Shown here: positions 1 to 64,000 of the stretch, one piece after another | How the letters are laid out: every line of letters begins with the position of its first letter | Numbering within the stretch: position 1 is the stretch's first letter | DNA from: Girardinichthys multiradiatus | Taxonomy: Eukaryota > Chordata > Actinopteri > Cyprinodontiformes > Goodeidae | Direction of reading: 5' to 3' | DNA length: 64,000 nt | NCBI RefSeq assembly: GCF_021462225.1 | Contig: NC_061812.1 | Coordinates: forward strand, 42,763,363-42,827,362 | The notes under the pieces: model-generated | What the model saw: only the letters and a program-made list of their open reading frames with translations | Told to the model about the DNA's origin: nothing | Database searches by the model: none | Translations under genes and position numbers: made by a program

Positions 1-1297
1 ACACCTAAGAAGTGAATGTATCGCAAACGAATTTGACTTTTTAAGAGGGAGATAGATCTGGCTGTCATCTGCGTAACAATGAAATGATATACCATGCCTT
101 CTGAGAATAGAACCAAGTGGGAGCAAATAGAGGGAAAACAGAAGCGGGCCTAAAATCGAGCCTTGAGGGACTCCACAAAAAATAGGAGAAGAGGAGGACA
201 CTGACCCCTCAAGACTAACACAGAATGTTCGGTTGGACAAATAGGATCTGAACCAATTTAAGGCAACACCTTTGATTCCCACCCACTGGTCCAAACGAGA
301 TAACAGAATGTCATGGTCTACAGTGTCAAAAGCAGCTGTTAGGTCCAAAAGCACAAGGATGACAAAATCACCAGTGTCAGTTGCTAAAAGAATATCATTA
401 AATACATTTAAAAGAGCTGATTCAGTGCTGTGGAAAGTTTTAAAACCAGACTGAAAAACCTCGAGGATATTATGTTCTTCAAGAAAACTAAGTAATCGAC
501 TATACACAGTTTTCTCAAGGACTTTGGAAATAAAAGAAAGCTTGGAAATTGGCCTAAAATTAGCTAAATTAGTGGTGTCTAGTCCAGGTTTTTTAATAAG
601 AGGTTGCACCACTGGATGTTTAAAATGATCAGGAACCACACCAGAGGACAGACTACTATTAATAAGTTCAAGACAAAATTGTTCTATGATGGGGAAAACC
701 TTTTTAAAAAGTCGAGGAGGGACAGCATCATTAGGAGAACCTGAAGGCTTCAGGTGAGAGATAATCTGCTGAAGATAAGACAGTCACAAGTTCAAACCTG
801 ACAAAAACAGCACAAGCAGGAACATTAATAGAAGGATCATGGGCAGAAGGTAAAATATGGTCTCTAATAGTTCTGATTTTATCTATGAAAAAGTGAAGAA
901 AGTTTTCACAAAGAACAGAGGGAGCATCAATGCAAACAGTTTGTGGAGGATTAAGAACCGAGTCAATTATTGTAAATAAAACACGAAGTTTGTGAGAGTT
1001 TGACTGGATAACATTAGACAGATATATTATTTTGGCTTCCTTCACAGTCTTTTGATATCGACGCCAAGAATCCTTTAATATTTGAAACAAGACCACCAGC
1101 CTGTCCCTTTTCCACCTGCGCTCTGCCTTGCGGCATTCACGCCTATAGCAGCCTGGGTCGTTTCATTCAGCCAGGGCTCAGATTTGAGTTTAGGCTTTCT
1201 AGACTTTACAGGAGCCCCAGTGTCCATGACAGACTGGCAGGTTGCATGAAACCAGAAACTGAAATCTTGCGTGTTGTTGACTGAAGACGCTGGAGTC
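1..1297 (-). pseudogene. L2-like non-LTR retrotransposon, reverse transcriptase part
   Basis: The minus strand encodes broken pieces of a LINE reverse transcriptase. Reading from about 450 down to 20 I see [37 protein letters not shown] and the catalytic [10 protein letters not shown]. The segment 731-1096 is the linker between endonuclease and polymerase domains. This arrangement and wording fit the L2/CR1 group that is common in fish. Stops and frame changes show it is dead. The fragment runs off the window start and ends at 1297, where a Copia LTR begins. The endonuclease half of a similar element lies at 8867-9792 in the same orientation, so both may come from one copy. Clade assignment is from motif style only. 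Confidence 0.8.
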
Positions 1298-1512
1298 TGT
1301 GAGTTTCTTCAGCCTCTATCATGCATATTTATTGAAGAACTTTAACAAAGTTACATGTAAGCCCTTTTGCTTACAGCGCCATCCTCTTCAGTAAAAGTAA
1401 AACATAATGACGTCGCACATGCGCACACCAGGAGTAACATACATAACAACAACAACAGGTGGCAGTATTGAAACATGTTGAGTAAGAGCGTTTGCAATAG
1501 TAAAGTTTAACA
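1298..1512 (-). repeat. Copia 3' LTR
   Basis: 215 bp, 3' LTR of the minus-strand element. In plus orientation it begins TGTGAGTTTC and ends TTTAACA. It is a direct repeat of 7291-7502. The adjoining internal sequence, read on the minus strand, ends in a purine run (GAGTGGGGG), a good polypurine tract for plus-strand priming. Confidence 0.92.
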
Positions 1513-1565
1513 CCCCCACTCGCTCGTAACTCACTGAGTTATCTTGAAAACATATCCCTGCACAT

Positions 1566-4500
1566 TTATGTGCCAAATATCTCCTGGGAAAACTTTTTCA
1601 GTTTTAATTTAGTAGCAGGTTTTGTCATTAAATCTGCAAGCATTTGATCAGTAGGACAATATTGCAGCACTACCTGTCCAGTGTTTACTACTTCCCTAAT
1701 AAAATGGTACTTAATATCAATATGTTTACATCTCTGTCGGTTCACTGGGTTCTTAGCCAGTGCAATAGTGCCTTGGTTGTCTTCATAAACTTTTGTTTGT
1801 GAATACTGGTAACTATCTATGCCCTTCAGAAGTTGTTCCAGAAAAAAACATTCTTGTATTGCAGATGCTAATGACATGTACTCTGCCTCGCAGGTAGACA
1901 GTGCCACTGTTGGTTGCTTCTTCGTCTTCCAAGAGATCAAATAACTTTCATCATTTAACCTAGCACAATACCCAGTTATGCTCCTCCTATCAGTTGTATC
2001 TGATGCCCAATCAGCATCACAGAAACTTTTTAGTCCGAGGTTTTGTGAGTTAATTGTTTTAAAACTTAACTTTTTCTGCTGTACCTTTTAGATATCGGAG
2101 AACGTGTTTCACTGTATTCCAGTGCTCTACTGTTGGTTCAGTGAGGTGTTGCGCCAGTTTACTGACCACAAAACTTATGTCTGGTCGTGTACATGTGGAC
2201 AACTATATTAAACTCCCCACAGCTTCTCTGTACTTTCTTGGATTTTCCATTCTGTCTGCATTATCTGAATACTCTAGCTTTGGTTCACATGGAGTCTCTC
2301 TTGGTTTGCAATCCTCCATTCCAAATCTCTTTAATATTTTGGTGACATATTTCTTCTGTGACATTTTAACTTGTTCTTCTGTTTGATCAAAATCTATTCC
2401 TAGAAAATGTTTCAGTCTTCCTAGGTCTTTCATTTTGAACTTTTCATTTAGCATCTTCTTAGCTTCCTTCAAAACCTCCTCACTGTTGGCTGCAATGATA
2501 AGGTCATCCACCCATACCAGTAAGACGATCTTTTCACCATTTTTCTCTCTACTATACAAACATTGGTCACTAGGGTTTTGTTTGTAACCATTTTCACTCA
2601 AGTAAACATGCAGTAAATCATTCCAATTTATGCCTGATTGTTTTAGACTATAGAGAGACTTTTGTAGCTTGCAAACAGGTTTTTCTCCTGTTTTAGACTT
2701 TTTCTCAAAACCTTCTGGTTGGTCTATATAAATTTCATTGTTTAATAGGCGCATGGAAATATGCGGATTTAACATCCATCTGATGTAATATTAGATGTTC
2801 TTGGGCTGCTTTTTGCATAACCACTCTTACACTTGTCATGTCAGCTGTTGGTGAAAATGTCTCTTCATAGTCGATGCCTTGTTTTTGATTGTAACCTTTC
2901 GCCACATACCTTGCTTTAAATCTATCAGTTCCATCAACCTCATTTTTTAGTGCAAAAACCCATTTTCCCCCCACTGTCTTTTTGCCTTGTGGTAGCTGGG
3001 TGAGTATGAAAGTCTCATTTTCTTTCAGAGACTGTTTTTCCTCTCTCATAGCTTCTTTCCATTGCCTTGAATTAGGCGATGCAATAGCTTCCATATACGT
3101 TTGAGGAATATTGCAAACTGCTCTGTAACAAGAGTCTACACTCATTTGTAGTTTATCTACTGCATCCTCAGTCTCAAAATCCTGTAGGTGCTCTGGTTTC
3201 TTTCTGTTTCTTGGTGGGTTCCTTCTAGTTACAGTCTGTTCTGGTGCAACCTCAGAAATATTTCTTTTATCAGGTTCATTTTCAACACTTCCATCGTCTT
3301 TTTCAAGAGTTCTTGTGTACAGATCCTCTAGAACATATTCTATGGTAGGCTCAGTTTGTGACTCTTCTTCTCTTGTTGTTTTAGTTGTGAATCTTACCAG
3401 TCTATGTTTCTGTATCTTTTCAGTGTTAGGATAATACACTAGATACGCCGGGCTGTTTTTGTCATAACCGATAAAGATACCTTGCTCACTTCTTGAGTCA
3501 AACTTGCTCTTCTCCTGCTTGTAAGCATAACACTGTGACCCAAATTTCTGCAACTTGGACACATTTGGTTGTTTTCCTGAGATCATTTCATAAGGTGTCT
3601 TATCTGTTCGTCTGTTGTAGCATCTGTTCCTCACATATGCTGCGGCTTGCATAGCATAGTTCCAAAACTTATCTGGTAACTTACTTTCTAGTAACAGACA
3701 TCTGGACATGTCATTGAGGGTTCTCCAAGCTCTCTCTGCTGTTTCATTCTGGTGTGGTGAATAAGGTGCCGAAGTCTCATGCCTGATCTTATTCTTGGTT
3801 AACATAGCTCTATACTCTTTGTTTGTAAACTCTGTACCATTATCTGAGCGGAAACACTTCACTTCCCCATAAGGTGCCATGTCTGCCAAATATTTCTCAG
3901 TGGCTTGAAGAGTATCAGTCTTGGACTTCAAAAAATAGACCATGATAATGCCAGAATAATCGTCTGTAAATGACTCTGCATATCTGTAACCTTCTATGCT
4001 GGGTGTTGACATGGGGCCTGTTAGATCAGTGTGAACTAGTTGTAAAGGTCTGTCAGCCTTTTTGACTGGCTCTCTGTTTCTAGTCTGGGTGAATTTCCCT
4101 TTTGTACACACCTCACACAACTGCCCTGGTTTAGTTTTGCTTCCTTTTATCTCCATACCTTTAACTATCTTTTGAAGCTTTTCTACATCCTCATAATTGC
4201 AATGGCCCAAAATCTCATGCCAAGTCTGCAAATCATGGCATACTTTACATTCATCTGTCACAACCTCAATTGTGGGTAAATAGTACAGGTTACCACTTTC
4301 ATATATGTCAAACGTGAGTCCATCTTTGTCCATCACATGAAAGTTCCCCTGCTGGAAGGTGATAGTTGCTCCTCCATTTGCTGCCCTTGCGACTGAGAAA
4401 ATTTATTGTGGATACGATGGCATGTAGAGTGCTTCTCGCAGCTGTGCTCTTTGCTGTCGTCCCTCGTTAGACAACGGGACTGCGGTGATCCACCTTCTAG

Positions 4501-4690
4501 ACAGAAGGTGGATCACCGCAGTCCCTCTTTGTTGTGCCATCCCGGTGCACCTGGTTCCATCTGCTAGCTCAACAGAGTGGCTCTCCGGGTGGAATGCGCT
4601 GTCAAAACTTATAAACTTTGTGATGTCGTTGATGATGTGAGATGTTGCTCCTGCATCTACCATAATGCCTTTCCGCTTTACATTGTCCGC
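1566..4690 (-). pseudogene. Copia pol: protease, integrase, reverse transcriptase, RNase H (broken)
   Basis: Read on the minus strand. Protease (about 4663-4403) has the active-site VDAGATSH. A GAG-pre-integrase zinc region (about 4260-4110) has an H-x-H plus CxxC pattern. The integrase core shows its acidic triad in HTDLTGP, RSDNGTEF and QNETAERAWR. The reverse transcriptase has MDVKSAYFHAPI and the catalytic VWVDDLIIAA. RNase H (1940-1566) has STCEAEYMSLA and YEDNQG. Breaks: an inverted duplication after the protease (4476-4525), a one-base frameshift near 2740-2760, and a TAG in the reverse transcriptase just after GSLI (near 2200). RNase H still reads through to its natural end just before the LTR. 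The polyprotein would process and replicate the element; this copy cannot make it intact. Confidence 0.88.
4476..4525. repeat. Perfect 23-bp inverted repeat (hairpin) in Copia protease
   Basis: Arms 4476-4498 and 4503-4525 are perfect reverse complements around the 4-base loop AGAC. It lies in the protease reading frame and replaces the expected protein sequence after QQRGTA, so it looks like a local inverted duplication that broke pol. Confidence 0.9.
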
Positions 4691-4719
4691 TGGCCTGTGT
4701 TCTTTTGCGTGCTTGACCT

Positions 4720-6189
4720 TGTTGGGAGTATGATTATTGATTGAATAATCTTGATCAATAATTATAATTACAAATCATAATCTGACAAAATCAATTTCTT
4801 AACCATAAATCCTCATTTACGAATCGAGACCAGAGAGGTTTCTGGTGTTGTAATTGTGGCTCGACGCCTCTGACAATTACAACCGTTAAATACTCCGTAA
4901 TAGTTAATAACTATTGCCGGAGATGTCACTGTTTAATCGACCGTTTCTGCCGAAACGTGTGGAACTTGAACCTTATTTTGACTGACACATCACTTTTTGC
5001 ACACAATGAAACACCAAACGCTCTCTCTTTATCTATGTGAATATTTATTAATTTTCACCTACTCAACATGCAAAATTCTACATACACAGGGGTAAACACA
5101 TCTAAATAAACAAAATCAACAAACGGTAGTGGGTATGTATTGAGTCAACCAGCAGTTTATGGCACTACAGATGAAGGGAGAGGATATGAAAGGGGGGGGT
5201 GTGGTGATGACTGGTGGGGGTTTGGAGCGCAGCTTAGAGTGTCTTTTATGATCTTCTGATCATAAAACTTCCCCCCTTTACTCCTGAAACAAAGGATTGA
5301 TAACTTTTGGCGGCAAGCTAGCACAGTGAGATTGAAGACAAAGGTAAAATGGAGAATTTTACCATGAGGTCGTTTTAACAGTCCAGTTTTGCAACGCACC
5401 TGCGTTCAGATAGTAAACACAGACAGCTCTGGGGAACACGGCGGATCCCGATATTACATAACACATCAAAGTTTCAAACAAGCAAGGTTACATGCACATA
5501 TTATTCAGAACACATGAGATCCTAACCAGCGATTCTGATCGCTTCTACAACCTCTGACCCTGCCCAGGCCTCGTAATAAAGAAATAAAAAACAGAAATGG
5601 ATTTTACTTGTGTCGTCTTCTTCCTGAGCGAGGGAATTCGAGCGAGGAAAAGTGGGGTTAAGTTAATGTGCGTCCACAATTAACTTCAGGGGAACGGTCA
5701 GCCTTTGTCCTTTGGTCTTCTTGACAAAAAGGAAAAATATGATCTGACCATCAAAGTCGACTTGAAAATGAAACACGGTAGCGGTTCGTCTCTCCGAAAC
5801 TCCGTGTCTCCAGTTACGTGTTAACTCACGTCTTCGATCGGCAAAAGTGAAATCTCCGGCCTTCCTAGTCCAAAAACTTCAGTTATGAATAGTTCGTTGT
5901 CCAACGAGAGAGAATGAATGAAACTCTGGACAGAGTTCTTCTCTTAAAGTGACGCGCTTCGATCCCTGGATGTGTTTCCAGCGGAAGGCAGTTTTTCAAA
6001 CATGAGCGCCTCCTATATAGCATCCTGTGACGTCAGACTGGGGACGCCCAGTCATATCAGTCGCAATGCTTGATGGGATATGTAGGAGCGGGCTGTCCTG
6101 GGTACAAAATGGCCGATGCCATTGGAGGGGCACAGTGACGTCCAACAACGGGCAAATAATCCAATACTCAGCAAACAAGTGGTCCAACA
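4720..6189 (-). repeat. Solo LTR (retrovirus-like) inserted in the Copia element
   Basis: A 1470-bp non-coding block interrupts the Copia gag-pol junction. Its ends are a perfect short inverted repeat, TGTTGG...CCAACA, and it is flanked by the 4-bp direct repeat ACCT (4716-4719 and 6190-6193). Removing one ACCT and the block rejoins the Copia frame upstream of the protease. On the minus strand TATATAGGAGG (near 6015) resembles a TATA box. Size, ends and 4-bp duplication fit a retroviral-type solo LTR left by recombination; the exact family is not recognised. Confidence 0.78.
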
Positions 6190-6193
6190 ACCT

Positions 6194-7055
6194 TGAAGAG
6201 TCTGTCTTCTTCTTCCTCTTGTTGTTCAGAGACTTTTCTAGTGCTTTCCAATCCCTCCTTTTTCTTGCACACAGATTCATGGTGTGTATTTCATCTGCAG
6301 TAACTGCACCATGCTTTCCTGGAACATATTCTTGCCTTGTGTCCTTTTAACCCACATTTGTAATACTTCAGGTTCGAATAATCATCTTTTCTGTTGGCAG
6401 TAATGATTTTGCTGATACTTTTGTTCAGCTTCACACCTGTCTTCATCACATTAACCTTACCATCTGTTTTCTTCATTTTTTCTGCTTCTTCATAAACTCT
6501 TAATCTTCTTTTAAAGTCTGTGAATGTAACTTCCTCTTCATTTTGAGTCACATGTACAGCCAGTGGTTTGAATGACTCTGGCAGGCCATTTAGTATCATG
6601 GCTATAATTAAGCCATCACTTAGGTTCTCTCCTGCATCTTTTAATGCCGTAATGATATTCTCTGCCCTTATCAGGTAGTCAGTAACAGTCTCATTGTCGG
6701 ACATTCTTAGGTTTGTCAAAGATGTGTACAAGTTTATTATTCTTGGCTTGCTTTTGCCTGAATAGTGTTCTTTTAGTATCTTCAGAGCTTTTCTGCCATT
6801 GTCTGCGGCATCGTGTCTTATCAGAGACAGGCTTTTATCATCTATTAGCCTTATTAGCTCAGCATAGCAGTCTGCGTTTTTCTGATTATCTTGTGCTCGC
6901 TGTTCATCACTCGAAGGCTCTTTCAAGATAGTCTCTTTTAGCTTTAGGATGTGCAAATGGCCAAGAAATCTTGTTTCCCACAAGTCATACTTATCTTCCA
7001 ACCCATCGAAGAAAAGTTGAAGTGACGCCATTAAACCAGCAGCTCTGCTTGCCAT
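6194..7055 (-). pseudogene. Copia gag with zinc knuckles
   Basis: The minus-strand frame from 7055 starts MASRAAGLMASLQLFFDG and gives a 254-residue Gag of the UBN2/DUF4219 type found in Copia elements, with a zinc knuckle (YYKCGLKGHKARIC) near its end. The frame stops at 6291. A second Cys/His knuckle continues in another frame down to about 6220, so a frameshift is present before the solo LTR at 6189. Gag would form the virus-like particle and bind RNA. The start follows the 5' LTR and primer site directly, as expected. Confidence 0.82.
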
Positions 7056-7230
7056 CTTGCGAACCTTATCGTCTCAGTAGTTCCCGCGTAATACGTCGCG
7101 TTCAACTCAGTATAAGCACTCACTTATCTCAATGTTAATGAATTTAGCATAGCTTGTAGAAGTCCCGCTCAATCCGTGCGGCTTTCTTCCTCAAAATACA
7201 ATTCTCTGGTTGCGATCGTTGCTCTGCTTC

Positions 7231-7244
7231 CTGGGCCCATAACC
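7231..7244 (-). other. Candidate Copia primer-binding site (initiator tRNA-Met half molecule)
   Basis: On the minus strand GGTTATGGGCCCAG is complementary to the anticodon arm of initiator tRNA-Met, the half-tRNA primer known for Copia elements. It lies about 46 bases inside the 5' LTR, farther than usual, so the call is tentative. Confidence 0.5.
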
Positions 7245-7290
7245 TGTTGCAGAGGTATTTACGTTGCAGAGAGATGAAAATAAGTGAATC

Positions 7291-7502
7291 TGTGAGTTTC
7301 TTCAGCCTCTATAATGCATATTTATTGAAGAACTTTAACAAAGTTACATGTAAGCCCTTTTGGTTACAGCGCCATCCTCTTCAGTAAAAGTAAAACATAA
7401 TGACGTCGCACATGCGCACACCAGGAGTAACATACATAACAACAACAGGTGGCAGTATTGAAACATGTTGAGTAAGAGCGTTTACAATAGTAAAGTTTAA
7501 CA
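7291..7502 (-). repeat. Copia 5' LTR
   Basis: 212 bp, near-identical to 1298-1512. On the minus strand it starts TGTTAAAC and ends CTCACA. It would hold the element's promoter. Confidence 0.92.
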
Positions 7503-7793
7503 GTGCTTAATATTTAACATTACGGTAAACTCATTACCAGCCATATCCTGCTCTGTGACCAATGAGCTGACAGAATATTTCGGCTCATCTCATTGGCCAG
7601 CAGGTACCGTTGCTAAGGATAGATACAGGTGTTACGTCGATTCGCGTTTTCCCATCAGATACGGTTTCCCCAGCGTCTCATCGCCGCTTACGCGACAAAA
7701 AAGGCCTGTGTTTGTTCAGCGCTCGTAACCAGCGTGCCGTGCTTCCGCCGCAGGAGATCTACGGACACCGTGAAAGCTCAAACAACGTGTTTC
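7503..7793. other. Unassigned, relatively CpG-rich segment
   Basis: Between the Copia 5' LTR and the GATA microsatellite. It is richer in CpG than its surroundings and has no recognisable coding motif. It is not L2 sequence, although L2 lies on the other side of the Copia element. Confidence 0.4.
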
Positions 7794-8011
<218 letters not shown>

Positions 8012-8019
8012 GTGCCACA

Positions 8020-8357
8020 CTACAGTCTCTCGGGAAAAGGCGATGTGTCAGTCCAGTGGAACAGCAGAGAGGTGGATGCAAGTTCTTCAGGCAGCTGACA
8101 TCCCCAACATCCAGGCTATTGTACCCTTTGTCCTCAGCATCCCTTCTTCTAGTGGGTTTGTGGAAAATATTTTCTCCATCATGAAAAATAAATGGACTGA
8201 TGTGAGGAACAAATGTTCTACAGAATTAATGAGAAGTGAGCTAATTGTCAGTCTAAATAATGAAATGTCCTGCTCAGAGTTTTACTCGGTAGTCCTGAAA
8301 AACAAACAACTCCTTGCAGCAGCAAGAGCTCAAATGAAATATAAATGGAAAAAATAG
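8020..8357 (+). pseudogene. hAT transposase C-terminal (dimerisation) fragment
   Basis: The plus frame ends in about 105 residues resembling the C-terminal dimerisation region of hAT-family transposases: IPSSSGFVENIFSIMKNKW with a downstream TDVRNKCSTELMRSELIVSL. The upstream catalytic part is absent because the frame starts right after the GATA repeat. An AT-rich tail with AATAAATTATT near 8642 could be its 3' end. It is a truncated transposon or, less likely, the last exon of a domesticated hAT gene. Confidence 0.6.
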
Positions 8358-8866
8358 GTTGTTTCCACATAATTCAGTACTGCAGTTTTTAGTTCACTAG
8401 TTCAATATTTTTTTCACTACAACTGTACAGTCATGGCCTTTAAGGCACAAGTATTTATGTTTACAACTTTTCTACAGACTTTTTGTTTGCACTAAATGCA
8501 CTATTACGAAAATGTTTTGCATTATACTGTTATGCTTTTTTATATTGTTTTAAGTTAAGCAGGACGGAGGTCTTTTCAATAGTGGTTTATTTATTTTAGA
8601 ACAATATTTGTTTTTGTCTAGTAATTTTATTTTGCAAAAATAATAAATTATTTTATAAATTGCTGTATAATTGTTTTTCCATGGATATTTGTATCAGTCA
8701 AAACATGCATCGAATTAAACTTGGGTTCGAGTCCAATGTTTCCAAAGTAATTTCACACAAAGAAAAAGGGTGAAAAAAATCACCAGGCCGCTAGACGTGC
8801 AGACAGTGGGGTTGGATAGCCCTACCAGGAGGTGTCCCTTATTTATTTATCAAGGAGTTGGCAACC
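8358..8866. other. AT-rich 3' flank of the hAT fragment, no gene seen
   Basis: Non-coding. Contains a possible poly(A) signal (AATAAA near 8642) for the plus-strand hAT fragment. Confidence 0.5.
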
Positions 8867-9792
8867 CTAAGGACAACATACATGGATATTAAAATATCCA
8901 ACAATAAGAACATGGTCAAACTTAGGCATCACGTCCGCCAGGAAATCTGAAAAGTCGTTGATTAAATCCTTATTGTATTTAGGAGGCCGATAAATGACAG
9001 CACCTAACACTGTGTGAGGATGGCCCAGTTCAAATAAACTCAGTTCAAAGCTGCTGAACAGAGTTGATGGTGACAACTCCTTACATTTAAAACGACGTTT
9101 ATAGAAAACTGTTATTCCTCCTCTACAGCCCGATATCCGCGGGCTGTTAAAATAACAGCAATCCTGCGGTAAAGGTTCATTGAAAGCACTGGACTCACCG
9201 ACACTCAGCCACGTCTCAGTCACACAGAGAAAATCCAAATGCCGAGACGAGAAAAAAGTTTTGTTCACTAGAGATCTGGCATTTACCAGACCGATCCTCG
9301 CAGGAGCCAGTGTTTCCTGGGTAATCCGTGTACGGTGAGCGTGGCGAAGAGGCCGCAAATTGTGCAGGTTCACCCCACGGTAGCGGGGACGAGGAGAGCA
9401 CCTCATCCGGGCCGACGACAGGTACCAGCCAGGTGTCGACTGGGTAGAGGGAACGCCACGAAAAAAGGCGAGGCACCCCTTTCGGCACGGTCCGAGGACC
9501 ATCAGTAAAGCGCATTAAACACATCCTCATCTTTACCAGCCGTCCACTGCGTTTTCCCCGGCGGCTGCGGCGCTTGTTCCGCAAAAGTGGGGCCGGGTCA
9601 CGGTGTAAACAAGCTGGGATCTTTGTTAGAAACGGGGGCACGGTTTTTTGTCCATCATGTCCACAATATGCAACATCATTAGCGTAAAGTTGCAAATCCA
9701 GAAGTGTTTGGCGATTATACACAAGTAAGGCGTTGACAAATTGCTGAATAAAACATATAAACAGCAGACAAACAAAGTTTGCAGTGACAGGA
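8867..9792 (-). pseudogene. L2-like LINE, N-terminal region and endonuclease
   Basis: Minus strand, two overlapping frames joined by a frameshift near 9310. The upstream part is a basic leader. The downstream part is an apurinic-type endonuclease: IGLVNARSLVNK, LDFLCVTETWLS (catalytic Glu), GAVIYRPP and HVLIVGYFNIH, where the family has a catalytic Asp in place of Tyr. It stops at 8867 without the reverse transcriptase. A reverse transcriptase piece of similar type lies at 1-1297. The 5' end is cut by the Harbinger element at 9799. Confidence 0.8.
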
Positions 9793-9798
9793 GGCGAG

Positions 9799-10068
9799 TA
9801 CGGTGGCCGGGGTGTGCAAACCAACATTACAAAATCTAAAACACTTTTACAAACTTAAAGACAAATTAACATTAGACAAGAGGCGAAACATTTTTAGAAG
9901 TACTGAAACAAATTTACATTTCAGAAAACAAATTAATATTTCAGAAAACAATTTAACAAGATGCAAAACACTTTTACAAGTACTGAAACAAATTTACATT
10001 TGACAAAATCAACCGGAAAGGGAATGTACCAACGCCGAGTCAGCCTCAGGGGCTGCATCCTTCGAAGG
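9799..10068 (+). repeat. Harbinger left terminal inverted repeat
   Basis: Pairs with 14821-15119. It contains several degenerate sub-repeats of the type AAACAAATTTACATT and CAAAACACTTTTACAAG, which may be subterminal transposase-binding sites. Confidence 0.85.
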
Positions 10069-10104
10069 ACCTATGTGGGCTGGGTCCTTCGTCGACCGCT
10101 AAAA

Positions 10105-10145
10105 CCAGCGCCATAGAAAGAGAAAGGGTCTTTCTATGGCGCTGG
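10105..10145. repeat. 17-bp perfect hairpin
   Basis: Arms CCAGCGCCATAGAAAGA (10105-10121) and its exact reverse complement (10129-10145), 7-base loop. It lies just inside the left inverted repeat, upstream of transposase exon 1. Confidence 0.85.
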
Positions 10146-10166
10146 CTAAAACCACAGAGACCGGAA

Positions 10167-11763
10167 GTGAGGTCTAGCCTTTACCAGCTGTTCCCACCCT
10201 CACCTCAGCGTAACAGCTGTCGCCTAGCAACCATTGCTGCAAGGAGAAAAAAGCAGTTAAAGCAGAATGGAGCCGAACTTCTGGTAGTTTTTTTCTTTTT
10301 AATTTTTGAGGAACTTCAGCAGTTTTATCGTCGTCGCAGAAATCTCCTTTATCTCTGGCTGAGAGACAATCATGTTCAGGTAAAAAAGCTGTTTGAATTA
10401 ACTTAAAGCTTCTAACCAATAAACAACTAGATAGCAACTTTATGGCTAATGTATGTCGACATATTTTATATATATATAAACAACAACTTTCAATTTTAAG
10501 ATAGATGGGAATTATAAAGTATTTGATCCCCTCTGGCTGGTCTTCGATAATTATATAATAATGCAGTGTTTTTGGTGTATTAGTATCTACTTGCTTTGAT
10601 CACTTAAAATATCCAGAAGCATGCCTTAAAAATAATGTGTTTTTCCCTCTCCATTCTTTCCTTTTCTAGACCAGACCCCTTTACTGCAGGATCAACCTGA
10701 GTGTCCCAGTCCTGATCGCTTCTTCAACCAGGAGGACACCAGGCCTGATTTTCGGCTGAGCAGGGAGTCTCTGGCAGTGCTGCTTAATCTTTTGCACCAG
10801 GATAGGCAACATGGATGGGTGCTACTATTGAGACCTTGGTTTTTCTTTTCTGGTTGGCAAGTGGCACATCCTACAGAGTGGTCTGAAGAGTGTTTGGGAT
10901 GCCTCGCTCTACTGTCCATCGCATCGTCCACAGAGTTACAGAGGGGATTGTGGCTATTCGTCACCAGGTCATCTACCTTCTAAAGACCCCTGAGGACTTG
11001 AAGGCAGTGTCCCATGGGTTTGCAGTGCTGGCACGCCACAGAGCTTTTCTTAAAGCTGTGGGTGCAATTGACGGCTGCCATATCCGCATCAGGTGTCCAA
11101 GCGGCCCTGATGGTCAGTGCTACAGGAACAGGAAACTCTTCCCTTCCATAATCATGCAAGCAGTTTCTGACCATCGGAGCCATTTTATTGACACATATGT
11201 GGGCTGGCCTGGGTCAGTGCATGACTCTAGGGTGCTCTGCCACAGCCCACTGTACAGACAGTCATTTTATCCTTCTCCAGGGCATTTTATCCTTGCTGAT
11301 GGAGGGTACCCATTCCTCCAATATCCACTCCCCCTCATCACTCCCTACAAGAGGACAAGACAAGGGAGCTCAGCGCTTTAACAGCCATCATTCCAAAAAC
11401 ACGCTCTATAATAGAGTGTGTTTTTGGAATGATGAAAATCAGATTCAGGGCCATCGTCCTGCAAGCGCTGGAGGTGCACCACACCTTTAGGTAGGTTTCG
11501 ACCTAGATCCATTTTATATATACATCATACACAATATATACACATACACACATATGCACCCTCTTTTAAATTGTTTTCAGGTCATAACAGCATGCGCCAT
11601 CCTCCACAACATCTGCCTTGGTGATGGGGATGTCATGGTCCCAGAGGATGACCCAGAGGAGGCTGTAGAAGACGATGAGGGTGAGGTCGGGACTGAGGCA
11701 GTCAGCGTTGCTGAGGTACCACCAGAACATGACTACTGTGTCCAGTCAAGTATAATATTATAG
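10167..11763 (+). pseudogene. Harbinger transposase (DDE nuclease), multi-exon, frameshifted
   Basis: Exon 1 ends at a GTAAAA donor (exon end about 10379). Exon 2 begins after TTTTCTAG (about 10670) and runs to about 11490, where a GTAGGTTT donor follows HHTF. Exon 3 (11581-11763) begins after TTTTCAG and encodes VITACAILHNICLGDGD and an acidic tail. Exon 2 carries the DNA-binding HTH (FGMPRSTVHRIVHRV) and DDE core pieces (VGAIDGCHIRI, FILADGGYP). Breaks: a frame change near 10800-10860, another near 11360, and an extra A in the run near 11396, inside a 24-base near-perfect palindrome. HARBI1 is a domesticated relative, but the inverted repeats and frameshifts make this a transposon copy. Confidence 0.85.
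11386..11434. repeat. 24-bp near-perfect palindrome inside transposase exon 2
   Basis: Arms 11386-11409 and 11411-11434 pair with one mismatch around a single base. The ancestral coding sequence seems already palindromic here; an extra A makes it longer and shifts the frame. Confidence 0.8.
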
Positions 11764-12898
11764 ATGTGATTAATTTTTGAGGGGTATAACTAATTGTAAT
11801 ATTTTGTGAGCACCATCTTCTAATTCTGCATTTTTCCGATTACCTCTTAGTGATGTGGCAGCCGTCAATTCAGCAAGCCCTTTAAACCCACTTGATGGTG
11901 TTGGAATAATTGAATATAGATTTATCTTATATTTTCTCCTATTCTTTAACTTGACTATTTGATCTCATAACCTTTCATGATGTTTGTGTGAGTAAAGGAT
12001 GTGTGAGTTTGTCTGCAGGCAAAGGTCATAAATGGTGCTGAACTAGCAGAGAAGGAAGCAGTCCAGTTGAGGAGGTCATAAAGAGGGGCTGATTGCACTG
12101 AACAAGAGGCCAGAGCTGACCCTGCAAAGTTGGAGGAGACTGTGGGAAAGATGTTGTTAAAAGATACAGGAGTTTATGACCTGTTTATGATGCAGCTGTT
12201 GTTTTCGCATCTTTTAGAGATTAATGTTCATTGTAACTAGGGACAATCCTAAATAAAAAGGGGGTTCGGAGAGATGTTGTTCAGAATGGTTGGGGACTTG
12301 TAACTGAACATATCTCTGACCGTTCTCCTCGTACGAGTAAATAACTAATACTTTGTCTCTCTCTTCTTTTCTGTGTTGTTTAACTATTGTTAGGTTGGTT
12401 AAACCTGACAGATGGACGATACCGTGGACAGCGGAGAGAGGCATCACAAACATCTGCAGACCACCTGTGTGATGCTTCGCTCACCAACCAGAAAGACTGG
12501 GTGGTGAGGTCTCAGTTGCAGCATCCCATCCAAGTATCTGACCTTGAGAGAGATTTAGCCACCCCGCCAGACTTTCTGTTCAGAAAGACATCTGCCTCTC
12601 TGTTCTGTTGAAGAGGTGTTCCTGGAACCGGTCACTCAGGTTGATCCTGCTGTCGCCATTGTAAATACTTGTACATAGTTTTATGTTATGCCTTTTGTCT
12701 TGTAATCTTGATCTGTTTGAATTTTTTCTTCCTCCATTGTGTTTAAAGTGCTGTTTGTATTTTTCATAATAAATTCTGTTTATAACTTTAAATGAAGTTG
12801 ATGTACTGTTAGATCAAATGTAAATAACATTAGTGACAAAAACAATTTTGAAATTTATTAGAACACCTTAAAACTTTAAGAAACAATCTGAACAAAAC
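11764..12898. other. Non-coding interior of the Harbinger element
   Basis: Lies between the 3' ends of the convergent transposase and Myb-like genes. AATAAA near 12767 could end the plus-strand transcript. No other gene recognised. Confidence 0.5.
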
Positions 12899-14651
12899 TT
12901 AATATTTCTTATGTAGCACCTTATTTTGGTGCCATTCTTTGGAAAACAGTCTGTCCATTCTCTGTGCCCTCTTCTCCTCTGTTTCTCTCTGTACCCTCAT
13001 GTCCTCCCTGATCAACTCCATCATCTCCTCATCTCTGTCCCTCTTTCTTTTCTGACCCCTTCTTGTTGGCTCACTGTCTTCCTTCTCCATCTGGTAGCCC
13101 ACCGCTCCGCTTGGCCCTGGACTGTCCTCAGGGATGGAGGCAATTAGGACAGGAGGTGTTGTGGAAGACCTCTGACCCAACACCTCATCCATAAGGACAA
13201 ACCAGGGCCAAGTAGCAGCAGTGGGCTTTTCACTGACTCCCTCTCCTGACCCTGGATACTTACAATCCTAAAGTTAGAGGGAATAAAAAAAGAGTTGACG
13301 AAACAGAGAAACCAATGAGACTTTTAGAAATATTTTTTTATTTGTGTGTGACATGAGAACTTCTGAACATACCCTAAATTCATAATTTCTTTTTTCATAT
13401 TGTCCCACTTTGTTTTGGCCTGCAAAGGGGGTGACCTTCCCTGTTGGCCCATCTTCTCCAGAATTGTCCTAAACCGAAAGAAGTATGTTAATCACTGAAT
13501 GGATATTTATGAAAGTTAGAAAGATAGGAGTTATTGAAACTGGACAGAAACTGACTGCAAAGAATGTTGTTATTGTACCTCCAAGCCACGGTGGCTGAGT
13601 TTTTAGCTCCAGTAAAAAGGTGGTGGTTCTCACCCCTGAGCTTAATAAACTGGCCCGTCTGCTCCTTTGTACCTAAAAAAAATATGAAAATACCAAAAAA
13701 AAAAACATCTTGCTTAATATCAGAGCAAAAATAAAGCCTTTTTTAATTTTACATTTGTCTTAATTTGAAGAAAATATTTAAATATTTATATGCAAATGTC
13801 TAAAACAAGCTCTTTCAAACTTTTAACTTCTTGACTGAGATTTGCTTGCATTTGAACGTGTATTCCTCGACAGGTTTACCTGGAATCAGAAATTATAATG
13901 CTAGCTGAATTATAAATACACTTTTAAAACATATAGCACATTTCTTCATCAAAAATGAATATTGAAAAGCTCATTTATTCTCAATCACACTCTCCAGCGA
14001 TACAGTTGGATTACATAAAACTGTCCATTTATTCTGGTTAACCTTAATATTACCTGAAATGTTAAATTGATTTTCAGTAACAATTGAAATAATAACATAA
14101 ACTGTTAGAAATCACTTGTGTTGGCGGCGCTGGTGGTGTAGGGGCGAAAGCGCGCGACCATATACAAAGGCTACAGTCCTCGAATGGCGGCTGTCCCGGG
14201 TTCGAGTCCAGACCCGGTGACATTTACCGAATGTTTCCCCCTCTCTCTACCCCTCTTTCCTGTCTACCTACTGTCAAAAAAAGGAAAATAAAGGCCACTA
14301 GTGCCGAAAAAATATATTTAACAAAAAAAAAAAAAAAAAAAGAAATCACTTGTGTTTAACATTCACCGATGACTGCCAGCGGGAGCTTAGTGCCGGGAGT
14401 CCGGTCAGATATCTCCAAGTATAGCTCGCCTCACCGCCGGGAAGGCTGCGAGGCAAGCCGGGAGTTACTACACCGAACGGAAAACTCCGAACACGTCAGA
14501 GTACGTTTGAAATTAAGCGATGTCTAGATAAATCAAGCAGATACTTCACATCTACATAGTTATATTCCCGCATTAAAAACATTGTAGAAGTTAATTTTGT
14601 GTCACAGAAAGTGTAATTTTCCACAATTTACTCACAGCTATGGTCCGCCAT
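12899..14651 (-). pseudogene. Harbinger Myb/SANT-like DNA-binding gene, four exons
   Basis: Minus strand. Exon 1 is 14651-14636 (MADHS, donor GTGAGT). Exon 2 is 13672-13579 (acceptor TTTTTTTAG, donor GTACAA) with GENHHLFTGAKNSATVAWR, the start of a Myb/SANT-type domain. Exon 3 is 13468-13373 (ILEKMGQQGR and KTKWDNMKKEI). Exon 4 is 13267-12899 with WPWFVLMDEVLGQRSSTTPP and a basic, Arg/Glu-rich tail. Exons 1-3 keep phase, but the exon 3/4 junction as read is out of phase by one base, so the gene is either damaged there or uses a junction I cannot see. In Harbinger elements this protein binds the ends and brings in the nuclease. A SINE (14123-14340) sits in intron 1. Confidence 0.78.
14123..14340 (+). 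repeat. tRNA-derived SINE with target-site duplication
   Basis: Begins GGCGGCGCTGGTGGTGTAGG (box A-like) with box B GGTTCGAGTCC near 14199, then a tRNA-unrelated body and an A-rich tail. A perfect 16-bp direct repeat, AGAAATCACTTGTGTT, flanks it (14107-14122 and 14341-14356), so it inserted by target-primed reverse transcription into the Harbinger Myb gene intron. Confidence 0.92.
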
Positions 14652-14820
14652 GGCTTCCCCTGCTTGACCAATCCGCTTCGACCCGCAATGAATGATGGGA
14701 AATGATGGGCCACGAAGGATACTCAATCGGGCATCCCGCATTTGAGGGAGTCTCGGAATGATTTATGAATTGGGACAGCCTATGTCGCCGCGCTGTGACG
14801 TAATCGGCCTGCAAATACGG

Positions 14821-15119
14821 CCTTCGAAGGATGCAGCCTCTGAAGGACACAATGAGTGCAACCGTTATCATTTCCGGGTCAGCCTCGGTGTTGGTACATT
14901 CCCTTTCCGGTTGATTTTGTCAAATGTAAATTTGTTTCAATACTCGTAAAAGTGTTTTGAATCTTGTTAAATTGTTTTCGGAAATGTAAATTTGTTTCGG
15001 TGCTTGTAAAAATGTTTTGCATCTTGTTAAATTGTTTTCTGGAATGTTAATTTGTCTTTAGGTTTGTTAAAGTGTTTTGTAGATTTTGTAATGTTGGTTT
15101 GCACTCCCCGGCCACCGTA
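14821..15119 (-). repeat. Harbinger right terminal inverted repeat
   Basis: Reverse complement of 9799-10068 with an extra segment near 14845-14870. Same sub-repeat pattern. Ends CCCCGGCCACCGTA, then GGCGAG. Confidence 0.85.
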
Positions 15120-15780
15120 GGCGAGCCACACACACTGGCGCCATCTTGTTCACCACTCTCTGAAGGGGATGCATGACAAAGGTTGCTATTACCTGAGCAC
15201 CTGGTTACATCCAAAGACTTGTCAATCATCTCTAAATGATTCTGAGTTTCTGGAATCACAAAGAAAGATATTATCATACTCACAGAGCTGTGTGCGGGTA
15301 GGTTGTATCTGTGTGTCTCACCTACCTCTTTTGTTTTCCCACCAATAACTCTCCTGTAGTTTTAGGTCATCATTTGTTTAAACAACACAATCTAGACAGA
15401 ATCTCGAATAGAGCCATGGAGTGCACAGAGTCTGTCTGAATGCCTCCAGTCGGCATTTCCTCTGGTTTGATCTGATGCTTCTGAATCCTTCTCTCCTCTT
15501 GATTTATCTAATGTGCAACCTGAATCATGATTGTGGTGTTTATATAGTTTTTATTAAAGACCTTGTGCTATATCTGCCTCCCACCGCCCATACGATTACA
15601 CTATTCACCTCTTGCCCAATGCTCCTCTTCCCTCAGGAAGGCTTTCAGTCTTTCATGTCGTGAGAGAGAGACAATGGAAAAACACATTAATGAATCTGTC
15701 AAAGCAGGAATATTCTGACCATAATCCTCTTACTTTGGTGAAGTTTTTTTTTTTTGTTTGTGGAGAAGAAAAATAAAACC
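15120..15780. other. No gene seen
   Basis: AT-rich spacer. A stretch near 15280-15330 resembles 16975-17030, so it may be another piece of the Gypsy element downstream. Confidence 0.4.
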
Positions 15781-15784
15781 CTTT

Positions 15785-17345
15785 GACCATGACTACAGGG
15801 GACTAAAAATAAATATTATTTTCCCCTAATCTCTTATTCATTCAAGCTCATCCAAAAAGCCACCATATTCACCAAACGTAATTTGAGAAATTACTATCAT
15901 TTGGTCCGCATCCATGAAGGGATCAAATGGAAAACAGGTTTTGAATACATGGTCATACCCTTTGTTCTCACCAATGCCCCAGCAGTCTTTCAGGCATCTG
16001 GTCAATGATGTGATTTCATCAATGTCTTTGTCTTTGTTTATCAGGACAACATCCTAATCCTCTCTAAAAAGAACATTGCAAACATGTTCATAAAGTGTTG
16101 CAGATGTTAGTGGATTACAATCTATCTACCCTCACCCATTTCAAGAAAACAATTTACCCATTTCAAGAAAACAACTCCAATGCCTTCTAGGATTGGCAAA
16201 CTTATATAGACGCTTCATTCGCAGTTTCAGCCTGGTTGCAGCACCTCTGTTTTCTCTAACTTCCACTAACAAACCCTTTGTCTGGTCCTCAGAAGCAGAT
16301 CAAGTCTTCACTGAACTCAAATAGAGGTTCTCTGCCGCTCCTACTCTTATCCATCCAGACCCTTCTAGGTGGTTCATCCTGGAAGTAGACGCCTCAATCA
16401 CAGTGGATGGGAGTGGTTCTGTCCCAGACATCTTTAACTGATGTAAGCTCCTGTGCCTTCTGATGGTAAGCTCCTGTGCCTTCTTTTCCAAACATTTTGC
16501 CCTACTGAAAGAAATTACAACATTGGTGACAAAGAGGTCCTTGTTATTAAACTAGCACTGGAAGAACAGTGACACTGGATGGAGGGCACAAAGCAACATT
16601 CACCTTTTAGACGGACCGCAAGAATCTATCATACGTACAGTCAGCTAAACAATTAAACTCCCATAAATCACATTGGTCTTTGTTCTTCTCTTGATTTAAC
16701 CTCTCCATCACTTACTGTCCAGGTTCCAGGAACATCAAACCAGACACCCTTTCTCGTCAGTCCTCTTCTAAAGAAGAGGTCAACGAACCAGGAGATATTC
16801 TACCTCAGTTTTATATCATTGGGGCCCTCTCCTGGGACCTGGAGAATCAGATTTAGCAAGCTCAACAAGATGAACCAGATCTCGGAGGAGGACTCTATGT
16901 TCCCACCTCCATCCACTCCAAGGTAATCCATTGGATATGCATGCTTCTAATGTTTTTGGTCATCCTGGTTGCAGTCACACTCAGAGAGCTGTGTACAGGT
17001 TGGTTGTGTCTGTGTCTGCGATTGGGAGGAGCGGGTCCGCAACTGCAGCTTGTCAGGACTAATCACCAGCTTTCCCACCAGTCTTCGGCTGTGCTGCAAT
17101 TGCACGCCTGCCTGTCCACCCTCATACACCAATAGCTCTTCTTTCCACCACCATCTGGGAGATAGCTAATGGAAGAGCTGCATATCTCATCATCAAACAC
17201 AACTACCTATCAGCCTCAGCCTCTAATAGTCTGCCCACCTTCCCCAGACTATCTGTTAATCCACTGACAGTAAGCGTTCTCCTCTTCCTCAGTCTTCCAC
17301 TTCTTTACGTGTCTGTAATCGTTGCCTGCACTAGAATCGCTCCTC
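15785..17345 (+). pseudogene. Ty3/Gypsy pol remnant
   Basis: The plus strand reads, through many stops and gaps, as Gypsy pol. Reverse transcriptase: [20 protein letters not shown] and [14 protein letters not shown] (15880-16010), though the catalytic YLDD block is eroded. RNase H side: GLANLYRRFIRSFS and FVWSSEADQVFTELK (16190-16320), then a decayed ILEVDAS. The zinc finger of an integrase may start near HASNVFGHPG (16940). The style is that of chromodomain-type Gypsy elements of fish. No LTRs recognised. Confidence 0.72.
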
Positions 17346-20160
17346 AAACAACATGACTGCTTAATTATGTAATTATTATTGTACTGTGTCTTATTTTCAA
17401 AGCAAAATTGCATAAATAACAAAGCTTAAAGCTATAGTTCCCACTAACAGGTCTAGAAGGCGATGTATCAAATTGTGACCATTGGCTGGCTAAAGATGTA
17501 AGTAGTGTTTATAAGCTGATAATAAATGGTTACACTTTTTACGATTTCTGTAGGATAGCTTTTTAATTAGCTTTGAACTCAGCTTTAAATGACTAGCCCC
17601 AACCTTAAAGCTGTGGCTAACAAGAGCTTGTCCTTACAGCTTGTCCAGTTACAGTCATGCAGTTATGCTGTAATATTATGAACAGGTCTTTTTGGGGTCA
17701 ATCAGAAGGTAAACATTATGATGTTGGCAGATTGGGCAATAAAAGCTTTCATCCCTGTTACACTGTGTTGGATTTCAGAGGCATATGAAGATATAGTTGC
17801 TGAGAGTAAATTACTCTCCAGCATTATGTTTCTGTGCATCTGATACAGCAGCTCAGGTGGCCTACTACAGTTTTATGGATATGTTTACTACGTTGAGTCA
17901 CCACAACTGCAGAATTTATCTAAGTGCGCTTCAAGTGTTGCAGCAATGATCTGGTCATGTCAAATGCTTGAGGTTGTTCCAACAGGAGGGCAGCCTGACC
18001 CATTTTCTGATTAATTTCATCCTATTATTTGGTCACCTATCAGTATCAATCAGTATCATTGTTCCTCTTTGATACTGATTAAGATTTGAAGTAATTCTAA
18101 ATAAAAACATTTGGTTAACACAGTCTCTTAGTCTTCAGTTAAGTCTCTTTTAAAAAAAAAATCAAATCAATTTATTGTTCGTTTATTGTGAAAAACTAAG
18201 TAGATAAATCCCAAAGGTTCAGAGTCCGGCAGTGTCTCTGAGCGAGATCCTGGATAGAGGGTAGGAACAAGCCAATGACCTTCTCAGCTCCCCTCAATAT
18301 CTTTCATCTGCTATAGCTGCTGGAAAGCCCTAAAATTTTTACTTTTTGGGTCATTGCTATGATTGATAAAAAAAACAAAAAAACTTGTTTATCAGGTTTT
18401 ATGAACTCTTTACAAGTTAGTGTAAACTTGTTGCATGTATAATTATCATAATAATTATAATTGTAATGTGTATAAAACTGTGTGGCTGGAATAAATGTGG
18501 GATTGTTTATTTTCTAAAGTACCTTGAGAATACATTTGTTATGAATCTGTGCTAAATGAACAGTCTGAATTGAATTGTACTCAGGATGGCATAAAAGGCC
18601 TTTAAGTAATGACTTGTCTTATTTTTTAAATCATTGGTATGACTTTAGTTGTTTGCGAGTTTTTGTTCTTAGCAAAATAATTCAATTAGCACATGTGGCA
18701 CTGATTCAAATCTAGCTCAGAGAACCACTGCCAGAAAGATGGTGAATTTGGCTGTCCAAAAAATTAGCACCGAAGACTAATGATAAGAGAAGAATGAGAG
18801 ACCTGACTTTTAAAACCGAAAGTAAATTATTCTTCACCACTTTTTATTCTAATTCAGGCCTAGCAGTAATAATACCAATAGGTTTAAAGTAAAGGGTACC
18901 TGGGATCAAGCACCTAAATGTGTATATGCAAGAAGGGGATCACTGTGGCTTCAAAGCAGTAATTCCCCAGACACCAATATTTAACATGACTCAGTTCTTG
19001 CCCAGAGCTATCATCAAGGTTGTTAGAAACAAGCTCTGGTAATTTTTTTCAGAACAAATTTTCCTGTGCCTGACTTTGGTTGCTTTTTCATCATTATCCG
19101 ACTTTGGGTTTTTCAGTGATTTGGCATAATCCAAAGTGCTTTATGACATTAGTGACATGGTGGGTTTTTTATTGCCACGAATGCAACAAGTGCTTTAGTT
19201 ATGACTTTTAATGACTTCTACAATTTCGAGACTACTCAGTGGCAAAGAATTACTGGCTTGAAAGCAAAGTGCTGCCTTCAAATGCTGTTCATCGATTTCC
19301 TGAGCTCATTTTGGCTTGTTTCTATGCTCCCAGTATGCGTCTGCAGCAGGCAGACCAGGACATAATGACAGCTTCATTAGTCAAGATGAGCCATTTCTTA
19401 ATTCTTCTGTGGCTATATATAACCTTCACTTAAATTATTCATGTGTAGTGTGAACAACTGTATGGGGTTTAGAGGTAAGAAACTAGCAAATGGCAATAAT
19501 TATGTTAATGCTTCAAACATAAAAAGGAACACGGTAAATGCTGAATGTTATGTGAGACTGGTAAACTGATTTGTGTGTTCCCTGAAACTTACAGTGTCCT
19601 TAGTGAAAGAAACAAACCTCCTCCAGTGGGATTTGTGGAGATGACCATCAGTAAGGGATGCTAATAAGACAAAGCATTGGGAACATTAATGTTATACATG
19701 TGAAATCAGAAAATCTGAAATAATAAATGTTCCAGTCTGAAGGTGTGCTCAAATTATGCCTTTTATTGCTCTGGGATAAGTGGACAAAAATGTCCACTCA
19801 TGTTCAGCTTTGTCACATGCCACAAACATGTCCAAACAAGAGACAATTAGAATGTTTATACTTGTAAATGACTTGACAACCCCACTTAGTACTTCCCCTG
19901 CCATTTGTATTTGCATGACAACATAAACAGTGACCTACACTCATCTTTTCAAAGAATTTGATATTTTCCTTAATTATTTAATGTATTGTTTCAGGGTGGA
20001 ATGGTTATACAACAAACCTCGACAGTGAGTTTAGGAAGACAAGTTTAAATTTATTGTGGATTTTCTCTAATTCACACTTGGTTTAAAATTACACACACAA
20101 CCATTTCAATAAATGCAAATACAAAACCCTCCTTGGTCTGTCTCTGGGCTACCTGATTCA
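17346..20160. other. AT-rich spacer, no gene seen
   Basis: No frame with recognisable domains on either strand and no clear terminal repeats. Short open frames here lack family features. Confidence 0.5.
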
Positions 20161-20164
20161 ACTG

Positions 20165-20245
20165 TTATGAGCCATGGCTCAGTGGGAAGAGTAGTTGTTC
20201 TGCAATACAAAAGTTGGGGATTTGATTCCAGCTTCCTCCTACTGT
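20165..20245 (+). repeat. Degenerate tRNA-like SINE head (possible)
   Basis: ATGGCTCAGTGGGAAGAG resembles a box A and GATTTGATTCC a box B at suitable spacing. No clear tail or target duplication, so tentative. Confidence 0.35.
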
Positions 20246-20299
20246 GTGTTGATCTGGCAATTAACCCCAAGTTGCCCAATGATCAACGAACCAGTGTAT

Positions 20300-20640
20300 A
20301 AATGTGTGTTTGTGTGTGTGTGTGTTCCTGTCTTGGCATCACAGTGAGAACCCTTTTCCCGATTTCACCATCAAATTGAGGACCATTTGTACCAAAGTGA
20401 GGACATTTTGCTGGTCCTCGTGACCTATTTTGCTAACGGTTAGGTTTAGGACGAAGGTGTGAATTGACTTTAGGTTAAGGTTAGGGTTAAGTAAGCACTG
20501 GTAATGGTTAGGTTTAGGGTTATTGTCAGGGTTATGGCATAGAAAGGGTTGAAAATTACTGAAAATCAATAGGAGTCAACAGATGGTCCTCACTACATAT
20601 AGCAAAACAAGATTATCTCCAAATGGAATTTAAGGCTTAC
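20300..20640. repeat. GT microsatellite and repeat with GGTTAG-like units
   Basis: A short GT run is followed by repeated words GAGGACCATTTGTACC, GTGAGGACATTTTG, GGTTAGGTTTAGG, GGTTAAGGTTAGGGTTAAG and GGTTAGGTTTAGGG. This resembles an interspersed repeat common in fish with TTAGGG-like internal units, rather than a true telomere array. Confidence 0.6.
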
Positions 20641-20979
20641 ATTATGGAACTTGTGATGGAAAAATGTTGCTGTTATTCAGTCTGCTACCCCATTGTGTTT
20701 TCTGTGGCTGATGTTAATTTCAGTTACCTATATGTTTATTTAGTTATGTCTTTCAACATGTTCTTAGTAGCATGATTACTCAGTGTAGATAATGTTCTTC
20801 ATCTGTCCTGCCCAGTTAAATAAAGGTTTAATAATATTTAAACTTACTTAAACGTTTGAGGTTATCCAAAATTATACATTGCAAAAAGATAACTTGACTA
20901 TATATAAAATGCAGTTTTTTAACTGATTTTACAGAATACTTCAAATAATCTTGTTGTATGTTTTTTTTTTTTGTTCCAG

Positions 20980-21028
20980 AGGGATGTTAGAGAAAAAGAA
21001 GAGGCTTGATTACAAGTTGCAGTTGAAG
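20980..21028 (+). other. Exon-like segment with strong splice signals (possible)
   Basis: A T-rich tract plus TTGTTCCAG precedes 49 bases that end at GTAAGTG. The exon would encode a lysine-rich stretch (MLEKKKRLDYKLQLK in one frame). No neighbouring exon is visible within several kb, so this could be a host exon, a non-coding exon or chance. Confidence 0.25.
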
Positions 21029-21099
21029 GTAAGTGTTTGGGATCAGTATGAATATTAAGCGTCCTTACTGGTGCAAAGGAGGAGAAGAAGCTAAGGAGG

Positions 21100-22080
21100 C
21101 TTGGAATGTTCAAGTAGTGAGCATGGAGGGCTGGCGGACAGGTCCAGAGAACCTGATCAAGGAGCCGCCAGGGGACGGACTTGTGGCAGGTAAGCTTATA
21201 GTAAGGTTTTTCCAGAGAGAGAATGGATCAGTACAGAGGGGCTTGACGAAAACTTGATGCAGGAACTCTATGAGGCACAGGGTCGAGTGGGAGGGGAAGT
21301 AATAAGGACATAGAAATTAAACCTCACAGAGAATTTGCCTCACACTAGCTGGTCAAAACTCAGGTGATGAGAAACCATCTGCCAGGTCTTTAAATGCAGG
21401 AAGCCTAAAGCGGAGATGGAGCTCAGGTGCTTCCACTGCTGCCTGGAGGGTCACGCCTGCCTGAAAGTGATCAATGGAAAGAAAAAACAACATACAACAC
21501 AGCACTGCCCCAGAGACATGGCAGGAACCTTTTGGAAGGGTTCCTTCAGTTACATCCAGTGTAAAACTGACACAGCATTTCAGAAATAAAACATCATACC
21601 TACAGTCAAACATGGGGGTGATAGCGTGATGGTCTTGGACTGCTTTACCTGGATGACTAGTCCTAACTGATACAACCATTGTGAGATCTCTGCTGGCTGG
21701 TTCTGGCACTTCATTGTTCTCAGCTGCAACTCATCCAGCTAATGAGCTCATGGCTTTTTAAGACAGCTGCTGACACAGTCTGTTGCTGGAACATAGTCTC
21801 TGTTATGTGGACTTCTGTCAGCCTGCCTGATCGCTTGTTGTCCTGCCTTCCTGTCGATCTGCCCATTTGTCTGCCTGCCTGTCGCCATATGGAACTCTTC
21901 TTCAGGAAATCTGCACTGTAAATATTTCCACCGCCAGAACACTCTCTCTCTGCTCGGATCCTTGGGGCTTCCTCATCCTCTGGCTTCTAACAACTCTAAT
22001 CAAGGTCTACCTAAGTTGGAACAATAAAACCTCATTTCAATCTAATTCTGTGCATCGAATCTGTGTCATCTTCTGATTTG
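21100..22080. repeat. Decayed LTR and Tc1 pieces
   Basis: 21120-21330 resembles parts of the LTR family at 26898-27655 (shared CCGCCAGGGGA). Around 21603-21660 the plus strand reads PTVKHGGDSVMVLDCFTW, a Tc1-like transposase relic. 21960-22050 ends in AATAAAACCTCATTT, like the 3' part of a Gypsy LTR. Boundaries are not clear. Confidence 0.45.
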
Positions 22081-22686
22081 GTTATATTTCGACAACCTGA
22101 GTAAATTAATGATAACCATGGATTCAGTCTGGCCAGCTGACTTGGGTCTTGCTTATTTAATTTAAGCAAGACACAAAATTTAAAGTAGAGAAAAATTTGT
22201 AAGGTTCCAATTCCTTTTGTCACAATAATGTACATTCACTCCACTAGTGTATGGCTGTATTAATCTATTATTATATATAATATCTGGTATCCGTTAAGTT
22301 GTATTAACATTATTAATATCAAATTAACATTTAATATATTGTATATTAAACATGATTATTATTTAATTAGTTTTTTCTGGTGTCATAAATAAACCAGCGT
22401 ATTAATAGTATTACGTTTAAAAATTGTCTTATGAAGCCTAACATAGGAGCAGTGAAACAATATTGGTAAATGTCTTTTGAAATTAACTGAGATTAGTTGA
22501 GATTAATTTTGTGTTGAGGAGCTGGATGAAACAATGTAAAGTTATTTATAATCAGATATTTGGGCCCCTGTCTATCATCAAAACATCTTAAATTAATGTT
22601 GATGAGGAATCCAGTAGGTTCTGGACTCTAAATGGAGGGAACACATAACTTTGGAAAGAAAGTGCCTCATTTAGTGTTTTGATGGT
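22081..22686. other. AT-rich spacer, no gene seen
   Basis: No coding domains or clear repeats recognised. Confidence 0.4.
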
Positions 22687-23165
22687 GTCATGATTTGGGG
22701 GTGTTTTGGTTTTTGTTTCGGTTTTAGTTATTATTTCCAGTTTCTGTTTTTTATTTCTTGCTTCTGTTTTCCTAGCTGTGCTTTAGTTGCTTACTATTGT
22801 TCATGTTCTGTATGTTATGTTTTCCCGAATAGTTTTGTATCTTTGGATTTCTGTTTTGCCCAGTTACGTTTTGTTTCTCCCAGTCTCTGTCAACTTTAGC
22901 AATCAGCTTCATTCAGTCCACCTGCATCATGTAATCAGTCTTCTCAGTTCAACTTTATCACACTCCATGTATACATCATCGTTCTTTTTACTCCTTGCGG
23001 AAAGATTCCCTCTGTCATCACTCTGTTCATGCCAAGCCTGTTCTGACTGACTGTCCATGCCTATTTCTGCCACCACTTGCTGAAGCGAGTTTTATTTATT
23101 AAATCAGTTTACTCACCACTGTACGATGCTGTTTGTCCACATTCTGGTGTCCTCCTCCACACCAG
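22687..23165 (+). repeat. LTR-like dispersed repeat, copy 1
   Basis: Starts TGTCATGATTTGGGGGTG and shares the same order of words with 34757-35283, including the CCACATTCTGG segment near its end. Diverged; 3' boundary unclear. Confidence 0.5.
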
Positions 23166-25385
23166 CCTTGAGAGATGGATGGCAGGGGAGAGTCAGGCAT
23201 GCCAGTCAAACATCTCCCAGACATTTTCAGTCAGGCTAAGGAAATATAACACAGTAAGGCTCACATAGTTTTCTTGACAGTCAGACAACCTTGTGAACCT
23301 TGATGATCTACCGCTGTCAAATCATTCACCCTTTCACAGACTCCCAGGTTTTTCAACTTAAATGTTTCAGATCCTCAAATAAATTTTAATATTAGACACA
23401 ATCTCACATGTGGTGTGTGAAGATGTAATTGCACCTTAAGACCTGGTTGTACTACCGTTAGCAGCACTGGAGAACCGTGAAGACATTTCATTATTAGAAA
23501 AACATCTTTGTAGCAATTTGCATGGAACCTATGGCATATCTATCAGGTCTCCTTGCTGTAGAAATCATGTGTGTGTGTTTTTTTAATCTTTGTCATCCAG
23601 TGCACCTCTGCTTATTGAATGGCCAGGTTCTATGGCACGTATTGCACCAGTTTGCCATTAAACAAAAAGACAGGAAGAATAGTCAGGACCTTGTTAAGAA
23701 TGAAACTGTGCAAGTTCTATTTTACTTATGTTGACAACAGAAGTATGAAGAAGTACCAAAATTCTGCGGTCATACATTTGCATGAATATTGAGGAAAATT
23801 AAGAGACATAATTTTGGATATAAAATCAGGAACTTGTCAATCAAGCAGCAATTAAGTATGTGCAATTTGTCAGTTTGCCACTTGGATCATCAGCTCTTAC
23901 TAAGTTATTCATACAGTGCCCTAATGTCCTCATTTATACACTGCTCTGATTGATGTATCTGGAATTTTTAGAGCATGTCCAGCTCCTCCTACTGTACTCC
24001 CCCCATTCTTTCCACCTATACATCAATTTTCAGCATCTCATGTCGCACTCCTGCTGGTCTATGTTAGACGATGGTCTGCCACAGAGATGTCAAGTGTTGA
24101 AACATCACTGGTTTGTCAGCTTTCACTGTGTGATCTTGTACAGGGTTGCTGTTGCAATATTTCAGGTCAGCTGGTGAAATTGTACTCTATCAATCATATA
24201 ATTTGGTGTAAATACTGTGTAAATACCCTGCACCATGTTCTGGCTGTCACATGTCACCTGAAGGAAGGGTGGGAGTCAATCTTTGACAGAGAAGCTCAGA
24301 CTTTTAGCATAATAACTCCTGCTCTGCATTGCAAAAGTACGCATCCCACTCATCCCAACCTTTGTATGTGTCATGTTAGCACCAAAAATGTCAATGTCTT
24401 ATATAAAGATTTGTATGTAACAAAACAACACAAACTGGTGCATAACTGAGAAGTGAAAGGATAATAATACTGTAGATGGTTTACAAAACATTTAACAAAT
24501 AGCATGAACCAACAGCATAATGAGGACCAAGGAACACAGCAGAACAGTGACTGAGATGTATGTTATACACTGTTTCATTGAGGTTCATTCTGATGAATCT
24601 CTGACTACTGCTTGGCAAGAGAAAACATGTTTCAAACCGAAATGGTCTTGGTGTGCTGAAACTGATGTAAAAGTGTTGTATAAACGTACGTACTTGGATA
24701 ATTATATGTGTGGTGCGAGATTGTGTGTGTTTTTGTGTATGGGGAAACTGAATTGTTTTCCTTCATAACATTTGCACATCCCTGTTTCTCTCCCTCTATG
24801 TCCTATGCCCACAAATAAAAAATTTTGCACCACACCATACACACACACTTGCACACCAATGTAGAGCATACTTCAGTAATACTTCTTTTAATTAATAAAA
24901 GAAACACATTTTTACTCAGGTGTTGCACTCGGTACTGGCTTTCCTGGTACCTGCTTGCCAGCAGGTCCCATCGGGACTGAGCTGGGCTGACTGTTGGTGG
25001 GGGCTTCCTGCCATAACTCCAACTATTAATGATTCAATGGAAACACAACAGCTTTCGTGCGGAGTAGAGCGAGATTGAGCGGAGTGGAGCTGTGCGGTGC
25101 TGGAACCGTGAATGGAAAAGAGGACTGACATAGGCAGTGGGAGACATCAAGTGAGGCTTCACCATGTGGTTCACAAATTGAATCACATGGGTTATCCAGA
25201 AAGTGATGATTTTGAGAAGGCAGAGGCTGTTGCTGCTTGAAAATCCAGAAGTAAGCAAAAAATTCCAGTTTCACTTTGCACATTGAAGAAGTGTAAAAAA
25301 GTGTTCTAAACATTAATGGGTAAAAATGATTCACACAATACATGATTATAAATCAAATAGTTCTAATCTGGATTGAAGTTGGCCT
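23166..25385. other. AT-rich spacer, no gene seen
   Basis: No recognisable domains. A small GC-richer patch (24930-25010) has no assignable function. Confidence 0.4.
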
Positions 25386-25645
25386 GTTATGATTTGGGGG
25401 TGTTTGGTTTTTGGTTGTGGGTTTTTCCTCTTATGTTTCTCACAGTTGAGTTTTGGAACCTGCTTCTCTTTATTGTTTTAGATGTGGTGCTATATTTTAG
25501 TTTCTTCTGGTTGTTGTATTCTGTTCATATTGCTTTCTGGATTATGTTCTGTTATTGCTATGTTTCTTAGGTTTGATTATGTCCGGGTAGTATTTAGTTC
25601 CTGCCATGCTTTGTTTTTACTCTCTGTCTCTGTTAATTAGTGATG
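25386..25645 (+). repeat. LTR-like dispersed repeat, copy 2 (truncated)
   Basis: Begins TGTTATGATTTGGGGGTGTT and matches the 5' part of the repeats at 22687 and 34757. Cut off where the LINE begins. Confidence 0.5.
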
Positions 25646-25651
25646 TTACCC

Positions 25652-28311
25652 CTAACACCGAGGCTTCAAAGCACACTTCAAACTCGACAGGGTAGTTATG
25701 GTGAAGCAACACGGCTGTAAACTTTTAACTGCTGGATGTCTTTCTGCCTTATGTCCTTGCAAATTTGTCCAATAATTCATCATAATTTGTTTATATCTTA
25801 AATGCAAAGGGAGCTCTCCCATTTCCACCTGTACAGCCAAAATTGGAGAAGTTCTCATAGCCCCACAGCATAATCTCAGCGCTTGATTCTGAATTATCTC
25901 TAATTTATGAATCATTGTTTTTGCAGCCTGTTTATATACTACGGATCCATAATCTAATATTGATCTTATCAGAGCAATATATATCATTTTTAGAACAGTT
26001 TTATCTGCCCCCCACTCTGATCCTGTTAGGCACCTCATTATATTCACAATTTTCTTACATTTTCCCTCAATATATCTTATATGGTCACCCCATAGAAGTT
26101 TTGAGTTAAATAATATTCCACAAAATCTAAAATTACTTACTTTTCCTATTTGTTCTACATACATTTTTAAATCGATTTGTTCAACCTTCTTTCTACTAAA
26201 TACAACTGTTTTAGTTTTATCTACTGAGAATTTTACCCGCCAAGTATAAGCCCAATTCTCAACAGATTTAATAGCATTTTGTATTTTTTCATATACTAAT
26301 GTTACATTTTTTTCCCTTCTCCATAAAGCCCCATCATCAGCAAATAATGATTGCATAACGTCTTGATCTACTCCAGAAAACATATCATTAACCATAATCG
26401 AAAATAATAAAGGACTTATAATACTGCCCTGTGGAGTTCCATTTTCTACTCTATATTTATCTGTTCTTGCTACGCCCATCTGTACCTGAATAACTCTATC
26501 TAATAAAACATTTTTAATCCAATTGTAGGCTCTTCCTGTTATTCCCCTTTTATGTAGTTTTATGAGTAATCCATCCTTCCATACCATATCATATGCTTTT
26601 TCAATATCAAAAAATACCGCTACTACCACTTCCCTATTGACATGGGCTTTTCTAATATCTGATTCCAAACATAGGGTCCATTGTACCTCTTCCTTTTCTA
26701 AACCCAATTTGATATGCTGACAGTAATCCTCTACTTTCTACATAGTATGTAATCCTTTCAGTTATCATTCTCTCCATAATCTTACCTAAACATTATGTTA
26801 GTGCAATGGGCCTATAACTTGAAGGATTTGTTGGGTCCTTTCCTGGTTTGATAATAGGAATAATAATTGCCCCCTTCCAATTTCTAGATAGCCTTCCTGA
26901 CATCATTTTTGACACTGATCTGACCCACATGCAGAAAGAACACAAGTAGAAAGCATCAAACGGTGAAAAGAAGTTTATTATTTCTAAATTCTACACAGGG
27001 ATGACAGGGATCTGGTTTCTCCAACTGTGCGAGAAAAAAGAACTGATAAGAAAACAGGACGGCAATGTATATATAAATATATAAATATAAATATCATGAA
27101 TATAAATAAATGCTCTTACTAGAGAGTGAACGGAATCCGCCAGGGGAGACGGGGTTTAGGAGAACTGAAGTAGAGCTCAGAGCGAAACGTGCTTTCTGTG
27201 GAAAGCGAGCGGAAGGTGGAGCAGGAGTTACGTAGGAGGGTGGACAGGTCTGCAGGAGAAGTACGCTTGTCGTAATGTAGCACAGATCCAGTAAAAAGTG
27301 AAGATTGCTCAGTCCAGGAGTGTACGTAGAATTCCAGACAGGTAATCCAAAAGGCTCCAAGCGCTCGAGGAATAGTTAAGGGATCGATGGACATCAAGGT
27401 TACTGATACCTAAGGCGAAAACACAAATGTCAGAAAGGAACAGAACAAATCAAAACCCAAAAACTGGCTCGAGATGATTACCACATAGGCTCAACACTCA
27501 GGCGACGAGTAGCAGGCAGCCACGGCTTAAGTAGCGTACACTGCGATCAGAAGATGGGAAACACCTGTCCACATTCCTCCTGTAGCTCGACACCCTCTGC
27601 TGGACGAATAAGGTTAGCAGCAAGCAGAAAACAGACAGGCTCCCAGAACCCGACACTTCCTTCTTCCCATATTTTATTAAACAATCTATATAGTTTATCT
27701 TCGATTTTGTTTCCTAAGTGCTTTTACATATTTTAGCATATCTGATCTTTTCCTGGTGCTGTTAATCCTGATTTTGTTGTTGCTTTCTTCATTTCTTGTA
27801 TCTTAAATGGAGCATCCATAATATTATCTATGTTTGTTTGATTATCTAAGATTGTAGCGTTCTCTTTCCTTGTCTGTTCCCTCCTATTTTTGCCTTGTGT
27901 TAAATTATCCGAACTATGAATCTTTGTAAATGTGTTTGGCATTATACTTTCTTCTCATTTGTTATAGCTGTCTCTTGTTCATATTTTAAAATTGGATAAG
28001 AGAACTGGATGTTCTCTCCTGTCTATTACCTCTCATTTCTTAATCATTCTCCATACATTATTTATAGTTGTTGTTCTTCCTATTGTTTCACAAAAATTCC
28101 TCCATTTATCCATCTTTGCGTTTTTAATAACTTTTTTGACTTGTGCCTGAGCTCTTTTATATTTAATTAAATTTTCAAAATTATGTTTTCCTTAATATTG
28201 TAAAAGCTCGATTCCTTTCTTTTACAGCTTCACTACACTCTTATATCCACTATGGTATCGCTCTCTTTTTTAGCTTACCCTTAGTCATAGGGATTGGCAA
28301 TTTTGCTGCCT
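25652..28311 (-). pseudogene. LINE ORF2 reverse transcriptase part (interrupted)
   Basis: The 351-residue frame 26707-25652 holds FFDIEKAYDMVWKDGLLIKL (catalytic Asp), NGTPQGSIISPLLFSIMVND, the catalytic FADDGALW, and a thumb-like C-terminal region with MGELPLHLRYKQIMMNYW. Upstream, between 27656 and 28311, only short broken frames such as a GKNRREQTRKEN stretch (27880-27800) remain. The solo LTR at 26898-27655 and several stops separate it from the endonuclease. Confidence 0.82.
26898..27655 (-). repeat. Solo LTR (Ty3/Gypsy-like) with target duplication CTTCC
   Basis: 758 bp, plus-strand ends TGACATCATT...AACCCGACA, flanked by CTTCC on both sides (26893-26897 and 27656-27660). It splits the LINE ORF2. 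Both ends match the ends of the LTR at 35861-53465 (shared TGACCCACAT-CAGA near the left end, CCAGAACYCKGACA at the right), so they are one family. A TG/CA retroviral end and 5-bp duplication fit Gypsy. No internal genes. Confidence 0.85.
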
Positions 28312-29111
28312 TCAGTATAATTTCCCAAATTTTTCCTCAACATCCTCTTCATCTAAATTTAAATTAACTTCCTCACTTTGTCTTTCACATAAATATTTAA
28401 AAATATCCCATTTAGCTTTGTCAAATACCCATCCTCCCTGCCTTTCCTCCACTTCTATCTCTTTATTAGTATGGATCCTACACAAAATTGGAAAATGATC
28501 ACTACCAATTGTTATTTCCTGCACTCCCACTCACATATTCCAGCTAAATCTCTTTGTACTAGAGTTAAATCTATTGCCGAGTAGTTTCCTGTGTTAACAT
28601 CTATTCTTGTCCCTCTCCCATCATTCATACACACCAAGTGATTGTCTTCCAAAAGTTGTTCTATTATGTTCGCATCTGTTCTTTGTCCATTCCATAAATT
28701 GCTATGAGCATTAAGGTCCCCATACCAAATAATTGTATTTCTTTTCTGTCCCTGAATTCCCTTCAGTTTGTCTAGGTCTAATCTTTCACATGGATTATAA
28801 TAATTTATTATTAGAAATGGTTCTGCATTAATCCAAATCTCCACTGCAACAAATTCATCTTCCTTCTCTATCTTAATCAATCTGTAAGGCAAGTCCTCCA
28901 TAATAAAAGTGGCACAGCCACCACCATTACCTTTGTCCCGATCACATCTTATAGTCACATAATTTACAATTCTAAAATATAATTGGGGTTTTAACCAGGT
29001 CTCTTGAATACATATCACATCTGGGGCATCAACTAACTTATTAATAAAGTGCTTTAATTCCTGACCATTAGATATTAGACTTTTTGCATTCCAGTGTAGA
29101 AGCAAGACCAT
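28312..29111 (-). pseudogene. LINE ORF2 endonuclease
   Basis: Minus strand. The frame from 29111 starts MVLLLHWNAKSLISNG and has the apurinic-type endonuclease motifs DVICIQETWLKP (catalytic Glu), IIWYGDLNAHSNLW (Asp/Asn pair) and SAIDLTL. The final conserved SDHFPI block appears in a second frame (28530-28312), so one frameshift lies near 28515. This domain nicks target DNA for priming. Confidence 0.85.
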
Positions 29112-29364
29112 ATATTAGCTATCCTATCCATGCTGCCTCCTGATCAGCCTGAGCACTGAGATCATCCCTCACTTCCTCCCAGGTTAGTCCATGAATACCA
29201 AGATGATTTGCAGCCACTTTCACTATTATTTGAATTATCTCTGTTTTCGACTTTATTTCCATTGTTGTATTTATGACTGCAATAAATAATTTTAACTCCA
29301 TATATACTTTATTTTCATTTACTTCGTTTACTTCGTTTACCTTTACCTCCATCCTATTTTTCAC

Positions 29365-30442
29365 CTAAATTTCTTTCCTTTGTTTTACCACTTTGCCTGC
29401 CTCTGCGTATGATATTGTGTTTCGTACTCTAGTCTGTTGAACCTGCACCTCCCTCTTTATTACCTCACAGCTCCCATATGACGCATTGTGGTTCCCACCA
29501 CAACTGCAGCACTTAGGTTGTCTGCTTTTATTGCACTGTTCATACTCATGATCTTCTCCACATCGTGCACACCGTCTTTTTCCCTTACATGTCTGAGCTG
29601 TGTGGCCAAATCTTTGGCAGTTAAAGCACCTCAACGGTCTTGGGACATATTCTCTTACATTACAGGTCATGTATCCCAAATATACCTTTTCTGGAGGTTT
29701 TTCCTCATCAAATTCCAACAAAATGCTTTCACTATTTCTTTTTTCCCCATTTTCAAAAGTCTGAAGTCTTCTTACCTCCTTAATTCTCCCTCCTCTGATT
29801 TGATTTGATTTCTTCAACTGAGACATCAGCCGGTATTCCCCAAATCACTCCTTTTTGCCATTTTCCTCCTTCTTTTATGTGGCTCACACTTGTCAGTTTA
29901 CACCTTCCTATTTCTTTCATCCTACATGCTCTGTCTCTTTGTTCTTCTGTGTTATAAATAATCAAATTTCCATCTCTTAGAACTTTTGCAGTCACTATTT
30001 CCCCAACTTGATTCTTCAGAATAGTAGATAGTTTAACTGGATTAATTGACTGCAGTCCTTTTTCATCACTAAATCTGACAATTTCTTTAAACTCCTTTAT
30101 CTCCCCCTCCATTTCTTCTTCAGATTCAGCCCAGTTTATTATCCCCCTTCTCTTCTTTCCTGTACCTGCCTCCGCTTAAGAGTTTACTCTTTCTGGACTC
30201 ATCCTTTCACTATCAGAATTTTCACTACTCCCGTCACTCTCATTACCTGTACTAATGTCCCACTCTGGCCCATTCACAGCACTGCCGTGCCTACTCTCCA
30301 TTTTTCTCGTCAAAAGTTCTTTAATCAATCCACAGGATTTCCCGATGGTATCTTGTGTGACCCCTCGAAGCCGACTTCCAGATGAACGACGTGGCTTTAC
30401 TACTCTTTCTTCATCTACATTATCTTCTCTTACATTTCTCAA
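29365..30442 (-). pseudogene. LINE ORF1, Gag-like with zinc knuckles
   Basis: Minus strand, three frames joined by frameshifts (30442-30176, 30112-29780, 29826-29365). The last contains three cysteine knuckles: CFNCQRFGHTAQTC, CARCGEDHEYEQC and CCSCGGNHNASYGSC. The N-terminal part is basic and Ser-rich. ORF1 proteins of I/Jockey elements bind RNA. A short frame follows at 29364-29119 before ORF2. Confidence 0.82.
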
Positions 30443-30465
30443 TTTTATGTTTCTTAACCATTAAT

Positions 30466-31780
30466 AAACGTCCTTATCTTTTTACTTGACAGATTCACGT
30501 TCAATTGTTTGATTCAACAAAACAGCTTCTGTTCATATTTCTTCCGAAAACCGCCTCCGCCCTGACGCCTCCCTCTGGGTTTCCACTCCATAAGTAGCCC
30601 AGCTGATTGCTCTCAGATGAGCAATACCTGAGCAGCAGCACCTGCCTGTCACACCCTGCATAGAGAGAACACAGCACACAAACACAGCCTGCATGCAGCC
30701 TGTACACAGCCTGCACACAAACCACCGTGGATATGACAGTTCTTCGTTTCCCCAACCCTCAATTTAACGATGAAGCAGCAGCCAGCAGCTGCTGGAGGAG
30801 ATAACTTCGTCTCCACCTCCTTACCTTGGCAAATAAAAAAAAAAAACCTTCAGTGACACAATAAAGCTTCAACTCAATAACACTGATTTTCTAACTGCTG
30901 AGCTCTCTCTGCCGTTTGTTTCTCCCTCCTGATTTGTGTGCAGAGCAGGCACAGGCAGGAAAGAATGAAGATGCTGTTGCCTGTTTGAAATGCAAGCTGA
31001 AGCAACAGCCAGCTTTTGTGATTGAAAGGACCTACGTTTAGTAAATCAAATAAAATTATTTTCATGTCATTGTGTAAGTAATAGCACAAATCAGAGAAGT
31101 GGTTCTGTTGGATCTTCAAAGGATTTATGTGAATAATTATTGACAAGTAAAAAAATAGATAAAAACATCTTATATAACTGCAGAAGTGTATAAAGCTCTA
31201 TACAGCAGTTCAGCATTTTAACAGCTTGAAGCAGAAAGCTGTGCTGCAGTCTGGTGGCTCTGCTTTTCTAAACGTTTATGAGGAGGGTGTGAGGACTCCC
31301 TAAATGAACATCATAGAGATGTTCATGCAGTAGGTCTAGAACAGATCCTGGACAGATGGTTGGGGCGCTTCTCAGTTCCCCGTCACTATCCTCTGCAGGG
31401 CCTTTTGTTTGGCTATTTTGCAGGCAACTGCAATGCCAGGCTGAGGTGCGCTACATCAACACACTCTTGACCTCAGCTCTGTCAATGTTTTTTAGTTCCT
31501 TTAAAAGATTCAGTCATTGGTGTTCTTCGAGCAGAGATCTGCACTCTGAGGAGTTCAACGCCATCTGCTGTTTCTCTATTGTACAGTTGTGGATGCTGAA
31601 GGATGTGCAGTCTGGTCATGGCCTAAGGAAGTTAAAGATCATCCTTAACTTGTCACAGGAGACATGCATTTTACAATTTTTTTTTGTCACACAGGTTTCA
31701 AATCCTTAAACAAAATGTTATACCAGACAAAGATGACCTGGTTAATACAAAATCAATTTTCATATGATTTAATTTATTGA
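30466..31780. other. No gene seen
   Basis: Moderately AT-rich spacer with short tandem-like words near 30640-30720 (cycling CAGCCTGCA). Nothing assignable. Confidence 0.4.
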
Positions 31781-31781
31781 A

Positions 31782-31975
31782 TGGTAAATGGCCTGAACTT
31801 GTATAGTGCTTTATCAAGTCCACAGAGACCCCAAAGCGCTTTACACTACAATCACTCATTCACCCATTCATCCACACATTCACACACTGACAGTGGTAAG
31901 TCCCACAGCTACCCTGGGGCACAGTGACAGAAGTGAGGCTGCCATACACAGGCGCTCAGGGGTGAAAGTAGTTTT
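31782..31975 (+). repeat. Dispersed repeat family copy (SINE- or MITE-like)
   Basis: Begins ATGGTAAATGGCCTGAACTT and contains GCGCTTTACACTACAATC. It matches 33423-33620 in order and wording. Truncated before the tRNA-like GTTCGAA part seen in the second copy. Confidence 0.65.
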
Positions 31976-33422
31976 AAATTTTTGTCCGTCAGTGATGTCA
32001 GAGAGTGTTCACATTGGTTTTGTTATTATATCTCCCCTGACAAAGCCAACAGGGTTTTTGGATCTCTGGCTGAAACCCCTGGATTGAGTTCGCCATTTTC
32101 CAACTCAGCTAATCTTGCTGTGGCTCCTTTGTTCTTTGGTAGATTCAGTGTTTTGCACCTGTGTTGTTTTATTCTTCATGCCAGTTTTGTTCCTGCCTCA
32201 TCATGAACTGAATTTAGGATCTGTGTATTTGGGCTATCTGCCTAAGAACCTTCGTTTTTCTTCAGAGCTTGAGTCTGTTTCTAGGGTTCTCTTTATAAAA
32301 AATACTCCATGATTCTTCAGCTGTTACACGATTGTCAAGGTGTGATGGTGTCCAAGATCTGTTTAAACCATATAAAAGGAAGGAATAAAGCAACTTGAAG
32401 AAAGGTAATTCTTTTTGCCACAAACCGTGTTTTTAAAACCTGAGCCTAAATGAGTTAAAAACACCATTATGCTTATCACCATGCCTAGAGTTTAATGCCA
32501 GAAATGTTTTAAATTGGTTTTCTTTCATGTTGTCATTCCCAATGCTAAAGCTCCACAACATCATTATATTTTTCTTTTAGTTTTCTTGAAGAAGTACTAT
32601 TTTGAGATGGGGGTTATCAGCAGTCAGTGTTTTCTGAATGAGCTCTAAGCAGACAATCCAAAAGCCTGTACTTAAGTAGAATTTGTATTTTACTGAGTTA
32701 ACTTCACGTTCAGTTCAGTAACATAAAGCTGCTCCAGCGTGAGGTAAAATTCTGTAAAAAAAGAGTTTATCTCCTAACTATACATATTATATCATCAACC
32801 AAAATTTGTGAGTCAGACAAAGATAACCTGAGTAATTACAAAACAATGGTTTCAAATTATGATTTTTCTTTCTGATGGAAAGAACTATCAAAATTAAATA
32901 ATTAAAATGATGGTCTTATGTGAAGATATAACTACCTGTCTTATTTTAATCATAAATTAACCACATTTTATTTGTGATAAGTTTCATCAACCACCAACAG
33001 GTTTGATAACTGTCTGATCTACAGATTCAAGAAATCACTTAAATTGAATCTGTCTGACAGCATGAAGTAGACCAGAGGATCTCAGAAAGCGTCATATTGT
33101 GCCTGATCTAAGGAGCTTCGAGAACAGAAGAGAAACCAAGTCTGGAAAGGGTTTTTAACGATCTCCAATGCTTTGGGACTCCAGTGAACCAGAGTGACGT
33201 GAAACAGTATTGAACATTCAGAGAAGAGGCTACCAATGAGGCTACCAATATTTCCCCAAAAGTGCATCAGCAACAGGTTTAATTCAAAACAACAAAATGG
33301 CATCCATGTGTTGGTTCCAAGATGAAAAGACAGGAAGGTCACTGACCACAGCCTTCTGCCTCTATTTCCTATGGAAATAATTGTTGGTTTCGAAATAACT
33401 GCTCAATGCAAAAGTGATGATG
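31976..33422. other. No gene seen
   Basis: 32000-32330 has T-rich, LTR-like wording but no bounded repeat. The rest is AT-rich spacer. Confidence 0.4.
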
Positions 33423-33735
33423 GTAAATGATCTGCACTTGTAAAGCACTTTATCAAGTCCAAATGATGCCAAAGTGGCTTACACTACAATCAGTCATCCA
33501 CTCATTCATACACTGACATTAGTGAGCTACATTGTAGCTGCCCTGAGGCAGACTGACAGAAGTGAAGCTGCCATACATTGGTGCCACCGGGGCCTCTCAC
33601 CACCATCAGCAGGCAAGGTGGGTGAAGTGTCTTGCCCAAGGACACAACGACTTAGACATACGGAGCAGGGGTTCGAACTGGCAACCCACCTGTTACAGGA
33701 TGAACCCTACCACTACCACCATCGTTGCCCCAATG
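33423..33735 (+). repeat. Dispersed repeat family, longer copy
   Basis: Matches 31782-31975 in its first 200 bases and continues to GGGTTCGAACTGGCAACC. It is a diverged full-length or near full-length copy of a fish dispersed repeat. Superfamily not certain. Confidence 0.65.
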
Positions 33736-34756
33736 ATGGGTTAAAGGCTTATTAAACAGCATTCAGTTAAACTGCTCTGATCTTTTTTGAGGAGTTGTTT
33801 TAAGGTAGTTAGATTTTATTTTTTGTCGAATGAAGGCACTATGAGAGTTATCCGCTGCAGATAACACATTAACTAATAGGCCTTTAACAGAACCCCATTT
33901 CAAAAATTAAAAACTAACCTTTTTTTTATAAAAACCTCTGCTGATGGACACTTAGGATGGGATGGGACTGTTAAAAAATTCCAAACAAAATACATTTCCA
34001 GATATATTGCTCAGAATACTAATAATGCTTCTAGACCTTTTGCATAAAAAACAAATGAGATGCGGCTCATCATCCACAGCAATTCCAGTACACTTGCAAC
34101 ATGTAAGAACAACATCAGAGGATCATTAGGGGATGCAAGAAATAATTTTAAAAAGTAACAAGCACTGTCCAGGCTATGATGTATAAATGAAGGTGCTCAC
34201 AATGTAAGCATCATTATCATCTCTCAAACTGTTAAACCAAAAGTGCATTGAGATGCTTTAATACAACAGTGTTTCCTATCACACATGCCTGTGATACTGT
34301 ATATATCAGACATTAGATGATTGGACATGTTTTGGATTTGATTATTTCTGCTAAAAGAACCTATTAAGGTAAAAAAAAAAAAAAAAAGAGAAAGCAGCTT
34401 TCTTTCTTTTAAAAGAACTTTATACAAGCAGCCAAGAGATTCTCAAGGAAACAGCAAAGTAAAAAAAAAATAAAAAGAGGTTTATTTCAGTGCAGGTCCT
34501 CAGCTTCATTAAAATGGAGCAGCGCTTTCAGTTCATGACAACTGCTGAACCCAAAAATAGGCTTCTGCCTGTGATATTGAGGAATGTTTCCATTCATCTG
34601 ATGAGCCATTAGGCCTTGATGAGGTCTGTGCTGGCTCTGAGACTTTTCTTTTCACATGCATAAAGTGAGAGAAATCAGAATGCTACAGCATGGCTGACAT
34701 ATCCTTGGTTTGGTTATATTGTTTATTGGGAAAAAGATTCAGTTTTCCATACAACT
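33736..34756. other. AT-rich spacer, no gene seen
   Basis: Nothing recognisable apart from A-runs near 34372 and 34460. Confidence 0.4.
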
Positions 34757-35283
34757 GTCATGATGTAGGGTTGTTTGGTGTTTGGTTTCGGGTTTCTTCT
34801 TATGTTTTTCACATTTAAGGTTTTGACTCATGCTTTTTGTTTTGTCATCTTGTTCATGTTTTGTCAAGTTTGGTTTTCGGATCTGGTTATGTTTTTGCTT
34901 CATGTTTTTCTAGTTTGTGTTCAAGAGTCTGTTTTGCTCCAGTCACGTTTTGTTCTGTTAATTAAGTTTATTCAGTTCACCTGCTTCAAGTTAATCTGTC
35001 TCCTTGCTCCACCTGGTTTTCACACCATATATTCACACCTGTTCTGTTTAGTCTTGGCGGAAACATCTTTCACTCTCATGCTCATGTCTAGCTCTCATGT
35101 CTAGTTCTCTAACCAAGTCTTGTCTTTTTGATCATGCCATGCCTGTCTTGCCTGCCCGTTTGTTTTGTTCCTGCCTCCTGCTGAGTGTGAGTTTTTGTTA
35201 TTAAACCTTTTTTTTTTTTCACTTACCATCACGCTGCCTGCTCGTCTGCATTCTGGGATCCAATTCCAAGTAAACCGTGACAG
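34757..35283 (+). repeat. LTR-like repeat, most complete copy
   Basis: Begins TGTCATGATGTAGGG and ends ACCGTGACA, so it has TG/CA ends and TGTCA/TGACA inverted termini like a Gypsy LTR. Two other partial copies lie at 22687 and 25386. Immediate flanks do not give a 5-bp duplication, so solo-LTR status is not proven. Confidence 0.55.
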
Positions 35284-35358
35284 AACCGCTACAACAACAA
35301 GGTATGAAACATCCGAAATATATATATAAAAAATAAATAAATAAAAGTGTTGAAAGAT

Positions 35359-35495
35359 CAACTACAACAGGCTTCAATTGGAGGCAACCAGGCTTTGATC
35401 TGATTTTTACTTGAAAACATTTTGACATCTTTGCCAGAGTCTTTGTCAAAACAGATGGAATTCTGGTGGCCACCGATTAAAGCCTGTTGTAGTTG
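35359..35495. repeat. Small inverted-repeat element
   Basis: The 16-bp perfect inverted repeat CAACTACAACAGGCTT (35359-35374 and 35480-35495) encloses about 105 bp that itself contains a TTTTGACA / TGTCAAAA pair. Possibly a tiny MITE or a foldback. Confidence 0.5.
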
Positions 35496-35604
35496 CCATG
35501 ACCCAGATGACTATGAATCTGCACAGATATTTTGCAAGATCAGTCCAAGCACAGTTGGTTTATGGCCCAAATCCTTTTCTTTGTCATGTTAAAGCTGACT
35601 GTCT

Positions 35605-35860
35605 GTGATGCTTGCAAAGGTATCCATACCCCTGGAAGGTTTTTACATTTTGTCATGTTACAACCAAAAGTTTTAATGAATTTAATTTCATTATTTTATT
35701 TTATTATTTCCATAGATCCTTAGTTGGGTTTTGGTCTGGATTTTGACTCTGCTATTCTAAGAAATTATTATGCTTTGATCCAGACCAATCCACTCTGGAT
35801 GTTATAACAGGGTAAAACTAAAACCTGTGTCCCAGTCTCATCTCTTTTCCAACCTCTAAC
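35605..35860 (-). repeat. Tc1-like DNA transposon relic, left half
   Basis: GTATCCATACCCCTGGAAGG and CATTTTGTCATGTTACAACC are wording typical of terminal regions of fish Tc1-like elements. The partner half lies at 53466-53960. The two are split by the LTR that carries the Polinton, with CTAAC repeated at both junctions. Confidence 0.5.
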
Positions 35861-36098
35861 TGTCATTTTCGATATAGCACTGACCCACATACAGAGAACA
35901 CTCAGAGGAAACAAGCTGAAAGTGTAATGGTGTTTATTTACAGTACGTGAATACAGGGATATGCCAACTGAAAGAGAGGGGAAGAGAACTGGTGAAACAG
36001 GGAACGGTGTTAACGAAAATGACACCTGTACACAAGAAAGTGTCTTACTAAGTAAATGCCGTCAAGTCGCCAGGGGTAGAGGGAGTCAGAACCTGGGG
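35861..36098 (-). repeat. Ty3/Gypsy-like solo LTR, left part
   Basis: Starts TGTCATTTTC after CTAAC (35856-35860) and matches the left end of the LTR at 26898. Interrupted at 36098 by the Polinton; the last 6 bases CTGGGG (36093-36098) are the Polinton target duplication. It continues at 52977-53465. Confidence 0.82.
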
Positions 36099-36320
36099 AG
36101 AGAATTTAAGTACACCCTTTCATCAAACTTTTTGACAGGTGGGTGGGACTTCCGGTGAGGGCGGGATTTCCGGTTGGCGCCATATGGGCGCCATGTGGTT
36201 GCCATGTGGGCAGGAGGTCACGTGGTCAAGCAGTTGGTGTGTCCAAGTAACAGTGGATGCTGATTGGTTGTCGTCATTAGGGGCAATACCTTAAATGAGT
36301 CAAGTAAAACACAGGGGTGT
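36099..36320 (+). repeat. Polinton left terminal inverted repeat
   Basis: Begins AGAGAATTTAAGTACACCC and pairs with 52759-52976 at high but imperfect identity, with small indels near 36175-36195 and 36245. Confidence 0.93.
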
Positions 36321-36326
36321 GTTTGT

Positions 36327-36335
36327 TATAAATAG
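36327..36335 (+). promoter_or_regulatory. TATA box candidate for the left-arm genes
   Basis: TATAAATAG just inside the left inverted repeat, about 200 bases upstream of the first left-arm start codon (36538). Confidence 0.5.
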
Positions 36336-36537
36336 AACGAGACAAATATGGTATTATCGGAAACTGTTTGGCATCAGCACCAATTAAAAATAGAGGGGGT
36401 GTGTTTGTAAGCATCGTTAAACCTTGAATAACCCAATGAAAACAATAGGGCGTGCCTTAGTGTTTACTTTAAATACAGAGATAAAACTCTGCACTTTACA
36501 TGCAGCATTCGTTGGAAAAAAAGAACACCCGTTCAAT

Positions 36538-37492
36538 AATGGCTAGAGTTAAGAGAGTTTATCGTCAAGCGGAGGAGAAACGCAACGCGTGCCAAGATGA
36601 TGATGATGAACAAGCAACTGCATCATATACTTCCTCAACGGAGATACCTATCGGAATTCCCGTCGTGACATACTCTACCGATGATGAGGATCCAACATCA
36701 ACTTCAACAACCATGGTTGAAAATCAGACCTCGGTTCGGCCAAGAGGTATGTCAGTTCTGTGCGAAACCCCAGTGACCGTCTACCAGTATTCATCCCGTG
36801 AATTGAATGCTCCTAAGAAATCAACATACTACATCTGCAGGGTACAAAGACCCCCATTCAACACTCTGCAGGAAGAATGGTCTTTGGAGCCATATGGCCT
36901 GGTTGGCAGCTGGGGTTATATTTTCATGTATGAAATAGGAGAGCTTTGCCTGTATCAATTGGATCAAGATGAGGTATTTAATGGATCACTGGCTCTGTGT
37001 ACACTCACCCACAGCGACTGGGCTGTGTTAAAGCTTGCAATCCCGCACCTTAATGATAGCCCTGAAACAGTCTCAAGGCATGAGAGGGAGGAAGAAGAAG
37101 AAGAAGAAAATGAACTGTCTCCTCGACCTGTAAAACGGGCGAGAATGTTTCATATACCATCCGATGTTGAAATAGCTGAGAGAGAACCTCTCTTTAGCGC
37201 AGTGTGGGGGTCAAAAACCACAGCAAATGGCCGCTGGTCTTTTCGGGCAAGCAGACGCAGGAACAACCGGACGAGTCCCTCAGATCTGTTTGTGTTGGAG
37301 GCTTTCAATCAAGACTGCGGCGTATTCAAGACAATGCTGGCTCTGCCGTTTGAAGCTTGGGCAGAGAAGATGAGTGAAATTGGACATCGTCTTTCCGACC
37401 TTTTCCAAAAGTCACGAAGTTGGATCGATGTCATGTCAGTGAAAAAAACGCTGACGTTTCCTGTTTTACGTTTAGAACGAACCCTCTTCTGA
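36538..37492 (+). CDS. Polinton left-arm protein 1, unrecognised (about 317 aa)
   Basis: I do not recognise the family. The start at 36538 (MARVKRVYRQAEEKR) has a good context (AATAATGG); an upstream in-frame ATG at 36500 would add 13 residues. The protein has a basic N-terminus, an acidic, Ser/Thr-rich region (residues about 20-60), a compact hydrophobic middle with YYICRVQRPPFN and GSWGYIFMYEIGELCLYQLD, a glutamate run followed by the nuclear-signal-like RPVKRARM, and a hydrophobic helical tail. It lies next to the inverted repeat, the position of accessory or early genes in related viruses. A nuclear regulatory role is only a guess. Confidence 0.72.
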
Positions 37493-37512
37493 GGACACGC
37501 CCCTTCCTATGA

Positions 37513-37521
37513 TATATATAT
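37513..37521 (+). promoter_or_regulatory. TATA box candidate for left-arm gene 2
   Basis: TATATATAT between the stop of gene 1 (37492) and the ATG at 37563. A transcription start 25-30 bases downstream would exclude the upstream in-frame ATG at 37509 and favour 37563. Confidence 0.5.
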
Positions 37522-37562
37522 GGGGAGATAACTGCAAGCTCACAGACACTGAGAATCGTATC

Positions 37563-38402
37563 ATGAGAATGAGTGGACCGACACCATACAGGGATCTCTA
37601 CAACCACCGAGCACAGATCCACTTCTCTCCTGAGCACGATGAAAGCTTCAACATTGGACCATATCATCCGCCTTCCCCTGACCTCTTCTCACCATCCACC
37701 TCAACATCCTCATTCTCAGAGAACCACTTCAGTCCTGCATCACCTACAGGATACAACATGAAATATCTACCGCTTTCTCCAGACCTCTGCTCACCATCAC
37801 CGCTATTCATGACTGAGTCTGTAGACGCGAATGTCCTGCCTGAAGACATGAAGGTGGTCGTGGAGGAGGAGGTAGCCACCGGCTACTCACCCTCTACCGA
37901 AGCCCCTACACAAACCCTGGGACCGATGGAGGACCCTCAGCCTTCAGCAGAGGATGAGAGTAACCAGGAGGACGAAATTGACGGTTGGTTCTCAACCACC
38001 CTCATCAATACGGTGAAAACAGCGATACTTCATTTATTCAACATAACCTCTTTGAACTATCTCAGAGAAACCTGCTATGGATGTATAACGAACCACCCAA
38101 GCCAGCGTCAACACCATTGCCTGGAGGTACTGGGGGAGGATTATTACCAAGTCAACTTTCAACGCATCGTACGACGACTCGTAACCCCCAAACTCATTCC
38201 TGCTATTCAGAATCTTCTGGTACTTCGAAGCATACAAGCGGATGACTTCAGAGTGAAGACGATTGCCAAGACAGTTTTATATGAACTGAAATCGGTACAA
38301 GGCATCCACAGTGCAATAGCGCACGTTTATGATCGCATGGTCGATGAGAAACATCTCAAACAACTTAACTCTGTTTCAGAGTGCTATGGACTGACAAACT
38401 GA
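37563..38402 (+). CDS. Polinton left-arm protein 2, unrecognised, Cys/His cluster (about 279 aa)
   Basis: Not recognised. The start at 37563 (MRMSGPTPYRDLYNHR) is chosen over 37509 because a TATA-like run lies between them. The first 130 residues are Pro/Ser-rich and look disordered, with repeated SPDLxSPS motifs, and are followed by an acidic stretch. The C-terminal half is compact and predicted helical. It starts with a Cys/His cluster, CYGCITNHPSQRQHHC, that could bind zinc, then QRIVRRLVTPKLIPAIQNLL. An intrinsically disordered activation-like half plus a zinc-like domain fits a regulatory protein, but this is inference. A relation to small tumour-virus-like accessory proteins described for animal Polintons would need a profile search. 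Confidence 0.72.
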   Translation: MRMSGPTPYRDLYNHRAQIHFSPEHDESFNIGPYHPPSPDLFSPSTSTSSFSENHFSPASPTGYNMKYLPLSPDLCSPSPLFMTESVDANVLPEDMKVVVEEEVATGYSPSTEAPTQTLGPMEDPQPSAEDESNQEDEIDGWFSTTLINTVKTAILHLFNITSLNYLRETCYGCITNHPSQRQHHCLEVLGEDYYQVNFQRIVRRLVTPKLIPAIQNLLVLRSIQADDFRVKTIAKTVLYELKSVQGIHSAIAHVYDRMVDEKHLKQLNSVSECYGLTN

Positions 38403-38715
38403 TCTCACATGTTTGATGACTTGTTGTATCATTTTTTTTTTTTTTTTAGTATTCCAGTACTTTAGTTAATCTGCATTATATGATTTTTCTTCTTTTTTCT
38501 TTTTACTATTAAATACAATTAAAGTAGGAACATAGTAACCTTTCCCAAAAGTGTTGTTTAAAAGCTAGTAGTGTTTGAATTCATCTGCCTTTTATCTGAT
38601 TTTGTTTTCTGGTTGTTTTTTGTTTATATTAAATACAAAAATAAAATAAAAAAAATAAGGATAAATCTACCCTCCTGTGTGTTTTTTCTCATTATTTAAC
38701 AAGTAATCGGCAGAG
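38403..38715. other. AT-rich intergenic spacer in the Polinton
   Basis: Poly-T run near 38430-38447 and A-rich AATACAAAAATAAAATAAAA near 38630, which could hold poly(A) signals for left-arm gene 2 and the promoter of the integrase gene. Confidence 0.45.
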
Positions 38716-39804
38716 ATGGCAGGAAGACGGCTGATGAAGAAAGTATATTATAGCCCTTCAAATCCGGGAAGTTTTGGGGGTGTAGATAGGCTGAGGAGGG
38801 TTATGCAAGATGAAACGGGAAAGAAGGTTGCGGTTGAAAAAGTTAAAGATTTTTTATCAGGAGAAGATACCTATACTCTACATAAACCTGCAAGAATAAA
38901 GTTCCCGAGAAACAGAGTTTTTGTCACCAGACCATTGAGGCAGTTCCAGGCTGATCTCTGTGACATGCAAGCTCTGGCCATGGAAAATTATGGTTATAAT
39001 TATTTATTAACAGTCATTGACATCTTTTCAAAAAGGGCGTATGTACGAGTTTTGAAGAGGAAAACAGCCGCTGAGGTGGTAAAGGCATTTGAATCAGTTT
39101 TTACAGAAAGTCAGATCCCCAAAAAACTTCAGACTGATGCCGGTAAAGAATTTTTTTACAAGAAATTTAAGGTTTTATTGGAGAAACACGGTATTGAACA
39201 TTTTGCCACAGCGAGTGAAGCAAAAGCTTCAGTGGTCGAGAGATTTAACCGCACATTAAAAACAAGGATGTGGAGATATTTTACAGCTAACAATACCCGG
39301 CGGTACGTCGATGTACTGCAAAACCTAGCTAGAAGCTACAACCATTCCTATCACTCCAGCATTAAAATGAGCCCTATGGAAGTGACCCCAGAAAATGCCT
39401 TTCAAGTGTTTCAGAATCTGTATGATGTCAAGTCCAACGGATATTGCAAGGACTCAGTGACAACGTTTAAACAAGGGGATCTTGTCAGAATATCCAAGGT
39501 CCATGGAGTGTTTGACAAAAAATACGAACAGAGTTTTACGGATGAAGTGTTTACAGTGTATGACCGGATACCCCGTTCTCCTCCTGTATACAAACTCAAA
39601 GATTTGGATGGAGAACCTATCGAGGGTTCCTTTTACGCTGAAGAACTTCAAAAAGTAAAAATATTTAACGACAAGATGTATCAAGTGGAAAAAATATTAA
39701 AACGACGTACGGTCAAGGGAGTCAAACAGGTTTTTGTAAGCTGGAAAAACTGGCCTGAGAAATTCAACAGTTGGATCAAGTTTGATGAACTTCGAAACAT
39801 ATAA
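38716..39804 (+). CDS. Polinton integrase (retroviral type, with chromodomain)
   Basis: A 362-residue intact frame. The catalytic DDE triad is visible: Asp in RQFQADLCDM, Asp in LQTDAGKEFF, and Glu in SVVERFNRTLK, as in the rve fold. Downstream is an SH3-like DNA-binding region (FKQGDLVRISK), and the last 45 residues form a chromodomain (YQVEKILKRRTVKG and VSWKNWPEKFNSWIKFDEL). It would cut and join element ends to chromosomal DNA, making the 6-bp duplications seen at 36093 and 52977. A chromodomain suggests targeting to marked chromatin, as in Gypsy chromoviruses. Its stop codon overlaps the TATA box of the next gene. It appears undamaged. Confidence 0.95.
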   Translation: MAGRRLMKKVYYSPSNPGSFGGVDRLRRVMQDETGKKVAVEKVKDFLSGEDTYTLHKPARIKFPRNRVFVTRPLRQFQADLCDMQALAMENYGYNYLLTVIDIFSKRAYVRVLKRKTAAEVVKAFESVFTESQIPKKLQTDAGKEFFYKKFKVLLEKHGIEHFATASEAKASVVERFNRTLKTRMWRYFTANNTRRYVDVLQNLARSYNHSYHSSIKMSPMEVTPENAFQVFQNLYDVKSNGYCKDSVTTFKQGDLVRISKVHGVFDKKYEQSFTDEVFTVYDRIPRSPPVYKLKDLDGEPIEGSFYAEELQKVKIFNDKMYQVEKILKRRTVKGVKQVFVSWKNWPEKFNSWIKFDELRNI

Positions 39805-39808
39805 AAAA
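39800..39808 (+). promoter_or_regulatory. TATA box overlapping the integrase stop codon
   Basis: TATAAAAAA begins just before the TAA (39802-39804) of the integrase and lies 35-43 bases upstream of the minor capsid ATG (39843), good spacing for its promoter. Confidence 0.6.
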
Positions 39809-39842
39809 GGTTTGCACTAAACCTCACAGTTGACACAGCATC

Positions 39843-40616
39843 ATGAACCGTCAGGTAGAGGATGATGGCTTTTACGTTACTCTTCCATCTAATGCTAGCA
39901 TGGAAGTGTTTAAAAATAATACCAGTTCAAGTTTCCGTGTAAATTTAGCTCAACATATTGATTTAGAAGGCCAATGGATGGTTGCATTAGCCGAGATTTC
40001 ATATCCTCATACATGGCATAATTTACCGGATTATGATGCCTACTTTGAATGGAGGAAGGTTGGTGATGTGGAGATCAATACGCAAAGGATCAGAAGTGGC
40101 TACTATAACAGCGTTATTCAACTCGAGACAGAGATGGAAATGTTTTTCAAAAAATTGAAATCGGGTTTACGCATTAAATTCAGCAAAGTTCAAAAGAGAT
40201 TTGCATTTCAAGCAAACAGTCCGTATGAAATACGCTTCTTCAGCACTCTAGCTTATATGATGGGCGTGAAACCAGGGGAATGGATTCATGTTTCTGAACC
40301 AAAACTGGCTCCTTTTCCGGCGGATATAAAGGCTGGTTTCTATCACCTATACTGTTACAGCGACGTGGTCAGCCCTCAAATAGTAGGCGACACTTTTGCA
40401 CCTTTACTGCGGACCGTCAAAGTACAAGGCACATTCGGTGATATGATTACTCAGACGTTTAACCCCGCCCACTACCTTCCAGTCTCCAGAAGACATATTG
40501 AAAATATCAATATAGAAATTAAATCGGACCAAAACGTTCCTGTAAATTTCGTCTATGGAAAGACCGTCATAAGACTACACTTCAGACCGGTGATATCACA
40601 ACGTAGCCTGAGATAA
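39843..40616 (+). CDS. Polinton minor capsid (penton-like) protein
   Basis: 257 residues, intact. It begins MNRQVEDDGFYVTLPSNASM and contains NNTSSSFRVNLAQHIDLEGQW and VALAEISYPHTWHNLPD, a pattern typical of the single-jelly-roll minor capsid (penton) proteins of Polintons and adenovirus-like relatives. It would form capsid vertices. Position between integrase and the basic core or membrane-active protein is the expected one. No stops or frameshifts seen. Confidence 0.82.
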   Translation: MNRQVEDDGFYVTLPSNASMEVFKNNTSSSFRVNLAQHIDLEGQWMVALAEISYPHTWHNLPDYDAYFEWRKVGDVEINTQRIRSGYYNSVIQLETEMEMFFKKLKSGLRIKFSKVQKRFAFQANSPYEIRFFSTLAYMMGVKPGEWIHVSEPKLAPFPADIKAGFYHLYCYSDVVSPQIVGDTFAPLLRTVKVQGTFGDMITQTFNPAHYLPVSRRHIENINIEIKSDQNVPVNFVYGKTVIRLHFRPVISQRSLR

Positions 40617-40648
40617 ATTTTATTTGTATAAACTATTCCAGAGATATG

Positions 40649-40655
40649 TATATAA
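40649..40655 (+). promoter_or_regulatory. TATA box candidate for the pVI/pX-like gene
   Basis: TATATAA. A start site about 25-30 bases downstream falls after the in-frame ATG at 40669, favouring the ATG at 40729. Confidence 0.5.
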
Positions 40656-40728
40656 CCTCTAAGATTGATTGGTTATCATTCATATTACGCTGGTCATTCA
40701 ACACTGCATCAAGCAGGCAAGAGAGAAC

Positions 40729-41172
40729 ATGGCACAGCTAAGTCTGAGACGTGATCCAAATCGCTTTGTAAATTACTATGTAAGTCAATCAGGCGGTAAT
40801 CTGCCAGGGTTTTATGGGGCCCCGGTCATGTACGGACGCGGAATTGGATCATTATTTTCAAAATTATTCCGCTTCGTATCCCCTCTGGTTAAAAAAGGAT
40901 TTGCAATTGCAAAACCCCATCTTAAAACGGCTGCATCAAATATCGCTTCGGATGTCATCGGTAGAGCCGTGAGTAAAATGAGTGGTTCTACACGCACCGA
41001 CGGTCAAGAAGGTTCAGGAATTATGGTTTTATCCAAAAGACCCAGAACAAGACCCCCTGGTGATCGTTTAAGGACAGTTAAAAAACACCAACAAACGCGA
41101 AAAAGGAGATCAGTTGGAGCTGACAAACGAAGAGGAAGGAAGTCATCCGCAAGTTTTGATATATTTAAATAA
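40729..41172 (+). CDS. Adenovirus pVI/pX-like basic virion protein
   Basis: 147 residues from the preferred ATG at 40729 (MAQLSLRRDPNRFVNYYV); an upstream ATG at 40669 would add 20 residues. The middle has GRGIGSLFSKLFRFVSPLVK, an amphipathic glycine-containing segment, and a long helix. The C-terminus is very basic with repeated RR/KR (RKRRSVGADKRRGRKSS). This layout matches small core or membrane-active proteins of adenovirus-like particles, often matured by the adenain-like protease. GIGSLFSK has the glycine-rich look of a processing region. The stop overlaps the next start (TAATG). Function is inferred from position and composition. Confidence 0.65.
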   Translation: MAQLSLRRDPNRFVNYYVSQSGGNLPGFYGAPVMYGRGIGSLFSKLFRFVSPLVKKGFAIAKPHLKTAASNIASDVIGRAVSKMSGSTRTDGQEGSGIMVLSKRPRTRPPGDRLRTVKKHQQTRKRRSVGADKRRGRKSSASFDIFK

Positions 41173-42479
41173 TGGCTCTTTTACATAACAAATCATCAGA
41201 GTGCACGCTGGCAGAGTTGGACTTATTTTCTGCCCCGATGACACAGCTATCGATCGAAGATAAAATTTACACCGAGATCCAGCCTTTATCAGCAATCACA
41301 GATGGAGGGCCGATCGAGTTTTTCATTCCGGGAGACGGAGAAAAGTATCTGGATCTCAACGATACGCTGTTGCATCTCAGAGTGAAAATTACTAACGAGA
41401 ATGGAACAAACCTGCCAGATGATGCACCTGTAGGGCTCATCAACTACCCGTTAAACACCATCTTCAGTCAGTGTGACGTCACTCTCGGAGATCGAATGAT
41501 TTCACAATCCAGCGCTACACATCCATATAGAGCCATGATTGAGACATTGTTAAACTTTTCTGAGGATTCTTTAAAAACCCAGTTTAGCTCTGGTCTTTTT
41601 TATAAAGACACTGCAGGTGCTCTGAACTCTATTGTTACAACTAACGGCCCTAACCAAGGTCTTAACAGCAGAGCAGGCTTTACGGCAAATTCCAGGGAGG
41701 TACATCTCCTAGGCCCCCTGCATGCAGACATATTTTTCTGCGAGAGACTTCTTTTAAACTCTGTTGACCTTAAAATTAAACTTACAAGAGCCAACGATGT
41801 CTTTTGTCTCATGGCCGCAAGAGACTCCACTTACAAACTCAGGATATTAGGAGCATCTCTTTTTATCAAAAAAGTTACTGTCTCTCCAGCTGTATGACTG
41901 GGTCACACTACAGCTTTAATGAAAGCAAATGCTCTGTATCCACTTTCACGTGTGAATGTAAAAACATATTCCATCCCTGAAAATTCAAGGGTATGCAACC
42001 AAGAGAATCTTTTCTTAGGCGTCTTTCCCAAGTATGTGGTGATTGCGTTACTGGATCATGACGCTTTTACAGGAACACGCAATCTCAATCCGTTTGACTT
42101 TAATCATTTTGATATGGAATATTTAGCTTTGTGTAAGGATGGCAGACAAATTCCTGCTAAAGCCTTCCAGCCAAATTTTAACCAAGGTCATTCAGTGAGA
42201 GAGTATTACAACTTGTTTACAGCTACAGGACGACATCTAAAAGATCTTCCACTGAGTATAACACGTCAGGAATTTAATCAAGGATACTCTCTATTCACAT
42301 TTAATCTTAACCCGGGCGAGGACACAGATGCTCTATCTCCAGTTTCCAGTGGGAATTTAAGATTGGAAATGCGCTTCAGAAACCCGTTGCGTCATACCAC
42401 CACGCTGATCATCTACGCTTGTTATGATTCTATTTTAGAGATTGATTCAAAGAGGCGTGTGCTGGTGGATTATTATTAA
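41172..42479 (+). pseudogene. Polinton major capsid protein, one in-frame stop
   Basis: A double-jelly-roll major capsid (hexon-like) protein reading as one frame of 435 codons except for a TGA at 41895-41897. The N-terminal part (MALLHNKSSECTLAELDLFS) and motifs such as FFIPGDGEKYLDLNDTLLHL and INYPLNTIFSQCDVTLGD fit Polinton capsids; the part after the stop includes SRVCNQENLFLGVFPKYV and LEMRFRNPL. The frame is otherwise open on both sides, so one point mutation (CGA to TGA is the simplest) explains it. The start overlaps the previous stop by one base. The full protein would build the capsid shell; the stop prevents that unless read through. Confidence 0.85.
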
Positions 42480-42490
42480 TCTAATCAGGC

Positions 42491-43033
42491 ATGAATAATC
42501 ATGAAATTGAGAGCCTGATGCGTCATCTGCTGGGAGATTTGTTTTGCGGTGTGTGGCCGTGCGACCAGCTGCCGCTGCTAGCTGACAAATTCCCAGGGCC
42601 GGGCTACTTTATTGTGAACACGCATCCTTCACACATGCCGGGGGAACACTGGCTAGCTCTGACATTGGATGAGAATGGTCAATCCAGCTTTTTTGACTCT
42701 TATGGATTCTCTCCGGATTTCGAGTTCTACCCGTCAAGCATCGTAACATTTTTAGAAGACAGATCCTCAAAAATATTGTATCATAATAATCAGCTTTAAA
42801 ACACTCTGTCCACTGTGTGCGGTCACCATTGCATTTTTTATCTATGTCATAGAGCGTGCGGATTATCAATGCAGCAAGTGTTGTCGAAATACACCGGAGA
42901 TGTGATTAAGAATGATTTAATGGTATCTAACTTTGTGAAAAAATATCAGAAATGTGTCATTAATCAAAGTTGTACATTTTATACTCACGGAACATGCTCT
43001 TTGGAGATGTTTCTGGATTGTTATGGAATTTAA
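42491..43033 (+). pseudogene. Adenain-like cysteine protease, one in-frame stop
   Basis: Catalytic His lies in MPGEHWLALTL with the following FFDSYG, and the catalytic Cys in TVCGHHCIFYLCHRACG, the order known for adenovirus protease and its Polinton relatives (C5/Ulp1-like fold). A TAA at 42797-42799 separates them in the same frame. CAA to TAA is the simplest change. About 180 residues in total, short like other Polinton proteases. The enzyme would mature capsid and core proteins. It is the last rightward gene; overlapping poly(A) signals follow. Confidence 0.87.
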
Positions 43034-43156
43034 AATGTCTTATTTTTTTTTTCATTGTTTGTTTTTTTTTTTCTTCTTATGATTTAATATTTGTGTAATG
43101 ATATCATATGTTAGTGTGTGAAGTAGAGAACGAAGTTAGACTTGAAAAATATAATC

Positions 43157-43178
43157 AATAAATATTTTATTGAATAAA
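43157..43178. terminator. Overlapping bidirectional poly(A) signals
   Basis: Plus AATAAA at 43157-43162 and 43173-43178, minus AATAAA (TTTATT) at 43166-43171. They sit at the convergence point of the two Polinton gene sets, between protease (43033) and the minus-strand gene ending at 43216. Confidence 0.65.
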
Positions 43179-43215
43179 AGAAATAGACTACATGTTTCAT
43201 TTTTCTTATAACGGT

Positions 43216-44046
43216 TTATGGTGAAAATGTAATCCATCGGGGTGGTAGTGTCGTCTTACGAAGAGACCTTTTTGATCTCCCATCAGCATTTTTTGGATCT
43301 TCCAGCTCAGATCTCGACCAGTAGGGAGAATGAGTTATCTGCCTTCTTCTTCTTTTTCTTCTCTGCTTAACGCTGGGGGGTGTACCCCCATTTTCAATCG
43401 ATGTACCCTCTGTTTTGAAACGTCTATATTCTTCACGAGCATAAGGGTTAATGACTGAAGATATAGGTATGTTTACTTCTGACATGGAGTGTAGAAAATC
43501 AGACCATCCTCGGGTTTGTGATGCTCCAGATTTTTTAAACGGAAGCATGAGATTTTTCAACAAATCAATCATATGGGACCCCTTTATAACATTTCCGTTA
43601 AATACAAATTCACCTCGCGAAGTCCAACTCTCACTTCTTTCAGATAATTTCTTCAAAATGTACTCGGCATTTTTACGATTGTGTTTAGGAAGGCTTTTCA
43701 GTACTTCCGTAAGAACCTGATCCTTAGGGGCCTCGTCCTGCCCTGGGCCTTGTTTTTCTTGGGACCGCTCATGTTCAGGAACCTCTGTGTCACGCTGCAG
43801 CGTTAAACTGACCCGCTGGTTTTTTTCTTTGACACCTTGCTTAAGTAAAGTCAGATACCTCTGGAGAAGAGCATCGTATCTCTTGATTTTTTCATAAGAA
43901 GTCAAACCCGGCTCGTTTAATATCGCTCTCATTTCAGCATCCAAATTCTCCTCCGCCGTCTGTCTGATGGACGTGTCTGACTGGGTCAGACACTTGAATT
44001 GATGAGGTGAAATGAGAAACATCTTCTGCGATGTTCTGAGAGACAT
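43216..44046 (-). CDS. Polinton protein of unknown function, probably virion (276 aa)
   Basis: Intact frame. The N-terminal half is helical and charged (RQTAEENLDAEMRAILNEPG, YEKIKRYDALLQRYLTLLKQ), suggesting coiled coil. The middle has RSESWTSRGEFVFNGNVIKG and a conserved-looking region before RGWSDFLHSMSEVNIPI. The tail is strongly basic (KQRRKRRRRQITHSPYW). Similar-sized proteins sit beside the ATPase in other vertebrate Polintons, but I cannot name the function. Its ATG overlaps the stop of the upstream gene (TAATG at 44044-44048), so the two are closely coupled. Confidence 0.72.
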   Translation of the reverse strand: MSLRTSQKMFLISPHQFKCLTQSDTSIRQTAEENLDAEMRAILNEPGLTSYEKIKRYDALLQRYLTLLKQGVKEKNQRVSLTLQRDTEVPEHERSQEKQGPGQDEAPKDQVLTEVLKSLPKHNRKNAEYILKKLSERSESWTSRGEFVFNGNVIKGSHMIDLLKNLMLPFKKSGASQTRGWSDFLHSMSEVNIPISSVINPYAREEYRRFKTEGTSIENGGTPPSVKQRRKRRRRQITHSPYWSRSELEDPKNADGRSKRSLRKTTLPPRWITFSP

Positions 44047-44387
44047 TATCTCCTGATGATTCCACCCACTAGATCACCGATCAAGGGTGCAAGAGCCATT
44101 AAGATGGGGAGAATAAAACCACCTCGTTGCTTTTTGAGAGCCAACTGTTTAGTTTTTATCCCGGTTCTTTTATCACCCAACAATCTGATGATATTTCTTT
44201 GTTTCTTCAATTGTCGGTGTTGAGAGGGTGATAGTTTAATGTTACCTTTTAGGATATTCAGTGCAATCTCGCACAGAGCCTGAATAAAGTCGGGAGAGCA
44301 GTGTGCGAGAATATCTTTACGTTTCTGTGGACAGGCCTGGTACAAAGCTCTGAATAATGGTAAATTCCTTTTTATACGCACTGACAT
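44046..44387 (-). CDS. Small basic protein with C-terminal hydrophobic segment (113 aa)
   Basis: Intact. It begins MSVRIKRNLPLFRALYQACP, has a helical middle with cysteines and many lysines and ends in a hydrophobic glycine-rich segment, GGFILPILMALAPLIGDLVG. This makes it a candidate membrane-active or core virion protein; glycine pairs before the segment might be a protease site. Immediate downstream partner of the ATPase gene (6-base gap). Confidence 0.7.
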   Translation of the reverse strand: MSVRIKRNLPLFRALYQACPQKRKDILAHCSPDFIQALCEIALNILKGNIKLSPSQHRQLKKQRNIIRLLGDKRTGIKTKQLALKKQRGGFILPILMALAPLIGDLVGGIIRR

Positions 44388-44393
44388 GATTAC

Positions 44394-45065
44394 TTACTTT
44401 GTTCTGGGTACGTACACAGCAGGCCACTGCTGAGGAAGTATCCCCATTCTCAGTCTGAAATGTTCTGGGCAGGTAGGCGTAAAATCGATGATTAAATATC
44501 CATGAGCTTCTCTCGTTGCGTCTTCAAAACTCTCCAAGAAGAGACCCTTTTGAGATGGAAACATTTGGCGGGCCAGTATATTCAGCTGGAGTTTATCTCT
44601 CGGGTTCTTAAACAACACCATATAATTACAGTTCAAACTAATAGTGCGACTGAACTTTCCCTGATGAAAAACATTCTGAGTCAACATCATAACACTCATA
44701 TTACGATGGTGACGAAACTGGGTAAAGACCTTCATCACGTTTTCATCATCTGAGGCTTGAGCAATAACATCGTCTAGAATAATCAGATGATTCTGATCAG
44801 GAGGAAACAGGTTTTCATCTTCAAAAGAATGAGGCAATCCTTCCACAAAGGTAATATTTTTATTCATCTTCTGCAATTCAGCATACATGGGTTGAAAAGA
44901 TGTGTAAATCCATACAATATTTTCTGGAACAATATCCATGACATGATTACAGTTTTGTAAAATACTTTTTACAAAGAAAGTTTTCCCGCAGCCGCTGGGT
45001 CCAACTATCATACATGAGAAAGGTGCTCTAAATCTAGGATCAAAATCAATCTCCTGTAAATCCAT
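44394..45065 (-). CDS. Polinton DNA-packaging ATPase (FtsK/HerA type)
   Basis: 223 residues, intact. Walker A is APFSCMIVGPSGCGKTFFVK (residues about 14-33), Walker B is HLIILDDVIA (about residues 92-101), and downstream are FRHHRNMSVMMLTQNVFHQG, with the sensor Gln, and a hydrophobic C-terminal domain. It belongs to the A32-like FtsK/HerA ATPases that pump DNA into capsids of Polintons, virophages and large DNA viruses. The short upstream gap from the polymerase start of the next gene is AT-rich (AATAAAATAAAAAG), a possible promoter. Confidence 0.94.
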   Translation of the reverse strand: MDLQEIDFDPRFRAPFSCMIVGPSGCGKTFFVKSILQNCNHVMDIVPENIVWIYTSFQPMYAELQKMNKNITFVEGLPHSFEDENLFPPDQNHLIILDDVIAQASDDENVMKVFTQFRHHRNMSVMMLTQNVFHQGKFSRTISLNCNYMVLFKNPRDKLQLNILARQMFPSQKGLFLESFEDATREAHGYLIIDFTPTCPEHFRLRMGILPQQWPAVYVPRTK

Positions 45066-45095
45066 GTGACTTTTTATTTTATTTCTTCTTCAACT

Positions 45096-48000
45096 CTAAT
45101 AACCGAAAGGCAGAGTTGTCCCGTCAGAAAAAAGACGTCTCTTATCATACACCAGTCGAAACTGTTTAAGAAATGTCGCGTTTGTCAAACGGAATCTCTT
45201 TTTATCCCTCCTGATCGTGTGTTGAGGGATTTCAATGACACCCTCACTTGACCCCTGTAAGTAGCCCTCGACCAGCCCTTTGATGCTGTCAAAATTGACC
45301 CTCTCGCTGCATTCATGCGTCTGAGTGATGCCTTTAGCACGTATCACTACTTTTTTACGGTTTTTAGTTTGGTATGCATAACTCTTGGGTCCTGTCGATG
45401 CAAACTCCGAAATGCTGTCACCATCTAACTCGTCAGTAAGATCACCCAGATAATTCCCCAATTCCAGAGGAGTTTCACCACTTTTTGTCACATAAATCAA
45501 ACTGTCCGTGTCAATATAAATCAATCTGTCCTGTAACTTCTCCATGCTGCTGAGAAGTTTTAAACGTGCATAAGCGGTGGTGAATGCTGCTATAAACACA
45601 TTATTTGTCTTACTTGGTGGATATATGACACGTTTGCTGTAGTTCCACTGCACTACACACATTTCAGGGGTGGGGTGTCCGAGGGGAAAAACGCAGTTGG
45701 CGTTTACATAAGGGTACAGAGATGTGTAATCCACATAGTGTACAGTTTCATCCGGTTCCGCTGTGTACCTCAACTTCATAGGACAGGTGCGTCCACCATA
45801 CAGAGCATCCCGGGGGGATAGCGGTTCGGGTGCATTAACTTTCTCAAGAAAGCTGATCACCCCTGGGTCTGATTTTTTCATTTCAATCCACTCATGCTCC
45901 CATATGACTTCGAGACGAAGGCCGTACACAGTTTGTAACACCTTGCTTCTCTCAACAGTGGCTGCGTAAAACTGTTCAAATGCGACCCCTCTCAACGAAC
46001 ACTTGTCATGAGGCATGTAACACTTTTTACAGCCGTGGAAAAAACAGCCATAAAATTCAAACGCAACTTTGACACCGTTAATCTCTGCATACCCATCCAC
46101 TGAATATGGCCCGATTTTCTTTTCACCCCTATTTAATGCATGCTCGATAAATATGGCTCTGCTGTCTGCAATCCAGCCGAGCCATTGAATGGACGCGCTG
46201 GAGAACGTTTTACTGCTACGTCTGTAGTCCAGAGGTGATGGAATGGCTAAGGTTTGAGGAGGAAGGAAATTGGTTACAAAAACCTTCATGCAGGCTGATG
46301 CTATTGTGATACTTTTAAACGGATCCACACTTGTCTCCTTAAAGAACTCGTCTCTGAATTTTAAGCATCCTTGAAAAAGAATTTCAACGTCATTTTTACA
46401 ATAACGAATAGCTTCTTTCTTAAAGTCAAAGACCTCTTTGCTCGCTTCTCTGTACCAGCTGCTAAACACCTGTTGTTCTTGAAGACTCATGCGTTCTACA
46501 GCGTAGCAGGATGGAGGAGGAAAAGCCCCCACATACTGGAGATGTTGTTCAGAGGAAAATAGGTGGGGAAAAAAACCCTTGCTTTGATCGGTAAAGCCTA
46601 ACGCTTTCGGCATGGCACTAAGCTTCATGCACATGAAGGACAGGCTATCAATGTATTTTAACCTGTAATCAGGGTCGGTTAAACAGAGAAGTTTACTCCC
46701 TACCATGACGATATGAGGTTTAATCCCTAACTGCAGCATTGCTGTGAGAATCAGGTAACCATCGTACCCCCGCGCATTGTGCGCTATTAAGGTGTAACCT
46801 TTGTACATTGGCCTCCTGAAATGCAGGAGAAATTTTTGGGTGCAATTCAGTCCATAAGCGTACCATTCATCACCTTTCAACGTTTTAGCACAGACCAGAA
46901 AGGGGGTATGCATGCCGCTCTCATTGACGAGGCATTCGAAATCATAAAAAATCAGTTTATCATCAAGCTGATTAATTGCACTGCAAGGCTGAATGTAACA
47001 CTTATGATCATCGCATGTAATGTCTAGGCTGGGGGGTACATTTTCACCGCAAATACTGCATTTTACATTACACACGTGTGGTTTATGCGGTTTACTGATT
47101 GGAATAACGTATATCCGTTTGCATACTTTACACAGTTTTACCAACTCACAGTCACTCATAGGCCTTTCAGCACTATTTCTGATGCGCGGTTCCCTGTGTC
47201 TGCTGAAACATGAAGAATTACGACAGATTCTTTGACAGCCTGCACAGTTTACAGGATTGCTAATCTCTTGCATACATGTATATGTTCGACACACTGGACA
47301 ATAACCTTCACAATGGTGTGTATTGGCATTCTGATAGCTGGCGTAACAGTAATTACAAATATATCTGCACCCCATAAAACCTTTGAGATTTTTTATCCCA
47401 TAGTAATGACCTTGAAATAACAGCAAAAACAGAGGGTTTGAACGATCAGGGAAACTGGTCTCAAATTTACACAGAGCAGTAGAGCCCATGGTTCTGTGAA
47501 ACACTACAATTTTTCTCTTCAGAATGGTTTCAAATTTACCAATATCACTAAAAGTAACTGCTGTTTGCTCATCGAGGCCTGCCTGATGCTGCCATCTCCT
47601 CCCCAGTTCTATAGCACGGTGATCCGTGAGCTCAGGATCAGAGACGTGTGCGAGGCTGATTGCAAAACATAACTGATTACCGGTATTGTTTATAATATAC
47701 AAATGACGCATTTTCTTATTAAACAGTTCACAGTCTAATGTTCCTGCAGCTTTACGCTTAGAACCTCCTGCTGGGTCATTAACAACCTGAAGAACAAATT
47801 CCATGTTATTATCTACAGGTATATTTGCATTCGATTGTACTAAATCGTCGAGGAAGTTTTCGAAAGCAGGCAGGATCATATTTCCATCATCTGTAACAGT
47901 AAATGTGATGTGACGATTGAGATTTTCACCCACTAATTCCAGCTGCACAACGTCGTTACGTCTGGTTAACGATCTCGCAGCGTCGGCTAATTCAATTATA

Positions 48001-48794
48001 ATACGCATGATGTCTGTATAGAATGCTGCTAAATCTGGAACGTTACTTGGACAGGGCGGCGGTATGGTAAAAGGTCTCCTTATTTCATGGTTATTAAAAT
48101 GTTCACGTTCAACCACAGCTGGAGGATCTCGCTCTATTTGATCAGAACTAACTGCTACGTCCGTATTGAAATTACCCCTGTGCTGATCTGCGGCGTGTGA
48201 CATAGAAGGATTCTGATGAGTGTCAGGTGGATAATTTTGCTCAATGCTGTGTGGAGACGGTGCGCTATTTAAATCGGAAAGAGCCTGATTGATTACGTTT
48301 AAAACGTCACCGTGCCGATCTGCGGCGTGTGACGTAGAAAGATTCTGATCATTTTCCTCAATGCTGCTGTGTGGAGACGGTGCGCTATTTAAATCGGAAA
48401 GAGCCTGATTGATTACGTTTAAAACGTCACCGTGCTGATGTTCATTTATTACATTTTCACTGTTAGCAGGAGATGCATTTAAAACGATGTTATCTGCTAC
48501 TTCTGCATTAACGGGGATTTCGTTAAGTTCATTAACTAAATTTCTTATTTCATCCAGGGCAAGTCTGATTATTTGATCAGAACTAACTGCTACGTCCGTA
48601 TTGAAATGACCCCCGTGCCGATCTGCGGAGTGTGACGTAGAAGGATTATGATCATTTTGCTCAATGCTGTGTGGAGACGGTGCGCTATTTACTTCTGCAT
48701 TAACGGGAATTTCGTTAAGTTCATTAACTAAATTTCTTATTTCATCCAGGGCAAGTCTGATTCGGTTATCCATTTCTATGAACATAAGAAACAA
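45096..48794 (-). pseudogene. Protein-primed DNA polymerase B with an internal deletion
   Basis: A single open frame (1232 codons). From the N-terminus: a repeat-rich disordered leader (48794-48160); a region that could be an OTU-like or terminal-protein-like fold, with NQLCFAISLAHV and LLFQGHYYGIKNLKG; a Cys/His-rich zinc region (about 47370-46980); the 3'-5' exonuclease with KLIFYDFECLV, HNARGYDGYLIL and YCKNDVEILFQG; then palm motif A VHYVDYTSLYPYVNAN (about 45740-45700) and motif C LIYIDTDSLIYVT (about 45525-45490). Only about 75 residues separate A and C, and the usual motif B (KxxxNSxYG type) is missing. Family members have a long fingers region there. The frame is kept, but polymerisation is presumably lost. 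Start could also be the Met at 48773. Confidence 0.85.
48160..48780 (-). repeat. Internal duplications in the polymerase N-terminal leader
   Basis: Three units recur in the coding sequence. GTGTGGAGACGGTGCGCTATTT begins near 48249, 48370 and 48669. A 44-base unit repeats exactly or nearly so at 48271-48314 and 48391-48434. A unit of nearly 70 bases recurs at 48503-48570 and 48693-48761. At protein level NEIPVNAEV, DLNSAPSPHS and TDVAVSSDQI recur. This implies recent tandem and dispersed duplication in a disordered leader. Confidence 0.88.
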
Positions 48795-48857
48795 AATAAA
48801 AATAAAACTAACCTACAGAAAAAACAAAAAAACAAAAAACAAAACACAGTGATCAGT

Positions 48858-49953
48858 TCAGTTTAAAATCACCTTGATGTCACCAAAATGCTTCTTTAAC
48901 AGAATCTGACATGCTGCCAGAAGCGTTAACGATGAGGCCTTATTACGAAGATTCCGTGAGGCTGTAGAGACTGTCTTCCTGCGCTGTCCGTTTCTGTGAC
49001 CAATCTGTCCTACCATCAACGTTACCTCTGTAAGGAGAATGAACAAAAAATAAATAAATAGATAATAAATATATATATATATATTGAAATAATCACATTA
49101 AAGCTGGAAAAAAAATAAAGGAATTCAAATTAATTCAGTATGTATGTATGAATTAAAACGTACCGTTCATTAATCCACTCACTAGTGTTGCTCTGCTTTG
49201 TAGCGCAGAGAGTCGCTGTCTTTTGGCCGGGGTTAAATATTCTGTAAAAAACAGAAGACAATAAAAGTTATCTTACGCTGCGCAGCACAGCGTTCATAAA
49301 TAAAACGAAAAATAGTTTTTAAAATACACAAGTTTTTTTTTAAAATCTTACTCCGATTCTTTGCGGTAAAACCTCCAGATTTCACTTCTTGTTGAACTGA
49401 AACGGTGCCTCTCTGCTGAAAGCTGTCTTGATCTTTGAAAAGCGACCTTCTGGTGGGCGGATTCAATCTGGCATCTTTGGATGTATCTGTAAACAGGTTT
49501 ATATGACATTTTATTGAACTATGCTTAAAATACATATATATATATATTGTTTTTATTTAATTTTTATTTTTTTTCTACCCTGCTGCTGCTGCTGCTCGAC
49601 AGCTGTCTTCCACAGAGCTCTCAGTCGAATCTGTAAACAGTTTTTATCTGAGGTTTAAAATACATTCACTCTCAAAGAAAAATAGTTAGTTCTTAGGACT
49701 TACTTTCTGGTGGTGCCGGTAACTTGTCCGGTGTGTCTTCAGGGGAAATGATGATAATTGACTGAGGAGTATTCAAAGAATCAGTTTTAATTTCTGTGTT
49801 AGAAGAAAGTTCAGATGTTGGGTTTTTTTCTTGTTTGGAAATAATTCGCCTTCTCAATTTTGACTGTCGATTCCAGCCGCTGAACCCTCCAACTTGATCA
49901 TTCGGGTTTACCTCTCTCATCAAATCTATAAATTGAAACATTGTCAAGGGTTA

Positions 49954-49991
<38 letters not shown>

Positions 49992-51881
49992 GTCCTTCTC
50001 AAAATATTAGCATATTGTGATAAAGTTAATTATTTTCCATAATGTCATGATGAAAATTTAACATTCATATATTTTAGATTCATTGCACACTAACTGAAAT
50101 ATTTCAGGTCTTTTATTGTCTTAATATGGATGATTTTGGCATACAGCTCATGAAAACCCAAAATTCCTATCTCACAAAATTAGCATATTTCATCCTACCA
50201 ATAAAAGAAAAGTGTTTTTAATACAAAAAACGTCAACCTTCAAATAATCATGTACAGTTATGCACTCAATACTTGGTTGGGAATCCTTTGGCAGAAATGA
50301 CTGCTTCAATGCGGCGTGGCATGGAGGCAATCAGCCTGTGGCACTGCTGAGGTCTTATGGAGGCCCAGGATGCTTTGATAGCGGCCTTTAGCTCATCCAG
50401 AGTGTTGGGTCTTGAGTCTCTCAACGTTCTCTTCACAATATCCCACAGATTCTCTATGGGGTTCAGGTCAGGAGAGTTGGCAGGCCAATTGAGCACAGTG
50501 ATACCATGGTCAGTAAACCATTTACCAGTGGTTTTGGAAATGTGAGCAGGTGCCAGGTTGTGCTGAAAAATGAAATCTTCATCTCCATAAAGCTTTTCAG
50601 CAGATGGAAGCATGAAGTGCTCCAAAATCTCCTGATAGCTAGCTGCATTGACTCTGCCCTTGATAAAACACAGTGGACCAACACCAGCAGCTGACACGGC
50701 ACCCCAGACCATCACTGACTGTGGGTACTTGACACTGGACTTCTGGCATTTTGGCATTTCCTTCTCCCCAGTCTTCCTCCAGACTCTGGCACCTTGATTT
50801 CCGAATGACATGCAGAATTTGCTTTCATCCGAAAAAAGTACTTTGGACCACTGAGCAACAGTCTAGTGCTGCTTCTCTGTAGCCCAGGTCAGGCGCTTCT
50901 GCCGCTGTTTCTGGTTCAAAAGTGGCTTGACCTGGGGAATGCGGCACCTGTAGCCCATTTCCTGCACACGCCTGTGCACGGTGGCTCTGGATGTTTCTAC
51001 TCCAGACTCAGTCCACTGCTTCCGCAGGTCCCCCAAGGTCTGGAATCGGCCCTTCTCCACAATCTTCCTCAGGGTCCGGTCACCTCTTCTCGTTGTGCAG
51101 CGTTTTCTGCCACACTTTTTCCTTCCCACAGACTTCCCACTGAGGTGCCTTGATACAGCACTCTGGGAACAGCCTATTCGTTCAGAAATGTCTTTCTGTG
51201 TCTTACCCTCTTGCTTGAGGGTGTCAATAGTGGCCTTCTGGACAGCAGTCAGGTCGGCAGTCTTACCCATGATTGGGGTTTTGAGTGATGAACCAGGCTG
51301 GGAGTTTTAAAGGCCTCAGGAATCTTTTGCAGGTGTTTAGAGTTAACTCGTTGATTCAGATGATTAGGTTCATAGCTCGTTTAGAGACCCTTTTAATGAT
51401 ATGCTAATTTTGTGAGATAGGAATTTTAGGTTTTCATGAGCTGTATGCCAAAATCATCCGTATTAAGACAATAAAAGACCTGAAATATTTCAGTTAGTGT
51501 GCAATGAATCTAAAATATATGAATGTTAAATTTTCATCATGACATTATGGAAAATAATGAACTTTATCACAATATGCTAATATTTTGAGAAGGACCTGTA
51601 TATATATATTATTGCATTTAACATTTACTTACCATAATCTGATTGTGTCAAGATGAAATCATCAAGGTCATCAGCGGTGGGTTCTATGACAAAGAAACAA
51701 ATATATATATATATATAAACAATATATATAAACAAAATTTGAGAACATTCACATGCATTTAATGATTTCTTAAAAATGAATACTTACTTACTTACTTACG
51801 TTTAAAGATGTCATTGTGCTTTTGTGAATTATCAGAAGTAGAAGCCACAATTTCCGGGTTTCCTGAAATATTTACCGACAT
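48858..51881 (-). CDS. Unrecognised spliced Polinton gene, six exons, about 245 aa
   Basis: Exons on the minus strand: 51881-51800, 51683-51633, 49925-49704, 49486-49352, 49241-49164, 49027-48858 (stop). All five introns have GT...AG ends with strong donors (GTAAGT three times, GTAAGA, GTACGT) and all are phase 1. Exon lengths sum to 738 bases, exactly 246 codons. The product starts MSVNISGNPEIVASTS, is polar and acidic at first, then has Arg/Lys-rich patches (RQSKLRRRIISKQEK, then PPTRRSLFK), and ends in a basic helical domain (TPAKRQRLSALQSR; SRNLRNKASSLTLLAACQI). I do not recognise it. A 52-base exon candidate (49630-49579) would break the frame. Intron 2 holds the 1.6 kb Tc1-like insertion without touching splice sites. 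Basic C-terminus suggests nucleic-acid binding. Confidence 0.75.
49579..49630 (-). other. Optional 52-base exon candidate of the spliced gene
   Basis: Acceptor GTTTACAG precedes it and donor GTAGAA follows on the minus strand. It ends in a (GCA)5 tract. Its inclusion would shift the frame of the next exon, so if used it would act as a frame-breaking (poison) exon, or it may be a decayed exon. Confidence 0.4.
49989..51598 (-). mobile_element. Tc1-like transposon inserted in the Polinton
   Basis: 1610 bp bounded by TA on both sides (49987-49988, 51599-51600) and by long inverted termini starting CAGGTCCTTCTCAAAATATT and mirrored at the right end. It encodes one transposase frame on the minus strand. 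It sits in intron 2 of the spliced Polinton gene, inside an AT repeat. Confidence 0.95.
50266..51270 (-). pseudogene. Tc1-like transposase, one stop and a catalytic-site change
   Basis: The frame starts MGKTADLTAVQKATIDTLKQ with a paired HTH DNA-binding region (KDISERIGCSQSAVSRHLSG). A TAG at 50863-50865 interrupts it; the same frame continues as the catalytic domain to GFPTKY. DDE residues: Asp in VLFSDESKF, then HNLAPAH where the family has Asp; here an AAC (Asn) codon at 50557-50559, and Glu in PDLNPIENLWDIV. A GAC to AAC change would abolish metal binding, so even a stop-free version would be inactive. Confidence 0.92.
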
Positions 51882-52620
51882 TTTTTCTTGTCAGTACTGG
51901 TATTTTTCAATGTAACAAGTGTTATGGTTCAAAGACATTCAGCATTTGAAGACCCTGACACTGAGGTTAACCAATGAAACAGAGCCCCAACATTTACACA
52001 CAGTATTTATACCAGAACATGACAGTGTTATCTCAACTGCAAAGACTATGTTTTTAAGACCAAAACCCTTCTTGAGTTCAAAGGTGATATGTTATCTAAG
52101 AAACAGACGTAACTGCCCCTTCCTGACATCGCCCCTAACAGTTGGATATAGAATAACTGTAACCCTGTAACTCTAAGATGAAAAAGTAAAATGTTTTAGA
52201 AAAGCTACAGGTAACTAAAATTATCATTCCTTTTTCCTAAAATGGAGTCTCTCATGATTCAAAAACAAACACATCATTGCTAGAGTCAATTTGTAACTTG
52301 GAAACAGTATACTGATGTTCTTTTTTTTTCTGTTAATCTGATATTCGTCTTACCTATTTCAGCTGCTTTTCCAGTATGTTGACGCAGAAGCTGAAGGTTT
52401 TTCTCGTTCCATCGATGTAGTGAAGCACAATTTTTTATTTTTATTTACTTTTTTAGGTCTTTTCTATTTTGAACGGATTTAGACTGGCTCATATATTCAA
52501 CAAATAGGTCCTGCTGTAAAGCAAAATTAACTTACAATTCTGTCAGGTTACACAGTTCCTTTATTAGGATTTCATGTGATAGGTCAACATTAAGTTGATT
52601 ATACCTTTAAAATATAAAAG
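51601..52620. other. Polinton right arm with no gene beyond exons 1 and 2
   Basis: Apart from exons 1 and 2 of the spliced gene (51881-51800, 51683-51633) I see no coding region. 51890-52620 is AT-rich and probably holds that gene's promoter. A 17-base T run is near 52630. Confidence 0.5.
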
Positions 52621-52687
52621 GATGCATGTCTTTTTTTTTTTTTTTTTTTAGATGTATTAACGCCTGAAAAAACATACAGATTATTAA

Positions 52688-52790
52688 TAACACCCTTAAA
52701 CACACCCCTGTGTGTTTTAATTGGCTCATTTAAGGCCTTCCCCGTAACACCCTTAAAAACACCCCTGTGTTTTAATTGACTCATTTAAGG
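52688..52790. repeat. Partial duplication in the right inverted repeat
   Basis: The unit CACCCYTAAA..ACACCCCTGTGT..TTTAATTGRCTCATTTAAGG occurs twice, 52688-52735 and 52746-52790, the outer copy belonging to the inverted repeat proper. Confidence 0.8.
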
Positions 52791-52976
52791 TATCGCCCCT
52801 AATGACGACAACCAATCAACATCCACTGTTACGCCCCTTGGACACACACCCCTGCTTGACCACGTGACCTCCTGCCCACATGGCAACCACATGACCCCCC
52901 ACCGGAAGTCCCGCCCTCACCGGAAGTCCCGTCCACCTGTCAAAATGATTGATGAAAGGGTGCACTTAAATTCTCT
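52759..52976 (-). repeat. Polinton right terminal inverted repeat
   Basis: Pairs with 36099-36320 and ends CTTAAATTCTCT, followed by the target duplication CTGGGG (52977-52982). The tandem GACTTCCGG-type motif is present on both sides. Confidence 0.93.
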
Positions 52977-52982
52977 CTGGGG

Positions 52983-53465
52983 GTTCAAAGCTAGGTTGTC
53001 CAGATGTCTCAGTACGAGCTGGGGAGTGAATACTGGGTACGCCTCTGCCTTGGTTCAGGAGTCAGGAATTTTCAGGAAGCTGCCGGCTACATCCAAAACA
53101 CGAAATCCAGAACGTAATCCAGAAAATGTACGTAAACTTGAGCGTCCAGGAAATCACTGGAGCCAAAGACAAAGCTCAACGAAGATAAACAAGGTTCAGG
53201 TTTCAGCCTGCGAAAAATCAAACACAATGTCAGCAAAGATTCATGGAACGAAGCATAGCTTGGGTAGTGGCTAGGTTTGTTACCACTGAAGGCAAACACT
53301 GGCATCGAAGTGCTGGCAGCCTCCTGCTTAAATACTCCTCAAGGCAATCATCAGATCAGTCGCACTTGTCACCCTGTGCACCTGAGAAATTCTGGAACCA
53401 TCTGAAAGCTAAAAACAAAGTGAACACAAACACTCACACACACACAAAAACCCAGAACTCTGACA
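52983..53465 (-). repeat. Ty3/Gypsy-like solo LTR, right part
   Basis: Continues the LTR that starts at 35861. Ends CCAGAACTCTGACA, matching the end of the LTR at 27655, then CTAAC (53466-53470), the same 5 bases that precede 35861. About 721 bp in total without the Polinton. Confidence 0.82.
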
Positions 53466-53960
53466 CTAACAGATTTCAATGCCCTATACTTAGCTCCATT
53501 AATATTCCTATAACTCTCACCAGTTTCTCTGCCTCATTTAAATAAAAAGCATCCCCCACAGCATAACGCTGCCACCAACAATGTTTAAAGATGGGATTGA
53601 TGAGCTCCAGGTGCTGTTTAGTGTTAGTTATTTTTCATACACATCCTTTTGTTTGCTGTGTCCCTACAGACAAACAGGAATTATTAAGGCTTTCTTATAT
53701 AATGACTTTCTTCTTACTTTTCCAAGGCCAGGTGTGTAGAGTGCAACAAAAAGAGTTGTCCTCTCAACAGATCAACAGATCTTTGAAGCTCCTCCAGAGT
53801 TACAAGGGGCTTCTTGGCCTCTTCTCGGACTAATTCTCTCCTTGCCTGGCCCTTCATATCAGGTTGATGGTCATTTTTTGTAGGTCTACACTTGTGCCAT
53901 ACTCTTTCCATTTTCACATGATGAACTACTAAACACAAGTTGTGAGACATTCAAGAGTTG
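53466..53960 (-). pseudogene. Tc1-like DNA transposon relic, right half
   Basis: On the minus strand 53760-53810 reads KKPLVTLEELQRSV, typical of a Tc1-like DNA-binding domain, and the plus strand at 53549-53580 (AAGCATCCCCCACAGCATAA) is the complement of the region encoding the conserved Gly-Gly-Ser-Trp-Gly block. Decayed. It is the partner of 35605-35860. Confidence 0.55.
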
Positions 53961-54740
53961 GGATATTGTTTTAACCCTGCCTTACACTTCTCAGCAGCTT
54001 TATCTCTGACCTCTCTGCTGTGTTGCCTGATCTTCATGGTGCAGTTTGTTCTTTAATGTTCTTTGAGAATAATCTCAGGCATTCACAGACCAGACTGAAA
54101 TACACACTGGTGGATTCTGTTTACTAATTTGGTGTATTCTGAAATTATTTGGTGGTTTTGGATTTGATTTAGGGGTATCAGTGTGGAGTTAATGCAAATT
54201 TATGTCACACCTTAAACATTTTTTAGAAGACTATGTTTTATTTATTTTTGTCTTTGCAATTATGTACCACTTTGTGTTTTTCTGACACTAAAAGCTTTTA
54301 CAAAACATTAAGTTTGCACTCGCAGTGTAACAAAACATGTTAATACTTTTACAAGTGACTGTAGGCCTCATCTAGAGCTTAATCATAATTCTGCGCCATA
54401 AGTCTCCCCCTCCAATTGCATCCTCTATCTGTTGACTTTCTGGGCTTCTCTCTGGGCTTCTCTCTGCACTCTTGCTTTGAATCAATGTCTTCCTCTGTCT
54501 GCTTTTGCTGTGTCTCTCTCTCCTTATTTGATCTACCATTTCCTACCTCATTACCTGTGAACAAGACAGTATCCTTTTGTAATATCAATCATTTCCACAG
54601 CAATAATCAACTTCTGTTTCTATCCATGCAGTATAAAATTCATGTTTTAAATGTTAGAGCATGGTTATGTTACGACTGATGAAATATCTGGTACAGCTGT
54701 TATTCTTCTGCTCTTTTTCAAGGTGATGAGTTCCATTAAT
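53961..54740. other. No gene seen
   Basis: AT-rich spacer. Possibly further Tc1 terminal sequence near 54000-54160, not bounded. Confidence 0.4.
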
Positions 54741-54744
54741 TTCT

Positions 54745-55380
54745 TTTTTTCTAAGGGGCTCACACTCCTCAGCCTCCCTGGTAAGGCCTACGCCAGGGTA
54801 TTGGAGAGGAGAGTCCGGCCGATAGTCGAACCTCGGCTTCAGGAGGAGCAGTGTGGTTTTTGTCCCGGCCGTGGAACACTGGACCAGCTCTATACCCTCT
54901 ACGGGGTGCTCGAGGGTTCATGGGAGTTTGCCCAGCTGGTTCACATGTGTTTTGTGGACCTGGAGAAGGCATTCAACTGTGTCCCTCATGATGCCTTGTG
55001 GGGGTTGCTCCAGGAGTATTGAATCGGGGGCCCTTTATTAGGGGCCATCCGGTCCCTGTACGAGCGGAGCAGGAGTGTGGTCCGCATTGCCGGCACTAAG
55101 TCGGACCTGTTCCCGGTGCATGTTGGACTCCAGCAGGGCTGCCCTTTGTCACCGGTCCTGTTCATAACTTTTATGGACAGGATTTCTAGACGCAGCCAAG
55201 GGCCGGAGGGGGTCTAGTTTGGGGACCAGTGGATTTTGTTTCTTCTTTTTGCAGATGACGTGGTCCTGCTGGCCCCCTCTAGCCAAGACCTACAGCATGC
55301 GCTGGGGTGGTTCGCAGCCGAGTGTGAAGCGGCTGGGATGAAGATCAGCTCCTCCAAGTCCGAGGCCATGGTACTCGACC
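54745..55380 (+). pseudogene. Non-LTR reverse transcriptase fragment
   Basis: The plus strand reads LPGKAYARVLERRVRP, CGFCPGRGTLDQLYTL, CFVDLEKAFNCVPH, GLQQGCPLSPVLFITFMDRI and the catalytic LLFADDVVLLAPSS, with stops near 55020 and 55216. Ends abruptly at MVL (55376), where retroviral sequence starts. A 5'- and 3'-truncated LINE; clade not assigned. Confidence 0.78.
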
Positions 55381-55752
55381 ATTATTAAATTCCCTAAGAC
55401 CAGATGCTAGAACATTTACTGTAGTTGATATAAGCAATGCATTTTTCTCTGTACCTATAGATAAAGATAGTCAGTTCTGGTGAATGCAAGGGACAAAGAT
55501 ATACTTATACCAGACTACCTCAAGGCTACTGTGAAAGTCCAACTATATACTCTCAGGTAATGAGTGCAAGTATGGCCAAGTTTGATCCTCCAGGAGGTAG
55601 TCAGGTTTTACTATATGTTGATGATGTGCTATTAGCTTCTCCTGATGAGAAGACCTGTAAAAATGACACAATAGCATTATTAAAACATTTAGCAGAAGAG
55701 GGACACAAAGTCAGTAAAAAGAAACTTCAGTTGTGCAAAAATGAGGTTAAAT

Positions 55753-56490
55753 CAGAATCAGAATCAGAATCAGAAAAGCTTTATTGCCAAGTACGTTTTT
55801 GGACATACAAGGAATTTGTTTTGGCGCAGTCAGTGCAATACAATACAAATTAAACAGTATAAACATATCTACAATATAATATAAATATATGTGCACAGTT
55901 TTAAGTGAGTGAGAGTAAGTATAGAGCAGTATAAGATGCAAGAGCAATACAACAGTGCAGATGATCAGTGTGCTAGTATGGCAGTGCAAGTAAAGCAGGA
56001 GTCCCAGCTGAGCGTTAATGTAACGCATAGAGTTACAGTTTACAAGTGTCCTGTCAGCAAAAAAAAAGGGGGGGGGGGGGGGGGGGGTGTCAGTGTGGTT
56101 TCCGGGCTTTGTTAACAAGGCTGGTGGCAGATGGGAAAAAACTGTTCTTGTGGCGTGAGGTTTTGGTCCGGATGGACCGCAGCCTCCTGCCAGAGGGGAG
56201 AGTCTCAAAGAGTCTGTGACCGGGGTGGGAGGGATCAGCCAGAATCTTCCCTGCCCGGTTCAGGGTCCTGGAGGTGTACAGTTCCTGGAGCGACAGTAGA
56301 CTGCAGCCTATCACCTTCTCAGCAGACCGAATGACACGCTGCAGCCTGCCCTTATCCTTGGCTGTAGCAGCGGCGTACCAGATGGTGATGGAGGAGGTGA
56401 GGATGGACTCAATGATGGCTGTGTAGAAGTGCACCATCATAGTCTTTGGCAGGTTGAATTTCTTCAGCTGCCGCAGGAAGAACGTCCTCT
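55753..56490 (-). repeat. L2/CR1-type LINE 3' end inserted in the retroviral pol
   Basis: The minus strand encodes the C-terminal part of a LINE ORF2 (MMVHFYTAIIESILTSSITI, LPSGRRLRSIRT, 56440-56090) and ends with AATAAAGC and an (ATTCTG)n tail. Four bases AAAT flank it (55749-55752 and 56491-56494), and the retroviral frame resumes exactly after one AAAT. So it is a 5'-truncated insertion by target-primed reverse transcription. Confidence 0.85.
56068..56087. repeat. 20-base G run
   Basis: A6-8 then 20 G in the LINE 3' region. Possible sequencing-sensitive or G-quadruplex tract. Confidence 0.85.
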
Positions 56491-57855
56491 AAATACCTAG
56501 GCCACAATCTTAGCGCAGGGGGAGGCACAATTGTAGAAGAAAGAAAGACTGCAATATTACAAGTTCCAAACCCAGTAACAAAAAAGCAAATGATGTCCTT
56601 CCTTGGACTAACTAATTATTGCAGAAACTGGGTGCAAAATTATGCAGAAATAGTAGCTCCATTAAACAAACTAATGTATGAGGAAGAGCTGAAAATGATG
56701 TCTGAACTGAAAATGAGTGTAGAAGCTGAAGATGGAAATTAACATGATTGTCAAGAATTAGCAGAAAAAGAAGCAAAAACTAGAAGTGATTTGCAGGATC
56801 ACAAAATAGTATGTGAATGATTTCTCCAAAAAAGATGAGAGAGGGAAGATACAAACAGGATATGCATTGATGACAAAAGATATAGTGTTAAAAGAAATGC
56901 AACAACAAAGCCCCCTACAGGAGATAGAAATGTGGAAAAAAACATGGAGCTGCATTAAAAGATGAAAACTATATTTCACCAGATAATAAACCTGTCCTAC
57001 CAAAGAACCTTTATAAATGGGCGGCAATATTGAGCCATCGTGTTTCACAATGTCTCAACAGGGAGGAATGGTAGGACACATATATATTAATATTATATAA
57101 CATATGGATTTAATTCTTAATTCTTATTAAAAAAACATTTTTTGTAAAACATGTATAACATGTGCAAAACATAATCCACAAGGGAATTTAAGACCACGAA
57201 GCAAACAATTTTCAAAACCAAAATACCCTTTCCAAACAGTTAATATAGATTTTATTGAGTTAAACCACAGTGAAGGGAAAAAAGTTCTGTTTAGTCATTA
57301 TAGATGCATTTTCTAAATGGATAGAACTATTTCCAACTAAACACTACAAGCACCTTCAGGGCTAACACCCTATGAAACGTTATTTGGAAGACCATACAGA
57401 TTACCACAGTTAAAAATCAGTGGGAGTTAGATGAAGAAGCTAACCTAGCTGATTATATGAGGAGTATGTTTGAAAAGCAACAGAAATAAATTCAAACTAA
57501 TGAGGAATGTTCTATTTCCCAGCAGGAAAACCAACTAGTGGAACCAGGAGACTGGGTGTTAATAAGGTGTAGAAAAGAAACATTGGTCTTTCACCTAAGT
57601 GGGAAGACCCATATTAGGTATTATTAACCACTCCCACAGCAGTAAAAGTAACTGAGAGATCAACCTGGATTCACCTTATACATTGTAAAAAGGTCATTTC
57701 GGTTGAAAGCTCCATCAGGGGAAGTGATTTACAGATTGATAATAGGGTGGACCCAGACATTTAGAGGCTGGAGAGACCCGAAAGTCAGTGAAGAAAATTA
57801 AGACACTGGAACCACTTAGAGGGTCAAAATTTCAGCCAAAATTACTTTTAGATGG

Positions 57856-58182
57856 ATGAACAATACTTTTCGTTGCTGGATATTTATATTTTTTTCACTA
57901 TTGATTTTTTATTTTTCTGGTACTTCGGGAACCAGTCAAGATAACCTAAATATGTGCACTAAACAAACTTCTTATACATATGGCATTCAAGTGTGCGTGA
58001 AATCTAATACCACAGCTGTGGTGCTAATCCCACTCATTAGCTTGACCAAACGAGGAAGGAAAGGGCAGGATTATAGAAGTTATAAATGGTACTGTTGGAA
58101 AATATTTAAAATACTTAATAGGGTCTGCATTGCTATGCTCAAGTTAGGTTTAATAATGTGTGAAATGAAATGTACTGTGTAA
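57856..58182 (+). pseudogene. Retroviral env start (remnant)
   Basis: Follows the pol remnant. The frame begins with a signal-peptide-like hydrophobic run (CWIFIFFSLLIFYFSG, residues about 7-22), then a short Cys-containing ectodomain-like piece with NTT glycosylation motif. It lacks the rest of env, which is replaced by non-coding sequence. Assignment rests on position and signal peptide. Confidence 0.45.
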
Positions 58183-58210
58183 CTTAGTGGCTTGCTCAAA
58201 ACAGGTGTTT

Positions 58211-58234
58211 GTGTGTGTGTGTGTGTGTGTGTGT
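58211..58234 (+). repeat. (GT)12 microsatellite
   Basis: 24 bases of perfect GT. Confidence 0.95.
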
Positions 58235-58299
58235 TTGGATTGGCTATAATCTGCCCTGCAACTGTGAAGATATTTCTGTACATGTCTGTAGAATAACAG

Positions 58300-58631
58300 G
58301 AATGTTGTGAAGGTCCAAAAGTAGAATAGCAGGAATGTTGGGAAGGTCGAACAGACAGCTGAATGCCAGGTGTAAGAGTTCAACTGACACTCGCTAAAAA
58401 TATGTATTTTTTCTTTGTAATTGTACACGCCTTGCTTTTGAATAAAAACCCTGTCTTTGGGGAGGAAAAGTCAGAAGTGGTCTGGTGACTCAGCTGACAC
58501 GTCTCCCCGGCCGGGGGAAAGAAACTGTGTTTCCTTTTATTATTTAGTTTTACTAAAACAGTATAGCATAGGACTTAGCTTTACCAAAACAAACGAGCAC
58601 GCAGGAGTTTCTGGGAACAACTCCATCAACT
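58300..58631 (+). repeat. Retroviral LTR 3' portion (R-U5-like)
   Basis: AATAAAAACCC near 58441 looks like the R-region poly(A) signal. The following 180 bases lead to a primer-binding site at 58632. The 5' boundary is uncertain. Confidence 0.5.
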
Positions 58632-58652
58632 TGGTGACTCCCGACGTGATTT
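58632..58652 (+). other. Candidate primer-binding site, tRNA-Trp-like
   Basis: TGGTGACTCCCGACGTGATT matches the complement of the 3' end of tRNA-Trp with one extra T. Positioned directly after the LTR-like segment. A splice-donor-like GTAAGC follows at 58736. Confidence 0.55.
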
Positions 58653-58744
58653 TGGGAAAAGCAGAGAGATTCGGATAAAACAGAGATCCACGAACGGACA
58701 TCTGACACCAAGGGTACCCGACAAAACAACATACGGTAAGCAGG

Positions 58745-59100
58745 AACCTGTTTAAATCAAATTCTGCTTTGCATGAGTTTTAACCATTAAACTTCTGATA
58801 ATGGCTTTTACAGCTTCCTCCTCTAATACAGATGTTCTGAGGAGTGAGGTAACCTAAAAGTCATACACTTTGGAACACTTAAGAAAATAATTTCCATTAC
58901 AGCTCCTTTCTTCTGATTACAAGATAATCACAACTAAAGGAAAATTCTTCAAAACCATCACCCCTCTCAGCTAACAGACAAATCATAAGTTGTGACCGTA
59001 GGTAGTAAATGAGCTAGATAAAATACTCCAGACTAATTAGCAGGCAGATAGAAATATAATCTATTTCCACACATCCAAACCATGTTCTTAGGATATGAGT
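58745..59100. other. No gene seen
   Basis: Non-coding leader-like sequence between the plus-strand primer site and the minus-strand env remnant; a short ATG frame at 58801 ends after 18 codons. Confidence 0.4.
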
Positions 59101-60390
59101 ACCCATCTCATAAAGGAAAAGTAACAAAAACCCTGGTTCATTTACCTGCCTGGCCATACAATTTACCTCCATCCGGTAAGGCTGTCAGATTAAGAGTTAA
59201 CACAAAGGGATCGGGGACCAAAGTTCCTGAAATAGTATAAGGATCAGTTCTGATAGGACATGACTCAAATTTATGTCTGTTGATTAAAGCACATAAAACA
59301 GATATAATAGCTTCGCAACCTACTGTCTTCCCAAGGAAATAAGGTCTACTTTCCTCCTGTGTAATACAAATATCTGAATGTTTAATTGGATTTCTATTAC
59401 CCCGAATTCTATAAAGAGTTCCCGTAGACGCACATGTTAAATTAGTCTCACTAGAAAATCTACTAACATTTCTGCTTTCCCTTACACCCAAGGAAAAATG
59501 ACCTCCACCTACTGGTTGTCTGGAAAGAAAGTAGCTAGGGTATAAGCAGTATCAATAGGAACAGGTACTAAAAATGGTTGATCATTAATAACACGTGGAA
59601 TCAAACAACAAACATAGCAACTATCATTTCTTATCTTCCTCACAGTTTGATGCATCCGTTACCACCAGACATTATCAGTATGATCACGGTAGTCAGGAAA
59701 GTGATGAATCTCTCTTCGAATCCGCTGATGAGTATTATTAGCATAATTCCTCAGATTAGCCTTACATTATCTTTGCTGTACCTTTTCCCACATGAACACA
59801 AGAGTTATAAAAATACTTGCAATACCAATCATTAGCATCAGAACAGAACATCTTCCATATAGCTGCATCGTGACCTTGAAGTGGAATGTCCTTTCTTCTG
59901 GTACTGAAAGCAAACAGTTTTTTCCAAAGAAAACAAATTATAAACAAAACTTTAAAATCCTGCTGCCTCTCCTGAGTGGCTTCAAGCTGCCCTGTTACCA
60001 GTCTGGATCAGGTGGGCGGTCGTAGGAAGCTCCTCTAGAAATATGTTTAGAAACAGGAACTCTAACCTGCTGGAAGTTAGGCTTCCATAGTCCAACTAAA
60101 CAACGGTGGAAATGAACACATTCAAATTTGTAATAATACCATAATGATAGATATCAAGCAATAACCATGAAAGTTAGATAAAAGCATCCGAGATTTCCTC
60201 CTCAGAGTCAGTTTCGCTGTCAAAGTGGGAGAAAAGAATTTGGCTAACCCTCGCTGTCCAGGCAAAGGAGCCTGGTAGCCACCAAATGTTAAGAAATTAA
60301 GGAGAATAAGCATCATGGCACATGTTTGACTATCTTTCTGTTGCAGACGTCGCCAGTCCATCATCCAGAGAAAGGTTATGTGCAAATGTG
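59101..60390 (-). pseudogene. Endogenous retrovirus env remnant (surface region)
   Basis: The minus strand has a run of frames with many cysteines and N-glycosylation-like NxT/S sites, as in a retroviral surface protein: WKMFCSDANDWYCKYFYNSC (59915-59850), SSETNLTCASTG and CPIRTDPYTISGTLVPDPF (59460-59210). The region just upstream (60385-60122) is a non-homologous leader-like frame. Orientation is opposite to the plus-strand provirus. Broken by stops; no transmembrane part identified. Confidence 0.55.
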
Positions 60391-60559
60391 TAGAGGTCTT
60401 CCCTGTATGTTTCCTATGTGTCTCTCACTGTGGTGTGTGTGCAGTGAGGCAAATGACCTTATGATTTCTAACTTTCAGGCAATGCAATGGCCTTAAGTAG
60501 ATTCTGAAATAACGTGGCACTGCCCAAGGGATTATTGTGCCCTTGTAAGAACAGTGTTC

Positions 60560-61090
60560 TTCAACCACCTCTTCAATCACTCGCCAGTGATCAGCTTACA
60601 GTTCTTTGTCTTGTGGTGGTCCGCTGTCCTCACACCTTTCAGGCCGTGGATGATCCAGTTGGAAGATGACTTGTGTCCTGGAAGCCAGATGAAGCTGGAG
60701 GAGCTTTCCTGCAGCTTTCCTGGGCGTCTAGTACGATCTGATATGGGCCATTCCAGCCCTGGACTTCCTGTGTTTTCTCCTAAATTCTCTGACCAGAATC
60801 CAGTCACCAGGAATAAAGGACTGGAGGGTGGAAGTGGCTGTTTCTGGTAATGCAGCCTTCACCGTCTGTTAAACTTGAGAAAACACAGTGGACAGGTTTT
60901 GACAGTAAAACAACATCCTATCTTCACACCAAGATGTGGAAGAAAATGATCTTGGCAATATCCCCATGTCCAAATTAGGAGACCTGCCACACAGCACTTC
61001 AAAAGGACTGAGATTTGCCTGTGTCCTTTGTCTCAATCTCATATAAGTGAGAACAGGGCCTTCACAACACTTGGCTAATTTTCAATTCAA
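60560..61090 (-). pseudogene. Endogenous retrovirus integrase C-terminal remnant
   Basis: Minus strand, reads as the end of a gamma-type integrase: SPFEVLCGRSPNLDMG (about 61010-60960) and GDWILVREFRRKHRKS (about 60815-60765), the SH3-like C-terminal region. Followed downstream on the same strand by the env remnant, the normal retroviral order. Frames are interrupted. Confidence 0.65.
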
Positions 61091-62640
61091 AGTCCCATTC
61101 TCAAACCTAAGTGCTTAACTACATGAACTTCATCAAAACATCCAACAAAATCAAAAGAATTGATCTTCTGACTTCAGCTGATATACTAGCAGTGACCATC
61201 AGCTAAATATTCTGAATATCAAAAATGTGACCTGATGTTTGTGGAAGGCCTGATTACAGGTCAATATTCCCATAGTTTCAGAATACCCAAAAATAATTTC
61301 AAAAATGGTCTAATCTGTAGAGATGTAAAATTTCACAAAAGAATCAACACCATAATTTCAGACAGGTTTTCAGAATGTGGTCTTAGGGAGCTATGCACCA
61401 TTTATATAAACAAAGTACAACGTCTCTCTCGCATTGTCACTAAGTCCTCACTGGAGGTCTGAGCTACCCTTTTTCCCATGAGTGCTAAAACTTTTGGAAC
61501 CCCATGTTACTTTATTCTGACATTCCCCTCTCCTGGCGCAGGGTCCAACCCATGCGACAATCCAGCAAAAGTTTGTACAAAAATGTTCTAGTAACCAAGA
61601 TCACATTACCTAGAACCAAAGAAATGAATTCTGACATAACTATGTGTCACTATGAATTTAACGAAAGCAACATAAAGAAAATCCAGATGTTTTTAACTGC
61701 AATTCAGTTCCATTAACAACAAAACACAAACTTTAGTTATTCAGTTCATCAATGTCTCACTTAGAAATTAGTCACATATCATCCTGATTTGTCTTGTATG
61801 AAGATGAGTATTAGATTAATGGACATCTAATGTAATTCAGATGCATAAATCCTACAAATTCTAATCTAATAAATAATTCCCACCAAGTATAAAGTCATGA
61901 CTCAGATTCTTTATCAAAAATATATTCCTTACTTTTGCATATCTTGAACTGTCAGCTAGCATAATGGCACCAGGTAAACTTTCAATCTAATAAATCACCA
62001 ATGATTCTGCATGCAAAACTAATTCTTCAAACTAGTTTAAACTATTTCATTAACCTTTTAATGGTAAAACACATAAATCTAAAAGTCATGCTACATCCAA
62101 AAAAACATGTTATTAAGGCAACAATCACTACAAGCATTTTGATTCTATTGTCTCTTAAACAGTGTTAAAACTCAGGAAGGGAGGTACTGAGCGTTACCAT
62201 GGGAGCAAAGGTGTGAACCAACCTGGTAGGTGGGCGGAGTCAGGCAGAACTAACCTCTGATGGGCATTATGGGCGGACCCACAGTTTCTCCATTCAAACC
62301 CATCTTAGTGTACCTTAAACTGCAAAACTGTTAACATGCACCTACCTCAGAAACAAGCTGCTTCTTAACTCTCCTGAAAACTCAAAGTTTAATCAATCTG
62401 GGATTTAGAAACATTATTCTAAACATGGATTATTGTGTCATGCAACATATAAACAAACATTAATTCCGACAAAACAAACACAAAACATCAAAGACAGACA
62501 AATGGCCAAATTTGAAGCTTCAAGAATTCAAATAAATTTTTAACAATCTCTTTTCAGAATATGTTTTCTCAACCATATATTTTAATGCTATAATTGATCA
62601 ATTTTGTTATGACAATCTTCAGGATCCTTTTTTCAGATGA
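61091..62640. other. AT-rich spacer, no gene seen
   Basis: No domains recognised. 62170-62300 has GGGCGGAG-type wording that could be old LTR sequence. Confidence 0.4.
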
Positions 62641-62649
62641 GTGCACATG

Positions 62650-63640
62650 TGCACAATGTTTGGACCATGTAGAACCCTCTTTTGTACATGGCCCCTTCTC
62701 CGGATGAAGATGGGGCTGGTTGGGGTCAGGGGGGGTTCGGGTAAGGGGCCGGGGTCGCTCAGGTTCAGCAGGCATGAGCCTGGGCTAGCCCGGACCAGGT
62801 TCAAGTGCTGGGTGGTCTGCCTGTCTCCACCCCCGGAGGGAAGGGGACTACCTACTGGGTCCGGGGGCTGGTTGTCCCTATGGGGTATCAGGCACCTGGA
62901 CCTGGGAGTATAGAGTATGTATGGAGAGTTTGAGTGAGTGTACGACGTCCATTGTTGTTTGTCTTTACGTTGGGTACGTGGGTGTGAGTGTTTTTATGTG
63001 TACGCATGAGGGTGGGATTGTGTGATTGTGATTGTGTGCCTGTTTTTTTGTGTCAGGTTGAGTCTTGGGCTGCTCCCTCTCCTGGATCAGTTTAGGCCCC
63101 CATCAAATCTGGGGCCTGTTCCCTCCTCGCCACATTACTTGTTGGTGTCTCTGCCCACCGATGTACTTGTGGTTCTCTGTATCCGGGGCTGGGTGCTTTG
63201 GTGTGTGTTGGCTAACTCCCGGTGGCTGCTTGGCCACCTGGACCCCTGGGCTCAGTCGGGCCTCTGCTTAGGGAGTGATATGTCCCAGGGTCTCGGGTCC
63301 ATGGCTGGATCTGCTCGGGCGTAGACGGCTGCCGGCGGGGCCTGTGGGCTCGTCATTGCAGCTCCCTGGGGCTTCTGCACTGTGGCTGCTGAATGGTTCC
63401 CCTGGGATTCTCCCCTGCTCCTCTCTGGGGGGTTACTGTAGTCCCGGCGGTGGTTCTCCTGGGGTTCCTGTGCTCTGGGGGGCCTTTGGATGTCTGTGGC
63501 TCAGATCTCCTCCGTATCTGTCCCGGGTCCAGGGGGCTCTTGTGGCTCCTCACACTCACTATTGCATATTTTTATGGAAAAACCTTGTATACACAAGCGC
63601 GCTCACACTCGGACCCACAGGTGTATAGATTCACGTGTTA
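62650..63640. repeat. GC-rich dispersed repeat, family unclear
   Basis: Base composition rises sharply compared with flanks. T/G-rich spacers (GTGTGAGTG, GTGATTGTG) alternate with CTGGG/GGGGCC-rich blocks, and the segment ends CACACTCACTATTGCATATTTTTATGG. No coherent protein in any frame despite several open frames, so it appears non-coding and repetitive. Confidence 0.5.
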
Positions 63641-64000
63641 ACCAGTGGTGATTGCTCTAAGACTGCAAATGAAGCTCAGCTTCTCCTAAAGTGTCAAAAA
63701 AATAGGTGATCAAATATATACTGTTGTGTGTACATGTCATTGACTAAATATGCGCTACAATGCGCTCAACTTTTGTTCAGAATCAGCTTCTTATCACTGG
63801 TAACGACGCATTATTACTGGTAACGACGCAGCTTTCCTCTCACTCATTCCGCAGCTTCACAGTGCTTTAAACAGTGAGTTCAATAGCGAAGCAAAAATGC
63901 TGGGCTTTGTCCCACCCATCGGAAACTCAGCGTCTCTGGGGGTCTATGGGGCAGTGGACTGGCCCCGGCTGGCTTGGACGCTCAGCTTCTGCATGATGAT
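63641..64000. other. No gene seen; short duplicated words
   Basis: TTATCACTGGTAACGACGCA and TTATTACTGGTAACGACGCA are near-identical neighbours (about 63790-63830). Probably a dispersed repeat running off the window. Confidence 0.4.

What the first reader, a model, noticed from the sequence alone, without database searches (positions are those of the whole stretch)
48858..51881. A previously hidden six-exon gene in the Polinton right arm, with every intron in phase 1
Frames too short to look like genes join into one reading frame when read with their splice signals: exons 51881-51800, 51683-51633, 49925-49704, 49486-49352, 49241-49164 and 49027-48858. All five introns are GT-AG, three donors are GTAAGT, all are phase 1, and the sum is 246 codons ending in a stop. 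A single-frame gene finder would miss it. The product (acidic start, basic helical end) matches no family I recognise. It is the only multi-exon gene seen in this element.
Basis: partly seen in the sequence, partly recalled or inferred. Interest (0 to 1): 0.85.

Follow-up and report, generated by a model that had tools for sequence, protein, structure and literature searches.

The report
Spliced accessory gene in fish Polinton
A virus-like mobile element repeated many times in a live-bearing Mexican fish carries what looks like a real gene cut into six or seven pieces by introns, although the genes of intact elements of this kind have been described as having no introns.

Summary
The six exons join into 738 nt (245 residues plus stop) with five GT-AG introns, all phase 1. 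The gene lies between the right terminal repeat and the protein-primed DNA polymerase of a Polinton/Maverick. The genome is, by inference, Girardinichthys multiradiatus (Goodeidae). An exon-6 34-mer occurs 171 times in it. Of 40 copies fetched, 34 keep all six exons in order and 39 have PolB downstream. A profile search found 42 relatives, all named as goodeid, from eight genera. In the spliced frame dN/dS is 0.38 among 33 recent copies and 0.38-0.50 against three divergent copies; shifted frames give 0.73-1.08. No known domain or fold matched. Best guess at function: a nuclear accessory regulator, spliced by the host, with a disordered N-terminus and a basic helical-hairpin C-terminus; symmetric exons would allow in-frame isoforms. 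Function and splicing in RNA are inferred, not shown.

The parts
51800..51881 (-). exon 1, from ATG (82 nt, ends in phase 1)
   Evidence: matched by homolog P0002 residues 1-28; 82 or 85 nt in 33 of 33 copies
51633..51683 (-). exon 2 (51 nt, phase 1-1), encodes the acidic PTxDDLxDFxLTQSxYD-like stretch
   Evidence: match edges of many homologs fall at 51684/51634; 51 nt in 33 of 33 copies
49926..51632 (-). intron 2, enlarged by a Tc1/mariner insertion
   Evidence: intron 2 is 58-117 nt in 34 aligned copies
49978..51609 (.). Tc1/mariner element inside intron 2 (terminal repeats 49978-50188 and 51399-51609, 99% complementary)
   Evidence: absent from intron 2 of the 34 aligned copies, judged by its length
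49704..49925 (-). exon 3 (222 nt, phase 1-1); absent from predicted proteins P0002 and P0004
   Evidence: lengths 207, 210, 222 or 225 in 31 of 33 copies and 226 in 2
   Evidence: in frame in 32 of 34 copies; a longer version with matching ends is seen in homologs P0002, P0004, P0005, P0006, P0010, P0016
49352..49486 (-). exon 4 (135 nt, phase 1-1)
   Evidence: 135 nt in 32 of 33 copies
49164..49241 (-). exon 5 (78 nt, phase 1-1), first helix of the C-terminal hairpin
   Evidence: 78 nt in 31 of 33 copies
48858..49027 (-). exon 6 with stop (170 nt), second helix of the hairpin
   Evidence: its 34-mer occurs 171 times in the genome
45096..48773 (-). protein-primed DNA polymerase PolB, next gene downstream on the same strand
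   Evidence: DNA_pol_B_2, E 1.6e-25; PolB start follows the gene in 39 of 40 copies
52755..52986 (.). right terminal inverted repeat of the Polinton
   Evidence: arms pair with 36089-36324; matched in 39 of 40 copies, at an unusual place in one of them, L045
36089..36324 (.). left terminal inverted repeat of the Polinton
38716..39804 (+). integrase with chromodomain
   Evidence: rve 2.9e-11 and Chromo 1.2e-7

Best explanation
This is a true multi-exon accessory gene of a goodeid-fish Polinton/Maverick lineage. It sits between the right terminal repeat and PolB and points inward. Shown by sequence: conserved exon edges, phase-1 GT-AG introns, selection on the spliced frame, and linkage to PolB in recent and divergent copies. 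Inferred: host RNA polymerase II transcribes it from the terminal-repeat side, and the host spliceosome joins six or seven exons. Because every internal exon is 1-1 symmetric, exons can be skipped or lost without breaking the frame, so one locus can make several isoforms. The product (about 190-260 residues) has a largely disordered N-terminal part with an acidic segment and a basic C-terminal helical hairpin. I think it most likely works in the nucleus as an early regulatory protein that helps the element's expression or replication or blunts a host response. That functional step is a guess (about 0.35); that the gene is real and spliced I put at about 0.95.
For: Exact gene model. 42 homologs, all named as goodeid, in 8 genera; alignment ends of proteins predicted by others mostly fall at or near the exon edges. 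34 of 40 copies keep all six exons in order, with a terminal-repeat match in 39 and PolB downstream in 39. 26 of 33 copies keep all ten splice dinucleotides, the intron-3 donor being read by eye; 18 of 33 have an open spliced frame; 15 of 33 have both. 6 of 198 exon lengths break the frame, while the lengths of introns 1, 2, 4 and 5 fall in all three classes. Pooled dN/dS is 0.38 in frame against 0.92 and 0.73 in shifted frames. Against three divergent copies it is 0.38, 0.42 and 0.50 over all exons, with shifted frames 0.83-1.08. All 8 divergent loci fetched carry exon 6 followed by PolB. Chance controls. Different forms among predictions: exon 3 absent in P0002 and P0004. Two long C-terminal helices, mean pLDDT 75.
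Against: No RNA evidence was seen. RefSeq 'isoform X2' suggests transcript support but I could not view the record. Exon 1 has dN/dS 2.14 among recent copies, with the highest replacement rate of all exons, so it shows no purifying selection; exon 2 has hardly any change (0.82). Substitution rates of exons and introns are nearly equal there. Against divergent copies exons 1, 3 and 4 (61-65%, 55-64%, 51-54% identity) align no better than introns (46-68%). Two homologs, P0003 and P0039, match through intron 3 without a break. Recent copies were chosen by an exact exon-6 match, which favours intact exon 6. No domain, PDB or viral fold match supports any function.
Confidence: 0.72

Rival explanations
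1. Captured host gene: a goodeid or killifish host gene was taken up as genomic DNA, introns included, and became a Polinton accessory gene. This is a rival about origin and is compatible with the best explanation.
For: Genes of intact vertebrate Mavericks are described as intronless (PMC8097293, passages), so a gene with many short, uniformly phase-1 introns looks host-like. Homologs were found only in Goodeidae.
Against: No relative outside Goodeidae among about 5.8 billion proteins in two searches, although the method needs shared 5-residue words. Of 48 loci examined in this genome, 47 lie beside PolB (39 of 40, 8 of 8). No single-copy host parent was seen, but it was not sought separately.
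Confidence: 0.3
2. Leader region of PolB: the exons serve mainly as a spliced 5' leader or alternative N-terminus of the polymerase next door.
For: An acceptor-like TTCATAG lies just before the PolB ATG in 37 of 40 copies, and in the window it would read in frame from a phase-1 donor.
Against: 8 of 40 copies have one more A there, which breaks that frame, and the divergent copy L051 lacks the site. The gene has its own stop, and exon 6 itself gives dN/dS 0.31. PolB relatives of other fish do not appear to begin with these exons (8 starts viewed by eye).
Confidence: 0.08
3. Separate terminal protein for protein-primed replication, coded beside the polymerase as in some phages.
For: Size and place upstream of PolB resemble phage terminal-protein genes (recalled).
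Against: A structural study places the Polinton terminal protein in the N-terminal domain of pPolB itself (PMC11071308, passages seen). The gene was found only in Goodeidae, while such a function is essential.
Confidence: 0.02
4. Chance chain of splice-like signals in noncoding DNA.
For: The introns are AT-rich and T-rich, which gives many splice-like sites.
Against: Homologs, frame-specific selection and controls.
Confidence: 0.02
5. Domesticated host gene: one copy has been taken over by the fish and accounts for the selection signal.
For: RefSeq gives a locus with isoforms in this species.
Against: The selection signal is pooled over many dispersed copies, nearly all beside PolB. The RefSeq locus itself could not be placed because the genome search for it did not complete.
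Confidence: 0.04

Closest known systems
Vertebrate Polinton/Maverick accessory genes (PMC8097293)
   Same: Lies in an accessory region between a terminal repeat and a core module (architecture: section 7), on the PolB strand and pointing inward, in an element with terminal repeats, PolB, ATPase and integrase.
   Different: Split into six or seven exons. [quoted passage not shown]
Ginger1 DNA transposons (PMC2836005)
   Same: DNA transposons of animals whose protein gene can carry 1 to 4 introns, nearly all GT-AG (passages).
   Different: There the transposase itself is split. Here it is an accessory gene with five or six introns, all phase 1; no sequence comparison between them was made.
Spliced early genes of adenoviruses and other small DNA tumour viruses (recalled)
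   Same: Works like: nuclear DNA virus-like element whose accessory regulators would be made by host splicing.
   Different: No significant match to viral protein folds was found. Likeness is by analogy only.
Goodeid predicted proteins, e.g. Girardinichthys multiradiatus LOC124871093 isoform X2
   Same: Same gene family: 42 proteins in 8 genera.
   Different: Annotated only as hypothetical or uncharacterized, with no link to Polintons in the names seen.

Membership tests
Polinton/Maverick (the element) | terminal inverted repeats | tested here: met
   36089-36324 and 52755-52986
Polinton/Maverick (the element) | protein-primed family B DNA polymerase, packaging ATPase and chromodomain integrase | tested here: met
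   DNA_pol_B_2, Pox_A32, rve and Chromo; PolB relatives include many fish proteins (best 63%) and a croaker adintovirus PolB (56%)
Polinton/Maverick (the element) | capsid proteins and protease | tested here: inconclusive
   Frames of suitable place and size were seen at 39843-42799. The four scanned (39843-42479) gave no Pfam match. Identification as capsid and protease is recalled; the presumed major capsid frame has an in-frame stop and the presumed protease ORF is short
Polinton/Maverick (the element) | 6-bp target-site duplication | not tested
   Element ends were not fixed to the base
Vertebrate Maverick gene | intronless | tested here: not met
   Five introns in the window, six in 32 of 34 copies; the statement that no introns were observed is in PMC8097293
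Known protein family | match above the curated cut-off in Pfam, or a significant match in PHROGs or PDB sequences | tested here: not met
   Best Pfam E 0.0098, under its cut-off; PHROGs none (window product only); PDB best E 1.1 and 1.5
Known protein fold | significant structural match of the predicted model | tested here: inconclusive
   Whole model pLDDT 63: no PDB match, no viral match at E 0.001 or better; hairpin model pLDDT 75: best E 0.38, generic helical hairpins
Spliced gene | RNA reads across the junctions | not testable with these tools
   No RNA data at hand

The most novel reading that the evidence does not exclude
A virus-like dsDNA transposon of vertebrates carries a modular gene whose symmetric phase-1 exons let each copy make, and over time gain or lose, interchangeable protein pieces by host alternative splicing. 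If so, accessory regions of other Polintons annotated by open frames alone may hide similar split genes.
Probability: 0.4. Interest if true: 0.75.

Novelty: new variant of a known kind. Interest (0 to 1): 0.62.

Why it matters
Intact vertebrate Mavericks have been described as having no introns in their genes (PMC8097293, passages). A conserved, multi-exon gene in a very numerous fish lineage would show that they can rely on the host spliceosome. It would also warn that surveys based on open frames can overlook genes, and give a concrete gene for asking what Polinton accessory regions do.

Tried and rejected
Terminal-protein idea: rejected because the Polinton terminal protein is reported to be the N-terminal domain of pPolB (PMC11071308, passages). 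PolB-leader idea: weakened by the one-base variants and by L051. Helix-loop-helix idea, from a weak bHLH_HIF1A match: the match covers 21 residues at E 0.13, below cut-off, in 1 of 26 members, so dropped. Short motifs seen by eye (a basic PAKRQRL nuclear-signal-like stretch, RRSLF like a cyclin-docking motif, IIIISPE like a SUMO-interaction motif) are recalled consensus patterns, not tested; the RRSLF stretch is missing in one group of relatives (alignment). Viral contigs: the PolB scan found nothing, and the alignment of the new gene was not conserved enough for a scan. Rfam: no match over 48000-53100. Substitution rate alone does not separate exons from introns in recent copies. Printed claims: 'Polinton' with 'Goodeidae' gave 0 papers. 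Searches for introns or splicing in Polintons or adintoviruses listed 20 of 24, 7 of 7 and 15 of 65 papers; I recognised none in the listings as describing a spliced vertebrate Polinton gene, but I read passages of only a few. The founding adintovirus paper was not held.
Full report
What was checked. Joining the six stated intervals of the window gives 738 nt, one open frame of 245 codons plus a stop, and five GT-AG introns, all phase 1. Donors are GTAAGT three times, GTAAGA and GTACGT. Introns 1, 3, 4 and 5 have 19-30% G+C and the exons 35-46%. The gene lies inside a Polinton: terminal repeats at 36089-36324 and 52755-52986, chromodomain integrase, packaging ATPase and family B DNA polymerase. 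PolB starts at 48773, 84 nt after the stop of the new gene and on the same strand.

Which genome. The whole genome is held as G000 (1.15 Gb, 72 contigs). Contig C7 has 50,015,724 bases, exactly the contig length given for the Girardinichthys multiradiatus protein P0004. I infer that the window is from that fish, a goodeid.

Relatives. A search of about 5.8 billion proteins with the product gave 6 hits, and a profile of those with the window product gave 42. By the names shown, all 42 are from Goodeidae: Goodea 10, Ameca 8, Xenoophorus 7, Ilyodon 6, Ataeniobius 5, Characodon 3, Xenotaenia 2, Girardinichthys 1. All eight genera stand under Goodeidae. When they are laid on the window with tblastn, many matches end at or near the predicted exon edges, again and again at 51684/51634, 49926, 49487/49353, 49242/49165 and 49037/48861. 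The start at 49037 overshoots exon 6 by 10 nt, the right end of exon 3 varies, and P0003 and P0039 match through intron 3 without a break. That search is limited to proteins sharing short exact words, so 'only Goodeidae' means only as far as found.

A seventh exon. A shorter piece with matching ends is encoded within 'intron 3'; that it is the same exon is my reading. In 34 aligned copies it is recognisable in 32, with lengths 45, 48, 51, 54 or 57 nt, all multiples of three, and phase 1 on both sides; 20 of the 32 have a GTAAGG donor and 12 a weaker one. The part with CAG repeats grows by threes by nature, so the multiples of three are weaker evidence than they look. In the window it is 52 nt (49579-49630) and out of frame, so here the six-exon reading is the one that stays open.

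Copies in the genome. The exon-6 34-mer occurs 171 times exactly (86 + 85). I fetched 40 of them. 34 keep all six exons in order; L030, L033, L034, L042, L045 and L048 are deleted or truncated there. The start of PolB follows in 39 of 40, and a terminal-repeat match is found in 39 of 40, at an unusual place in L045. A protein probe for exons 5-6 gave 152 matches, from 1402 first-look candidates of which 150 were scored, so the family is probably much larger than 171. None of the 34 aligned copies has the Tc1 element in intron 2, which is 58-117 nt in them; among the copies seen that insertion is private to the window.

Selection and splice sites among recent copies. One of the 34, L015, has an insertion in exon 2 and was left out, leaving 33. 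All ten splice dinucleotides are kept in 26 of 33, with the intron-3 donor read by eye because a GTAA repeat made the aligner shift it. 18 of 33 have an open spliced frame; 15 have both. Of 198 exon lengths, 6 break the frame, while the lengths of introns 1, 2, 4 and 5 fall in all classes modulo 3. Pooled dN/dS is 0.38 in the spliced frame and 0.92 and 0.73 in the two shifted frames. Without exon 6, which was used to pick copies, it is 0.39 against 0.94 and 0.69. By exon: 2.14, 0.82, 0.24, 0.35, 0.38 and 0.31. Exon 1 thus shows no purifying selection (its replacement rate is the highest), and exon 2 has hardly any change. Raw divergence hardly differs between exons (2.8%) and introns (3.3%), and variable sites are as frequent in both (7.6% and 7.7%); the region upstream of the ATG differs more (7.4%). 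So at this depth the evidence is in the frame and the indels, not in the rate.

A divergent subfamily. Eight loci with 69-77% DNA identity in exon 6 were fetched. All eight have exon 6 followed by PolB; by blastn exon 5 is found in 7 of 8 and exon 1 in 4 of 8. Proteins of other goodeids map onto them exon by exon. In an alignment of L024 with L049, L050 and L051 the exon edges largely coincide where both are readable, by eye. dN/dS over all exons is 0.42, 0.50 and 0.38, with shifted frames from 0.83 to 1.08; exons 5-6 give 0.31, 0.44 and 0.36 against 1.07-1.39. Exons 5 and 6 keep 67-77% identity and exon 2 67-71%. Introns keep 46-68% of the aligned bases, with large gaps. Exons 1, 3 and 4 (61-65%, 55-64%, 51-54%) are no better than introns by identity. 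These copies are themselves partly decayed.

Chance. A strict phase-1 scan found five-intron chains in 18 of 40 copies and three or more introns in 34 of 40, none in the 40 antisense strands, at most one intron in 98 control pieces of the window and at most one in 300 shuffles. The donor pattern was taken from the gene, which favours it.

What the product may do. No Pfam, PHROGs or PDB sequence match was significant. A model of relative P0002 is mostly of low confidence (pLDDT 63, pTM 0.33) with two long C-terminal helices, without useful matches. A model of the C-terminal 81 residues (P0018) is a helical hairpin with pLDDT 75 and pTM 0.46 that resembles only generic hairpins (best E 0.38). 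The invariant columns among 18 relatives lie in exon 5 and the start of exon 6; the acidic exon-2 stretch is also well kept by eye. From this I infer a nuclear, partner-binding regulator. This is a guess from composition, place (first gene inward from the terminal repeat, before PolB) and analogy with spliced early genes of nuclear DNA viruses, which is recalled knowledge.

Isoforms. Since all internal exons are symmetric, skipping keeps the frame. P0002 and P0004 lack exon 3, P0007 and P0008 lack exon 3b, and P0034 lacks exon 5. These are predictions and may differ because their genes differ. P0004 is labelled 'isoform X2' by NCBI, which hints at several transcripts, but I could not see the record or its RNA support, and the search to place it in the genome did not complete.

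Against the literature. The survey of vertebrate Mavericks says that intact elements have eight conserved intronless ORFs (seven in one frog) and that no introns were observed in their genes (PMC8097293: passages); it describes accessory regions with diverse ORFs on both flanks (section 7). Ginger1 transposons have introns in their transposase (PMC2836005, passages). Some polinton-like viruses of protists have group I introns (PMC12220804, passages). In PMC9683012 and PMC11071296 I saw passages only. The terminal protein of Polintons is placed in pPolB itself (PMC11071308, passages).

Verdict. The finding is real and somewhat richer than described: a multi-exon, phase-1 gene kept in a goodeid Polinton lineage. 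It is a new variant of a known kind (a Polinton accessory gene, but spliced). What it does is open.

Noticed in passing
window 41172-41897 and 41919-42479 (+); 42491-42799 (+): The presumed major capsid frame of this copy is interrupted by an in-frame stop and the presumed protease ORF is short, so this copy looks defective for virion genes while PolB, ATPase and integrase frames are open (identification as capsid and protease is recalled).
   Followed up: partly
window 49978-51609: A Tc1/mariner element with 211-nt terminal repeats (99% complementary) sits in intron 2; its transposase frame is split by a stop (ORFs 50266-50811 and 50863-51270; the name Tc1/mariner is recalled).
   Followed up: partly
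L049 644-721, L051 650-712; L052 754-819: In two divergent copies a second exon-1-like stretch lies upstream of exon 1, next to a terminal-repeat-like fragment, perhaps an alternative first exon; in L052 the stretch beside that fragment is itself followed by intron 1.
   Followed up: no
window 36539-36751 (+): The N-terminus of the Ilyodon prediction P0025 matches the left-arm ORF1 of this Polinton (59%) and its later part matches exons 2-3 of the new gene, which links the family to Polintons in another genus.
   Followed up: partly
L053 1737-1904 and 2001-2168; L055 1588-1689 and 1786-1953: Exon 6, or part of it, is present twice in tandem in two of the eight divergent copies.
   Followed up: no
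window 48776-48782: An acceptor-like TTCATAG just before the PolB ATG is present in 37 of 40 copies; PolB messages may be spliced to an upstream leader.
   Followed up: partly
window 48240-48773 (-): The PolB N-terminus contains repeated segments (such as LALDEIRNLVNELNEIPVNAEV and SAPSPHSIE), and the sequence after the first of them differs between copies.
   Followed up: no
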